Source: Hexactinellida sp. DTS-2022 (lineage: Eukaryota > Porifera > Hexactinellida). From it: a stretch of 64,000 bases of DNA. The notes under the pieces are model-generated. The model did not search any database. It worked only from the letters and a program-made list of their open reading frames with translations, and was not told where the DNA came from. Shown in pieces: positions 1 to 64,000 of the stretch (position 1 is its first letter; the number at the start of each line of letters is the position of its first letter). The translations under genes and the position numbers were made by a program. The stretch is taken from the NCBI GenBank assembly GCA_028753945.1, contig JAPNXP010000001.1:2346501-2410500 (forward strand), in the 5' to 3' direction.

Positions 1-209
1 TAATTCAAAAGTACAGGGACAACATGAATGTAATTTCTATAATACAAACTCGTACAGAGGTTGTAATATCCTTATGAGGATGATATTCTATTGCAGCTCC
101 TGGGGGGGCTGACCCGAAAAGTGAGGGGCTCGAGCCCCCCCGTAGCGCCGCCACTGGAAAAGGCCCGCAGCCCGTGATTTACAATAAACCCCGCACGAGT
201 CGCACCCTA

Positions 210-505
210 GAATATACCGAATATTATTTCGAGATGATTAAACGAATATTCGTTTGAAAGAATATTAGATTGAATCGGAAATTCGTTGGCTACTTTTCGA
301 TAACGGCATTACTTTTGTTTAGATTGGAGAAATCGTTAATATAAATTCCTACCAAAACTAATATCCTTTGTAATAACTAACTTGTTTATCACTAAGATTA
401 ACAATAACTATTTTCCTCTATCTTGAATTTGATTTAATGCATAGCCATCAAAACGAACATATATTCGCTCGTTACATTTCGAAAATTCGTTTCAGCCTTA
501 ATTTA
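210..505 (+). mobile_element. MITE copy with CTGAAACGAAT ends
   Basis: The interior matches, in reverse complement, the copy at 55449-55805. Shared stretches include ACGAATATTCGTTTG, GAATATTAGATTGAA and AATTCCTACC. Both copies end in TTCGTTTCAGCC(C/T)TAA-type sequence. I see no coding capacity and no clear target-site duplication. Confidence 0.55.
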
Positions 506-1220
506 AGGTCAAATTACGGCAGAAGACTTTTTTAATGTATTATTCTGTAATTATGAGACATAAATCACTATAGGATAGAAAGCAATAAGCCAAAAAGAAA
601 ATGTCTCTATCTAGTATTACGTATACTTTTTATTTTTTTGTGGGTTTCAAAATATGGCTAATACAAATCTCCGATTGGAGACTTTCGGTAAGTGGTGTTC
701 TTAAAATACCATATTTTGGCAATGTGGCTATCTATGTTTGTTATCAGAATCAATATTTAAAGATTACGAGCCCTTCGGTCTCGGTCGCTTCGCGACGGAT
801 CACTCTCTCACAAAAGTCGCTTCGCGACTTTTGTTCGTTCGTGTTAGACACTACGCAATACAATTAACGGCCGCTTCGCGGCCTTTCCCTCCCCAAAGCA
901 ATAATATTAATAATGAGCTAACCTGTGGCTTGTAAATTACACACTTTGACTTAATATCCCGTGCCTAAAATTCATTTTGGGTTGTGATTAGTTACTGTGA
1001 TTTGTTTGGGAAATCATGTTATTTAAGTTATTCTCATTGCTCAATAGTTATTAATTATTATTTAATTTATAGCTCAATAATTCTTAAGGGTAGCTCGTTC
1101 AGCTATATTAAAACGTTTGCTTGTTTAGTCAAATAAATTGAAACCTGTGGTTGGTAAATTATACGCAATTAATTATTTCAGCAAATTGTATTCAAAGTAA
1201 TTAATAACTCTGGGTGTAAT

Positions 1221-1301
1221 CTCTCCATAATAATGGTTTAAAGATGAGAATAAGACCGCTTCGCGGTCTTATTCTCACCATTAAACCATTATTATGGAGA
1301 G
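1221..1301. repeat. Perfect-class hairpin with CTTCG loop
   Basis: The left arm starts CTCTCCATAATAATGG and the right arm ends CCATTATTATGGAGAG. The arms are about 38 bp with only two or three mismatches around a short CTTCG loop (…GACCGCTTCGCGGTC…). The same CGCTTCGCG core recurs in three smaller palindromes at 785-875 and in a related sequence at 35368-35455. Function unknown. Confidence 0.8.
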
Positions 1302-1932
1302 GTAGATGCAGGGTTGCAAAATATTTGATTTATAAATAGTAATAAAGTTCTACATCTCAATAAACAATTCTTTTTGCAGGAGCTTGGGTTAGTGAATTAT
1401 TTAATTTAATTGATAGCAATAATTAACATAATAAATCTCATCGTTAGGCAGAACCAAAACCTAGATTACTTAACTTAATTCATTTCTAGTAGAAATCCTA
1501 GGCTAGAAATTACGTAATTCCATTCATAGTCTTATTATAGAAGCCAATATAGGTGTAATAAATAAACAATGCATTAGAGAAATTAACTACTCTAAGCGCA
1601 TTCTTGTTAACCAAACAAATCAGATCACCCACATAGTGTTTAAAATAATAGGACACATTTTAACTAATAACTTTCGCAATGTAAGTTCGTAAAAATTGAT
1701 AATTTTCACAAAGGTGTTCCATTATGTGTTGTCGATTTTCATATAAAATTTATACTAACGGAGTCAAATTTGCAAAAGTTATTAAGGAAAAGGTTACCGT
1801 GTGATGTCATGCTCACAATATTTCGCTTAGAAAACCAACAGACCCATGTCGCTATGACAAACTACTCCTATATACCAAATTTCAGCTTTTTAGGTAGTAT
1901 GGTCTTTTCAATTAATTACGGACAAACATCCC

Positions 1933-1960
1933 CACACACACACACACACACACACACACA
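1933..1960. repeat. (CA)n microsatellite
   Basis: About 14 uninterrupted CA dinucleotides lie in otherwise non-repetitive AT-rich DNA. Confidence 0.95.
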
Positions 1961-2418
1961 ACAATTCCGCTTTTAATATATAGATAAGCGTACGGATTAG
2001 GTAGACGGTTTACATTCTTAAATTATGACTTCAGTATTATTTTTTTAACCATTTAATTGAATATCCCTCAAAAAAATGACCATTTTATTATTTTTTTGTG
2101 TTAAAAGGTCACTATATTTTTTATTAGGGTGAATCAAAATACTAAAAACAGTCACCTTTCGCCCATAACGATGATCTATGTGATACATAGCTCAGAATGT
2201 GTCTTTAGCAAATAGTGATTCTCAAATCCACTTTTCTAGCAGGTGGTGTCCGAAGAAATCCCTCTATGGGACTTTTGTAATAGCACAAAAGTGTACGCCC
2301 CATAAATAGAGGTTATGGAAGATAAATTGATTTCGTTTTCAGTTTGGATCTAGATATAATGTCTACAATCATATATGTGAAAATCAAACACCTTAGCTTC
2401 AAAACGAAATTTCTGTTT

Positions 2419-3085
2419 TTTACTGTGCCGACTATACTTTAGTATAGTGGCCCAGTATTGGAATCACTGCCTTTATTATTATTATTACTGTGCCGACTAT
2501 ATTATAGTATAGTGGTCCAGTATTGATCTTACTGCCTTTATTATTACTGTGCCGACTATACTATAGTATAGTGGCTCAGTTCTAATCTTACTGCCTTGGT
2601 TAGTTATTATTATTATTACTGTGCCGACTATACTATATAGTATAGTGGCCCAGTATTGGTCTTAGTGCTTTGGTTATTACTGTGCCGACTATACTATAGT
2701 ATAGTGGCCCAGTATTGAAATCACTGCCTTTATTTTTCTATATTATTACTGTGCCGACTATACTATAGTATAGTGGCCCAGTATTGGTCTTAGTGCTTTG
2801 GTATATTATTATTACTGTGCCAACTATACTATAGTATAGTGGCCCAGTTCTAATCTTAGTGCTTTGGTTAGTTATTATTATTATTATTACTGTGCCGACT
2901 ATACTATAGTATAGTGGCCCAGTATTGGAATCACTGCCTTTATTATTATTTTTACTGTGCCGACTATACTATAGTATAGTGGCCCAGTTCTAATCTTACT
3001 GCCTTTAATAATATTATTACTGTGCCGACTATACTATAGTATAGTGGCCCAGTTCTAATCTTAGTGCTTTGGTTAGTTATTAGTC
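2419..3085 (+). repeat. Palindromic minisatellite, ~10 monomers
   Basis: Ten monomers of roughly 57-72 bp each start ACTGTGCCGACTATAC, pass through the palindrome CTATAGTATAG and continue GTGGCCCAGT, then either TATTGGAATCACTGCC or TCTAATCTTACTGCC, then an ATT-rich spacer. The first 35 bp of a monomer form a near-palindrome (ACTG…CAGT). The same monomer occurs in small numbers inside later repeat units (6545, 7533) and, reversed, at 28.1, 31.0, 41.3 and 44.5 kb. It marks the outer end of the large repeat unit. Confidence 0.95.
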
Positions 3086-4158
3086 CGTAGCCTCTCTACT
3101 GAACAGAGTTTTACTAACTAAGAGCCCAAATTTTCAGGATATGTGTCTCATGGGTTACAGATGTGCACCTGGGGTCACGTTTTATTATCACATTCTTTTG
3201 GACACATTTTTGCACAAATTTTATATTAGAAAAAGAACAATAAATAGTGCGCGAATATTCAATTTATATGCATTCGATAGAGAATTAAATTCTACACCTT
3301 GTCACAGTGCACAAATCTTCAAATTGTACATAGTTTGTGCCACAATTGAGTTGCAAGTTTCATTTGTTTACTAACACTTCAGTTCAATTGAAAGTGTTAA
3401 ATCAAATTCTATTGTTTCAACTCGTTATTATTATATTGATTCAACTTGTGAGATCGAGTAGGCTTCTATTTTCCAAACGAAAAAAAAGATTATATATTTC
3501 ACAACAACGACAGATTAAGTGATTATATTTACTTCTGCGAGAATATTATTGCACTGTTAATATACTGACGTAATTAATTATAATTAATCCACTCAGTATA
3601 TTACTTATATACGTAGATGCTTATAATTTGTTTATTAGGGGTTATCGAGAGTGCAGAATTGAAATTTGATAACCAAATTAATTAATTAATTATTTATGAC
3701 AAAATAATTTAACTTAATAATTGTAAGTTGACATTGAAATTGGTGTTAAATTAAAAATAATATTAATTATTATTTATACTAATTAATTAAATATCATAAA
3801 TCTCAGAGATCATAGAAGATAGAAACAAACTTTCAATTAATCAATTGGTCCTTATGGCACGTGCCACCTATACAAGTGGGTCTTGACACCTTGAGGTGAT
3901 GATGACATCGCTAAAAAAATGAGTTTTTACAATTTTGTTAATTCGATATTTAAAATGGGTTAGTTGATGTTGGGTGATGACCCAACACTCACATAAAAAA
4001 TGCTGAGTCAACAGCTATTATATTCTAATGAAACTTGAATATCTCTCAAATGAAGTGAGCAAAATGGAAACTTCCACCACTCTAAGGGTCGTAGACTTCT
4101 GAAACACCTTCCTGAAATAATTTAACACCTTTATTGTGATGATGACTTGGCGAAAAAA

Positions 4159-4275
4159 ATCCATAATTGCAGCCTGTGCCGACAGCATGTTCCATTGGAG
4201 GCACTATCAATAAACCACCAACAAAATATAGTGCCACCAAAGGAACATGCGTCGGCACAGGCTGCAATTTTGGAT
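4159..4275. repeat. Unit hairpin, copy 1
   Basis: The arms run ATCCATAATTGCAGCCTGTG… and …CACAGGCTGCAATTTTGGAT, about 48 bp each around a 20-nt loop. One bulged A (GACAGCATG against GCATGCGTC) and one A:A mismatch (GGAGGCAC against GTGCCACC) recur in every copy. The arms contain CTGTGCCGAC, the same 10-mer that opens each minisatellite monomer. Confidence 0.9.
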
Positions 4276-5650
4276 TTTATTATTATTATTATTATTTTTT
4301 CTCCGTAGACGGTGCCCTGGCCTGAGCTTTATAGTTGATGGGCTGAAACTTGGCATGTAGGTGCGTATGGACCGTCTAATTTGCACCTGGGGTTACGATT
4401 TTTGATTAACGAATTTTTGACACATCTTTAACACCTTTCAAAATTTGTCTGGTCCATAACTCAAAATATGTTTTACTAAACCCCCAAATTTTATTTCACA
4501 TTTGGATTCACCATAAAATTCTGCGTCTGATGGGAGAGGAATATTTTCAAAAATATGTTTAATTTCTGCCATAAATGGGGTTTGAAATTTCTTTGTTTAC
4601 TCGCACTTCAATTTCAGTAAAAGTGTTAAATCTAATTCTATTGTTTCAACTTGTAATAATTATATTGATTTAACTTGTTAAATCTTACTCTATTGTTTCA
4701 ACTTGAGATAAATATATTGATTCAACTTAAAAATTCCAGCTGGCTTCTATTTAATTGTAGTATTACTATACAATGGATTAAATAAAATATAATGATATAA
4801 GGAATTTGTTGACTAAACTCAAATCACCGTGGATAACATTGCTAAAATAAATAACTAATAATTTAATTTATTATCAATAAGTAATGAATGAATGGCATTA
4901 AACTAAAGATGGTTTATGATAGAACCGTTAAGATTTTACATACCACAACAACGACAGATTATGTGATTATATTTACTTCTGCGTTATTATTATTGCACTG
5001 TTAATATACTGACGTAATTAATTATAATTAATTCAGTCAGTATATGACTTATATAGATGCTCTCAATTTGTTTATTAGGGGTTATCGAGTGTGCGGAATT
5101 GAAATTTGATGGACAAATTAATTTATTTATTATTTATGACAAAATAATTAAACTTAATAAATATAAGTTGACATTGAAATTGGTGTTAAATTATAAATAA
5201 TATTAATAATTATATATACTAATTAATTAAATATCATAAATCTCAGAGATCATAGAAGATAGAAACAAACTTTCAATTTATCAATTGGTCCTTATGGCAC
5301 GTGCCACCTATACAAGTGGGTCTTGACATCTTGAGGTGATGATGACATCGTTAAAAAAATGTGTTTTTACAATTTTGTTAATTCGATATTAAAAATGGGT
5401 TAGTTCATGTTGGGTGATGACCCAACACTCCCATAAAAAATGCTGAGTCATCAGTTGTTATATTCTACTCAAACTTGAATATCGCTAAAAGGAAGTGAAC
5501 TAAAACGAAACTTCCACCACTCTAAGGGCCGATGCCTTCTGTAACACCTTTTTGAAATGATTTAACACCTTTATAGTGATGATGACTTGGCGAAAAAAAA
5601 ATCCAAAATTGCATCCTGTGCCGACAGCATGTTCCATTGGAGGCACTATC

Positions 5651-6457
5651 CAGGGATGGATCCACCGGGGGGGTTCAGGGGGGTTGCACCCCCCCCAAAA
5701 TGGCTCAGGGGGAGTGCGAACCCCCCCCCAGTGGCGTATCCAGGGGGGATTTGGGTGTTCAAACACCCCCTCATAACTAGTTTCCAAAAGGGATATGTTG
5801 TTATTTATAATGCCTAAGCATCTAAACACCTTTGGTACAACTGCACAATATTACACTCCTCCTACTATGTGACATGAATAGCTGTACATCGATGTTTGAG
5901 CGTCTAAGATTCAAAATAATTCTGGGGGGGTGTCCCCAAGATCCCCCCCCCCCCCCCCCCCTTACCGTTGCTCGCTTCGCCCGCTCCAAAGCGACCCCTC
6001 ACGATAATCCTGGATACGCCACTGCCCACCCCGCCCAAGAATATGATAATATAATCGAAAATTATATCTAGGGACTGGCACAATTTCCGAGATTGGTTAA
6101 GAGAAATATATGAGATTTCTCTTCCCTATCTTTTCTGTGAGTACTGTTGGGAACGTTGTATATCAAATATCAGGAAAAATCGTTAACTATTGATTCATTG
6201 TGATTGTTGGTTAATTGATAGTTTAATTAATTAATTATTAATTTATAGTTATGTATGAATTTAGAATAGATTTCTTTGACGTATATTAAATATATTTCAA
6301 CTTTCTTGAAAGCTGCTTTCTCATTGCAGTTCTTAAAAAAAGAACCTCCAAATACTGGCTCATTTGACCCGCGGGCGCTTCCTACGGCGTCTACAATTCA
6401 AAGGCCCAACCCTGGGCATTGCACCCCCCCAGATATTTTGTACTGGATCCATCCCTG
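5651..6457. mobile_element. hAT-like nonautonomous element, composite
   Basis: Terminal inverted repeats CAGGGATGGATCCA/TGGATCCATCCCTG are bounded by the 8-bp duplication GCACTATC (5643-5650 and 6458-6465), the hAT hallmark. The interior is C/G-tract rich and contains another element (5729-6024). No transposase is seen. Confidence 0.85.
5729..6024. mobile_element. Nested CAGTGGCGTATCC element
   Basis: The ends are CAGTGGCGTATCCAGG and CCTGGATACGCCACTG. The insertion lies in a C tract, so the duplicated site is ambiguous. The internal block around 5830-5930 matches, in reverse complement, the copy at 63177-63637, and defines one nonautonomous hAT-like family. Confidence 0.75.
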
Positions 6458-6544
6458 GCACTATCAATAAACCACCAACAAAATATAGTGCCACCCAAGG
6501 AACTTGCGTCGGCACAGGATGCAATTTTGGATTTTATTATTATT

Positions 6545-6668
6545 ACTGTGCCGACTATACTATAGTATAGTGGACAAGTATTGGAATCACTGCCTTTATT
6601 ATTTATATTATTACTGTGCCGACTATACTATAGTATAGTGGCCCAGTATTGGAATCACTGCCTTTATT
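6545..6668 (+). repeat. Minisatellite, 2 monomers
   Basis: Two ACTGTGCCGACTATAC monomers lie between a hairpin end and the next CTCCGTAGACGG unit start. A poly-T run follows. Confidence 0.9.
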
Positions 6669-7406
6669 ATTTTTTTTTTTTTTTTTTTTTCTCCGTAGAC
6701 GGTGCCCTGGCCTGAGCTTTATAGTTGATGGGCTGAAACTTGGCATGTAGATGCGATGGGACCGTCTAATTTGCACCTGGGGTTACGATTTTTGATTAAC
6801 AAATTTTTGACACATCTTTAACACCTTTCAAAATTTGTCTGGTCCATAACTCAAAATATGTTTTACTAAACCCCCAAATTTTATTTCACATTTGGATTCA
6901 CCATAAAATTCTGCGTCTGATGGGAGAAGAGAACTTTTAATAAAGATTTTTATTTCTGCCACAAATGTGGTTTGAAATTTCTTTGTTTACTCACACTTCA
7001 ATTTCAGTAAAACTGTGAAATCTAATTCCATTTTTCAACTTGTAATAATTATATTGATTTAACTTGTTAAATCTTTCACTATTGTTTCAACTTGCGATAA
7101 TTAAATTGATTCAACTAATAAATTCCAGCTGGCTTCTATTTAATTCTAGTATTACTATACAATGGATTAAATAAATTATAATAATATAAGGAATTTGTTG
7201 ACTCAACTCAACCAACCGTGGATAACATTGCTAAAATAAATTCCTGATAATATATTTTATTATCAATACATAATGAATGAATGGCATTAAACTCTTGATG
7301 GTTTATGATAGAAACTAACTTCAAATTTATCTACCGTTCCTTGTAACTCCGACCAATTAACAAATGGTTCTTCACACCTTGGGCGTTGATGACTGGGCGA
7401 AAAAAA

Positions 7407-7523
7407 ATCCAAAATTGCACCCTGTGCTGACAGCATGCTCCTTTGGAGGCACTATCAATAACCAACCAATAAAATATAGTGCCACCAAAGGAACATGCGT
7501 CGGCACAGGGTGCAATTTTGGAT
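7407..7523. repeat. Unit hairpin, copy 3
   Basis: Arms ATCCAAAATTGCACCC… and …GGGTGCAATTTTGGAT. The C-to-G change in one arm (GCACCC) is matched by a compensating change in the other (GGGTGC), so the stem is preserved. Two minisatellite monomers follow from 7533. Confidence 0.9.
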
Positions 7524-7532
7524 TTTTTTTTT

Positions 7533-7666
7533 ACTGTGCCGACTATACTATAGTATAGTGGCCCAGTATTGGAATCACTGCCTTTATTATTATTATTTTT
7601 ATTATTACTGTGCCGACTATACTATAGTATAGTGGCCCAGTATTAGAATCACTGCCTTTATTATTA
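7533..7666 (+). repeat. Minisatellite, 2 monomers
   Basis: Two ACTGTGCCGACTATAC monomers sit immediately after hairpin copy 3 and before TTCTCCGTAGACGG. Confidence 0.9.
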
Positions 7667-8810
7667 TTTTTTCTCCGTAGACGGTGCCCTGGCCAGAGCT
7701 TTATAGTTGATGGGCTTAAACTTTGCATGTAGGTGCGATGGGACCGTCTAATTTGCACCTGGGGTTACGATTTTTGATTAACAAATTTTGGACACATCTT
7801 TAACACCTTTCAAAATTTGTCTGGTCCATAACTCAAAATATGTTTTACTAAACCCCCAAATTTTATTTCATATTTGGATTCGCCATAAAATTCTGCGTCT
7901 GATGGGAGAAGAAATCTTTCAATAAAGGGGTCAATTTCTGCCATAAATGGGGGTTGAAATTTCTTTGTTTACTCACACTTCAATTTCAGTAAAGTGTTAA
8001 ATCTAATTCCATTGTTTCAACTTGTAATAATTATATTGATTTAACTTGTTAAATCCTACTCTAGTGATTCAACTTGCTATAATTATATTGATTTAACTTG
8101 TGAATTCAAGCTGGCTTCTATTTTGCAATTGAAAATTAAGATTATATATTTCATAACAACGACATATTATGTGATTATATTTACTTCTGCGAGAATATAA
8201 TTGCACTGTTAATATACTGACGTAATTAATTATAAATAATTCAGTTTGTATTTAACTTATATAGAAGCTTCCAATTTGTATATTAGAGGTTATCGAGTGT
8301 GCGGAATTGAAATTTGATAGATAAATTAATTAATTAATTATTTATGACAAAATAATTGAACTTAATAATTGTATGTTGACATTGAAATTGGTGTCATATT
8401 ATAAATAATATTAATAATTATTTATACTAATTAATTAAATATCATAAATCTCAGAGATCATAGAAGATAGAAACAAACTTTCAATATATCAATTGGTCCT
8501 TATGACACGTGACACCTATACAAGTGGGTCTTGACACCTTGAGGTGATGATGACATCGTTAAAAAAATGTGTTTTTACAATTTTGTTAATTCGATATTTA
8601 AAATGGGTTAGTTAATGTTGGTTGATGACCCAACACCCACTTAAAAAATGCTGAGTCATTACAGATTATATTCTACTGAAACTTGAATATCTCTTTAATG
8701 AAGTGAGCTGAATGGAAACTTCCACCACTCTAAAGGGTCGTTGCCTTCTGAAACACCTTTCTGAAATAATTTAACACCTTCATAGTGATGATGACATGGC
8801 GAAAAAAAAA

Positions 8811-8927
8811 ATCCAAAATTGCAGCCTGTGCCGACAGCATGTTCCTTTGGAGGCACTATCAATAAACCAACAACAAAATATAGTGCCACCAAAGGATCAT
8901 GCGTCGGCACAGGCTGCAATTTTGGAT
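8811..8927. repeat. Unit hairpin, copy 4
   Basis: ATCCAAAATTGCAGCC… arms with the conserved bulge. It is followed by an ATT run and the TAGTCCGTATC start variant. Confidence 0.9.
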
Positions 8928-10035
8928 TTTATTATTATTATTATTATTATTAGTCCGTATCATCTACACACAACAGAGTTTAGTTAACTAGAAGCCCAAA
9001 TTTTTAGGATGGGTGTCTCATGGGTTACAGATGTGCACCTGGGGTTAAGATTTTTTATTAACAAATTTTTTACAAATTTTTAACACCTTTCGAAATTTGC
9101 CTGGTTCTTAACTCTAAAAATGTTATATTAAAGCCACAATTTTTTTGACTATTGGATTCACGATAAAATTCTGCGTCTGATGGGAAAAAATGCAAATTTT
9201 TAGAATTGGTAATTCATGCCATAAATGGGGGTTGAAATTTCTTTGTTTACTAACACTTCAGATCAATTGAAAGTGTTAAATCTAATTCTATTGTTTCAAC
9301 TTGTGATTATTATATTGATTCAACTTGTGAGATCGAGTAGGCTTCTATTTTCCAATTGAAAAAATATATTATATATTTCACAACAACGACAGATTATGTG
9401 ATTATATTTACTTCTGCGGGAATATTATTGCACTGTTAATATACTGACATAATTAATTATAATTAATTCAGTCTGTATATTACTTATATAGATGCTTATA
9501 ATTTGTTTATTAGGGGTTATAGAGAGTGCGAAATTGAAATTTGATAACGAAATTAATTAATTAATTATTTAAGACAAAATAATTTAACTTAATAATTGTA
9601 AGTTGACATTGAAATTGGTGTTAAATTATAAATATTATTAATAATTATTTATACTAATTAATTAAATATCATAAATCTCAGAAATCAAATAAGATAGAAA
9701 CAAACTTCCAATATATCAATTGATCCTTATGGCACGTAACACCCCTACAAATGGGTCTTGACACCTTGAGGTGATGATGACATCGTCAAAAAAATGGTTT
9801 TTACAATTTTGTTAATTCGATATTTAAAATGGGTTAGTTGATGTTGGGTGATGACCCAACACTCACATAACAAATGCTGAGTCATCAGCTATTATATTCT
9901 ACTCAAACTTGAATATCTCTAAAATTAAGTGAAGTAAATGGAAACATCCACCACTCTAAGGGTCGATGCCTTCTGTAACACCTTTTTGAAATAATTTAAC
10001 ACCTTCATAGTGATGATGACATGGCGAATAAAAAA

Positions 10036-10149
10036 ATCCAAAATTGCAGCTGTGCCGACAGCATGTCCATTGGAGGCACTATCAATAAGCCACCACCAAA
10101 ATATAGTGCCACAAAAGGAACATGCGTCGGCACAGCTGCAATTTTGGAT
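10036..10149. repeat. Unit hairpin, copy 5
   Basis: The arms carry GCAGCTGTGCCGAC, one CC pair shorter than copies 1-4. The same shortening is present in both arms. Confidence 0.9.
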
Positions 10150-10880
10150 TTTTTTTTTTTTTTTCTCCGTAGACGGTGCAATGGCCAGAGCTTAATTGTT
10201 GATGGGCTGAAACTTGGCATGTAGGTGCGATGGGACCGTCTAATTTGCACCTGGGGTTACGATTTTTTATTAACAAATTTTGGACACATCTTTAACACCT
10301 TTCAAATTTTGTCTGGTCCATAACTCAAAAATTCTTTTACTAAACCCCCAAATTTTATTTCATATTTGGATTCACCATAAAATTCTGCGTCTGATCGGTG
10401 AAGAGAATTTTCAATAAATGGTTTAATTTCTGCCATAAATGGGGGTTCGAAATTTCTTTGTTTACTCACACTTCAATTTCAGTAAAAGTGTTAAATCTAA
10501 TTCTATTGTTTCAACTTGTAATAATTATATTGATTTAACTTGTTAAATCCTACTCTATTGATTCAACTCGCGATAATTATATTGATTCAACTTATAAATT
10601 CCAGCTGGCTTCTATTTAATTGTAGTATTACTATACAATGGATTGAATAAAATCTAATAATATAAGGAATTTGTTGACTGAACTCAAATCACCGTGGATA
10701 ACATTGCTAAAATAATTTACTAATAATATATTGTATTATCAATACAAAATGAATGAATGGCATTAAACTCTAGATGGTTTATGATAGAAACAAACTTCAA
10801 AGTAAACAATCGTTCCTTGTGACTCCGACCAATTAACAAATGGTTCTTCACACCTTGGGCGTTGATGACTTGGCGAAAAA

Positions 10881-10996
10881 ATCCAAAATTGCAGCCTGCG
10901 CCGACAGCATGTTCCTTTGGAGGCACTATCAATAAACCACCAACAAAATATAGTGCCACCAAAGGAACATGCGTCGGCACAGCTGCAATTTTGGAT
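10881..10996. repeat. Unit hairpin, copy 6
   Basis: The 5' arm has GCAGCCTGCGCCGAC and the 3' arm GTCGGCACAGCTGC, so a few pairs are lost near the base. Confidence 0.9.
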
Positions 10997-11553
10997 TTTT
11001 TCTCCGTAGACGGTGCCCTGGCCAGAGCTTTATGGTTGATGGGCTGAAACTTGGCATGTAGGTTCGGAGTCGACGTCTAATTTGCACCTGGGGTTACGAT
11101 TTTTTATTAACAAATTTTTGACACATCTTTAACACCTTTCCATTTTTGTCTGGTCCATAACTCAAAAGTTGTTTTACTAAACCCCCAAATTTTATTTCAC
11201 ATTTGGACTCGCCATAAAATTCTGCGTCTGATGGGACAAGAAAGTTTCGCATAAAGGGTTTAATTTCTGCCATTAATGGGGCTTTAAACTTCTTTGTTTA
11301 CTCACACTTCAATTTCAGTAAAACTGTGAAATCTAATTCCATTGTTTCAACTTGTAATAATTATATTGATTTAACTTGTTAAATCTTACTCTATTGATTC
11401 AACTTGAGATAATTAAATTGATTCAACTTATAAATTCCAGCTGGCTTCTATTTAATTGTAGCATTACTATACAATGGATTAAATTAAATTAATTTATATA
11501 AGGAATTTGTTGACTTTACTCAACTCACCGTGGATAACATTGCTAAAATAAAT

Positions 11554-12825
11554 AAAAATCCAAAATTGCAGCCTGTGCCGACGCATGTTCCTTTGGTGGC
11601 ACTATATTTTGTTGGTTGTTTATTGATAGTGCCTCCAAAGGAACATGCTGTCGGCGCAGGCTGCAATTTTGGATTTTTTCCGCCATGTCATCATCACTAT
11701 GAAGGTGTTAAATTATTTCAGAAAGGTGTTTCAAAAGGCAACGACTCTTAATGAGTTGGAAGTTTCGTTTTAGCTCACTCAATTTCAAAGATATTCAAGT
11801 TTCAGTAGAATATAATAAGTGATGAGTCAGCATTTTTTAGATGCGTGTTGGGTGATCACCCAACACCAACCAACCCATTCGATATATATAATTCACAAAA
11901 TTGTAAAAACTCATTTTTTTGACAATTTCATCATCACCTCAAGGTGTCAAGATCCACTTGTATAGGTGGCACGTGCCATAAGGGCCAATTGATAAATTGA
12001 AAGTTTGTTTCTATCTTCTATGATCTCTGAGATTTATGATATTTAATTAATTAGTATAAATATTTATTGATATTATTTTAATATAACACCAATTTCAATG
12101 TCAACTTACAATAATTAATTTAAATTATTTTGCCATGAATAATAAATTAATTAATTTGGCTATCAAATTTCAATTCCGCACACTCGATAACCCCAATAAT
12201 CTAATTGGAACAGTCTCTATAAGTTGAAAACAGAGCGATTAATTATGTCAGTGTATCCATTGTGCAGAATATTCACGCAGAAGTAAATATAATCACATAA
12301 TCTGTTGTTGTTATGGAATGTAAAATCTTAGTTTTTCAATTATTAAATAGAAGCCAACTCGATTTCACAAGTGGAATCAATATGATTATCGCAAGTTTAA
12401 ACAATTGTGTAAGATTTAACAAGTTTAATGAATATATTTATTACAAGTTGAAACAATGGAATTAGATTTAACAGTTTTACTGAAACTGAAGTGTGAGTAA
12501 ACAAAGAAATTTAAACCCCGATTTGTGGCATAAATTAACGTAAAGTTTTTTATTTTTTATTTTCCAAAAGGTGTAGAATTAAATTAGCTATCAAATATGA
12601 AAATTTTATCAAATTCACAATGTATGATTTCATGTAATAGCCATAATTAGTTTAAATAGGTGTTAAAATTATTTGATCAAAAATCGTAACCCCAGGTACA
12701 AATTAGACGGTCACTCCGAACCTACATGCCAAGTTTCAGCCCTCAATGTATAAAGGTCTGGCCAGGGCACCGTCTACGGGGAAGTAATAATAAAGGCAGT
12801 AAGATTAGAACTGTGTCGGCACAGT
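11554..12825 (-). mobile_element. Single repeat unit inserted in reverse orientation
   Basis: The flanking sequence reads GCTAAAATAAAT before the segment and AACTAATAATTT after it. These are contiguous in other units (for example at 18145-18170). The segment opens with the hairpin (11558-11674) and ends with a minisatellite remnant, GTCGGCACAGT. AAT occurs on both sides. This implies that hairpin-to-minisatellite is a mobile unit with an A/T-rich 3-bp target. No protein is encoded. Confidence 0.7.
11558..11674. repeat. Unit hairpin, copy 7 (reversed)
   Basis: ATCCAAAATTGCAG arms with the loop in the opposite orientation to copies 1-6. It forms the left boundary of the inverted unit. Confidence 0.9.
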
Positions 12826-13185
12826 AATAACTAATAATTTAATTTATTATCAATAAGTAATGAATGAATGGCATTAAACTAAAGATGGTTTATGATAGAA
12901 CCGTTAAGATTTTACATTCCACAACAACGACAGATTAAGTGATTATATTTAATTCGGCGAGAATATTCTTTTTGCACAATTAATGTACTGACGTAATTTA
13001 TTATAATTAATTCCTTTTGTATTTAACTTATAGAATTTTCCAATTGGATTATTGGGGTTATCGAGTGCGCTGAATTCAAATATGATAGTGAAATTCGATT
13101 TAAATTAATAATAAGTGCAAATAATTGAACTTTATTTATTTTGCTGTACATAATAATGGTGTTAAATTATTAATTTATTAATTAA

Positions 13186-14059
13186 GGTTCAGGTATACTC
13201 TACAAAATCCCAAAATTTCGATAAACCCCAAAAATGGTAAATCTCGTTTTTATTGCATTTTCGGATTGTGTGGATACCCATGTGGACTTTGACGAAATTT
13301 CAAAGAAAAATTCCAATTATTTCTCCAGTTTGACTCACTTCGAGTTTTGAAAGAAATATTGGGGTTCTGGTTTTGGTTGCCGGTTGCAGTATACCATGGA
13401 AACTTGATAATTTCGGGACATTGCCACATACAGGTTTTATCTTATATTTGGATAGAACAGCATATATCGCATCTTAATTTCAAATATTATGGAAGAATAT
13501 TGAAAACTCTCAATGATACAGACTTTTTAGTGTCCTCTACCTAAGCCACTGCCATAGGGGACACTTTTTTTCAAACCTCGCTATCTCCAAACACAATTAT
13601 TGCCATTGCGGAAGTCATATTATGACTCATATACCACCTAGAAACAAAATCTCAACGGTTTTGGACAGATCTCAATTAGTTCTATCATATGAGTGTAGCG
13701 ATTTCATTTGTAACTTTTATTTTTATTTTTATTTAATTTATTGATGATGAAAAAAGTGATGTCCACATTTATTGATGAAAAATTTGACTCATACGTGATT
13801 AAAAGAATTCTTGCACTCATATGATAGTTTAGGAGTTTCTTAATGCAATGCAGCAACAATCTACTCCTAATCATTAGCAGGAAAAAACCTATCCGTTCCG
13901 CAAAATACGATTTTCTAGAAAAAATATTTTTCACTGAGTTACCTAGTTCGAATATTATTGCATTTTTGCCGGTTAGAAGATGAAGTAAATCCGCTGTAAA
14001 AAATTTAATTAATTCGGGTAAATAGTTTTGGTAGAAGTGCTCTAGAGTATACCTGAACC
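13186..14059. mobile_element. TTAA-flanked (piggyBac-like) nonautonomous element
   Basis: The ends are GGTTCAGGTATACTCTA and TAGAGTATACCTGAACC, and TTAA is duplicated at 13182-13185 and 14060-14063. The paralogous unit at 18495-18525 reads straight through TTAATTAAATATTTATACT, an empty site. TTAA targeting is the piggyBac signature. No transposase ORF of useful length is present (longest about 76 codons), so this is a nonautonomous or decayed copy. Confidence 0.75.
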
Positions 14060-14453
14060 TTAAATATTTATACTAATTAGGTAAAATTCATTAATCTCAG
14101 AGATGATACAAGATAGAAACAAACTTTCAATTTATCAATTGGTCCTTATGCCAGGTACCACCTATACAAGTAGATCTTGACACCTTGAGGTGATGATGAC
14201 ATCGTCAAAAAAATGTATTTTTACAATTTTGTTAATTCGATATTTAAAATGGGTTAGTTGATGTTGGGTGATGACCCAACAAACACATAAAAAATGCTGA
14301 GTCATCAGCTATTATATTCTACTCAAACTTGATTATCTCTAAAATGAAGTGAACTAAATGGAAACTTCCGCCACTCTAAGGGTCGATGCCTTCTGTAACA
14401 CCTTTTGAAATGATTTAACACCTTCATAGTGATGATGACATGGCGAAAAAAAA

Positions 14454-14568
14454 ATCCAAAATTGCAGCTGTGCTGACAGCATGTCCCATTGGAGGCACTA
14501 TCAATAAACCACCACCAAAATATAGTGCCACCAAAGGAACATGCGTCGGCACAGCTGCAATTTTGGAT
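14454..14568. repeat. Unit hairpin, copy 8
   Basis: Arms ATCCAAAATTGCAGCTGTG… and …CACAGCTGCAATTTTGGAT, just upstream of the insertion point of the RAG1-like transposon. Confidence 0.9.
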
Positions 14569-14600
14569 TTTCTTTTTCTTTTTCTCCGTAGACGGTGCCC

Positions 14601-14636
14601 CACAGTGGGTTATTTTGGAAGTTCACGGGAAGTAGG
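14601..14636 (+). other. 3'-side transposon end: heptamer and nonamer-like block
   Basis: CACAGTG is followed after a 20-bp spacer by GGAAGTAGG (14628-14636). The opposite end has the same 9-mer after an 11-bp spacer. A partial GGAAGTT also occurs at 14617-14623. Calling this a nonamer is inference. Confidence 0.55.
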
Positions 14637-14781
14637 CATTTCCTTGCTATATAGAGCAATGAAATGTATTATAAGTGTATAGGTTATCATACTCAAAAAA
14701 TCGAATTACACCCTCAGATTTTTTATATGGCTTCAATTTTTTGGGTTATGACGTCATCATGACATATCATTTTCAAATAAT

Positions 14782-14787
14782 TTTATT
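14782..14787 (-). terminator. Possible poly(A) signal of the RAG1-like gene
   Basis: TTTATT on the + strand reads AATAAA on the coding strand, about 80 nt beyond the stop codon and inside the transposon. Position fits a short 3' UTR. There is no transcript evidence. Confidence 0.4.
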
Positions 14788-14866
14788 TCCTGATTTTAAG
14801 TTATGCAGTATCATGCACAGTACACAGTATAAACAATTACAGTTTGAGCTATGTAGAAATAGACAA

Positions 14867-17005
14867 CTATATCACAAGTTTATTGAACAGTAAAGAATCG
14901 ACCAGTTTGTCTTGATTCAAAAGCGGTATTTTGCTATCTTTACATTTTTCACTCCTAATATGGCCTATTTCACCACAATGCTTGCAAATTAATGTTCTAC
15001 GATAGCTAGAGAGGAGAGGATCACTCTGACTGAGAAGACGAGTGAACACATCTTTTAAGTTGAGGGTAAAAGAATTTTTTCTGGATAGATGTTCTCGATA
15101 GCGCCGGATTAACTTATTGCATGATTCTATTGCTTCCTCTGAATATTCTTTAAGTCCATATCCATCGTTGCAATCTCGAATTAGTTCGGTACAATGAGCT
15201 AGGAGTTTATGTAAAGATGGTGTTATATTGGCCCATGGAAAGGTAGTTAGTATTAGTTCGTATGTATTTTTACTTAATTCCTCCAAATTTTCTGAATTTA
15301 CTTCCTGGCTACTATTGAATATTCGTAAAATTGCTGAGAGATTAGTCTGGAGTATGGAGATATCATCCCTAAATTTTGAGGGTATTAGCGACGAAACGTA
15401 GTAAATAAACTCATTCTTATTGCCAAAGCATTGTCGAGCAATATTTCCTGTTGAAGTAGTACCACCATCACTTGTAGGTTGGTCAATTCGAAGTCCAGTT
15501 TTCTCAAATAAGAAATCACTGCAAAATTTCTTTGAAGCTTCGACCGCTTTCGAAGTCGGTGACCAGACAGATTTTCCAGATTGTAAATGGTACACCAAGA
15601 GCATGAACCATCTGAATACACATGTATAACTGTGTAGAGGTGAAGCCGATAAAATATTTCTGTCAGAAACTGGTTCATGAGTAATGCCTAACCTTTGACT
15701 GGAGGGGAGGGATAGATATTCGTCTTTATCTACGAAAGTAAACAAATCTATTGCGTCCAAAATATGTCGATTAATGGGGAAACCAGCCCTAACCATTTCC
15801 AGGTCTTTAAGTTCTTTAAGATTTGCAGTACACAATTGACAGTGTGCGCCTCCAGCTCCGCTAAGAATCCCAGACATTTTGCCATCAAGCATACTACGAA
15901 TGATCTTGGCTTGCACCATTCCTTGAGGTAACTGTAAGCCATCTTGTTCAATAGAGTTCACTTCAGGATTAATGATATTTTCCATTATAAACTTAACGTT
16001 ATCAAGACACTCCTTTTGAGCAAGTAGTACAACAGGCCTTACTCCAAACGAAGAATTAGGCGAGTTATTTTTCCAAACTTGGATATTATCAGAGTCATGA
16101 ATTGACAGTAGTTTGAAGGCGAATAAAATGAAGTTTTTTGTACTTGGAGTTGGATGTAGCTCATACTGATTATAAATTTGGTGACAACCAGACCCATCAA
16201 GACCATCTGATAGCTTTACTGTCAAAGGAAAATGAGATTCAAAGAGTGGAGGATTAGTTTCGAATACCCTTAGCAGGGTCTGTCGTAAAATACTTCTGTA
16301 AGAAATCGCGATTCCGATGGTCACATTCATTGGATTTGTGACAAATGTTAACTCGTTAACTAAATTGACATCATTACGATATTGAGCTAGTCTAGAATAA
16401 GAGGGGAAGGTGATGTTCTCAGATTTGCAAAGACGTCGAAAGTTCGTATATTTTAGCTTTCCTATTTCAAGGATGTCAAGCAAGAAAGTGGACTTGTCAA
16501 TAGGTAGGGTTTTGGACAGATTAGCATATGTTCCGGTCGCTATTATTTCCTTGCAAACATTAGCGGTGTTAACATCTCGGGATTCATTAGATAATAACAT
16601 TAGTGCATAGGCAGCTATTATGTTTGAGTTAACTTCCTCCTTAAGCGAAAATGCGTGTATTATTTTCAAAACCGGACCAAGTCTTGTCCGCAAGGCTTTC
16701 AGGGTAAGTAGAGATAGGGGCTTTCTTATTTCCATTGATAGATCAGATTCTATGATAAGCTTTTCCTCGAGAATCTGTTGCTTCGGGGAATGTGTTGATG
16801 GAAACGTGTAAAATATTTCAGCCTCCCATTCCTCCATCTTCTTGGCCTTTCGCGCAGAATCCCTCGTAGGTTTAAGATTTCTGAATTTGTACCGTAAACC
16901 ATCGAATTCGCTATCATCTAATTCAAATTCTTCAACAAATTTCAAAGCAGCAGCACGTATTGATTCCTGGGTTGAAAGGTACTTCCAAGCTTCAAAATTA
17001 TTCAT
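14867..17005 (-). CDS. RAG1/Transib-like transposase, 712 aa
   Basis: This is a single uninterrupted ORF. Landmarks in RAG1 order: a DDE-start motif VKLSDGLDGSG (Asp267), matching the first RAG1 catalytic Asp region; NSPNSSFGVRPVVLL (~314-328), like the RAG1 'PNSELCCKPLCLML' segment; a zinc pair CQLC (389-392); a PLHSY block (456-460); TSTGNIARQCF (517-527); zinc pair HKLLAH (599-604), identical in spacing to RAG1; and SEEAIESCNKLIRRYR (622-637), with Glu627 aligning with the catalytic Glu. A C-terminal CKHCGEIGHIRSEKC (674-688) is CX2CX3GHX5C, close to the CCGHC zinc motif known from the amphioxus RAG1-like tail. The RAG1 RING/N-terminal region is absent, and the size fits Transib transposases (~700 aa). 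Oddity: where RAG1 has LHCD (second catalytic Asp), this protein has LHSY. It may be inactive, domesticated, or use another Asp. Family assignment is strong; activity is unknown. Confidence 0.9.
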   Translation of the reverse strand: MNNFEAWKYLSTQESIRAAALKFVEEFELDDSEFDGLRYKFRNLKPTRDSARKAKKMEEWEAEIFYTFPSTHSPKQQILEEKLIIESDLSMEIRKPLSLLTLKALRTRLGPVLKIIHAFSLKEEVNSNIIAAYALMLLSNESRDVNTANVCKEIIATGTYANLSKTLPIDKSTFLLDILEIGKLKYTNFRRLCKSENITFPSYSRLAQYRNDVNLVNELTFVTNPMNVTIGIAISYRSILRQTLLRVFETNPPLFESHFPLTVKLSDGLDGSGCHQIYNQYELHPTPSTKNFILFAFKLLSIHDSDNIQVWKNNSPNSSFGVRPVVLLAQKECLDNVKFIMENIINPEVNSIEQDGLQLPQGMVQAKIIRSMLDGKMSGILSGAGGAHCQLCTANLKELKDLEMVRAGFPINRHILDAIDLFTFVDKDEYLSLPSSQRLGITHEPVSDRNILSASPLHSYTCVFRWFMLLVYHLQSGKSVWSPTSKAVEASKKFCSDFLFEKTGLRIDQPTSDGGTTSTGNIARQCFGNKNEFIYYVSSLIPSKFRDDISILQTNLSAILRIFNSSQEVNSENLEELSKNTYELILTTFPWANITPSLHKLLAHCTELIRDCNDGYGLKEYSEEAIESCNKLIRRYREHLSRKNSFTLNLKDVFTRLLSQSDPLLSSYRRTLICKHCGEIGHIRSEKCKDSKIPLLNQDKLVDSLLFNKLVI

Positions 17006-17610
17006 TTAAGAAGAATAAAGGCTACAATGTTATTCAACAAGTAAATTACACAAATTTGTATAAATAATGAAAGTTATCATCCAAATATATAAATATTTTC
17101 ACTTGCGCGGGGTTGTGCGGGGCTGGATAGTGGTTAAATCACAAGATAATTATGTAAGGTATAAATATAAATCGGTCTAGATAGACACCACCTCGCACCA
17201 CCTTAAGTTTATTCACCATCAACAGTCCGAACATATGCATCCGGACAATTACAGCAAAAACTATTTTTATAGCAGATTAGACTAATAATTAATCCTATCT
17301 ATATTTAGTATACAACTGTTTTAGGATGATCCAACGTATAATTACATGTACTAAAAGTCTTAACTCATTCTGATAGAAGCCTACTGAGAACAAGAGCATG
17401 ATGTGAAGCGATATTATGAAACTGCAAAATTTAAAAAATACAATACTTAAAAATCCATTATTTGATGCTCTCTATTTCTCATTATATTTGGAATTATTAC
17501 CTGAAATTAAAGCTACCTAGGTTTTAGACTATGCTGAATACAATAGCAAGTTTTAGAGGTATTTGAGAACATGAAAATTTGACCCTACTTCCTGTCAATA
17601 ACCCACTGTG
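17006..17610 (-). promoter_or_regulatory. 5' region of the RAG1-like transposon
   Basis: These 605 bp lie between the ATG (context CTTAAATGAAT) and the element end. They must hold the promoter if the gene is expressed. I see no convincing TATA/initiator arrangement and no second ORF. A GC-richer GCGCGGGGTTGTGCGGGG patch lies at ~17106-17123. Confidence 0.35.
17584..17610 (-). other. 5'-side transposon end: heptamer and nonamer-like block
   Basis: On the - strand, CACAGTG (17610-17604) is followed after an 11-bp spacer by GGAAGTAGG (17592-17584). The spacer is 9 bp shorter than at the other end, giving asymmetric ends. Confidence 0.55.
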
Positions 17611-17615
17611 TGCCC

Positions 17616-19130
17616 TGGCCAGAGCTTTATAGTTGATGGGCTTAAATTTTGCATGTAGGTGCGATGGGACCGTCTAATTTGCACCTGGGGTAACGATTTT
17701 TGATTAAGAAATTTTTGACACATCTTTAACACCTTTCAAATTTTGTCTGGTCCATAACTCAAAAATTGTTTTACTAAACCCCCAAATTTTATTTCATATT
17801 TGGATTCACCATAAAATTCTGCGTCTGATGGGTGAAGAAAACTTTCAATAAATGGTTTAATTTCTGCCATAAATGGGGGTTGAAATTTCTTTGTTTACTC
17901 ACACTTCAATTTCAGTAAAAGTGTTAAATCTAATTACATTGTTTCAACTTGTAATAATTATATTGATTTAACTTGTTAAATCCTACTCTAGTGATTCAAC
18001 TTGCGATAATTATATTGATTCAACTTATAAATTCCAGCTGGCTTCTATTTAATTGTAGCATTACTATACAATGGATTAAATTAAATTAATTTATATAAGG
18101 AATTTGTTGACTTTACTCAACTCACCGTGGATAACATTGCTAAAATAAATAACTAATAATTTAATTTATTATCAATAAGTAATGAATGAATGGCATTAAA
18201 CTAAAGATGGTTTATGATAGAACCGTTAAGATTTTACATTCCACAACAACGACAGATTAAGTGATTATATTTATTTCGGCGAGAATATTCTTTTTGCACA
18301 ATTAATGTACTGACATAATTTATTATAATTAATTCCTTTTGTATTTAACTTATAGAATTTTCCAATTGGATTATTGGGGTTATCGAGTGCGCTGAATTCA
18401 AATATGATAGTGAAATTCGATTTAAATTAATAATAAGTGCAAATAATTCAACTTTATTTATTTTGCTGTACATAATAATGGTGTTAAATTATTAATTTAT
18501 TAATTAAATATTTATACTAATTAGGTAAATTTCATTAATCTCAGAGATGATACAAGATAGAAACAAACTTTCAATTTATCAATTGGTCCTTATGCCAGGT
18601 ACCACCTATACAAGTGGGTCTTGACACCTTGAGGTGATGATGACATCGTCAAAAAAATGTATTTTTACAATTTTGTGAATTAAATAATTCGCATGGGTTG
18701 GTTGGAGTTGGGTGAATACCCAACACGCACTTTAAAAATGCTGAGTCATCACAGATTATATTCTACTGAAACTTGAATATCTCTCAAATGAAGTGATCTA
18801 AATGGAAACTTCCACCACTCTAAGGGTCGTTGCATACTGAAACACCTTTCTGAAATAATTTAACACCTTCATAGTGATGATGACTAGGCGAAAAAAAATC
18901 CTAAATTGCAGCTAGTGCCGACAGCATGTTCCTTTGGAGGCACTATCTATAAACCACCACCAAAATATAGTGCCACCAAAGGAACATGCGTCGGCACAGG
19001 CTGCAATTTTGGATTTTTATTTTTTCTCCGTAGACGGTGCACTGGCCACACCTTTATACATAGAGAGCTGAAACTTGGCATGTAGGTGCGGAGTTCCCTT
19101 TTAATTTGCACCTGGGGTTAAGATTTATGA
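17616..19130 (+). repeat. Repeat array continued (+) after the RAG1-like insertion
   Basis: It starts with CTGGCCAGAGCTTTATAGTT, continues through all the standard blocks and hairpin copy 9 (18898-19014), and then the next unit start (TCTCCGTAGACGGTGCACTG) degenerates at about 19.1 kb. Confidence 0.9.
18898..19014. repeat. Unit hairpin, copy 9
   Basis: ATCCTAAATTGCAG… and …CTGCAATTTTGGAT arms. The TAG in GCAGCTAGTGCC is a small unpaired deviation. Confidence 0.88.
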
Positions 19131-19440
19131 TCAAATAATTTTAACACCTATTTAATCCAATTATGGATTAGCCAATTAAATTCGAGGGTTGTCCCAGTAT
19201 GGAATAGCAGCTATCATCCAATTAGTATAAAAGGATTTTCTATCGATTGTTAGTGTGCATATAGAATGCCTAACCGAGGCTGTAATTTAATTGGTAGAGA
19301 GTAAGAAGTTTTTAATTCACTGCACATATTGAGGTTTAGTCATTACCTGCATGACTCCACCTGCATCATTTCAGTTTAGCTAATTCTATTTAAGTACAAA
19401 TTAATTCTAGCGAAGTATAAATTAAAATATAAATTATTAT
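19131..19440. other. Unannotated AT-rich gap
   Basis: No coding exon, clean repeat or terminal repeat is recognised. It probably holds the decayed end of the repeat unit. Confidence 0.5.
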
Positions 19441-19822
19441 CTTATTATAGGAAATTAACGCGCCATGAAATTTACGCGAATTTCTCCAAATCGCGTTAAT
19501 TTCATGGAGCGTTAATTTCCATGAACTTAATTTCCTGCTACGTATTTAGCAAATGTATAATGGATCACAAAATTCCGAGCTACATATTTTCAGATGTGCA
19601 ACTAGTTTGAAAGGATATACCATGTCTATCAAGTAGATTGGAAGCCTATTTGGGCACAATAATAGTATTCAATCAGGAGATTAATATTAATAATTTTTTT
19701 TATAAAATATATTCGCGTTAATTTCATGTATTTGAAAATGTTCAGCTCCAATTCGCGGTAATTTCATGGAGCGTTAATTTCCTTCGCGTTAATTACATGG
19801 CGCGTTAATTTCCTATAATAAG
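19441..19822. mobile_element. TIR element with GCGTTAATTTC repeats
   Basis: The ends begin CTTATTATAGGAAATTAACG on both strands (27-bp perfect match including GCGCCATG). Subterminal GCGTTAATTTCATGG motifs repeat several times in both orientations. No ORF and no clear duplication flank it, so the superfamily is unknown. Confidence 0.75.
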
Positions 19823-19959
19823 GTAATTGTTATCTTTTTCATTATTTCACTTTCTGACTTTATTCTTTTTTTTACTTCATTACTTTATTATTCTGAATTA
19901 TTTGATAAACTACTAGCTTTGAAGGTAATCTTATTCATAGTGATGATGGCATGGCGAAA

Positions 19960-20086
19960 AAGATCCAAAATTGCAGCTGTGCCGACAGTATTTTCCTTGG
20001 AGGCACTATTAATTTCCCAACCGGTAGCCACCAATAGATAGTGCCACTAAAGAGAAATACGTCCGCACAGCTGCAATTTTTGACTT
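19960..20086. repeat. Degenerate unit hairpin, copy 10
   Basis: ATCCAAAATTGCAGCTGTGC opens it and GCACAGCTGCAATTTTTGAC closes it. The loop is diverged (AATTTCCCAACCGGTAGCCA). It resembles the copy at 45277-45398 more than the array copies, so there is an older hairpin subfamily. Confidence 0.75.
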
Positions 20087-20131
20087 TTTGGCTGAATCTG
20101 CCGTAATTAAACCTTAAACAGACACTCACCT

Positions 20132-20634
20132 CTAAAACATTGAATTAATTACAATTAACCTGATATTCTTTGTGTTTCGTCCCTGCTTGGACTCGTCATT
20201 TGCGTTTCCTTTCCCGCAATACACTTTAGATTGAGGAGTGTTGGTTGAGAGTTTTGCGTAATAATTTGTCACTGGGAATGTGCCGTTGCTGGTAGCATTT
20301 CCATTACCTGGTTTCACCATTATAGGGATTGCGTTGCCTGAATAACCTTGAGCAGAGGTCTCCACAAGGTTAGATGTACCTTGCCTTTGAGCGCTTTCGA
20401 ATATATCTGGCGTTTTCATTTTTCCACTAGTTGGGTTTCATCTGAGATAATTCCATAAGTAGGAGTAAGACTATTTAGTATCGTAGTAACTGGTTCGTAG
20501 TGGTTGCAGTAATTGGCATTATATAGAGTGGCAGTCGGGTTGGTGGTAGCTCTGAGTAAGCTCCAACGAACTTCTCGAATTAAAGACCCTTCCGGTGTAT
20601 AATCATTACTGGCGATGTAGTTATCTGCATCCAA
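20132..20634 (-). CDS. Two overlapping unidentified ORFs (possible gene remnant)
   Basis: A 72-codon frame (20634-20416; DADNYIASNDYTPEGSLIRE near its start) is followed by a 95-codon frame (20419-20132) whose ATG overlaps the stop of the first by 4 nt (ATGA). The composition (Asn/Thr/Ser/Tyr rich, few Lys) is unlike the translated AT-rich background nearby, and both frames are on the same strand. I recognise no domain. It could be a frameshifted exon of a transposon or viral-like structural gene, or a host exon. It lies between a degenerate hairpin and a hAT MITE. Reality as a gene is uncertain. Confidence 0.3.
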
Positions 20635-20771
20635 AATAGCTTAAAGCACATAATTTCTACGTCACTCCCCCATATCCCTTCAAGATAGACCGGGTTTTCA
20701 GATAGCAAGTAATTGGATGGTGTTGTTTGCTTGGATTTAAAATATCGATAAAGTTTTGTTGTTCCCTCACT

Positions 20772-20988
20772 CAGGGGTGGATCTAGCCACTAAAATGGGG
20801 GGGAGGGGGTGGAAATTTTGGATGCGTGTTGTTTGGGAGGATGCAAATTTTGGATGAGGTTTTTTCATTAAATATTCTCGTCCAAGTGTTCAACAAAATA
20901 GGACTACAATTCAAAATAGAATGAAATTTTCTAATAGGATTAAAAAAATTGGTGGGGGGGGTGCGGATCCCCCCTAGATCCACCCCTG
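20772..20988. mobile_element. hAT MITE, 217 bp
   Basis: Ends CAGGGGTGGATCTAG/CTAGATCCACCCCTG with an exact 8-bp duplication CCCTCACT (20764-20771, 20989-20996). No coding capacity. Confidence 0.9.
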
Positions 20989-21115
20989 CCCTCACTTGCG
21001 ATATACCGTGATATAATCGAGCGAATTTTTAGGTGGTTGTTTTGGTTACCAGTGAGTATTTGAGAGAAACAGCGGAAAGACAGTTACCATCACGACCAAT
21101 ACTTTCTGTTTGCAT

Positions 21116-21627
21116 CAGGCTTGTCAAAAGGTCCCGCATTGTCAGGTCAGGTCAGGTCAGGTCTTATATACAATATTTACGGTCAGGTCAGGTCAGGTCT
21201 TGGTGGAAAAAATTCATACAGGTCAGGTCAGGTCAGGTCTTTCACATTCTCAGGTCAATTTCAGGTCATTTCAGGTCATTTTCAGGTCAATTTCAGGTCA
21301 ATTTCAGCAGGGCTTTCATGTGTCACCGAGTCAACTGACTCGTGACAAAATTCAGTGATTCTAGTCTGACTCGATGACTCGTGGTGACTCGCGAGTCATC
21401 GAGTCAATCAAATGAAAATCCCTGAATTTCAGGTCAATTTCAGGTCATTTTCAGGTCAATTCAGGTCAAAAAAGTTCAGTTCAGGTCAGGTCAGGTCAGG
21501 TCAAAATCATGCAAGATTAGGTTCTGGTCAGGTCAGGTCAGGTCAGGTCAAGGCATTCAGAAAATAGGTTCAGGTCACTCAAAGGTCAGGTCAGGTCAGG
21601 TCATGACCTGACCTTTTGACAAGCCTG
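21116..21627. mobile_element. hAT-like MITE packed with AGGTCA motifs
   Basis: Ends CAGGCTTGTCAAAAGGTC and GACCTTTTGACAAGCCTG with an 8-bp duplication GTTTGCAT/GTTAGCAT (one mismatch). The interior is dominated by tandem AGGTC pentamers and spaced AGGTCA(A/T)TTTC copies. It is interrupted by the nested element at 21308-21424. Confidence 0.85.
21308..21424. mobile_element. Nested hAT MITE with GACTC repeats, 117 bp
   Basis: Ends CAGGGCTTTCAT and ATGAAAATCCCTG, with exact duplication AATTTCAG (21300-21307, 21425-21432). The GACTCG/CGAGTC interior makes it a short relative of the element at 54165-55275. Confidence 0.88.
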
Positions 21628-22062
21628 GTTAGCATGGCTCGAAATTTCTAAGTGGTTGTCCAACGATATTGTATTGTTGCTTGATGTCTGACTCAAAGAT
21701 TACTCCCAATATATTGCATTTACTCCGCTTCCAACTTTCAGTAATATTAGTAACCTTAGGATCTTGTGGATACGTAGTATCTGTAACAGCATCGAGATGT
21801 TATCTGGAAAGGTTTCCCATAACACTTTAATTATTCCATCGCCTATTTTGATAATGCATCATTAAATTTACTACTATACTATATCAATGAATACTACTTA
21901 CCACAAATACAATACCTACTTTGAATGTGTTTCTAGCAGAATGGATAGTCGTAAAATCAGGGGAAAAATCTGGTGGCCAACTCAACACAGTCGCTATTAT
22001 ATCTCTCTTCTAAACATTTTCATTAGTCAATTTATAAACACAAATTCAATATACAGTAGAAC

Positions 22063-22215
22063 GGGGCGCATGCATTAGGTCAAATTATTGTGTTGGCATT
22101 AGGTCGAAATTCATGCGTTGGCATCAGGTCGAAATTAAAATGTATGCACTAGGTCGAATTTCATGTGTTGGCATTAGGTCGAATTTAAAATATATGCATT
22201 AGGTCGAATTCCAAT
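22063..22215 (+). repeat. Left terminal tandem repeats of the MULE
   Basis: Five or so copies of GCATTAGGTCGAAATT/TGCACTAGGTCGAATTTC spaced about 25-35 bp. They match, inverted, the right-end repeats at 32517-32681. Confidence 0.85.
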
Positions 22216-22340
22216 TGTCTTATTCACTAAGTGATTAATTTATAAATAAATGTGATAATTTAAAGTTTAATATGAAATATGAAATCTAGTTATTCTAGTT
22301 ATGTATTGTAAAATGTGATGAGATGTTAATTAATAAAAAT

Positions 22341-23734
22341 TTAAAATTTGGCTTCAATTATACCTCTGCACGTTGGACAAGTCTGTTCAATTGTGTCGCC
22401 ACACTTTGTGCAACAATTTGCATGCTTGCAAGGCATGAATAGCCATGTGGTGCTCCTTATTTGTAGACAAACTACGCATTTATTTGTATCAATACTGCCG
22501 AAAGTTTCAGGCTTCTCATGTATATCAGAATCATTTGAAATATTTGTGTCTTCCAATGAGAAATATTTGTGTCTTCCAATGCATTGCCTATATAGCAACT
22601 AATACTTTCGAGAAATTGTATGGGAGAGTAACTCCCGCTTAACAGTTTTTCTTTGCATCGCTTTCTACGTTCATTATTAATTACGTTCTTCTTTTTGCTT
22701 AGTCTCGTTATCTCTCTTCCTTGCTGTATCCGGGCCTTTTCACAATCATAGTCAGCAATTATTTCGTTGATGACTGTTAGGAAATTCCAAATTCTTGGAT
22801 AGCTTGATTTTATGATGCACTTTAATTTTGCATGGTAGCTTTCTGCTGCATTGTTTGTTACATTGTCAAGGTTAAAAATTGATAGTTATTCGAAACCAAT
22901 TTTAGTCAGCCACTGCTTCTTAAAATAATTCAAAAATACTTAAAGTTTGGTCATTTGAGTCTGTTGCAATGTTTGAATGTGAAGAAGGGAGTATGTTGGA
23001 AGAAACAATTCAGCTGGAAGAAAATGAATTGCCCTAATCTTCTTAACGAATGATGCACATTTGGATTTCCTCGGTAAGTCGTAGCGAAACCACACTATAG
23101 AGTTTTTCTCCAAATAGCTTGCGTTAATGGAACCAGCACCCGTTCATCCTCATTCCAGGATAAACTCGCTTGACAGCATTCCGAGCTGCATGTTCCCAAT
23201 CTGACATCATGCAACACGGTTCTAGCTGAGGTACAAGTTCTCTTCTGTAAAACTGCACATATAACTCCTCATCTTTGTTAGTCAGCAAGCAGTGAATGGC
23301 TGGAATTGCATGTCTCCCGAATGTAAGAAAACGAGTCCACAATTGGTAAATTGTTTAGGTACGGTGTAGAATGTGACGTCAAATTGGATATTGGTAATAT
23401 CTGCGAGCAGATCGTATAATTTGTCAGAAAAGAAAATGACAGCTATCCGACCATCTACAATTACAGTTGCCTTAAGATTTACTACAAAGGTTGTTGTAGG
23501 TAGAACTTCACTAAATTCACTATCAGACTGTGGGATCATAGGTTGTAATACTTTCCTTGTCCGAAACATTGACGATTCACATTCTTTAAAAGTGACTTGA
23601 GAAGCTGAAGGAACTGATCTCGTAACATCGTTGAATATTTGTATCAGGTATTCAGGTTGTGTTGCGAGGTTTGAGCTATTGTTTTGCACTTTTTTTAATT
23701 GCATATACTTTAGCACTATAGTCTTGTAATCCAT
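22341..23734 (-). pseudogene. MULE transposase with C-terminal RING finger, frameshifted
   Basis: Read on the - strand. The N-terminal frame (23734-23282) includes CESSMFRTRKVLQP and DVTFYTVPKQF, the first Asp region of a MULE domain. A second frame (23342-23124) includes RHAIPAIHCLLTNKDEE, MMSDWEHAARNAV and GCWFH, typical of Mutator-like transposases. Degraded sequence follows, then a clean 85-codon frame (22598-22341) with CVVC…CKHANCCTKC…CPTC, a complete C3HC4 RING. The frame change near 23300 and the damaged middle make it non-functional as a whole. It pairs by motif with the gene at 57319-59166, which has the same MULE-then-RING order, so the fusion is a family trait. Confidence 0.8.
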
Positions 23735-23744
23735 GATTATGTTA

Positions 23745-24062
23745 TGACTTAGGCATAGCCTACTCTATATAAGGCCTCCATCCCCTTGAAATGGAGACAG
23801 TACATTGGCTTGTTATATTCAGCCCTAATACTCTTTCGTATTATCTATTGTTTTTAAGACAAAGTTTGACTCTCTAGCTTATATACTTTCCAAGTTACAG
23901 CAAGGTATGTGAAAATGGAACTAAATGACATATCAATTACCATAACATTAATTGAAATTTATTCATAAACAAAGTCATTACTGAAATTTGGGTTATTATC
24001 AATACGATGTTAATGTCAATATAGATAGTACTAAGTAATAGCTCGAAGGCGACAAAGGAGTT
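23745..24062 (-). repeat. Inner inverted segment of the MULE (left copy)
   Basis: This segment reads, in reverse complement, almost identically to 31118-31435, from the AGGAG-type edge (GACAAAGGAG) to GACTTAGGCATAGCC. It lies just upstream of the transposase frame, so it may be its former promoter region. Confidence 0.85.
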
Positions 24063-24066
24063 TTTT

Positions 24067-24186
24067 AATATAGTGTTTACTTTTCACACTACGTGGGTGA
24101 TCAGTCGGAATCTTCAGGAATGTTTCATTCATCATCCTGAAAATTCCGACTGATCACCCACGTAGTGTGAAAAGTACACTATATTA
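24067..24186. repeat. Long hairpin at the MULE/array junction
   Basis: Arms from AATATAGTGT(TT)ACTTTTCACA to TCTTCAGGA and back (TCCTGAAAATTCC…GTACACTATATT) are about 50 bp with few mismatches around a ~15-nt loop. It sits exactly between the MULE inner segment and the first reversed hairpin unit. Confidence 0.8.
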
Positions 24187-24191
24187 AAAAA

Positions 24192-24307
24192 ATCCAAAAT
24201 TGCAGCTGTGCCAACGCATGTTCCTTTGGTGGCACTATATTTTGTTGGTGGTTTATTGATAGTGCCTCCAAAGGAACATGCTGTCTGCACAGGCTGCAAT
24301 TTTGGAT
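24192..24307. repeat. Unit hairpin, copy 11 (reversed)
   Basis: ATCCAAAATTGCAGCTGTGC arm and loop TTTTGTTGGTGGTTTATTGA, then CTGCAATTTTGGAT. Nearly identical to the copy at 37287-37403, including TGTCTGCACAGG. Confidence 0.9.
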
Positions 24308-24417
24308 TTTTTTTCGCCAAGTCATCAACGCCTCAAGGTGTCAAGAACCATTTGTTAATTGGTCCGAGTCACAAGGAATGGTAGATAAATTTGAGGTTTG
24401 TTTCTATCATAAACCAT

Positions 24418-25351
24418 TAGTTAGGGAATTTTAACTCAAAACCTTGAAAAAAATTGTTACCAAACAATTTCTACACTAGAGTCTTCTTCTGGACCCAAAT
24501 AAACATAGAAAAAAAGTTGCAAGCCCAAACTCGTGAGGAAAATATTTTACACGGGTTGCGGTTTCTGATTTTCCATAGTAAATCGCCGACATTTCTGGAG
24601 CTAACTTTCTCAAATCAGCTCCAATCAAATTATTATCACCATATTGGTACTCTGCGTTGAATTTCCAGCAATTTGATATATCACATGTCCATATTTGGAA
24701 GAATTTTTCCATAGCAACGCTGGAATGTCTTAGGAATGTGTAAAAATTCCATTATCAAATTGTGTTCCCACTTAATCAAGTGACCCCTCATTCGACTCCA
24801 TTCAGCTACCTGAGTAAAATTATACACATACTGACACTCGAAAACGTGATTTTATAAAATTATTCGAGATTTTCGAGATTAACTGTAAATCTCGAATAAT
24901 TTTATAAAATCACATTTTAGAGTGTCGGTATGTGTATAATTTTACTCAGGTAGCTGAATGGAGTCGAATGAGGGGTCACTTGATTAAGTGGGAACAAAAT
25001 TTGATAATGGGATTTTTACACATTCCTAAGACATTCCAGCGTTGCTATGGAAAAATTCTTCCAAATATGGACATGTGATATATCAAATTGCTGGAAATTC
25101 AACGCAGAGTACCAATATGGTGATAATAATTTGATTGGAGCTGATTTGAGAAAGTTAGCTCCAGAAATGTCGGCGATTTACTATGGAAAATCAGAAACCG
25201 CAACCCGTGTAAAATATTTTCCTCACGAGTTTGGGCTTGCAACTTTTTTTCTATGTTTATTTGGGTCCAGAAGAAGACTCTAGTGTAGAAATTGTTTGGT
25301 AACAATTTTTTTCAAGGTTTACCTATAATTTGAGGTAAAATTCCCTAACTA
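24418..25351. mobile_element. Foldback element, ~440-bp inverted arms
   Basis: The two arms are near-identical inverted copies around a short centre near 24875 (CGAGATTAACTGTAAATCTCG). Ends TAGTTAGGGAATTTTA/TAAAATTCCCTAACTA with the duplication CAT (24415-24417, 25352-25354). The paralogous site at 37505-37520 reads AAACCATCTAGAG uninterrupted, an empty site that confirms the borders. A 78-codon ORF occurs identically in both arms because of the inversion and is not evidence of a gene. Confidence 0.9.
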
Positions 25352-25980
25352 CATCTAGAGTTTAATGCCATTCATTCATTATGTATTGATAATAAATTAT
25401 ATTATTAGTTAGTTATTTTAGCAATGTTATCCACGGTGATTTGAGTTTAGTCAACAAATTCCTTATATTATTATATTATATTTAATCCATTGTATAGTAA
25501 TACTATAATTAAATAGAAGCCAGTTGGAATTTAGAAGTTAAATCAATATAATTATCGCAAGTTGAATCAGTTGAGTAGGATTTAATAAGTTAAATCAATA
25601 TAATTATTACAAGTTGAAACAATAGAATTAGATTTAACACTTTTACTGAAATTGAAGTGTGAGTAAACAAAGAAATTTCAACCCCCATTCATGGCAGAAA
25701 TTAAACCATTTATTGAAAATTTTCTTCACCAATCAGACGCAGTATTTTATGATGAATCCAAAAATGAAATAAAATTTAGGGGTTTAGTAAAACATTTTTT
25801 TAGTTATGGACCAGACAAATTTTGAAAGGTGTCAAAAATGTGTCAAAAATTTGTTAATCAAAAATCGTAACCCCAGGTGCAAATTAGACGGTCCCATCGC
25901 ACCTACATGCCAAGTTTCAGCCCAACAACTATAAAGCTCTGTCCAGGGCACCGTCTACGGAGAAAAAATATAGAAAAAAA

Positions 25981-26096
25981 ATCCAAAATTGCAGCCTGTG
26001 CCGACGCATGTTCCTTTGGTGGCACTATATTTTTGTGTTGTTTATTGATAGTGCCTCCAAAGGAACATGCTGTCGGCGCAGGCTGCAATTTTGGAT
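25981..26096. repeat. Unit hairpin, copy 12 (reversed)
   Basis: ATCCAAAATTGCAGCC arms with GTGTTGTTTATTGA loop. Identical in detail to the copy at 38140-38255. Confidence 0.9.
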
Positions 26097-26825
26097 TTTT
26101 TTTCGCCAAGTCATCAACGTTCAAGGTGTGAAGAAGCATTTGTTAAGTGGTCGGAGTCACAAGGAACGATTGTTGAATTTGAAGTTTGTTTCTATCATAA
26201 ACCATCTTGAGTTTGATGCCATTCATTCATTATGTATTGATAATAAATTATATTATTAGTTATTTATATTAGCATTGTTATCCACGGTTGAATTGAATTA
26301 AGTCAACAAATTCCTTATGTTATATTATTTTATTTAATCCATTGTATGGTAAATTAAATAGAAGCCAGCTGCAATTTATAAGTTAAATCAATTTAATTAT
26401 CGCAAGTTTAATCAATAGAGTAAGATTTAACAAGTTAAATGAATATAATTATTACAAGTTGAAACAATGGAATTATATTTAACAGTTATACTGAAATTGA
26501 AGTGTGAGTAAACAAAGAAATTTCAACCCCCATTTATGGCAGAAATTAAACCATTTATTGAAAATTTTCTTCACCAATCAGACGCAGTATTTTATGATGA
26601 ATCCAAAAATGAAATAAAATTTAGGGGTTTAGTAAAACATTTTTTTAGTTATGGACCAGACAAATTTTGAAAGGTGTCAAAAATGTGTCAAAAATTTGTT
26701 AATCAAAAATCGTAACCCCAGGTGCAAATTAGACGGTCCCATCGCACCTACATGCCAAGTTTCAGCCCAACAACTATAAAGCTCTGTCCAGGGCACCGTC
26801 TACGGAGAAAAAATATAGAAAAAAA

Positions 26826-26941
26826 ATCCAAAATTGCAGCCTGTGCCGACGCATGTTCCTTTGGTGGCACTATATTTTTGTGTTGTTTATTGATAGTGCC
26901 TCCAAAGGAACATGCTGTCGGCACAGGCTGCAATTTTGGAT
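26826..26941. repeat. Unit hairpin, copy 13 (reversed)
   Basis: Same as copy 12 but with GTCGGCACAGG instead of GTCGGCGCAGG, which restores full pairing. Confidence 0.9.
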
Positions 26942-28105
26942 TTTTTTTTTCGCCATGTCATCATCACTTTGAAGGTGTTAAATTATTTCAGAAAGGTGTT
27001 TCAGAAGGCAACGACCCTTTAGAGTGGTGGAAGTTTCCATTCAGCTCACTTCATTAAAGAGATATTCAAGTTTCAGTAGAATATAATCTGTAATGACTCA
27101 GCATTTTTTAAGTGGGTGTTGGGTCATCAACCAACATTAACTAACCCATTTTAAATATCGAATTAACAAAATTGTAAAAACACATTTTTTTAACGATGTC
27201 ATCATCACCTCAAGGTATCAAGACCCACTTGTATAGGTGGCACGTGTCATAAGGACCAATTGATATATTGAAAGTTTGTTTCTATCTTCTATGATCTCTG
27301 AGATTTATGATATTTAATTAATTAGTATAAATAATTATTAATATAATTTATAATATGACACCAATTTCAATGTCAACATACAATTATTAAGTTCAATTAT
27401 TTTGTCATAAATAATTAATTAATTAATTTATCTATCAAATTTCAATTCCGCACACTCGATAACCTCTAATATACAAATTGGAAGCTTCTATATAAGTTAA
27501 ATACAAACTGAATTATTTATGATTAATTACGTCAGTATATTAACAGTGCAATTATATTCTCGCAGAAGTAAATATAATCACATAATATGTCGTTGTTATG
27601 AAATATATAATCTTAATTTTCAATTGCAAAATAGAAGCCAGCTTGAATTCACAAGTTAAATCAATATAATTATAGCAAGTTGAATCACTAGAGTAGGATT
27701 TAACAAGTTAAATCAATATAATTATTACAAGTTGAAACAATGGAATTAGATTTAACACTTTACTGAAATTGAAGTGTGAGTAAACAAAGAAATTTCAACC
27801 CCCATTTATGGCAGAAATTGACCCCTTTATTGGAAAATTTATTTGCCCATCAGACGCAGAATTTTATGGCGAATCCAAATATGAAATAAAATTTGGGGGT
27901 TTAGTAAAACATATTTTGAGTTATGGACCAGACAAATTTTGAAAGGTGTTAAAGATGTGTCCAAAATTTGTTAATCAAAAATCGTGACCCCAGGTGCAAA
28001 TTAGACGGTCCCATCGCACCTACATGCAAAGTTTAAGCCCATCAACTATAAAGCTCTGGCCAGAGCACCGTCTACGGAGAAAAAATAATAAAAATAAAAA
28101 TAAAG

Positions 28106-28297
28106 GCAGTGATTCTAATACTGGGCCACTATACTATAGTATAGTCGGCACAGTAATAATAAAGGCAGTGATTCTAATACTGGGCCACTATACTATAGTA
28201 TAGTCGGCACAGTAAAAATAAAAATAATAAAAATAAAAATAAAGGCAGTGATTCCAATACTGGGCCACTATACTATAGTATAGTCGGCACAGTAAAA
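28106..28297 (-). repeat. Minisatellite, 3 monomers (reversed)
   Basis: Three GGGCCACTATACTATAGTAT…GTCGGCACAGTA monomers separated by AAATAAAAATAA-type spacers, directly left of hairpin copy 14. Confidence 0.9.
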
Positions 28298-28300
28298 AAA

Positions 28301-28417
28301 ATCCAAAATTGCACCCTGTGCCGACGCATGTTCCTTTGGTGGCACTATATTTTGTTGGTTGTTTATTGATAGTGCCTCCAAAGGAACATGCTGTCGGCAC
28401 AAGCTGCAATTTTGGAT
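28301..28417. repeat. Unit hairpin, copy 14 (reversed)
   Basis: ATCCAAAATTGCACCC arm. The partner arm has AAGCTGCAATTTTGGAT, so the base is less well paired than in copy 3. Confidence 0.88.
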
Positions 28418-29725
28418 TTTTTTTGCCTAGTCATCATCACTATGAAGGTGTTAAATTATTTCTGAAAGGTGTTTCAGTAGGCAACGACCCTTAGAGTGGT
28501 GGAAGTTTCAATTTAGCTCACTGCATTTGAGAGATATTCAGGTTTTAGTAGAATATAATCTGTGATGACTCAGCATTTTTAAAGTGCGTGTTGGGTATTC
28601 ACCCAACTCCAACCAACCAATGCAAATTATTTAATTCACAAAATTGTAAAAATACATTTTTTTGACGATGTCATCATCACCTCAAGGTGTCAAGACCCAC
28701 TTGTATAGGTGGTACCTGGCATAAGGACCAATTGATAAATTGAAAGTTTGTTTATATCTTGTATCATCTCTGAGATTAATGAAATTTAGCTAATTAGTAT
28801 AAATATTTAATTAATTTATTAATAATTTAACACCATTATTATGTACAGCAAAATAAATAAAGTTCAATTATTTGCACTTATTATTAATTTAAATCGAATT
28901 TCACTATCATATTTGAATTCCACGCACTCGATAACCCCACTAATCCAATTGGAAACTTCTTAAGTTAAATACAAAAGGAATAAATTATAATAAATTACGT
29001 CAGTACATTAATTGTGCAAGAATATTCTCGCTGAAATATATATAATCACTTAATCTGTCGTTGTTGTGGAATGTAAAATCTTAACGGTTCTATCATAAAC
29101 CATCTTTAGTTTAATGCCATTCATTCATTACTTATTGATAATAAATTAAATTATTAGTTATTTATTTTAGCAATGTTATCCACGGTGAGTTGAGTAAAGT
29201 CAACAAATTCCTTATATAAATTAATTTAATTTAATCCATTGTATAGTAATGCTACAATTAAATAGAAGCCAGCTGGAATTTATAAGTTGAATCAATATAA
29301 TTATCGCAAGTTGAATCACTAGAGTAGGATTTAACAAGTTAAATCAATATAATTATTACAAGTTGAAATAATAGAATTAGATTTAACACTTTACTGAAAT
29401 TGAAGTGTGAGTAAACAAAGAAATTTCAACCCCCATTTATGGCAGAAATTGACCCCTTTATTGGAAAATTTATTCTCCCATCAGACGCAGAATTTTATGG
29501 CGAATCCAAATATGAAATAAAATTTGGGGGTTTAGTAAAACATATTTTGAGTTATGGACCAGACAAATTTGTAAAGGTGTTAAAGATGTGTCAAAAATTT
29601 GTTAACGAAAAATCGTAACCCCAGGTGCAAATTAGACGGTCCCATCGCACCTACATGCAAAGTTTAAGCCCATCAACTATAAAGCTCTGGCCAGGGCACC
29701 GTCTACGGAGAAAAAATAAAAAAAA

Positions 29726-29843
29726 ATCCAAAATTGCAGCCTGTGCCGACGCATGTTCCTTTGGTGGCACTATATTTTTGTTGGTTGTTTATTGATAGTG
29801 CCTCCAAAGGAACATGCTGTTGGCAAAGGCTGCAATTTTGGAT
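29726..29843. repeat. Unit hairpin, copy 15 (reversed)
   Basis: ATCCAAAATTGCAGCC arm. The partner arm is diverged at TTGGCAAAGGCTGC, so the CTGTGCCGAC core is partly lost. Confidence 0.85.
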
Positions 29844-30934
29844 TTTTTTCCGCCATGTCATCATCACTATGAAGGTGTTAAATTATTTCAGAAAGGTGTT
29901 TCATAATGGCAACGACCCTTAGTGAGTTGGAAGTTTCGTTTTAGCTCACTTCATTTCAAAGATTTTCAAGTATCAGTAGAATATAATAAGTGATGAGTCA
30001 GCATTTTTTATGTGCGTGTTGGGTGATCACCCAACACCAACCAACCCATTCGAAGTATAGAATTCACAAAATTGTAAAAACACATTTTTTTGACGATGTC
30101 ATCATTACCTCAAGGTGTCAGGACCCATTTGTAGAGGTGTTACGTGGCATAAGGATCAATTGTTAAATTTGAAGTTTGTTTCTATCTTATATCATCTCTG
30201 AGATTTATGATATTTAATTAATTAGTATAAATAATTATTAATATTATTTATAATATAACACCAATTTCAATGTCAACTTACAATTATTAAGTTAAATTAT
30301 TTTGTCATATATAATTAATTAATTAATTTGGTTATCAAATTTCAATTCCGCACTCTCGATAACCCCTAATAAACAAATTGGAAGCATCTATATAAGTAAT
30401 ATACTGACTGAATTAATTATAATTAATTACGTCAGTCTATTAATAGTGCAATAATATTCTAGCAGAAGGAAATATAATCACACAATCTGTCGTTGTTATG
30501 GAATGTACAATCTTAGTTTTCAATTAGAAAATAGAAGCCTACTCGATCTCACAAGTTGAATCAATATAATAATAACGAGTTGAAACAATAGAATTAGATT
30601 TAACACTTTCAATTGAACTGAAGTGTTAGTAAACAAAGGAAACTTGCAACTCAATTGTGGCACAAACTAAGTACAATTTTAAAATTCGTGCACTGTGAAA
30701 AGGTGTAGAATTTAATTCTCTATCGAATGCATATAAATTTAATTTTCGGGTACTATTTATTGTTCCAGTTTCAATATTAAACAGGTGCAAAAATGTGTCC
30801 AAAAAAATTTAATAAAAAATCGTGACCCCAGGTGCACATCTGTAACCCATGAGACACCTGTCCTGAAAATTCCAGTTCTTAGTAAATATAACTCTGTTCT
30901 GAGGAGAGGATACGGATAAATAATAATAACTAAC

Positions 30935-31109
30935 CAAGGCACTGAGATTAGAACTGGGCCACTATACTATAGTATAGTCGGCACAGTAATAATAAAGGCA
31001 GTGATTCTAATACTGGGCCACTATACTATAGTATAGTCGGCACAGTAATAAATAAAGGCAGTGATTCCAATACTGGGCCACTATACTATAGTATAGTCGG
31101 CACAGTAAA
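30935..31109 (-). repeat. Minisatellite, 3 monomers (reversed)
   Basis: Three monomers ending GTCGGCACAGTAA abut the inner MULE segment (AAACTCCTCTGTCGAC). They mark the outer end of this array. Confidence 0.9.
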
Positions 31110-31117
31110 AACTCCTC

Positions 31118-31435
31118 TGTCGACTTCGAGCTATTACTTAGTACTATCTATATTGACATTAACATCGTATTGATAATAACCCAAATTTCAGTTATGATTT
31201 GTTTATGAATAAATTTCAATTAATGTTATGGTAATTGATATGTCATTTAGTTCCATTTTCACATACCTTGCTGTAACTTGGAAAGTATATAAGCTAGAGA
31301 GTCAAACTTTGTCTTAAAAACAATAGATAATACGAAAGCGTATTAGGGCTGAATATAACAAGCCAATGTACTGTCTCCATTTCCAGGGGATTGGAGGCCT
31401 GATTATGTTATGACTTAGGCATAGCCTACTCCATA
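31118..31435 (+). repeat. Inner inverted segment of the MULE (right copy)
   Basis: Inverted copy of 23745-24062. At its inner end, the block between two AGGCCT palindromes (about 31400-31440) is in the opposite orientation to the left copy: GATTATGTTATGACTTAGGC against its reverse complement. Confidence 0.85.
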
Positions 31436-32169
31436 TAAGGCCTACCATCAAAGCTGATATTTTGCACCAAGGATGAAGTAATGTACGATATTATTATTGA
31501 CCCATAGGTATTTACATTTATCTCTCTACAGTTAGAAATATTTTAAAAATAGTTGGATCAACTTGTTACTGATTTTTGTTAATTTTTAGTAATTAATTTT
31601 AATACAATTCTCCTTCCACCGATATTTTAAGCACTTCCTAGTACTATATTTGACTTTGTTACTTTTTAATAGTTAGATATTTAATTTTTCTCAATGCCGA
31701 ACTGTTCTGCCCCTGGTTGTAGGGGTAATTATACCCCAGAAGAGCGCGTCCCAGTTTCTGAACTTCCAGATGGTCCACCTGAGTTACGACATGCCTGTAT
31801 ACGTGCTCTCCATCGTGAGGATATTTCTGACCTCAAAATGGTGTATGTGTGTGCTAAACATTTTCCGGAGGAAGATATTCAATATTTTCACACGGTACCC
31901 AGAGGAGATGGCACGTCCTATGAGGTCTTCTATTATTATTATTATTGTTATTTGAACCCACATTATTCAGTTATGTATTCTTATCATTGTTGTTAAGTGA
32001 GCAATAAAGACTCAATAGAGAAAATCTATTAATTTACTAGAATTATTTATTATAACAGATTAATTTCTAAATGAAGTTGAAAACAATGAACTCTGTTTAT
32101 CACTTTCTCATCGTACACTACTTCATCCATGGTACATTTGATGGTAGGCCTTATATAGAGTAGGCTATG
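31421..32169. mobile_element. Small inverted-repeat block carrying a THAP exon
   Basis: Inverted ends ATAGCCTACTCCATATAAGG…CCTACCATCAAA (31421-31453) and the complementary TTTGATGGTAGG…GAGTAGGCTAT (32137-32169) enclose the THAP exon. GACTTAGG flanks both sides. It may be a captured-gene (Pack-MULE-like) unit; the flanking match is weakened by the inversion described for the neighbouring segment. Confidence 0.55.
31694..31996 (+). pseudogene. THAP-domain exon, truncated
   Basis: The first ~78 codons are a clear THAP domain start: C-x4-C in MPNCSAPGC, SELPDGPPELRHACIRAL (the conserved proline/tryptophan-region equivalent), then VYVCAKHFPEEDI supplying the C-x2-H pair, then VPRGDGTSYE. The terminal AVPxIF box expected after this is missing. 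Instead the frame enters a TAT/TTA microsatellite from about 31930 and stops at 31994-31996. THAP domains are C2CH zinc DNA-binding modules found in P-element transposases and in host regulators. With no downstream domain, this is a fragment or a first exon whose remainder has been lost. Confidence 0.8.
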
Positions 32170-32516
32170 ACTTAGGATAAAACAAATTCGCAGCCTTTTC
32201 CAATTTCGCACTTCCTTTGCAGTCTTTCCTGAAAAGTACACATCTTAATTAAGTAGAGAATATTTTCTTTAGATTTATGACAGAAGTATTTGTAGCCATC
32301 AGTGGAGGTGAAAACTTTCCAGTATTACGTTTGTATTGGTCGAGTGAATAGTCCATGACGTAAGTTAACAATAATGTACATATTATAATCATCATGTAAT
32401 TTATAATAAATGAACAATAAGAACTGTTTTATTATTGATTAAATACCAAAATTGTTATTATTAAGTAACAAAGTAAGACATTTTACGAAACCTACTGCAT
32501 GCAACTATAATTCGAC

Positions 32517-32681
32517 TTAATGTAAACAATGGAATTCGACCTATTGCCAACACATGAAATTCGACCTAATGTCAACACATGAAATTCGACCTAATGCCAA
32601 CAACTGAAATTCGACCCAATGCCATCACATGAAGTTCGACCTAATGCTCACATTTAAAATTCGACCTAATGCAGCGTCCCC
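32517..32681 (-). repeat. Right terminal tandem repeats of the MULE
   Basis: Six copies of AATTCGACCTAATGCCAACA-type repeats, the inverted counterpart of 22063-22215, ending at AGCGTCCCC. Confidence 0.85.
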
Positions 32682-32689
32682 AGTGGAAC

Positions 32690-33526
32690 CTCGTTAGTAT
32701 TATTAAAACGGTGTTCCTTGTAAGGAAAAAATCGGAAATATCACTCCAAAACACAACATAACCCTTTTTATTGTTGTTGTATCAAGCACTGCCGAAGGAC
32801 CATAACTAACGTTTGTACATGGTTTTGAGTCTCGTCCACGCGTATTTTCAGAGTTATGAGCTATTTTGTACAGCGGATCACTGGTTTCTCCACTTTGGAC
32901 GATTATCAGTACTGTATTCCTCAACAATGGTAGGATTGGTGGTATCATTACTCTATCCAAGCAATCACTGACGAAAATAATCAACAATTGATAAAAAAAT
33001 TAAAAAGTGAAAATTTAAACTTTTATGGACTATAATCTCATTCGAGGGTACGTTTTCTTGTCCAATTTTTTTATCAGACACCCGAGCAGCTAGAATCAAA
33101 TGGTACGTCTCAATATACTCGCAATACCCGACTTCCTATCCGTTCATATTACATTGTGGGACCCTATTAACCACCGTTTTCAAAATGACCGTATATGGGA
33201 TAAATGTGTGCCCAATTTTGATGACACAACAAAATTTATATCTCCGAAAGTATAAACTCTAGAGCTTAGCTCTAACCATCTATTCACTTCAATATCCCAC
33301 TACAAACTCATTGGAAGAACAAATGAGACTAGTAACCAAATGGTGGCACTCTTCGTTAAAAGTGCCCGGATATGGGAGGTTTTATTGTATTTGGGAATAA
33401 CTAATTAGTTTGATCTAACTTCCTAGTAAAAAACATCATTAATCCATTTTAAGTTAGATGGATAGTTATCGAATACTACTCGTAAATTTAAACGTGTGGG
33501 GATTCTTTATGGCGTCTTTCTCAATC
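32690..33526. other. Gene-free gap
   Basis: AT-rich sequence with no recognised exon, repeat or terminal inverted repeat. Confidence 0.5.
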
Positions 33527-33615
33527 TAATATAAATGCCGGTGGGAGTTGAACAGTTGATCCTGCGGTTTTAATATAAATGCCAGTGGGAGTTGAACAGT
33601 TGATCCTGCGGTTTT
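33527..33615 (+). repeat. 44-bp tandem duplication
   Basis: TAATATAAATGCC(G/A)GTGGGAGTTGAACAG…GCGGTTTT occurs twice in tandem with one or two differences. Confidence 0.9.
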
Positions 33616-33723
33616 ATTTGTTCATCAAAATTTGGTTCTCTGGCTGAAGTAGCAATACACATAAGCTGAGAAAGTTATTCATCTGTCAATACTGATCTTG
33701 ACATATTTTTGATAAACTTTATC

Positions 33724-34070
33724 ATACCTGCCAATCGTACAGGGATCCCTGTACAGTAAATAATTTTAACCATTTTGGCCATTCTGTACAGGCGTATAGG
33801 GATTTATTCCATTTATATAGGGATTTTTAATTTACTAATTATGATTAAATAATGCCTAAAAATGTCTACAGATGTGATATTATATTCTGCCATGCATTCT
33901 GCATTGACTACATTAAGGCACAACGTTGTTTCTATATTTATTAAAGTGTATAGTAATTCCCTGGACGAGCGAGCGAGATATTTTTTGGGAGGTGTACAGG
34001 GATTTTTGCCAATGTACAGGGGAAATTGGAGCCCTGTACTGGGATAGGATTCAAATAGGTTGGCAGGTAT
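33724..34070. mobile_element. MITE with ATACCTGCCAA ends
   Basis: Inverted ends ATACCTGCCAA…TTGGCAGGTAT, about 347 bp. GTACAGGG and CCCTGTAC motifs repeat just inside both ends. No clear duplication. A fragment of another element ending GGGCCGTAGTTTGCCCACTC follows at 34120-34182. Confidence 0.7.
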
Positions 34071-34267
34071 AATTTATGTGGCCTAGACTACCAAAAATGT
34101 GAACTTCTGTTGACTTCAAGCGGGCCGGTTAAATATCGTAGGCTGGCCGTTCCGGCCCGCGGGCCGTAGTTTGCCCACTCCTGCTTTAGGACGAAATAAT
34201 ATTGACCAATATCTAACCGGAATAGCTTACAACATTGCACAACCTACAAACATATCTCTATACAGTA

Positions 34268-34559
34268 CACCCTCGCTAATCCGAACAAGAAAAACCAAAA
34301 TATTCTTCTAATAAATTTGGGAAAAAATCATAAATTGCAATGGAAGTATAAACAATAAGTCTCAGGCAAATATTTTAAGGAGTACACTAGATGTTTAGTG
34401 CGGATTAACAAGGTTTGTACAAGTTTGGTTCGGATTATCGAGATTCTCATTTATAGATGCCCCTAGCAAAAATGCATCACTTCACTGATCCGAACGAATT
34501 CACTAATCGGAACAGATATTTTTTGAATCGGAACACCTCTGTTCGGATTAGCGAGGGTG
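34268..34559. mobile_element. Tc1/pogo-like MITE, 292 bp
   Basis: Inverted ends CACCCTCGCTAATCCGAAC are flanked by TA on both sides (34266-34267, 34560-34561). Internal CGGATTA motifs repeat. No ORF. Confidence 0.85.
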
Positions 34560-34718
34560 TAATGTAGTACCAATTGTTCAAATATTTATCTCCCCATTAT
34601 CTGTCATTCATAATTCAGTTCCAATTCTCTATATTATTAATTAAACTAACTTGATTATGTTTCGCTCAATTGGGTTCGCTCAAGCTGGTTTGCTCAACTC
34701 GGAAAGCTCCCTATTTAG

Positions 34719-35194
34719 CAGGGTTGCCAATCCAATCCAATCGAGAAGATTTTCGATTGCCGATTGCTGCATTTTTCATCGATTGGATTATCGGTTGGAT
34801 TGCTGCATATTTCATCGATTGGATTGTCGATTGGATTGGTGCGATTTATATCGATTGGATTGCAATCGATGAATTTTCATCGATTTTTTTCGATTGTTTG
34901 TTTTTTTAATTTCTAAATAATGCCAAAATTTAAAATGCTCAATTGCTCGTCAACTAAACCCAATAATATATGTTTTAAGTTTGAACATATGATGAAACAT
35001 AACTCTTTTTGATATAATACTGAGGAGTAAACGATCGAAAAAAATCGGAGAAACAATCCAAAAAAATCGATGATATTTTGGATTGTCGATTGCGATTGGA
35101 TTGTCATCCGAATAATCGATTGTCCAAATTTGGATTGCCGATTGTCCAAATTTGGCTCGATTGGATTGGATTGTCGATTGGATTGGCAACCCTG
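34719..35194. mobile_element. hAT MITE with ATCGATTGGATTG repeats
   Basis: Ends CAGGGTTGCCAATCCAATCC and its complement, with exact 8-bp duplication CTATTTAG (34711-34718, 35195-35202). The interior consists of repeated TCGATTGGATTG in both orientations. Confidence 0.92.
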
Positions 35195-35467
35195 CTATTT
35201 AGAGCCATTCGATTAATAAAATTGCCTCGTATAGATCCCTAATGCTTCTTGGCACTAATTCAGTGATATGATATCACACTGAAAATTTAATTAATTTGGG
35301 CAAAATATAAGGAAGTTTTTATCCAAGATTATAACGCATACTATATATATTTGTATTTATATTATACGAGCCCTTCAGTCTCGGTCGCTTTGCGACGGAT
35401 CTGTGCTACGCACCTCAACTTTACGGCTGCTGTGTGGCCTTGTTCCTCACTAAACAATGGATGATAG

Positions 35468-35826
35468 TAGGGTTGCCAGACGTCCGGGTTTGACCCGGAC
35501 AGTCCGGGTTTAGAGCCATTTGTCCGGGGTCCGGGTTTGGAACTATTTTGTCCGGGTTTGGAGAAGTTAGCACTATTATGAAGCAATATGCACAATAATT
35601 CATATTTTCCTAATGTTATAGGTTATCATTCCTTAGTTACTAGTTAATATTATGTTATGTTATGTTTCAGAATTAAATAACACAATGTATAGTAGTTAGC
35701 ATTTTGATACATTGTTAACAATATGCCTTAGATGTACGGTAGATATGTTAGTAACAACAAATATGGTTTATAGTGTAGAGAAATTTTTTTGTCCGGGTCT
35801 GGCCTTATGAAAATCTGGCAACCCTA
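35468..35826. mobile_element. hAT-like MITE with GTCCGGGTTTG repeats
   Basis: Ends TAGGGTTGCCAGA/TCTGGCAACCCTA with duplication ATGATAG (35461-35467, 35827-35833). Several TCCGGGTTTGG copies lie at the left end only. Confidence 0.8.
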
Positions 35827-35833
35827 ATGATAG

Positions 35834-36340
35834 AGTTAGTAAAACATCCCTTCCTAACATTTCCATACTTTTAACTTATTTACCTATATTACCCGTTGAA
35901 AGCTAACTTTTAGGTTGATTTTGAATTTCATTAATTTGTTAACCTATTTTGTGTAAACAGCAACAACAAATATTCTTATTATAAATTTTTAAATGCCAAA
36001 TTCGAAATCAGCATGCTTGTTTACCGTTTATAACATTAGAAAGCTAACTTATAGGTTGATTTGAATTAAATTATTCCATTAATTTGTTTACTTATTTGTG
36101 TAAACAACAACAATAAATATTCATATTATAAATTTGTGAATGCAAAATTCGAAATCAGCATGTTTGTTTACCTATTATCACATTTGGAAGTTAGTTTATA
36201 GTATCTCAATTATAAATGCAGTTTCTATTCCCCCATCACTTTAATAAAATCCGGACAAACAAACAAACACACAAAAGCAACAATCGAGTTTTATAATATA
36301 GATTCTTATTTAGTTGTTATATTACTCTTTGTCCAATTAT
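35834..36340. other. Possible promoter region and duplicated segment
   Basis: Two diverged direct copies of a ~130-bp segment (AAAGCTAACTTTTAGGTTGA…GCTTGTTTACC at 35895-36023, and AGAAAGCTAACTTATAGGTT…TGTTTGTTTACC at 36037-36172) lie upstream of the putative first CFAP100-like exon. No TATA/initiator arrangement is convincing. Confidence 0.4.
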
Positions 36341-36508
36341 ATGGATCAACCTATGTTTTCATTGAAATCCCCATCTTCACAAAGGAATTTTAGTGATTAT
36401 TTTTCTCCTAATCCATTTGTCGTCTCAACATATGCAAATGCTATTAATTCTGGTGTAAAGCGTTCTGAGACATTCAAATCTGCAAAAAGAACTGAAGTTA
36501 ATGAGGTG
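36341..36508 (+). CDS. Putative first coding exon of the CFAP100-like gene
   Basis: An ATG (codons MDQPMFSLKSPSSQRNF…) opens 56 codons ending …KRTEVNEV immediately before a GTGAGT splice donor at 36509. The exon ends in phase 0, and the next recognised exon (50827) begins in phase 0. The NPF followed by a basic stretch resembles the N-terminal region of CFAP100 proteins, but the match is weak and the link rests mainly on strand, order and phase. The intervening ~14.3 kb would be one intron full of transposons. A further ATG 9 codons upstream (36314) is possible. Could also belong to a different gene. Confidence 0.5.
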
Positions 36509-36869
36509 GTGAGTGAGTTCATATATTTTAGGCTGTGCCTGTAGTTCCGTAATTCCGTACGATATCCAAGGAAATTACTTTATGGTACTTAAGTACATTT
36601 ATATGGCTATCATCAGAACATAGATTTGCAATCCCAATACGTGCCCCAAGTGTCTATTTACTTTAAAAACTGCATAATATTCGGACTTTTTGAGCTATTT
36701 TCCTATGTTTAAGATTATAAAAAATAATCATGGGTGGATAATAAACAAACCCAAAGTATATTTCATAATATAATTTTCATCACTTGTTCAGAACAAATGT
36801 TATGAAACTAGATGCTATTTCCCCTAAAATGTCAAAAAGACCACTGCAGACCTGGGGGCACGATTTATA

Positions 36870-37042
36870 CAGTAGATGTCGGATATAAGCACACCGGTTA
36901 TAAGAACATATAGGATATAAGCACACTATGTTGGGAAACGGTGCCATATACCCTGTATAATTTATGTCGGTTATAAGAACATGTCGGTTATAAGCACATC
37001 AAGTGCAGTTCCCGACGTTGTGCTTATAACCGGCATCAACTG
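36870..37042. mobile_element. Tc1/pogo-like MITE, 173 bp
   Basis: Ends CAGTAGATGTCGG/CCGGCATCAACTG flanked by TA (36868-36869, 37043-37044). Repeated GGTTATAAGAACA and ATATAAGCACA motifs inside. It is inserted in a repeat-unit start (GGGGCACGATTT…TTACATTCTTTTGGAC). Confidence 0.85.
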
Positions 37043-37286
37043 TATTACATTCTTTTGGACCGATTTTTGCACCTTTCTAATTTCACTCCAGGAACAATAA
37101 ATAGTGCCCAATTATAGAATTTTATGCATGCATTTGATAGAGAATTTAAATCTACACATTTCAGTCGACAAATTTTCAAATTGGCTTTAGTTTGTGCCCA
37201 ATTGTGTTGCAAATTTCCTTTGTTTACTAACACGTCTGTTCTTTGAAAGTGTTAAATCTAATTCTATTGTTTCAACTTATAAAAAT

Positions 37287-37403
37287 ATCCAAAATTGCAG
37301 CCTGTGCCGACGCATGTTCCTTTGGTGGCACTATATTTTGTTGGTGGTTTATTGATAGTGCCTCCAAAGGAACATGCTGTCTGCACAGGCTGCAATTTTG
37401 GAT
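37287..37403. repeat. Unit hairpin, copy 16 (reversed)
   Basis: ATCCAAAATTGCAGCC arm; partner arm with TGTCTGCACAGG as in copy 11. Array orientation switches here relative to the + strand fragment at 36.83-37.28 kb. Confidence 0.9.
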
Positions 37404-38139
37404 TTTTTTTCGCCAAGTCATCAACGCCTCAAGGTGTCAAGAACCATTTGTTAATTGGTCCGAGTCACAAGGAATGGTAGATAAATTTGAGGTTTGTTTC
37501 TATCATAAACCATCTAGAGTTTAATGCCATTCATTCATTATGTATTGATAATAAATTATATTATTAGTTAGTTATTTTAGCAATGTTATCCACGGTGATT
37601 TGAGTTTAGTCAACAAATTCCTTATATTATTATATTATATTTAATCCATTGTATAGTAATACTATAATTAAATAGAAGCCAGTTGGAATTTAGAAGTTAA
37701 ATCAATATAATTATCGCAAGTTGAATCAGTTGAGTAGGATTTAATAAGTTAAATCAATATAATTATTACAAGTTGAAACAATAGAATTAGATTTAACACT
37801 TTTACTGAAATTGAAGTGTGAGTAAACAAAGAAATTTCAACCCCCATTTATGGCAGAAATTAAACCATTTATTGAAAATTTTCTTCACCAATCAGACGCA
37901 GTATTTTATGATGAATCCAAAAATGAAATAAAATTTAGGGGTTTAGTAAAACATTTTTTTAGTTATGGACCAGACAAATTTTGAAAGGTGTCAAAAATGT
38001 GTCAAAAATTTGTTAATCAAAAATCGTAACCCCAGGTGCAAATTAGACGGTCCCATCGCACCTACATGCCAAGTTTCAGCCCAACAACTATAAAGCTCTG
38101 TCCAGGGCACCGTCTACGGAGAAAAAATATAGAAAAAAA

Positions 38140-38255
38140 ATCCAAAATTGCAGCCTGTGCCGACGCATGTTCCTTTGGTGGCACTATATTTTTGTGTTGT
38201 TTATTGATAGTGCCTCCAAAGGAACATGCTGTCGGCGCAGGCTGCAATTTTGGAT
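38140..38255. repeat. Unit hairpin, copy 17 (reversed)
   Basis: Near-identical to copy 12, including the GTCGGCGCAGG variant. Confidence 0.9.
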
Positions 38256-38965
38256 TTTTTTTCGCCAAGTCATCAACGTTCAAGGTGTGAAGAAGCATTT
38301 GTTAAGTGGTCGGAGTCACAAGGAACGATTGTTGAATTTGAAGTTTGTTTCTATCATAAACCATCTAGAATTTAATGCCATTCATTCATTTTGTATTGAT
38401 AATAAAATATATTATTAGTAATTTATTTTAGCAATGTTATCCACGGTTGGTTGAGTTGAGTCAACAAATTCCTTATATTATATTATTTTATTTAATCCAT
38501 TGTATAGTAATACTACAATTAAATAGAAGCCAGCTGCAATTTATAAGTTGAATCAATATATTTATCGCAAGTTGAAACAATAGTGTTAAGATTTAACAAG
38601 TGAAATCAATATAATTATTACAAGTTGAAACAATGGAATTAGATTTAACAGTTTACTGAAATTGAAGTGTGAGTAAACAAAGGAAATTTGAAACTCAATT
38701 GTGGCACAATCTAAGCCCAATTTGAAAATTCGTGCACTGTGAAAAGGTGTAGAATTTAATTATCTATCCAAATATGTAAATTTTATGAAGCTAACTATTA
38801 ATTATTTAATGCTATGAGCCATAATTAGTTAAATAGGTGTTAAAATTATTTGATCAAAAATCGTAACCCCAGGTGCAAATTAGACGGTCACTTCGCAACT
38901 ACATGCCAAATTTCAGCCCATAATGTATATAGATGTGGCCAGGGCACCTGCTACGGAGAAATAAA

Positions 38966-39082
38966 ATCCAAAATTGCACCCTGTGCCGACGCATGTTCCT
39001 TTGGTGGCACTATATTTTGTTGGTTGTTTATTGATAGTGCCTCCAAAGGAACATGCTGTCGGCGCAGGCTGCAATTTTGGAT
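38966..39082. repeat. Unit hairpin, copy 18 (reversed)
   Basis: ATCCAAAATTGCACCC arm paired with GCAGGCTGCAATTTTGGAT, so the base is imperfect. Confidence 0.9.
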
Positions 39083-39811
39083 TTTTTTCGCTAAGTCATC
39101 AACGCCCAAGGTGTGAAGAAGCATTTGTTAATTGGTCCGAGTCACAAGGAACGGTAGATAAATTTGAAGTTTGTTTCTATCTTAAACCATCTTGAGTTTG
39201 ATGCCATTCATTCATTATGTATTGATAATAAATTATATTATTAGTTATTTATATTAGCATTGTTATTCACGGTTGAATTGAATTAAGTCAACAAATTCCT
39301 TATGTTATATTATTTTATTTAATCCATTGTATGGTAAATTAAATAGAAGCCAGCTGCAATTTATAAGTTAAATCAATTTAATTATCGCAAGTTTAATCAA
39401 TAGAGTAAGAATTAACAAGTTAAATCAATATAATTATTACAAGTTGAAACAATGGAATTATATTTAACAGTTATACTGAAACTGAAGTGTGAGTAAACAA
39501 AGAAATTTCAACCCCCATTTATGGCAGAAATAAAACTCTTTATTGAAAGTTTTCTTCTCCCATTAGACGCAGAATTTTATGGTGAATCCAAATGTGAAAT
39601 AAAATTTGGGGGTTTAGTAAAACATATTTTGTGTTATGGACCAGACAAATTTTGAAAGGTGTTAAAGATGTGTCAAAAATTTGTTAATCAAAAATCGTAA
39701 CCCCAGGTGCAAATTAGACGGTCCCATCGCACCTACATGCCAAGTTTCAGCACATCAACTATAAAGCTCAGGCCAGGGCACCGTCTACGGAGAAAAAAAA
39801 CATAAAAAAAA

Positions 39812-39928
39812 ATCCAAAATTGCATCCTGTGCCGACGCATGTTCCTTGGGTGGCACTATATTTTGTTGGTGGTTTATTGATAGTGCCTCCAATGGAACAT
39901 GCTGTCGGCACAGGATGCAATTTTGGAT
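39812..39928. repeat. Unit hairpin, copy 19 (reversed)
   Basis: ATCCAAAATTGCATCC arm and matching GGATGCAATTTTGGAT. The compensated change is shared with copy 2 at 5601, its inverted paralogue. Confidence 0.9.
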
Positions 39929-41261
39929 TTTTTTTTCGCCAAGTCATCATCACTATAAAGGTGTTAAATCATTTCAAAAAGGTGTTACAGAAGGCATCGG
40001 CCCTTAGAGTGGTGGAAGTTTCGTTTTAGTTCACTTCCTTTTAGCGATATTCAAGTTTGAGTAGAATATAACAACTGATGACTCAGCATTTTTTATGGGA
40101 GTGTTGGGTCATCACCCAACATGAACTAACCCATTTTTAATATCGAATTAACAAAATTGTAAAAACACATTTTTTTAACGATGTCATCATCACCTCAAGA
40201 TGTCAAGACCCACTTGTATAGGTGGCACGTGCCATAAGGACCAATTGATAAATTGAAAGTTTGTTTCTATCTTCTATGATCTCTGAGATTTATGATATTT
40301 AATTAATTAGTATATATAATTATTAATATTATTTATAATTTAACACCAATTTCAATGTCAACTTATATTTATTAAGTTTAATTATTTTGTCATAAATAAT
40401 AAATAAATTAATTTGTCCATCAAATTTCAATTCCGCACACTCGATAACCCCTAATAAACAAATTGAGAGCATCTATATAAGTCATATACTGACTGAATTA
40501 ATTATAATTAATTACGTCAGTATATTAACAGTGCAATAATAATAACGCAGAAGTAAATATAATCACATAATCTGTCGTTGTTGTGGTATGTAAAATCTTA
40601 ACGGTTCTATCATAAACCATCTTTAGTTTAATGCCATTCATTCATTACTTATTGATAATAAATTAAATTATTAGTTATTTATTTTAGCAATGTTATCCAC
40701 GGTGATTTGAGTTTAGTCAACAAATTCCTTATATCATTATATTTTATTTAATCCATTGTATAGTAATACTACAATTAAATAGAAGCCAGCTGGAATTTTT
40801 AAGTTGAATCAATATATTTATCTCAAGTTGAAACAATAGAGTAAGATTTAACAAGTTAAATCAATATAATTATTACAAGTTGAAACAATAGAATTAGATT
40901 TAACACTTTTACTGAAATTGAAGTGCGAGTAAACAAAGAAATTTCAAACCCCATTTATGGCAGAAATTAAACATATTTTTGAAAATATTCCTCTCCCATC
41001 AGACGCAGAATTTTATGGTGAATCCAAATGTGAAATAAAATTTGGGGGTTTAGTAAAACATATTTTGAGTTATGGACCAGACAAATTTTGAAAGGTGTTA
41101 AAGATGTGTCAAAAATTCGTTAATCAAAAATCGTAACCCCAGGTGCAAATTAGACGGTCCATACGCACCTACATGCCAAGTTTCAGCCCATCAACTATAA
41201 AGCTCAGGCCAGGGCACCGTCTACGGAGAAAAAATAAAAATAATAATAATAATAATATAAA

Positions 41262-41575
41262 TAAAGGCAGTGATTCCAATACTGGGCCACTATACTATAG
41301 TATAGTCGGCACAGTAATAATAAAGGCAGTGATTCTAATACTGGCCCACTATACTATAGTATAGTCGGCACAGTAAAAATAAAAATAATAAAAATAAAAA
41401 TAAAGGCAGTGATTCCAATACTGGGCCACTATACTATATTATAGTCGGCACAGTAAAAATAAATAAAGGCAGTGATTCCAATACTGGGCCACTATACTAT
41501 AGTATAGTCGGCACAGTAATAACCAAAGCACTAAGACCAATACTGGGCCACTATACTATAGTATAGTCGGCACAG
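41262..41575 (-). repeat. Minisatellite, 5 monomers (reversed)
   Basis: Five GGGCCACTATACTATAGTAT-type monomers, each ending GTCGGCACAGTA, between a CTACGGAGAAAAAATAAA unit start and hairpin copy 20. Confidence 0.93.
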
Positions 41576-41594
41576 TAATAATAATAATAACAAA

Positions 41595-41709
41595 ATCCAA
41601 AATTGCAGCTGTGCCGACGCATGTTCCTTTGGTGGCACTATATTTTGGTGGTGGTTCATTGATTGTGCCTCCAATGGAACATGCTGTCGGCACAGCCTCA
41701 ATTTTGGAT
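41595..41709. repeat. Unit hairpin, copy 20 (reversed)
   Basis: ATCCAAAATTGCAGCTGTGC arm; partner GCACAGCCTCAATTTTGGAT, with a small mismatch at the base. Confidence 0.88.
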
Positions 41710-43038
41710 TTTTTTTCGCCATGTCATCATCACTATGAAGGTGTTAAACTATTTCAGAAAAGTGATTCAAAAGGCAACGACCCTTAGTGAGTTGGAAGTT
41801 TCGTTTTAGCTCACTTCATTTGAGAGATATTCAAGTTTCAGTAGAATATAATATGTTCTGAGTCAGCATTTCTTAGGTGCCGTTTGGGTATTCACCCAAC
41901 TCCTACCAACCCATGCGAATTATTTAATTCACAAAATTGTAAAAATACATTTTTTTGACGATGTCATAATCACCTCAAGGTGTCAAGACCCACTTGTATA
42001 GGTGGTACCTGGCATAAGGACCGATTGATAAATTGAAAGTTTGTTTCTATCTTGTATCATCTCTGAGATTAATGAAATTTAGCTAATTAGTATAAATATT
42101 TAATTAATTTATTAATTATTTAACACCATTATTATATACAGCAAAATAAATTAAGTTCAATTATTTGCAATTATTATTAATTTAAATTGAATTTCACTAT
42201 AATATTTGAATTCCACGCACTCGATAACCCCAATAATCTATTTGAAACCATCTCTATACGGTAAACACAGAGCGAATTAATTAGAATTAAATATGTCAGT
42301 ACATTAATTGTGCAAGAATAGTCTCGCCGAAATAAATATAATCACTTAATCTGTCGTTGTTGTGGTATGTAAAATCTTAACGGTTCTATCATAAACCATC
42401 TTTAGTTTAATGCCATTCATTCATTACTTATTGATAATAAATTAAATTATTAGTTATTTATTTTAGCAATGTTATCCACGGTGATTTGAGTTTAGTCAAC
42501 AAATTACTTATACTATTATTATATTTTATTTAATCCATTGTATAGTAATACTACAATTAAATAGAAGCCAGCTGGAATTTATAAGTTGAGTCAATTTAAT
42601 TATCGCAAGTTGAAACAATAGTGAAAGATTTAACAAGTTAAATCAATATAATTATTACAAGTTGAAACAATGGAATTAGATTTCACAGTTTTACTGAAAT
42701 TGAAGTGTGAGTAAACAAAGAAATTTCAACCCCCATTTATGGCAGAAATAAAACTCTTTATCTAAAGTTTTCTTCTCCCATCAGACGCAGAGTTTTATGG
42801 TGAATCCAAATATGAAATAAAAATTGGGGGTTTAGTAAAACATTTTTTGAGTTATGGACCAGACAAATTTTGAAAGGTGTTAAAGATGTGTCCAAAATTT
42901 GTTAATCAAAAATCGTAACCCCAGGTGCAAATTAGACGGTCCCATCGCACCTACATGCCAAGTTTCAGCCCATCAACTATAAAGCTCTGGCCAGGGCACC
43001 GTCTACGGTGAAAAAATAATAAAATAAATAATAAAAAA

Positions 43039-43155
43039 ATCTAAAATTGCAGCCTGTGCCGACGCATGTTCCTTTGGTGGCACCATATTTTGTTGGTTGT
43101 TTATTGATAGTGCCTCCAAAGGAACATGCTGTCGGCACAGGCTTCAATTTTGGAT
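43039..43155. repeat. Unit hairpin, copy 21 (reversed)
   Basis: ATCTAAAATTGCAGCC arm; partner GGCTTCAATTTTGGAT. Two mismatches near the base. Confidence 0.88.
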
Positions 43156-44427
43156 TTTTTTTGCCAAGTCATCATCACTATAAAGGTGTTAAATTATTTC
43201 ATGAAAGGTGTTTCAGAGGCTACGACCCTAGGAGTGGTAGAAGATTCCATCTTGCTAACTTCATTTGAGAGATATTCAAGTTTCAGTAGAATATAATATG
43301 TGCTGAGTCAGCATTTTTGGGTGCGTGTTGGGTATTCACCCAACTCCAACCAACCCATGCAAATTATTTATTTCACAAAATTGTAAAAATACATTTTTTT
43401 GACGATGTCATAATCACCTCAAGGTGTCAAGACCCACTTGTATAGGTGGTACCTGGCATAAGGACTAATTGATAAATTGAAAGTTTGTTTCTATCTTGTA
43501 TCATCTCTGAGATTAATCAAATTTTGATAATTAGTATAAATATTTAATTTATTAATTTGTTATTTAACACCATTGTTATATACAGCAAAATAAATTATGT
43601 TCAATTATTTGCAATTATTATTAATTTAAATTGAATTTCACTATAATATTTGAATTCCACGCACTCGAAAACCCCAATAATCTAATTGGAACCGACTATA
43701 AGTTAAATACAAAATTAATTAATTATAATTAATCACGTCAGTACATTAATTGTGCAAGAATATTCTCGCCGAAATAAATATTATCACTTAATCTGTCGTT
43801 GTTGTGGAATGTAAAATCTTAACGGTTCCATCATAAACCATCTTTAGTTTAATGCCATTCATTCATTACTTATTGATAATAAATTAAATTATTAGTTATT
43901 TATTTTATCAATGTTATCCACGGTGAGTTGAGTAAAGTCAACAAATTCCTTATATAAATTAATTTAAATAGCAGCCAGCTGGAATTTATAAGTTAAATCA
44001 ATATATTTATCGCAAGTTGAAACAATAGAATAAGATTTAACAAGTCAAATCAATATAATTATTACAAGTTGAAACAATAGAATTAGATTTAACACTTTCA
44101 ATGGAACTGAAGTGTTAGTAAACAAAGAAATTTCAACCCCCATTTATGGCAGAAATAAAACTCTTTATTGAAAGTTTTCTTCTCCCATCAGACGCGGAAT
44201 TTTATGGTGAATCCAAATGTGAAATAAAATTTGGGGGTTTAGTAAAACATATTTTGTGTTATGGACCAGACAAATTTTGAAAGGTGTTAAAGATGTGTCC
44301 AAAATTTGTTAATCAAAAATCGTTACCCCAGGTGCAAATTAGACGGTCCCATCGTCCTACATGCAAAGTTTAAGCCCATCAACTATAAAGCTCTGGCCTG
44401 GGCACCGTCTACGGAGAAAAAATAATA

Positions 44428-44682
44428 AAAATAAAGGCAGTGATTCCAATACTGGGCCACTATACTATAGTATAGTCGGCACAGTAATAATATTAAAGGC
44501 AGTAAGATTAGAACTGGGCCACTATACTATAGTATTGTCGGCACAGTAATAAAGGCAGTGATTCCAATACTGGGCCACTATACTATAGTATAGTCGGCAC
44601 AGTATTATTTAATAATAATAACTAACCAAAGCACTAAGATTAGAACTGGGCCACTATACTGTAGTATAGTCGGCACAGTAAT
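44428..44682 (-). repeat. Minisatellite, 4 monomers (reversed)
   Basis: Four monomers ending GTCGGCACAGTAAT form the outer right end of the third array. The sequence after them (AGGGAATTTCTTGACTTAAC) is an older, diverged copy of the unit interior. Confidence 0.92.
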
Positions 44683-44808
44683 AGGGAATTTCTTGACTTA
44701 ACTCGATCACCGTGGATAACATTGCTAAATACTTAACTATTCATATAATCTATTATCAGTACCGGTATATAATTAATTAATTAATGGCATTTAATTCAAG
44801 ATGGTTTA

Positions 44809-45165
44809 GGCCGTATAAAATAAATAACTTGTTTATCATCCCCGTCCGCCCCAATTTTAAATACCCGTCCGGATCTATTTTATTATTATCTTATGAACCT
44901 AATCGTACAAAATCTAAGCAATAACTTGTGTAAAGTACCTACTATGTATGAATTTTTAATAAGTTATATATTTTAGAGCATTAATATAATTATTTGGCAT
45001 TGTCATGTTATTTTCTAATTTAATTAAATATTTATATTTATTTTTTGGCAGAGGATGGTGTTATTTGCATATTAATAGAAATAAAAAATAAAAATAAAAT
45101 CCCGTCCGAAAGTCCCAATTTTCTCGAAAAATATGGATGATAAACAAGTAATTTATTTTGTGGCC
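44809..45165. mobile_element. Harbinger-like MITE, copy A (357 bp)
   Basis: Ends GGCCGTATAAAATAAATAAC…/…ATTTATTTTGTGGCC with TTTA on both sides. It is inserted in the repeat-unit sequence GATGGTTTA|GATAGAAAC. Nearly identical to 58449-58805, and both copies contain TTATCATCC(CCGTCC…)/GGATGATA subterminal blocks. A TTA-type target suggests PIF/Harbinger. Confidence 0.8.
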
Positions 45166-45276
45166 TTTAAGATAGAAACAAACTTCAAATTTATCAATCG
45201 TTCCTCTGTCCGGTAACAACTTGATAAATGGGACTCTAAAGAAACACCTTGAGAAGTTCATTTCAAGGCGAAAAAA

Positions 45277-45398
45277 ATCCAAAATTGCAGCAGTGCTGAC
45301 AGCATTCCCCTTTGGAGGCACTATCCATAACCAGCCAGTAGCCAACAAAAGATAGTACCTACAAAGGGAAATGCGTCGGCACAGCTGTAATTTGGGAT
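45277..45398. repeat. Degenerate unit hairpin, copy 22
   Basis: ATCCAAAATTGCAGCAGTGC and ACAGCTGTAATTTGGGAT, loop CCATAACCAGCCAGTAGCCA. Same old subfamily as the copy at 19960. Confidence 0.75.
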
Positions 45399-45738
45399 TT
45401 TTCATATCGTTAATTCAGTTAACGTCTAAATGGAGACCCTTTGTCTACAGGTGGACTCTTAGAAAGGCCAGATATGCTTACTACTTACACAGTTCATACT
45501 CCCTAGTCCCTACTAGTCTGCTGTCATTCATTTGCATGTATTTGTGTGGGAACTAACCTTGTTCGCCGAATCCCTATTTCTATACGAGAGTCAACTGTAT
45601 AGTAATTAGTACTATTGTAAAAATTAAAGCCAATAGGTTTCAGCTCCGCATCCGAATCCGCGGAGTTAAAAGTTTAGCATTCGTTTGCACATCCGTATTC
45701 GCGGATGTAGAAAAATTCGCATCCGTCCCATCCCTAGT

Positions 45739-47010
45739 AGTCCAGCAATATGGTGAAAGATTGTGCATTTTCGAGATAAAAGTACCAAATTTTGCACAAT
45801 TGTAGTATTATAGGTTCTGATCAACTTCATCTATGGCACATAGCAGAATTTTTGGAAGAACAAATATTTCAGGGGGTCAAAAATTGGTGCCCAATCGAAT
45901 CGCTGGAAGTATAAATACAGGATAGCTCATTCAAATGCATTCTTAACGACTTTATATTGTCAGGTTCGTGCTCAGCAATTAATTTCCAGCATTTTGATAG
46001 GTAAATTGACTATATTTGGAGAGAATATTTCCATAGCAACGGTAAGAATGTGTTAAACATTCCGATCTCCCAATTTGGAGTAACCATATCGAGTGACCCC
46101 TTATTTTTCTCGGGTATGCGTACTGAGTGCGAATATACTATTAGAAACACTCTAAATATTAATTGTCAAGCCAAAAGTATGCATTTATCATATTCCAGCT
46201 CAAAGCCAAGATTTATCCAAGATCAAAAGTAGTACATAGTTGCTTGAAGGAGCACTTCTGTACTTTGATCACAGAAAAAGCCGCAAGAACATGTCTTTGT
46301 ACTTGTACTACTTCTAGGCAGGCTTGGACCGGCAATAGTTCCATAGTGCAATGCACATGCTTCCCCATTTATTCGACCTTGTGTCAGGCCAGTAGCTAGG
46401 GGAAGGCTCGCCGGCTAGGTTAACTTTTGTGCTTATCTGACATTTGGATTTGTTGTTGAATTGTATATTATTGGAGTTTCAATTTCCTCATGCTCACATT
46501 TTGTCTTAATACCCTCGAATATTCTAGTATCGCACTTGTACGTAGGTATTGAAATTTGGGTGAAATAGTATATAATAGTATATTCTAATAGTATATTCGC
46601 ACTCAGTACGCATACCCGAGAAAAACAAGGGGTCACTCGATATGATTACTCCAAATTGGGAGATCGGAATGTTTATCACATTTTTACCGTTGCTATGGAA
46701 AACTTAAAAATATTCTCACCGAATATAGTCTATATACCTATCAAAATGCTGGAAATTAAGTGCTGAGCACGAATCTAACAATATAAAGTCGTTAAGAATG
46801 CATTTGAATGAGCTATCCTGTATTTATACTTCCGGCGATTCGATTGGGCACCAATTTTTGACCCCCTGAAAAATTTGTTCTTCCAAAAATTCTGCTATGT
46901 ACCATAGCTAAAGTTGATCAGAATCTATAATACTACAATTGTGCAAAATTTGGTACTTTTATCTCGAAAATGCACAATTCGACCATTTCCTGCACCATAT
47001 TGCTGGACTA
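45739..47010. mobile_element. Foldback element with ~400-bp inverted arms
   Basis: The arms (about 45739-46141 and 46589-47010) are inverted copies with ends TAGTCCAGCAATATGGTG and complement, separated by a ~450-bp centre. TA flanks are compatible with a Tc1/mariner-type origin, but the borders are ambiguous. The inner parts (TTTCCATAGCAACGG…GAATGTGTTAAACATTCC) resemble the arms of the foldback at 24418-25351. Confidence 0.8.
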
Positions 47011-47190
47011 TATATAGTACGAACACGGATAATGCGAATTTCCGTTTTCTATTAACAACATTTATAGTCTTCTTCAATTCAGTTTGAATGACAGCGGTTG
47101 GCAATTTGTTATCATGAACTTGCAATTACTCAACGACAAAATAGCCTAAATAAAAGACACGAAAAATGATTATTTGATTTATATAGTAAT

Positions 47191-47525
47191 TCAGGATTGA
47201 TAAAAATCATGATTTTAAAAAAAAAATCAAAAATATCCGAATTTTTTGATTTAAATCACATTTTGTTGATTTAAATCAAGAGTTTTGATTTTAATTGTTT
47301 TTTTGCAATCTATATCACACTGACGTATATTATTTGGCTAATAGATTAATTACATTGATAATGACTCATTATAATTGTAATTTGACTCATTATCAATGTA
47401 TTTCTTTTCTTTTCGCAAAAAACAATAGACATAAAAAATCTGATTTAAATCAGACTTATTTGATTTAAATCAGATTTTTGATTTAAATCATGATTTAAAT
47501 CACTTGATTTAAATCAAACATCCCT
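47191..47525. mobile_element. MITE made of GATTTAAATC repeats
   Basis: CAGGATTGAT near the left edge and AACATCCCTG at the right edge suggest hAT-type ends. The interior is repeated palindromic TGATTTAAATCA. No secure duplication. Confidence 0.6.
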
Positions 47526-48424
47526 GTATAGTATTAACTGACTTTACATTATATTGAGATGCATATAAATTTACTAAAATGATTAAATAATTAGTACCTA
47601 CTAAGCCGAAGTACGTACTAACCCAATTACGTACTAACCGAGTTATACTAAGTTTTTCTTCCTTGGGGGGGGGGAGAAGTCTGCTAGTACCAGGATCCAC
47701 TAAATAATTGCTTCGCCAGCTGGGGGTCTGGGGGCGCTGCTAGCCCCTCAGTAGGGTTACAATTTATAGTACAAAGTATTATTGCTAACAATGGAGAGCT
47801 ATTGCTGTAAAATAATCACATAGTATTTGAAGCTGTGGTAACTAATGGAAGATCATTATAACTTCTGGCACAATTTCATTAATGATTATCACTAGTAATC
47901 ATTGCTCGACGAAATTAAATTTTGATGGTGGCTAATTAAGCCACCACCTCACCTTTTCTGGTGGCTAAAGAATAAACAACAGCCGATTTAACAAACCACT
48001 GAAGACTTAACAAAGTTCTGATGCGGTAAAACAACACTAATGTTAATAACAAATGATGCAACGTAAAATCTAATTTACATAAAGTCAAATAATCCTCAAT
48101 GTATGCTAGATTAGTTAAGCCACCAAAGGCAAAATTTGGTGGCTTAAATAAGATTTTTGGTGGCTAGCGCCATCAAACCACCTAACTTGTCGAGCACTGC
48201 TAGTAATGTTTGAATGGTATGTGTGGGGAAGATACAGAACTTTTAACATAAAATATTCTAGCCTAGAGAAGAATACATCGATTTGTCTCTTTATAAAAGG
48301 CTAAAAACATCTAATTTTAACTGAAAATAAGAACTTAGCAGCATATTTCCATGTGGGGGGGGGGGGGGGGAACTCAAGCTAGGGGGGGAAATCCCGGGGC
48401 GCCTCCCCTCTGTATAATACCCTG
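47526..48424. other. Gene-free gap with G/C-tract fragments
   Basis: Poly-G runs at 47665 and 48355 and a CAGCTGGGGGTCTGGGGGCG fragment at 47719. No exon recognised. Confidence 0.5.
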
Positions 48425-48730
48425 CGGGGAAAATTGGTCGCGGGAAATTTGGTCGCGAGGAAAAATGGTCTCTAGTAATATTAATTTTTGAGATAATGAT
48501 TGTATTACCATATAAAGAAATAAGTGCTACTAATCTCATTATCTCAAAGATTATTTATGTTAGGCCCAGGAAATGTATTATGAATGAATAGGAAGTTACC
48601 AATTGCGGATAGACAGTACTAGCATAGTTTACATAAAATCGATGGTTTTTGAGTTGTGGCTCATTTAGGGAATATACATTTCCCTGGCAACCGAGGAATG
48701 TGTCAACATTCCATTTATAATTTCGATATA

Positions 48731-48918
48731 CAGTCAACTCCGCTTAATTGGGACACCGGTTAATCGGTTTCTCCGCTTAATCGGGTCAAAGTTTCACAGG
48801 ATTTATAGGACAGAATTACAGTTTGGCTTACAATATTTTCGGTTAATCGGTTTCCTCGCGGTTTCTCCGCGTCAAAACAACTTGGTCCCGATGTGACCCG
48901 ATTAAGCGGAGTTGACTG
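48731..48918. mobile_element. Tc1/pogo (Tigger)-like MITE, 188 bp
   Basis: Ends CAGTCAACTCCGCTTAAT and complement, flanked by TA (48729-48730, 48919-48920). Internal GGTTAATCGGTTTC motifs. CAGT…-starting ends with a TA target are typical of pogo-family elements. Confidence 0.88.
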
Positions 48919-49134
48919 TATTTAATTCAACTAGTCATGGACATCCTCATGTCCAATTTTGAACATTTATAACGCGTTTAACTATGTTAAAAGCATAAAA
49001 ACACGACAATTCCCACGTTAAATAGCGATTACGTAATCAAATGGTGATGTATCACAATTCTAAAGGGTGTTATGTATGCCTTAATATCATGTTCCTAACT
49101 TCCTATACAATTATAATGCATTTCTCAGGTCTGT

Positions 49135-49248
49135 CACTACTAACTATTGAGATAAAGATATGTTAGCTAATAATCTATGGCCTTTAAGTAATCCATGGTC
49201 CAGCAAAATCTACTCAGTAGTAAGGCCTTATATAACGAAGGTCACGCA
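49135..49248 (-). repeat. MULE-end fragment (inverted copy at 56937-57050)
   Basis: About 115 bp from TATTGAGATAAAGATATGTT through CCATGGTCCAGC to GGCCTTATATAACGAAGGTC is the reverse complement of 56937-57050. The element core GTAGGCCTTATATA recurs at 23775, 31435, 32150 and 49900. Confidence 0.8.
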
Positions 49249-49962
49249 TCAACATAGCATTTAATAATTTCCATATTAGCTTAGATATTTTGGGCCATAT
49301 GACATTTTCCAATTAGAATTTGAGATGTGAATCCTTATAACTTATAAGTGTAGATTTGCAATAGAATGTATAAAGTGTGACTCCATAGCAAAGACGGTAT
49401 TAAACCGTCATGGATAGAAAGTATCCATGGTTAAATATGGTTATAGTAATAGAGGTAAGTAAACTGTTATGGTAAGTAAACCGTCATACAACAGCACTAT
49501 AATTTAAGAGAATCCTTATATAGAGCTGAGCTTTGTAGAGTTCAGATTTTTTCCCATACTAAAAGCCCAGGCTTACTTTCTAAAGGTCAATTTCAAAGTT
49601 TGGAGAAAAACTGACCTTTCTCAGTGCCTAAATACACATACTGAAAAACTGAACTCTACTAGAGCTGAGCTCTATATAAGTAATTTCTTAATTTAATTAC
49701 ATACATTGAGTATTAATAAAAACCATCAAATTGATAAGTTTATTTACTAAAGCGACTATATATCCCCGCGACTATTTCCCCCCGACCATATTTTCCCGCG
49801 ACCAATTTTCCGCCATTCCAATTAATTAAATGTAATATCTAGCAGAATATCAAAAGTATTCCTTTAATCCATGGTCCGGGTTCTCAAATTTGGTGCGTAG
49901 GCCTTATATACCGTTGGTGACATACAAATATATTTTTAATTACTTATATTATTGATCAAATA

Positions 49963-50439
49963 TAGTGCAACCTCTCTCTATATGTGTGGGAGCATGGGAC
50001 TGGAAATTTTTGTTTTGCCCCTCATTTACCGAATATTATTTTATAATTGGATAAACGCTACATATGGTCATATTATGCAATATATAGTTACTATTTGTAT
50101 ATTCTAATAATTTAGTAAATGCTAGTACGTGAGCAATCTACAGTCGACGGTTGTTTTACAAACATTAGAGTAGAGTCATCGAAAATAATTGTTCATTATA
50201 ATTTAGAGTGGATTTATTAGAAATGCAGTATATTTTTATATGCATTTTGTTATGATTTCTCCATTCCCCCCATTTATGGAATTATGGGGATAATAACTCA
50301 TTGTAAATTAAAGTCCCTGATTCCCCACTTCCCCGCCCATAGAGGTTCATTTGTATGGAAATGAACGAATATGTACCAAAATTCCCCCGCTTTATAGAGG
50401 TCCCCATTTACACGGGATCCACTTATAGAGGTTGCACTG
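49963..50439. mobile_element. Tc1/pogo-like MITE, 477 bp
   Basis: Left TAGTGCAACCTCT and right AGAGGTTGCACTG flanked by TA. TATAGAGG motifs and CCCC-rich patches lie inside, with no ORF. Confidence 0.7.
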
Positions 50440-50826
50440 TAGTTTAAGACACCATATATACATGCAATTCCTATGTTTTACATCATTTTCATTAGCCTTT
50501 ATTTTCATACAGATATACTTTTACCATTTTTTCCTTAAGGAACACTTTTAATGAACTCGTCGCTTCTATTAATTGATAGCACATTAGAATGAAATTTTTC
50601 AAAATAACATAGCTAGCATTTTCAGAATATTATTTTCCCATATTATGAATTATTGACTTTGGTTTGATGTGATTGATTATGTTCTACCTTGATTGGTTCG
50701 TTAATAGATTCACAAATAGTTTGTCTCCCTTTGTAAATAGTTTTGTAGTTCTATTTTTTGAAACGCCAATGAATTACACAATTGTAATTATCATGTTTTC
50801 CTTTATTCTCATACTAATTCATCTAG

Positions 50827-51290
50827 GATCTATTTTCAACTAATGAAAACCTTGAAAATTTAATTGACAATTCGGTAGTATTGCCTATTATTGATGAAGG
50901 TAATAAAAAGCTTCTGCTTAATAGACATCATAATATACAGGGACAGTCTATTTCCGATTTTATTTCAAAGAAGCGTGAGATTTTTCTAGTTGAATATAGT
51001 CTTAGCGTTAAGCGAGAAGATTTATTGACTCTGGAAAATACCGCATTAGATAAGGAGAATGAATTAATCGTATCTGAAAAGTTACTTGAAGAGGATGCAA
51101 TGAATTTTGATGAATTCCTTCGGAATACTAATATACTTACACAAAAAACGATGGCAGCTGCTGATATTTTCATAAAAGAAAAATTGGATAAAATTAATTC
51201 TACTAAGAAATTAAATAGTGAGATTCTCTTGCTCAGAACGGAAATCTCTAGAAATCAAGACCTCCTTGTCCAATTACGTTTATATAAACA
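50827..51290 (+). CDS. CFAP100 (CCDC37)-like coding exon, DUF4200 coiled coil
   Basis: The exon runs from an AG acceptor (CATCTAG|GATCTATTT) to a GTAAGT donor at 51291, about 154 codons, phase 0 in, phase 2 out. After a variable stretch it reads SKKREIFLVEYSLSVKRED, EKLLEEDAMNFDEFLRNTN, and KKLNSEILLLRTEISRNQD, the signature of DUF4200 in CFAP100 and relatives (KRxMFLxxYxLxVKRxE; LEEDAxxFDEFLxEN; LxxEIxxxRSEISxxE). These axonemal proteins help dock inner dynein arms (the MIA complex in Chlamydomonas). The rest of the domain (after YKQ) must lie in exons downstream of the window or beyond the transposons. The start is a splice site, not a Met codon. CCDC38 or CFAP73 are less likely alternatives. 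Confidence 0.85.
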
Positions 51291-51654
51291 GTAAGTATTA
51301 TTCTCTTTTTCAAAAATAGTGCTGCAATAGAGTATATGCTTTATCATAGCATTCTATACACTAAGGCAATGGCGCGCTTATAAATTTTTGGACCAGGGAT
51401 TGGTTAGTTACTTGGAGAATCTACTAATACTATCGTGGTTATATAATGTTTATGCTGAATATTCCATAACAATATCTAGGTTTATAATGCATAGTATTGC
51501 ATACGATTAGTTTAGACTATTTCGAATCAAATAAGAGACAGTTTAATGTATTTCTAAACACTTACAAAAAATAAAAAATAAAACAAGTAGTAACAAAGAT
51601 GTAGTGTGTAGTAAAATATACAAGTAGTATTGTCTTGAAATAGAAATGAGCGTT

Positions 51655-51790
51655 CCTTTGTCTAGCAGTGAGAGCTGCGTTCTTAACTTGTTGGTGTCAC
51701 CGCTCCTCGTCTCCTCGTCTAGTAGTTATAGTAAATCTGTGAGAGCTGCGTCTTAACTGGTTGGTGTCACCGCTCCTCGTCTAGTTGTTA
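51655..51790. repeat. ~90-bp direct repeat at the truncated transposase 3' end
   Basis: GTGAGAGCTGCGT(T)CTTAAC and TTGGTGTCACCGCTCCTCGTC occur twice, about 85 bp apart. The transposase reading frame ends in the second copy, suggesting a deletion with local duplication at this point. Confidence 0.8.
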
Positions 51791-53019
51791 TAGTAATGAT
51801 GCAAACTTCTGAAGTAATTTTAGTTGAATTTCTATGAACTTCATCCATTTGAAGTATCACTTGACGTTCCCTGTCACTAAACTTAGAGGTTATTTCCTTT
51901 AGTATTCGAAAATAGTCACCATCTATTCCCAGAGTGTTTTTAATATGAAGCAAGTTTCGCTCATGTGGCAATATTAAACAACTAGATGACTGGATATTTC
52001 TATAACATGCTGGTGATAATCCGTGAATTTTAAGTGAAAATACTTGAGTTAATATATCATACCGCCGGTTATTTTTTGAATGGATCAAATTTGTCAGTTG
52101 TCCTACAATAAAATACAACAAATTTTTCATGGATTCAGTACAGGTGAATAGATTGTCAGTTACGTCTAGATCTAGTGTGTCACATTCAACGAGGTTAATT
52201 GCGTTTAGTAGCTCATTGATAGCTAATTTGACATAATTGTTTATCGAATGTTCAGATGTGTGTTCACTATGAGTTGGTGTGAAAAAGTTATCTACCTCAT
52301 AAAGTGAACATTCAATTTGGCGGGTGTCATTAGTTGAAATTCTTGAAATACAAATCGGAATATTGTTAATGCCAAATGCTTTGATAAACAAATCATGGCC
52401 AATTAAGACTGAACGTTCAATTATAGGTCCGGAATCAGTAATAAGAATTTTTTTAAAGTGCAAAGAATTGTCCTCGGAATGGTGAGAAATCCAACCGTTC
52501 CTGAGATCAATCAAATGCAACTTAGAAAGAAGGTCAGAAAATGAATGAATAAGAAACTTATTTACTGTTTCTTCGTTATCAGCTAAGCTCTGAGTGCAGG
52601 CAGTTTCCATCATCAATCGTTCCTTGTCATCTTTTGAAAGTCTCTTCTGTTTTGAATTCGAATCAGATAGGTAGGAAGGACAGTTAGGAAAAATGCTTGG
52701 AACCGCACCTTTCTTTAGAGAGACTCGCGGGGAACAGTCATAGTTCGCCGTCCATCAAAATATTGGTGTGATCTCTCGATGTCTCCTTCTCTGAAATGGT
52801 GTATGCATACCTAAATATAAAAGTGAAATTGAGTATATATAAGGATGTGAAATTTCCAATTGAATACCTTCATATGTTTGTTGGCTTCATAATCCTTCCT
52901 TGGTCTAGGAATGGCTCTGAACCATTGTTCGCGTAATCGCTCATCTTTAGGAAAATTGAAAATTGAAGTAGTTTCTTCCCTAAATATTTCGACCTGCAGC
53001 CTGGGACAAGACAGGACAT
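51753..53019 (-). pseudogene. THAP-domain P-element-type transposase, truncated and frameshifted
   Basis: Exon 1 (53019-52868) starts MSCLVPGCRSKY (C-x4-C of THAP), then, after a 1-base frame change, reads TTSIFNFPKDERLREQWFRA. A 57-bp intron (52867-52811, GTATTC…TTTAG) leads in phase 0 to VCIHHFREGDIE (C-x2-H). A second frame change follows near 52720, then KKGAVPSIFPNCPSYL, the AVPxIF box. From 52616 an open 287-codon frame gives the P-transposase N-terminal region with SPACYRNIQSSSCLILPHER and QVILQMDEVH, whose Asp is the expected first catalytic acid. The frame ends soon after it, in duplicated junk, so the rest of the RNase H-like domain is missing. It is a non-autonomous relic. Confidence 0.85.
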
Positions 53020-53574
53020 CCGAATAGTCTAAATAAGTAGTAGTAGGTGATGTAGGTAGTGGGAATTAAAAGTTGCACTGAAAAGTGAACTTCTATGGTA
53101 TTCGTATAAATTTTGTATACAACAATTATGGGTGGATATAAAAATTTAACAAATTCAAAGGTCCAATTTGATTGAATCAATGATGGTGTACCTCTAAAAA
53201 TAGACCTTATTTATTTGGCATTTACATCGTACTATACATATCATCTCCTGACGGATGATTACTAAACTTATTATATCGTATTGACATAAATTTCTGAAAT
53301 ATTAGAGGAATATTAGAAAGCTATAAAAACGTAATGTGAGACATTAGAGGATGGATTCAGAAATATTATAGTCTTAAGATGCTTTAAAAGGGTTAAGGGG
53401 GGGGGGGGGGGGGTTAATGAATCTCATATCCAAATTTCCAATTAGCGAAGAAGAAATAGGAAAAACAAATTTACTAAATCTAAGTAACCAACCAATCCCT
53501 GGTCGAAAAATTTATAAGCGCGCCATTGCCTTATGCATAGAATGCTATGGCTTTATATATACATATATATGTAT

Positions 53575-53890
53575 CATAGGCGTCAAGTTTTGGAACTTAT
53601 AATGAAAGATTGGAGGGGCCCACTTGGAGGGGTCTGGGGGGGGGCCACTGGGAGGTTTGCTAAATATTTCCAGATTTGTTTCTTCAGAAACAAAATCTGG
53701 ATATATTGAGTAAACAAACGTGATTCTCACCCTCTATCATCCCTTGGTCGATCAAAAGGACCACTTTCATACAAAAATTAAATCCACCGAAAGTTCCGGG
53801 AGGTCGCTCCTAGTGACCCCCAGCCCCCCAATCAGCAATATGGGGGGGGGGGGGCGCCCCCCCCCAAAAACCCCAAACTTGGCGCCTATG
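53575..53890. mobile_element. MITE with CATAGGCGTCAAG ends, 316 bp
   Basis: Ends CATAGGCGTCAAGTTTTGG and CCAAACTTGGCGCCTATG with exact 8-bp duplication ATATGTAT (53567-53574, 53891-53898). It begins only 26 bp from the end of the P-like element. A second copy is at 55906-56394, inverted. Confidence 0.9.
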
Positions 53891-54164
53891 ATATGTATAT
53901 GTAATAATTCCAAAAATTACATACTTTCCATACGATTCTGAAGTGCACACGTTAAATTCTGATGTTTTCCATAACCTGTTTGAAAAAATTGGTTTAGGTT
54001 GTTTTATTTACAAATTTATATCTGTTAAAACTTCATTCTCAAAACTGTGAATCTTGACTTTTTGTGAATATCCACAAATCGTAGGATTTAAAATTTTAGG
54101 CCTGAAACCAGTGTTTCATACAATATTTGCATACAAGGGAGTCAATCTGGGTTATGTAAATTGT

Positions 54165-55275
54165 CAGGGCTTTTCACGAGTCACTTGATTGACTCGATGA
54201 CTCGCGAGTCACCACGAATCATCGATTCAGACTCGGTGACTCGAGCAGTGCTGCCAAGTCTCCGTAAATTTACTTAGACTACGTAAATCTGACGCCTATC
54301 TACGTGTCTACCTATGAAGACTTATTTCTACGTATTTCTAGCGAATATATTTGAGACTTCTTGTTTAACATATAACTGCGTTTTGTTCTTACTAGTGAAC
54401 CACCATATCTTTATTTATGTTTAATAATATGTTAAATAGTAACATAGTGATGAATTATTCCAATCGCAGAATACTCTGATTCAAGACAGGTGCATAATTT
54501 AAAATTAGCTAAATTAATATTACTTTGATAGTTTGATACATGCTATTAGTGAGTATATCTTATTGTTTACAAGCGCGAAAGCGTCCATATATCTACCTTT
54601 ATAAATGATTATTCATACAAATAGTAGTTTATATTATTTGAAACAGCAAATTAAGAAGTTTTGGGTCGCAGAGGGAATATTAGCATGCTTCGTAAAAATT
54701 TAGTTTTTCCGTAAATTTTATGGTCAATCTCCAGGAATTTATCTGAACTCACTTGGCAGCACTGGACTCGAGTCACCGAATTTTGTCACGAGTCAATTGA
54801 CTCGGTGACTCGAGTCATCGAATTTTGTCTCGAGTGAACTGACTCACTCGGTGACTCGAAACATCGAATTTTATCATCAGTCAATTGATTCGGTGATTCG
54901 AGTCAGGACTCGCGAGTCATCGAGTCAGGATTCGCGAATTATTGATGTGTACATATGGTAAGATTAACCAATTGGAAATTGAGTATTACCTGAATAATAT
55001 TTACTAATCTGATTATATTCAGAATTTGAAAAATCCATGTCTCTCAAAGATATTATCTGATTGACTTGATGACTCGCGAGTCACCACGAGTCATCGAGTC
55101 AGACTCGGTGACTCGAGCCACCGAATTTTGTCACGGGTCAATTGACTCGGTGACTCGAGTCACTGAATTTTATCACGAGTCAAATGACTCGGTGACTCGA
55201 GTCACTGAATTTTATCACGAGTCAAATGACTCGGTGACTCGAGTCACATGACTCAGTGACTCATTAAAAGCCCTG
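54165..55275. mobile_element. hAT-like MITE of GACTCGAGTCA repeats, composite
   Basis: Ends CAGGGCTTTTCACGAGTCA and TGACTCATTAAAAGCCCTG; flanks TAAATTGT/TGAATTAT (8 bp, two mismatches). The interior is tandem GACTCGGTGACTCGAGTCA with ~55-bp higher-order repeats at 55130-55240. Interrupted by a nested element. Confidence 0.82.
54246..54764. mobile_element. Nested hAT MITE with CAGTGCTGCCAAG ends, 519 bp
   Basis: Ends CAGTGCTGCCAAGT and ACTTGGCAGCACTG with exact 8-bp duplication GACTCGAG (54238-54245, 54765-54772). No ORF. Confidence 0.92.
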
Positions 55276-55448
55276 TGAATTATCAAGGGGACACTCTGGG
55301 ATATGTATGTTCTTAAGGGGGCCATAAATTTAACTTCTTAGTGTAAGTGATTTTTCTAGGGTGGGGGAGGGGAGGGGGCACTTGAAGGAGCAATGGGGGT
55401 GGGGGGAAATGCCCCCTACAATCCCCTGTATGAAATCCTGGAAACGAT

Positions 55449-55805
55449 TATTCGAAATGCAACGTACTAACCTTTTTCTAAACGAACGAATATTCGAATA
55501 TTCGTTCGTTTGGATGACTAAGCATTAAATCAATTTCAAGACACAAAATACATTGAAAAATAGCTTTTTATAACGTTACAATGGTTTAATAATAGTTGCA
55601 AAGTGTATTATACGCAAGTTAACTAATTATAAGCTAGTTTAGGTAGGAATTTTATTTACTATCTCTCCAAGCTTAACAAAAGTACTGTTGTTGTCCAAAA
55701 GTAGTCAACGAATATCCCTTTCAATCTAATATTCATCCAAACGAATATTCGTTTGGAAACGAACTAATTTTCGAACTTTCGGTATATTCGTTTCAGCCCT
55801 AATTT
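55449..55805 (-). mobile_element. MITE copy with CTGAAACGAAT ends
   Basis: Reverse-complement relative of 210-505. Palindromic ACGAACGAATATTCG at one end and ATTCGTTTCAGCCCTAA at the other. Confidence 0.6.
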
Positions 55806-55905
55806 TAGTAATTTGCACATAATCTTTTTAAAGAGTGAAGTTCCAATTTGTAGTCTAATGGATTAGGACAGTTTGGATAATTTCATGCTCAACCATGTGT
55901 GTTCG

Positions 55906-56394
55906 CATTGGCGCCAAGTTTGGGTTGGGGGAGGGACCTCCCCCATATTGTTGATCGGCCCCCCCCCATATTGCTGATTGGGGGGCTGGGGGTCACTGGG
56001 AGCGACCTCTCCGACCTTTCGTTGGATTTAATTTTTGTATGAAAGTGATCCTATTGATCGACCAAGGGATGATATAGGGTGAGAATCACGTTTGTTCACT
56101 GAATACAGGTAATCCTCCCAAAGCGGCACCCATCGGGAGAATGATTTTGTGCCGCTTCTCGGAGGTTGCCGCTTTGGGAGGTTGCTCCTACAGGTAAAAC
56201 TCCCAAAGCGGCACCCATCGGGAGAATGATTTTGTGCCGATTCTCGGAGGTTGCCGCTTTGGGAGGTTTACCTGTATGTCCAGATTTTGTTTCTGAGAAA
56301 CTAATCTGGAAATATTTAGCAAACCTCCCAGTGCCCCCCCCCCCCAAGTGGTCCCCCCATCTTTGATTATAAGTTCCAAAACTTGACGCCTATG
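55906..56394. mobile_element. Second copy of the CATAGGCGTCAAG MITE family
   Basis: Ends CATTGGCGCCAAGTTTGG and CAAAACTTGACGCCTATG. Related to 53575-53890 throughout (shared GATCGACCAAGGGATGAT, TTAAATTTTTG-type blocks). It contains an insert at 56106-56273 with two direct copies of a CTCCCAAAGCGGCACCC… hairpin. Confidence 0.8.
56106..56273 (+). repeat. Duplicated hairpin insert
   Basis: Two ~80-bp direct copies, each with arms CTCCCAAAGCGGCA…(C)CGCTTTGGGAG and a conserved CGGGAGAATGATTTTGTGCC centre. The outer ends are CAGGTAAT/AGGTTTACCTG. Confidence 0.8.
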
Positions 56395-56936
56395 GTTCGG
56401 TTAGTCGAAGTTCGGATAATCGAGGTTGAACTGTATCTACAAACTTTCCAGAAGATCTATTATAACTATCCAAAAAAATAACTTCTGAATGTTGTACTGT
56501 ATGCAGAAGTTGTTTTGTATCCATAAGAACTATCCAAAAGACTATCTTCTGAATGTTTTACTGTATGCACTGTACACGCATGAGTCCTCAATATTGGTAT
56601 CAACCTCAAGAGCTTCTTTTTCTTGGGGATTGTTGATACCCTTTGCTAGGTGAACTTGGTTTACGCTCCGTTTGAAATATTTTTCAAAGTTCAACCTTGA
56701 AATGGTCCGATGTATCCACAGTATCCATGGATATACCCGGAATCTCGATATACACCCATGAATATCTTAATGGATATCCAGTGAAATACAAACAACTTTC
56801 ACTTTGTTCCGTGGGTAGTTTGACCAAATTACAGTGCTACCTCGATTTCCGAACTCCTATTAACCGAACTCTTCGATTATCCCATCAAACCTGCTATTCC
56901 CAATGTTATTCCATAAATTGGTTGAGCCGTGACCTT

Positions 56937-57050
56937 CGTTATATAAGGCCTTACTACTGAGTAGATTTTGCTGGACCATGGATTACTTAAAGGCCATTGA
57001 TTATTAGCTGACATATCTTTATCTCAATAGCTAGTATTGACATCAGGGTT
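56937..57050 (+). repeat. MULE-end fragment (inverted copy at 49135-49248)
   Basis: GACCTTCGTTATATAAGGCC…CTGGACCATGGATTAC… leads directly into the subterminal repeats of the MULE. Confidence 0.8.
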
Positions 57051-57318
57051 GTATCAACTCATTTTCTGACTTTGTCATAATAGTTTTTTATTGAGTTTTG
57101 ACTTTGTCAGAGTAGTTTTATTGGGTTCTGACTTTGTCAGAATAGTTTTTATAGAGTTCTGACTTTGTCATAGTGGATCTTACCCAGTTTTGACTTTTGT
57201 AAGAAATTGTAGTTGATTGATACTATTATCATGATGTGTATTTATTACTATTTAATTAGTATTTGTAAACTTATTAGAAAAAATAATAAATACAATAAAT
57301 TTAGTACTTATGCTTATT

Positions 57319-59166
57319 TTAACTTGTGAATATTTGAAAACTATCTTCTATTTGTGTACAACATATAGGACAAGTTTGCCCCAGCCTTCTTAGCCTATCG
57401 CTGCAATCTCCAAAGAAATTTGCGTGCCTACATGGCATGAAAATCAAGGTTGTCACGCGTTGTAGAAGACAAACAGCACAGGCCTTCTCTGCAATTTCAA
57501 CGTCTTCTCCTTCTGACTCACTAGAAATATCCTCTTGTAGAGATACTCTATCATGGATTTTACCAATTGTGTGGCTGATTTTATGAATAAACTCCAATGG
57601 ATCTAAGAGTCCACTCCTTAGCTTCTCCTTATAAGTTCTTCTCAGATCATCATTTCTCAAATGAGCTTTCTTTCTTGCCCTGGAGATATCTTTCCCTAAG
57701 CGCAAACGACCGATATCATTGTCCGTATCTTGAATGACATTATTGAGTGCTGACATAAATGTCCATATCCTTGGGTGACAAGTTCTAATAATCGACTTAA
57801 GTTTGGAGTGATAACTCTCGGCAGCATTGTTTGTAGAGATGTTTAGTTCATTGATTGAGAGTTCTTCAAGAGTAATTTTGGTGATCCAATGCTTCTTGTA
57901 ATATTGCTGCAACTTCTTTAGTTTGCTCAGCTCAGAAGGCTCAATTTCAGGTAATTCAATGCAACTATAAGTTGGATTAATCAAGCTAGCGGGAAGAAAT
58001 GGGAGAGTCATCAAGAGTCGCACAAATGTTGATACTTCACTATTTGTCTTGAATGAGTGGCTGAGGCCTAATTTCTGTGTCGTCCTCCAAATACACTGCG
58101 TATAATGAAACCAACAACCATAAATTCCAATTTGAGGATAAACTTCTTTCAAAGCATTCCTAGGTGCAATTTACCAATCAGACATTGATGCGAATGGTTT
58201 AAAATGAGGAACCTTGGAGCTAATCCTTTCTAAAACAGTAATATATAATGCTTAACTCTTACTGGTCATCAGGCAATGTATGGCTGGCAAAGAGTGTCTG
58301 TCCACAGCAACGAAAATGGTCCATAACTGTTCAAATTGAATGGGAACTGTATAAAAGGTGCCATCAAATTGTATGTGAACGACTTGATATAATAAAATAT
58401 TCATCTCCTCAGAAAAGAAAATCGAAGCAGTGTCAGTACCACATGTTAGGCCGTATAAATAAATAACTTGTTTATCATCCCCGTCCGCCCCAATTTTAAC
58501 TACCCGTCCGGATCTATTTTATTATTATCTTATGAACCTAATCGTACAAAATATAAGCAATAACTTGTGTAAAGTACCTACTATGTATGAATTTTTAATA
58601 AGTTATATATTTTAGAGCATTACTTTAATTATTTGGCATTGTCATGTTATTTTCTAATTTAATGAAATATTTATATTTATTTTTTGGCATAGGATGATGT
58701 TATTTGCATATTAATAGAAATAAAAAATAAAAATAAAATCCCGTCCGCAGTCCCAATTTTCTCGAAAAATATGGATGATAGACAAGTAATTTATTTTATG
58801 TGGCCTTACTGAAAATTGATAAAATTTCCCAAAACTCGTTGTAGAAATCATCTCGCAAAATTCACTAGCTCCTAATGGGATTTTAGGTTGCAATTTTCGT
58901 CTAGCGCGATACATTGCTGACTCGCATTCGGTGAAGGTAACTTCACACGCTCTAAGGTCAATTCTTGTTGTCTCATCAAAAACTTGTCTAAGATTATCTT
59001 GGCTGTGCATAGCAACTGTTTTGCATTTAGTTTTCAACTCGTAGACATCTGATTTGTATTCTTCAACACTATGATTGTGTTGGTCTGTTGGAATAGAGGA
59101 GTGATAAGATTTGTTTCCCTGTTGAGTCTGGCAGTTCCTTTGCATCCAAGGCGAAAAATTGCACAC
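57319..59166 (-). pseudogene. MULE transposase with C-terminal RING, interrupted
   Basis: Read on the - strand. The N-terminal frame from 59166 includes ACEVTFTECESAMYRARRKL and is cut by the MITE at 58449-58805. The frame resumes at about 58446 with FFSEEMN and DGTFYTVPIQF (first MULE Asp region). At about 58170-58175 SDW is followed by an in-frame TAA where the sister gene (22341-23734) has Glu. From 58152 an open 277-codon frame gives KEVYPQIGIYGCWFHYTQ, ISTNNAAESYHSKLK, then the RING CAVC…CRHANFFGDC…CPIC. One RING cysteine is replaced by Phe compared with the sister's CKHANCCTKC. The gene is dead on three counts: insertion, stop and damaged zinc site. Confidence 0.83.
58449..58805. mobile_element. 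Harbinger-like MITE, copy B (357 bp)
   Basis: Ends GGCCGTATAAATAAATAACT and …TTTATTTTATGTGGCC with exact TTA duplication (58446-58448, 58806-58808). Same length as copy A and nearly identical sequence. It disrupts the MULE transposase frame. Confidence 0.88.
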
Positions 59167-59530
59167 TTAAGATAAATATTCTTATCCTGTTTTTAACTGA
59201 TAAATTTAAAGTCATCAGAAGTACAATATGCAATATACTCTTCCCACAACCTTTTTGTAAGAATTTATAGTGTATTCCATCAGATAATGATGTCATTAAT
59301 ACCAAATAACCATTTTATGCTAACATTTAGAAATATAATGGAAGCCAGTTAGTTGATTGAAAACAAAACAACAATTGAAAACAAATAGATTATTCAGACT
59401 TGTTATGAATTATCAAACTGAGACAAGGGTAATGTCAAAAACAAATTGAAAAGTTTTCCATTAAAAACCTTTGAAAAACTATTCTGACAAAGTCAAAACT
59501 CAATAAAAATTATTCTGACAAAGTCAGAAC

Positions 59531-60151
59531 TGTTGCATGAGAAATTGACCCCCGTGAGAAAATGACCCCCCTCTTCATATGAACCATGGATACCGTTTAG
59601 GGGGTCATTTTCTCACGGGGGTCATTTCTTTATGCAAGCCCCGTGAGAAAATGACCCCCCCCAATAAATTTCCGCATTGTCATTGCAATAATGTAGACTA
59701 CTTGAACAAAACAATGATGTAGTGACAATTATACAAAATGACCAGACAACATACTAATTACTTGGAACTATAAATATTGAAGCTCTAACTCTTATTTGTC
59801 ATTAAAATGGCTAATTTCGAATAATTATGGCTAAATAAAGTTTACTCAAAAAATACTCTTATTTATCATATTACTAGTATACCAACAAATATAAATAATA
59901 CATTGCCAGAAGTATTCAGTTAATTAACATAGTTGCCAAGTCATTTTGTATAATTGTCACTGCATCATTGTTTTGTTCAAGTAGTCTTTACATTATTGCA
60001 ATGACAACGCGGAAATTTATGGGGGGGTCATTTTCTCACGGGGCTTGCATAAAGAAATGACCCCCGTGAGAAAATGACCCCCTAAACGGTATCCATGGTT
60101 CATATGAAGAGGGGGGTCATTTTCTCATGGGGGTCAATTTCTCATGCAACA
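59531..60151. mobile_element. Foldback element with ATGACCCCC arms
   Basis: Inverted arms of about 215 bp begin TGTTGCATGAGAAATTGACC on both strands. GAAC is duplicated at 59527-59530 and 60152-60155. Each arm contains CGTGAGAAAATGACCCCC several times in both orientations, so the arms themselves fold. Centre about 190 bp, AT-rich. Confidence 0.85.
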
Positions 60152-60300
60152 GAACTCTATAAAAACTATTCTGACAAGGTGAGAACTCAATAAAAACTAT
60201 TCTGACAAAGTCATATCTCCATAAAAACCATTCTGACAAATGCCAGTGATGAAAATTCTGACAAATGACAACTTAAAAATTCTGACAAATGCAATTCCCT

Positions 60301-63176
60301 CGAATATGCATATGTAGCCTACTATACATAATGCTCCACAGTAACTTGATAATTTTGGACCATGGATGCGGTCGAAGATGGATTTGTAAATTCTAAATTA
60401 AGTCGATTGCAAGCTGAATTATTGATAAATTAAGTGGCTAATATTTAATTTACCTGAGTATTTTTAAATAAAAATACTGTCGTATACCCCTATCTTGTAT
60501 GAATTGGCTAATATCACTAATGATTGGACTGGACAATAATTAATAAATTTGGAATACATCTATGTAATAGTACAAAATTACACATCCAGCTCCTATTTAG
60601 ACATTGACTTAAGTCTTAAGGGATGGCAAAATTATGGTTTTCAGGAATAAGGGATGGCGAGTTATTACCAAGGGATGGCGGAAGCTATCCCTCGCCATCC
60701 CCTAAATGAAGCCCAGACATCTATGTAATAGTTAAGTAGAAAACATACATTAATGTATTATACATTTTCTTCAACAAGATACAATAATACACATTATACA
60801 AGTAACATTAGAATGAACGATACAGACCGAAATGGTGCTCTAGCAAGGGCGTAGCCAGGGGGGCGCCAATGCGCCCCACTTTGTTCCCATGCCCCCCCCC
60901 TTGAGGCGCTCCCACTTGGAATTGGGATAGATCAATAGATTCAATAAATATGTTTCTGATATATATATACTATATATTACACATTTATAATTTGAACTTG
61001 TAACCATAAATATATTGGAAACTTTGCAAGTTTCATTTGAGGTATTAAATAATAAGTGATATAATTTCATAATTATTGTCTCTATAATTTTATGATATGT
61101 GGAACAATGTTTGCAATCAAAGAATAACCATTATTACACTGTGAAATGATATGAAGTGAAAAATCCATTAGAGCCTAAAGAACGAGCCTCGGGATGTAAA
61201 ATATATGTAAACAATATAACAAATCGCAATCAGTTAATGTTGTGCGCCGGCTCGTGGTAAGTCCAATCTCTGTTCGGAACTTTGTGGGTGTACTCAATAA
61301 ACTCTTCTCTAAAATGTTTAACGCATACAAAACAGTTTTCAGATTATCTACATCTTCCCTATGCAGATCTCGAATCCAAGACTCTCTAGTTCATCCGGCT
61401 GTTGAGGCAATCTGAATACAGGAAACGATCTTCTGGATTATAGTTGCTCTTACAATCGGGAGCAGAGCATGTAATTAGCATTCTGATTGATGTAGTAGCT
61501 AATATACTATAACAAAAGGAATCTTAGTAATTTTATGGGAGTGGGTCTGTTGAATAGTGATTATAAAAATTAGTATGAGAAACAAATAAATAAAATTTCA
61601 TGTTGGATATCATATATAATCATAATGCAAGTTATGCAACTCATATTCAGATATTATGGTTTATTGTAAATAATTAAACATGACCGAATATTGTGGTAAC
61701 CTAATATTCCCCATCTTCCACCCCATCCTTGGTACCAAACTCGTAGTTTACTGTTGGGCCTTATGTAAAGTAGGCTATGGATTATATTACTTTTATTTAC
61801 TGAGTGCAACATTAAAACTATTCAAGTATTTTTGGATATTCTCATTAATTCCTGAATTAAATAATTGCAAGTATTTGCCCCTCATGTTTCAAAGAACTGT
61901 TTAAGGGCATAAATCCTGAAATGCCCTGCGCTGGAAATCAAGATAGCGCTGCGCTGGAAGCCAATGGAGCGCTGCGCTTAATGCACTGCAGCGTAGCGAA
62001 TTTGCGCTGCGCTGCAAAAAGCGCATGCAAACACTGCTCCAAACCCCATTATTGGTAAATCTATAGGTATTTAGCTTGTTTTACACCAATAAGGGTGCCA
62101 TGTTGAGGGAGGTGCCCGGATCTGAGAGTCCGGATCTTGGAGGTTTGAGTGTACTTCAAACTACTAGAATATGAAAGTTACTTAGGTTAGACAACCACAA
62201 TTAACCGATTCATTAGATATTTCGATTTTTTAAAGAGATATCTTGATAAATTATCAATTATAATTAATACCTTACCTTATGTGGTTTTAAGGGCATTAAC
62301 TATAATATTTTCAGTGTATTTATTTCGCGCTTTGACTATTTTAAAAGCAGGCAATAAAACAACCTAAATCGAAGAAAAACACGATCATTTATTCAAGTGC
62401 TGATATTTCACAATTCTGCGGCCGTATTCACTAAGAACTTAAGATCGAACTTAAGATCGATCTTAGTGCTTAAAGATAACCTTATGAGCACGGAACTACA
62501 AAATACGGCAAATTAACTCTTGAAAACAAATATTTACTCATGAATTATTTGTGCTAAATTTAGGGCTATTACCGAGATTTACATGGAGACATACTACATA
62601 GAGAGTTAAAAGGTTATTGCATGTATATAGGATAAGAATTGCTTCAAATCCCTTAAAAAATAGTTTAAAGAAGTGAACTCCCATCGTGACAAATGACGTA
62701 ATAATCTTCAAAAGGTTATTACATTAATAGTATAGTCCCGATTGTTTTGAAATTTCAGTGTACCTACTACATATTGTATAATTTTCAAACACTAATCTCA
62801 ATTTATCAAATGTTTAGATCGGGACCTTAATTTTTCAAAATGATTGCCGGAGGCCCTTTGAATTTGTCGCTATAAAAAAGTTTGCCCAAACTTTCCAGAG
62901 CGGCATGGGAGCTTAAATCGCGAGTTATATCCTAAAGTATCAGAATCAGGCATAAAACGTTACTAGCCAGAGGTTGGTCACGGAATCCTAATATTTGACC
63001 CCACTAATATTGCTGCATTAATAATTAAAAGCTATATCACTTAACTCGGGAGCAAACGACAACAATGCGGATATATAGGTGGGTTAAAATTATTATTTTC
63101 GAACTGAACCTCGCTCACCATCTGAGGAGGAGAGGTTATACACCAAACTGGCTTCTACCAATTATTATCCGAAACT
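60301..63176. other. Gene-free stretch with transposon fragments
   Basis: Fragments include GGGATGGCGAGTTATTACC repeats at 60620-60700, a hAT-like CAAGGGCGTAGCCAGGGGG tail at 60845, a GGGCCTTATGTAAAGTAGGC MULE-end piece at 61755, GCGCTGCGCTGGAA repeats at 61925-62030 and a GGCCGTATTCACTAAGAAC end at 62420. No exon recognised. Confidence 0.5.
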
Positions 63177-63637
63177 CAGTGGCGTATCCAGGATTATCGT
63201 GAGGGGGGTGCTCTGGAGCGAGCGACGGTAAAGGGGGGTCTAGGGGGCAAGCCCCATAATTTTTTTTGAATCTTAGACGCTCAAACATCGATGTACAGCT
63301 ATTCTTGTCACATAGTACAGTCGAAATCGAGTTTTTTTGCCCCCCAAAATGGACGACAAAAGGAGGCAAAAAAACCATGGCAAAAAACCCCGATTTCGAC
63401 TGTAGGAGGAGTGTAATATTGTACAGTTGTACCAAAGATGTTTAGATGTAGAAGTTTATGTTTAGAAAACATGCTAACTTTGTTACATAATTTATTAATA
63501 CTATTTAGTGAATACAAATTTAGTCTGCTAATACATTAGTCATCTGGAGTCTTCTGGTTTATCGTCTGGAAAAATCGTGAGGGGGTGTTTGAACACCCAA
63601 ATCCCCCCCCCCCCCCCCCCCCCTGGATACGCCACTG
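63177..63637. mobile_element. CAGTGGCGTATCC hAT-like MITE, second copy
   Basis: Ends CAGTGGCGTATCCAGG/CCTGGATACGCCACTG as in 5729-6024, interior matching in reverse complement. Flanks (CCGAAACT/AAACGGAT) do not match, so the duplication is lost or the element rearranged. Contains a pogo-like MITE at 63318. Confidence 0.8.
63318..63402. mobile_element. 85-bp pogo-like MITE with empty site elsewhere
   Basis: Ends CAGTCGAAATCG/CGATTTCGACTG with TA on both sides. The homologous position in the copy at 5855-5870 reads CTCCTACTATGTG, a clean empty site with a single TA. Confidence 0.85.
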
Positions 63638-64000
63638 AAACGGATACTATTATGCCGATTTGCCAATTTTTTGAAAAATATTAAAATATGCTGGAATTAC
63701 CAGAAATCTATAAGGTAAGGCTAATATATTAGTAGTGAACGTTTAACTGATCCAAATCTATTGATTACCTAAATCTTTGAAAATATAAAGTAATTCCTGA
63801 TCGGTTGTTAACTTCACTGAGTCCTCTAAACTATCAGTTCTATTTTCGAGTTGTGCTCATCAAAAGTTATTTTGATGCATTTTGGGCAAGTGATTAGAGT
63901 GATACTCTAATACCTGGTCGAGCAGTTTGAGTTGTCCATAGTTCTTCGTCAAAACTTCATTAAATTACACTTTTAATGAAGTTTTTGAACATCAATAATT

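Follow-up and report, generated by a model that had tools for sequence, protein, structure and literature searches.

The RAG recombinase, whose enzyme RAG1 cuts antibody genes, and HzTransib cut DNA by nick-and-hairpin chemistry. HzTransib (Helicoverpa zea) pairs a RAG1-like DDE transposase encoded by a single gene with ends that start with CAC and with 5-bp target-site duplications, all of which we also find in the sponge element described here. Transibs of Subgroup I are all reported to have asymmetric ends, and they are described as lacking RAG2L and as carrying an alpha11-alpha12 region, which is also reported in RAG1L, a CTT1 tail and an equivalent of the nonamer-binding domain (Tao et al., 2022, PMC9435367). 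Since these elements show asymmetric ends and a nonamer-binding equivalent without RAG2L, the kind of element that we describe is already known. In some insect Transibs a 12/23-like asymmetry is reported (PMC8355894), and in some Transibs a heptamer that matches the RSS consensus exactly (PMC6941560), so each of the two features, heptamer and asymmetry, also occurs elsewhere. The amphioxus element ProtoRAG, which encodes both RAG1L and RAG2L, is described as having bipartite, asymmetric ends with a heptamer-like terminus (CACTATG), an inner block GCCATCTTG and 27/31-bp spacers, and as preferring unlike ends (PMC8289069).

In the window (the whole 64-kb stretch of hexactinellid sponge DNA analyzed here), we found a transposon of 3,010 bp at 14601-17610 with a perfect 14-bp inverted repeat, CACAGTGGGTTATT, at both termini: 14601..14614 on the + strand, at the end downstream of the ORF, and 17597..17610 on the – strand, at the end upstream of it. 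Each repeat begins with CACAGTG (14601-14607, + strand; 17604-17610, – strand), the exact heptamer of the vertebrate RSS, and the element is bordered by TGCCC on its left (14596..14600) and right (17611..17615), as an earlier note on this DNA had described for both the heptamers and the duplication. The heptamer alone was rejected as evidence: CACAGTG is found 6 times in the window where 3.9 are expected, which is not an enrichment, and more than 10,000 times genome-wide. The weight rests on the combination of ends, duplications and ORF. The sole long ORF has 712 codons (14867..17005, – strand, no internal stop) and leaves 605 bp and 266 bp on its two sides, and there is no RAG2L gene inside the 3,010-bp element. 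Within the 64-kb window the element matched only itself, and Rfam at gathering thresholds returned 0 matches.

The transposon flanks are part of a repeat with many sister copies, in which the same note had seen an intact pre-insertion site. When we joined the two flanks with one TGCCC, we found 17 contiguous matches of at least 38/50 bases, 14 of which have exactly TGCCC at the junction, and these empty sites compare with 0 matches in one base-shuffled window searched on one strand. The region around the element, 3900-45000 of the window, is a dense array of diverged repeat copies (about 75-96% identical) in both orientations; the repeat unit is at least 0.8 kb, one segment matches its own reverse complement, and the transposon lies inside one copy.

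The ORF is predicted to encode a RAG1-type DDE transposase in one gene. The RAG1 core landmarks to which the earlier note had pointed are present in the 712-aa translation, and the profile search that it had proposed returned the Pfam RAG1 family (PF12940, E 4.4e-7, 28.8 bits as compared to a cut-off of 25). By alignment, the catalytic residues are assigned to D270, D374 and E627 and the zinc ligands to C389, C392, H599 and H604, which gives the RNase H DDE transposase with zinc CC/HH of the Transib superfamily. When the ORF was searched against the PDB with phmmer, HzTransib matched at E 2.8e-25, BbRAG1L of amphioxus at 1.3e-7 and RAG1 at about 3e-6; HzTransib is the best match both in sequence and in predicted fold.

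Three features of the sponge protein go beyond HzTransib. The first is a homolog of the RAG1 nonamer-binding domain at codons about 92-143 (16577..16732, – strand). A profile of residues 85-159, built from 14 sponge-clade proteins, matched mouse RAG1 chain 3gna, which we take to be the nonamer-binding domain, at E 7.2e-7; the best 16 matches of this profile were all RAG1, the first non-RAG1 match came at 0.21, and neither HzTransib nor BbRAG1L was among the matches at E up to 10. The second is an equivalent of the RAG1 alpha11-alpha12 region at codons about 402-450 (15656..15802, – strand), where helices are predicted at 402-407, 415-424 and 427-431. Between the CxxC and the ASPLH block, 48 sponge-profile positions stand against 13 residues in HzTransib, in which the region is shortened, and BbRAG1L aligns through. 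The third is a CCHC-type tail, CKHCGEIGHIRSEKC, at codons 674-688 (14942..14986, – strand), which resembles CTT1/CTT* of RAG1L. Its pattern in the window copy is Cx2Cx3GHx5C as compared to Cx2Cx3GHx4C in the CTT1 of Transib Subgroup I and, as reported, in RAG1L (PMC7204232); among 36 relatives whose sequence extends to the C end, only 18 carry a tail of the form Cx2Cx3GHx3-7C. Residues 1-62, which precede the nonamer-binding-like domain, are confidently predicted to form a helical N-terminal domain of five helices (pLDDT about 90) and are scarcely covered by structural matches.

All three features are common to RAG1 and RAG1L, while in HzTransib the alpha11-alpha12 region is shortened and the nonamer-binding domain was not detected, as would be expected if the element were a true RAGL transposon that had lost its RAG2L gene, RAG1L by descent and Transib by gene content. 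An origin of Transib via loss of RAG2L has been raised as a scenario (PMC7204232). We consider such a descent improbable: the core sequence is nearer to HzTransib than to RAG1L or RAG1, the N-terminal zinc-finger region of RAG1 and RAG1L is absent (only about 91 residues lie ahead of the nonamer-binding-domain homolog), and the retained features are also reported in Subgroup I Transibs (PMC9435367). In a tree of 21 rows, the sponge clade (100/99) is set apart from BbRAG1L and mouse RAG1 (100/100), with HzTransib on a long branch; this tree is unrooted, has long branches, three non-sponge references and no outgroup or Subgroup I references, and is read for grouping only. The tree covers part of the phylogeny that the earlier note had called for. 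The note's description of a RAG1-only lineage member stands as far as a RAG1-related transposase in a single gene is concerned, while the phmmer values place the protein nearer to Transib; membership in the RAG1-like families finds no support in these values or in the tree. The asymmetric second element, the nonamer-binding homology and the genome-wide expansion described here go beyond that note. Membership in the RAGL (RAG1L-RAG2L) group was rejected on gene content and on the N-terminus. We assign the element to the Transib superfamily as Subgroup I-like, a placement that sets its predicted features beside published descriptions: like Subgroup I, it has asymmetric ends, the alpha11-alpha12 region, a nonamer-binding equivalent and no RAG2L. 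A term search of the main text of that description finds no mention of sponges (PMC9435367).

With a three-sequence profile we found 103 homologs, 16 of which carry a source name, in all 16 cases Oopsacas minuta, a glass sponge, as fits a glass-sponge host. Among full-length homologs, the closest three have 71-74% identity; the O. minuta homolog P0017 has 45% identity over 94%. These O. minuta relatives are known as protein labels only, and automatic annotation had already labelled sponge relatives: some of the O. minuta proteins are automatically named 'V(D)J recombination-activating protein' in UniRef. The family PF26100 is listed for many homologs and was not returned by Pfam in the five homologs that we scanned, three of which are listed with it. 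In term searches of the accessible text, the Oopsacas genome paper mentions neither Transib nor RAG1, and the Aphrocallistes genome paper neither Transib nor RAG. A literature search, mostly of papers outside subscription, found no paper joining Transib with Hexactinellid and no paper joining RAG1-like, Porifera and transposon. Scans with one to three short patterns each confirmed no relatives among bacteria and archaea (about 85,000 species genomes) or in viral contigs, which is weak evidence; for the published proposal that Transib had a bacterial ancestor, the bacterial and archaeal result carries little weight.

The genome searched comprises 112.4 Mb in 18 contigs. The 14-mer with at most 1 mismatch occurs 114 times forward and 102 times reverse, as compared to 40 and 10 times for a backwards control. 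The transposase gave at least 71 coding matches (36-100% identity) at about 60 places or more, counts that are lower bounds (63 of 1,016 candidates were scored) and in which some matches are pieces of one copy; 12 of the 71 run for at least 600 residues without a stop. Even as a lower bound, about 60 coding places contrast with the 'one or at most a few' copies in which autonomous Transibs are usually reported in animal genomes (PMC4411706). Thirteen coding copies of 3.0-6.1 kb (L039-L051) fall into two young families and, as a third group, a pair that has diverged further (81.6%); five of the thirteen have intact ORFs. Copies of the same young family at other sites share 97.7-99.8% identity, which agrees with the recent movement proposed in the earlier note. 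The two young families differ from each other by a dN of 0.24, and their dS is too high for the method. In one copy with an intact ORF (L044, G000:C4:1678006-1685705), about 3 kb of additional DNA lies close to the ORF-downstream end and is probably a nested insertion.

Elements without an ORF, of about 1,050 bp, bear the same kind of ends. The short, apparently non-autonomous elements L052-L069 are mostly of this length and mostly have CACAGTGGNTTATT ends, with the same two spacers and 5-bp duplications as the coding copies; six copies of one short-element subfamily have an extra internal CACAGTGTTTAATTAT.

We then compared borders across copies. An outer two-ended element (L039-L069) was held by 31 of the 40 fetched regions, and its 5-bp flanks are identical in 25 and not identical in 6. 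We also read the flanks of five divergent copies (protein identity 45-57%): three of these have both ends, with CACAGTG and identical 5-bp flanks (TACTG, TAATG and TAACC), and in two we found one end, also CACAGTG. Overall, 28 of 34 elements have identical 5-bp flanks, where simple arithmetic gives about 1 in 1,000 per element by chance, and these elements share the TGCCC-type border that the earlier note had described as well as the CAC-starting inverted ends and 5-bp duplications of the Transib superfamily. Left out of these counts are the L071 pair (a poor second end and unlike flanks) and inner chance pairs in L059, L060, L063, L064, L066 and L068; L070 and L072-L078 have no second end. 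One element, L056, has CACAGAG at one end. L054 and L055, with CACAGTGGGCTATT ends and neither matching 5-bp flanks nor a clear inner element, are an older or different subfamily. The 28 target duplications lean to YRNYR, with a pyrimidine at position 1 in 24, a purine at position 2 in 26, a pyrimidine at position 4 in 18 and a purine at position 5 in 18.

An intact ORF and restrained amino-acid change between families are also what a domesticated host gene would display. For the window copy, domestication is contradicted by intact ends, target duplications, empty sites and near-identical copies elsewhere, and we regard it as extremely unlikely. Domestication of some other copy is possible, given the one-ended copies in the sampled flanks: the two divergent coding copies with one recognizable end in the flanks read (G000:C1:3416945-3419059 and G000:C12:1045598-1047670) are candidates for truncation or domestication.

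Inward of the 14-bp repeats we found a second element, GGAAGTAGG, that lies at a different distance at each end. At the 'short' end, upstream of the ORF, it starts 4 bp further in than the 14-mer (17584..17592, – strand), and at the 'long' end, downstream of the ORF, it starts 13 bp further in (14628..14636, + strand); its consensus is GGRADTAGG and its spacers from the heptamer are 11 and 20 bp. Among 71 distinct ends, most of them from related copies in a few families, the inner element is at offset 18 in 34 and at offset 27 in 35 (28 in one of these); the remaining 2 (L054 and L055) have it at neither offset. When the interior was shuffled, 3.8% of ends reached the same score, a descriptive value since the motif was chosen after viewing the ends and many of them are related. 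In all 13 coding copies, the end with the 13-bp distance is the one downstream of the ORF. When the two ends of each of 13 representative elements were matched to each other, the shift was 9 bp in 8, a tie of 9 and 10 in L053, 10 in C17, and absent or unclear in L054, L055 and C9; C9, one of the three divergent elements with both ends, has no clear inner element.

The arrangement resembles that of several known systems. AanRAGL of the alga Aureococcus is reported to have blocks also separated by 4 and 13 bp and 5-bp duplications, with a first block of 13 bp as compared to 14 here; in contrast to the sponge element, it encodes RAG2L, starts with CACACCC and has the inner block CCTCAAYAYG (PMC9435367). 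ProtoRAG shares bipartite, asymmetric ends, with other sequences and spacers. Vertebrate RAG1 shares a nonamer-binding-domain homolog, whereas the vertebrate nonamer is ACAAAAACC as compared to GGRADTAGG here and the spacers are 12/23 as compared to 11/20 bp, so that the two distances differ by 11 bp in RSSs and by 9 bp here; the sponge element has neither a RAG2 nor the N-terminal zinc-finger region.

The two spacers might merely have been inherited by related copies and have no function in pairing, with an enzyme that reads nothing beyond the terminal 14 bp. The 71 ends do belong mostly to a few families, a clear inner element is lacking in 3 of the 13 representatives, and invertebrate RAGL complexes have been proposed to be relatively insensitive to asymmetry (PMC7204232). 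Against this stands the behavior of distant copies, of which the copy at C1:15.93 Mb is the most telling. At about 46% protein identity, it has a different repeat, CACAGTGGTCCAG, and inner block, TCTTCGAATAGGCA, yet the shift is still exactly 9 bp and TAGG lies as far from the heptamer as it does in the window copy. Another family (47% protein identity) keeps a shift of 10 bp, two further single ends keep the register, short non-autonomous elements also keep the asymmetry, and ProtoRAG is described as preferring unlike ends (PMC8289069). On balance, we think that inheritance without function is unlikely, though less so than a RAGL descent.

Taken together, these data suggest, with high probability, that the locus is a complete and autonomous DNA transposon of the cut-and-paste type, a Subgroup I-like member of the Transib superfamily, that would work as follows. 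A transposase dimer would bind both ends: its RNase H core and C-terminal parts would contact the CACAGTG heptamer and the bases next to it, and its nonamer-binding-like domain would contact the inner element, GGRADTAGG. By analogy to RAG and HzTransib, the enzyme would nick 5' of CACAGTG and then cut by the hairpin mechanism, and insertion with a 5-bp stagger would leave the 5-bp duplications that we observe. The distances between heptamer and inner element, 11 bp at one end and 20 bp at the other, differ by slightly less than a helical turn, so the complex probably favors the pairing of a short end with a long one, which would be a RAG2-independent analogue of the 12/23 rule.

The sponge family thus addresses the origin of split, asymmetric RSSs and of the 12/23 rule. 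Asymmetric ends have been described by another group in Subgroup I Transibs and algal RAGL (PMC9435367), and a review proposes that the reliance on 12/23 asymmetry hinges on the evolution, at a later stage, of vertebrate RAG2 (PMC8355894). In the sponge, a family of elements without RAG2L has the exact RSS consensus heptamer, a RAG1 nonamer-binding domain recognizable in sequence and two fixed spacers, which are partly kept across families less than 50% identical in protein. What stands out is this combination in one multi-family, apparently recent expansion without RAG2L in a non-bilaterian animal. With at least 5 intact ORFs among near-identical copies and with defined ends, the family is amenable to a standard transposition assay. 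We tentatively suggest, as a possibility somewhat short of an even chance, that a RAG1-only transposase of a non-bilaterian animal reads a two-part signal, the CACAGTG heptamer and an inner element to which its nonamer-binding domain would bind, and enforces short/long pairing; a 12/23-type rule would then have existed without RAG2, and RSS-type signals would be an inherited transposon feature and not a refinement made in vertebrates.
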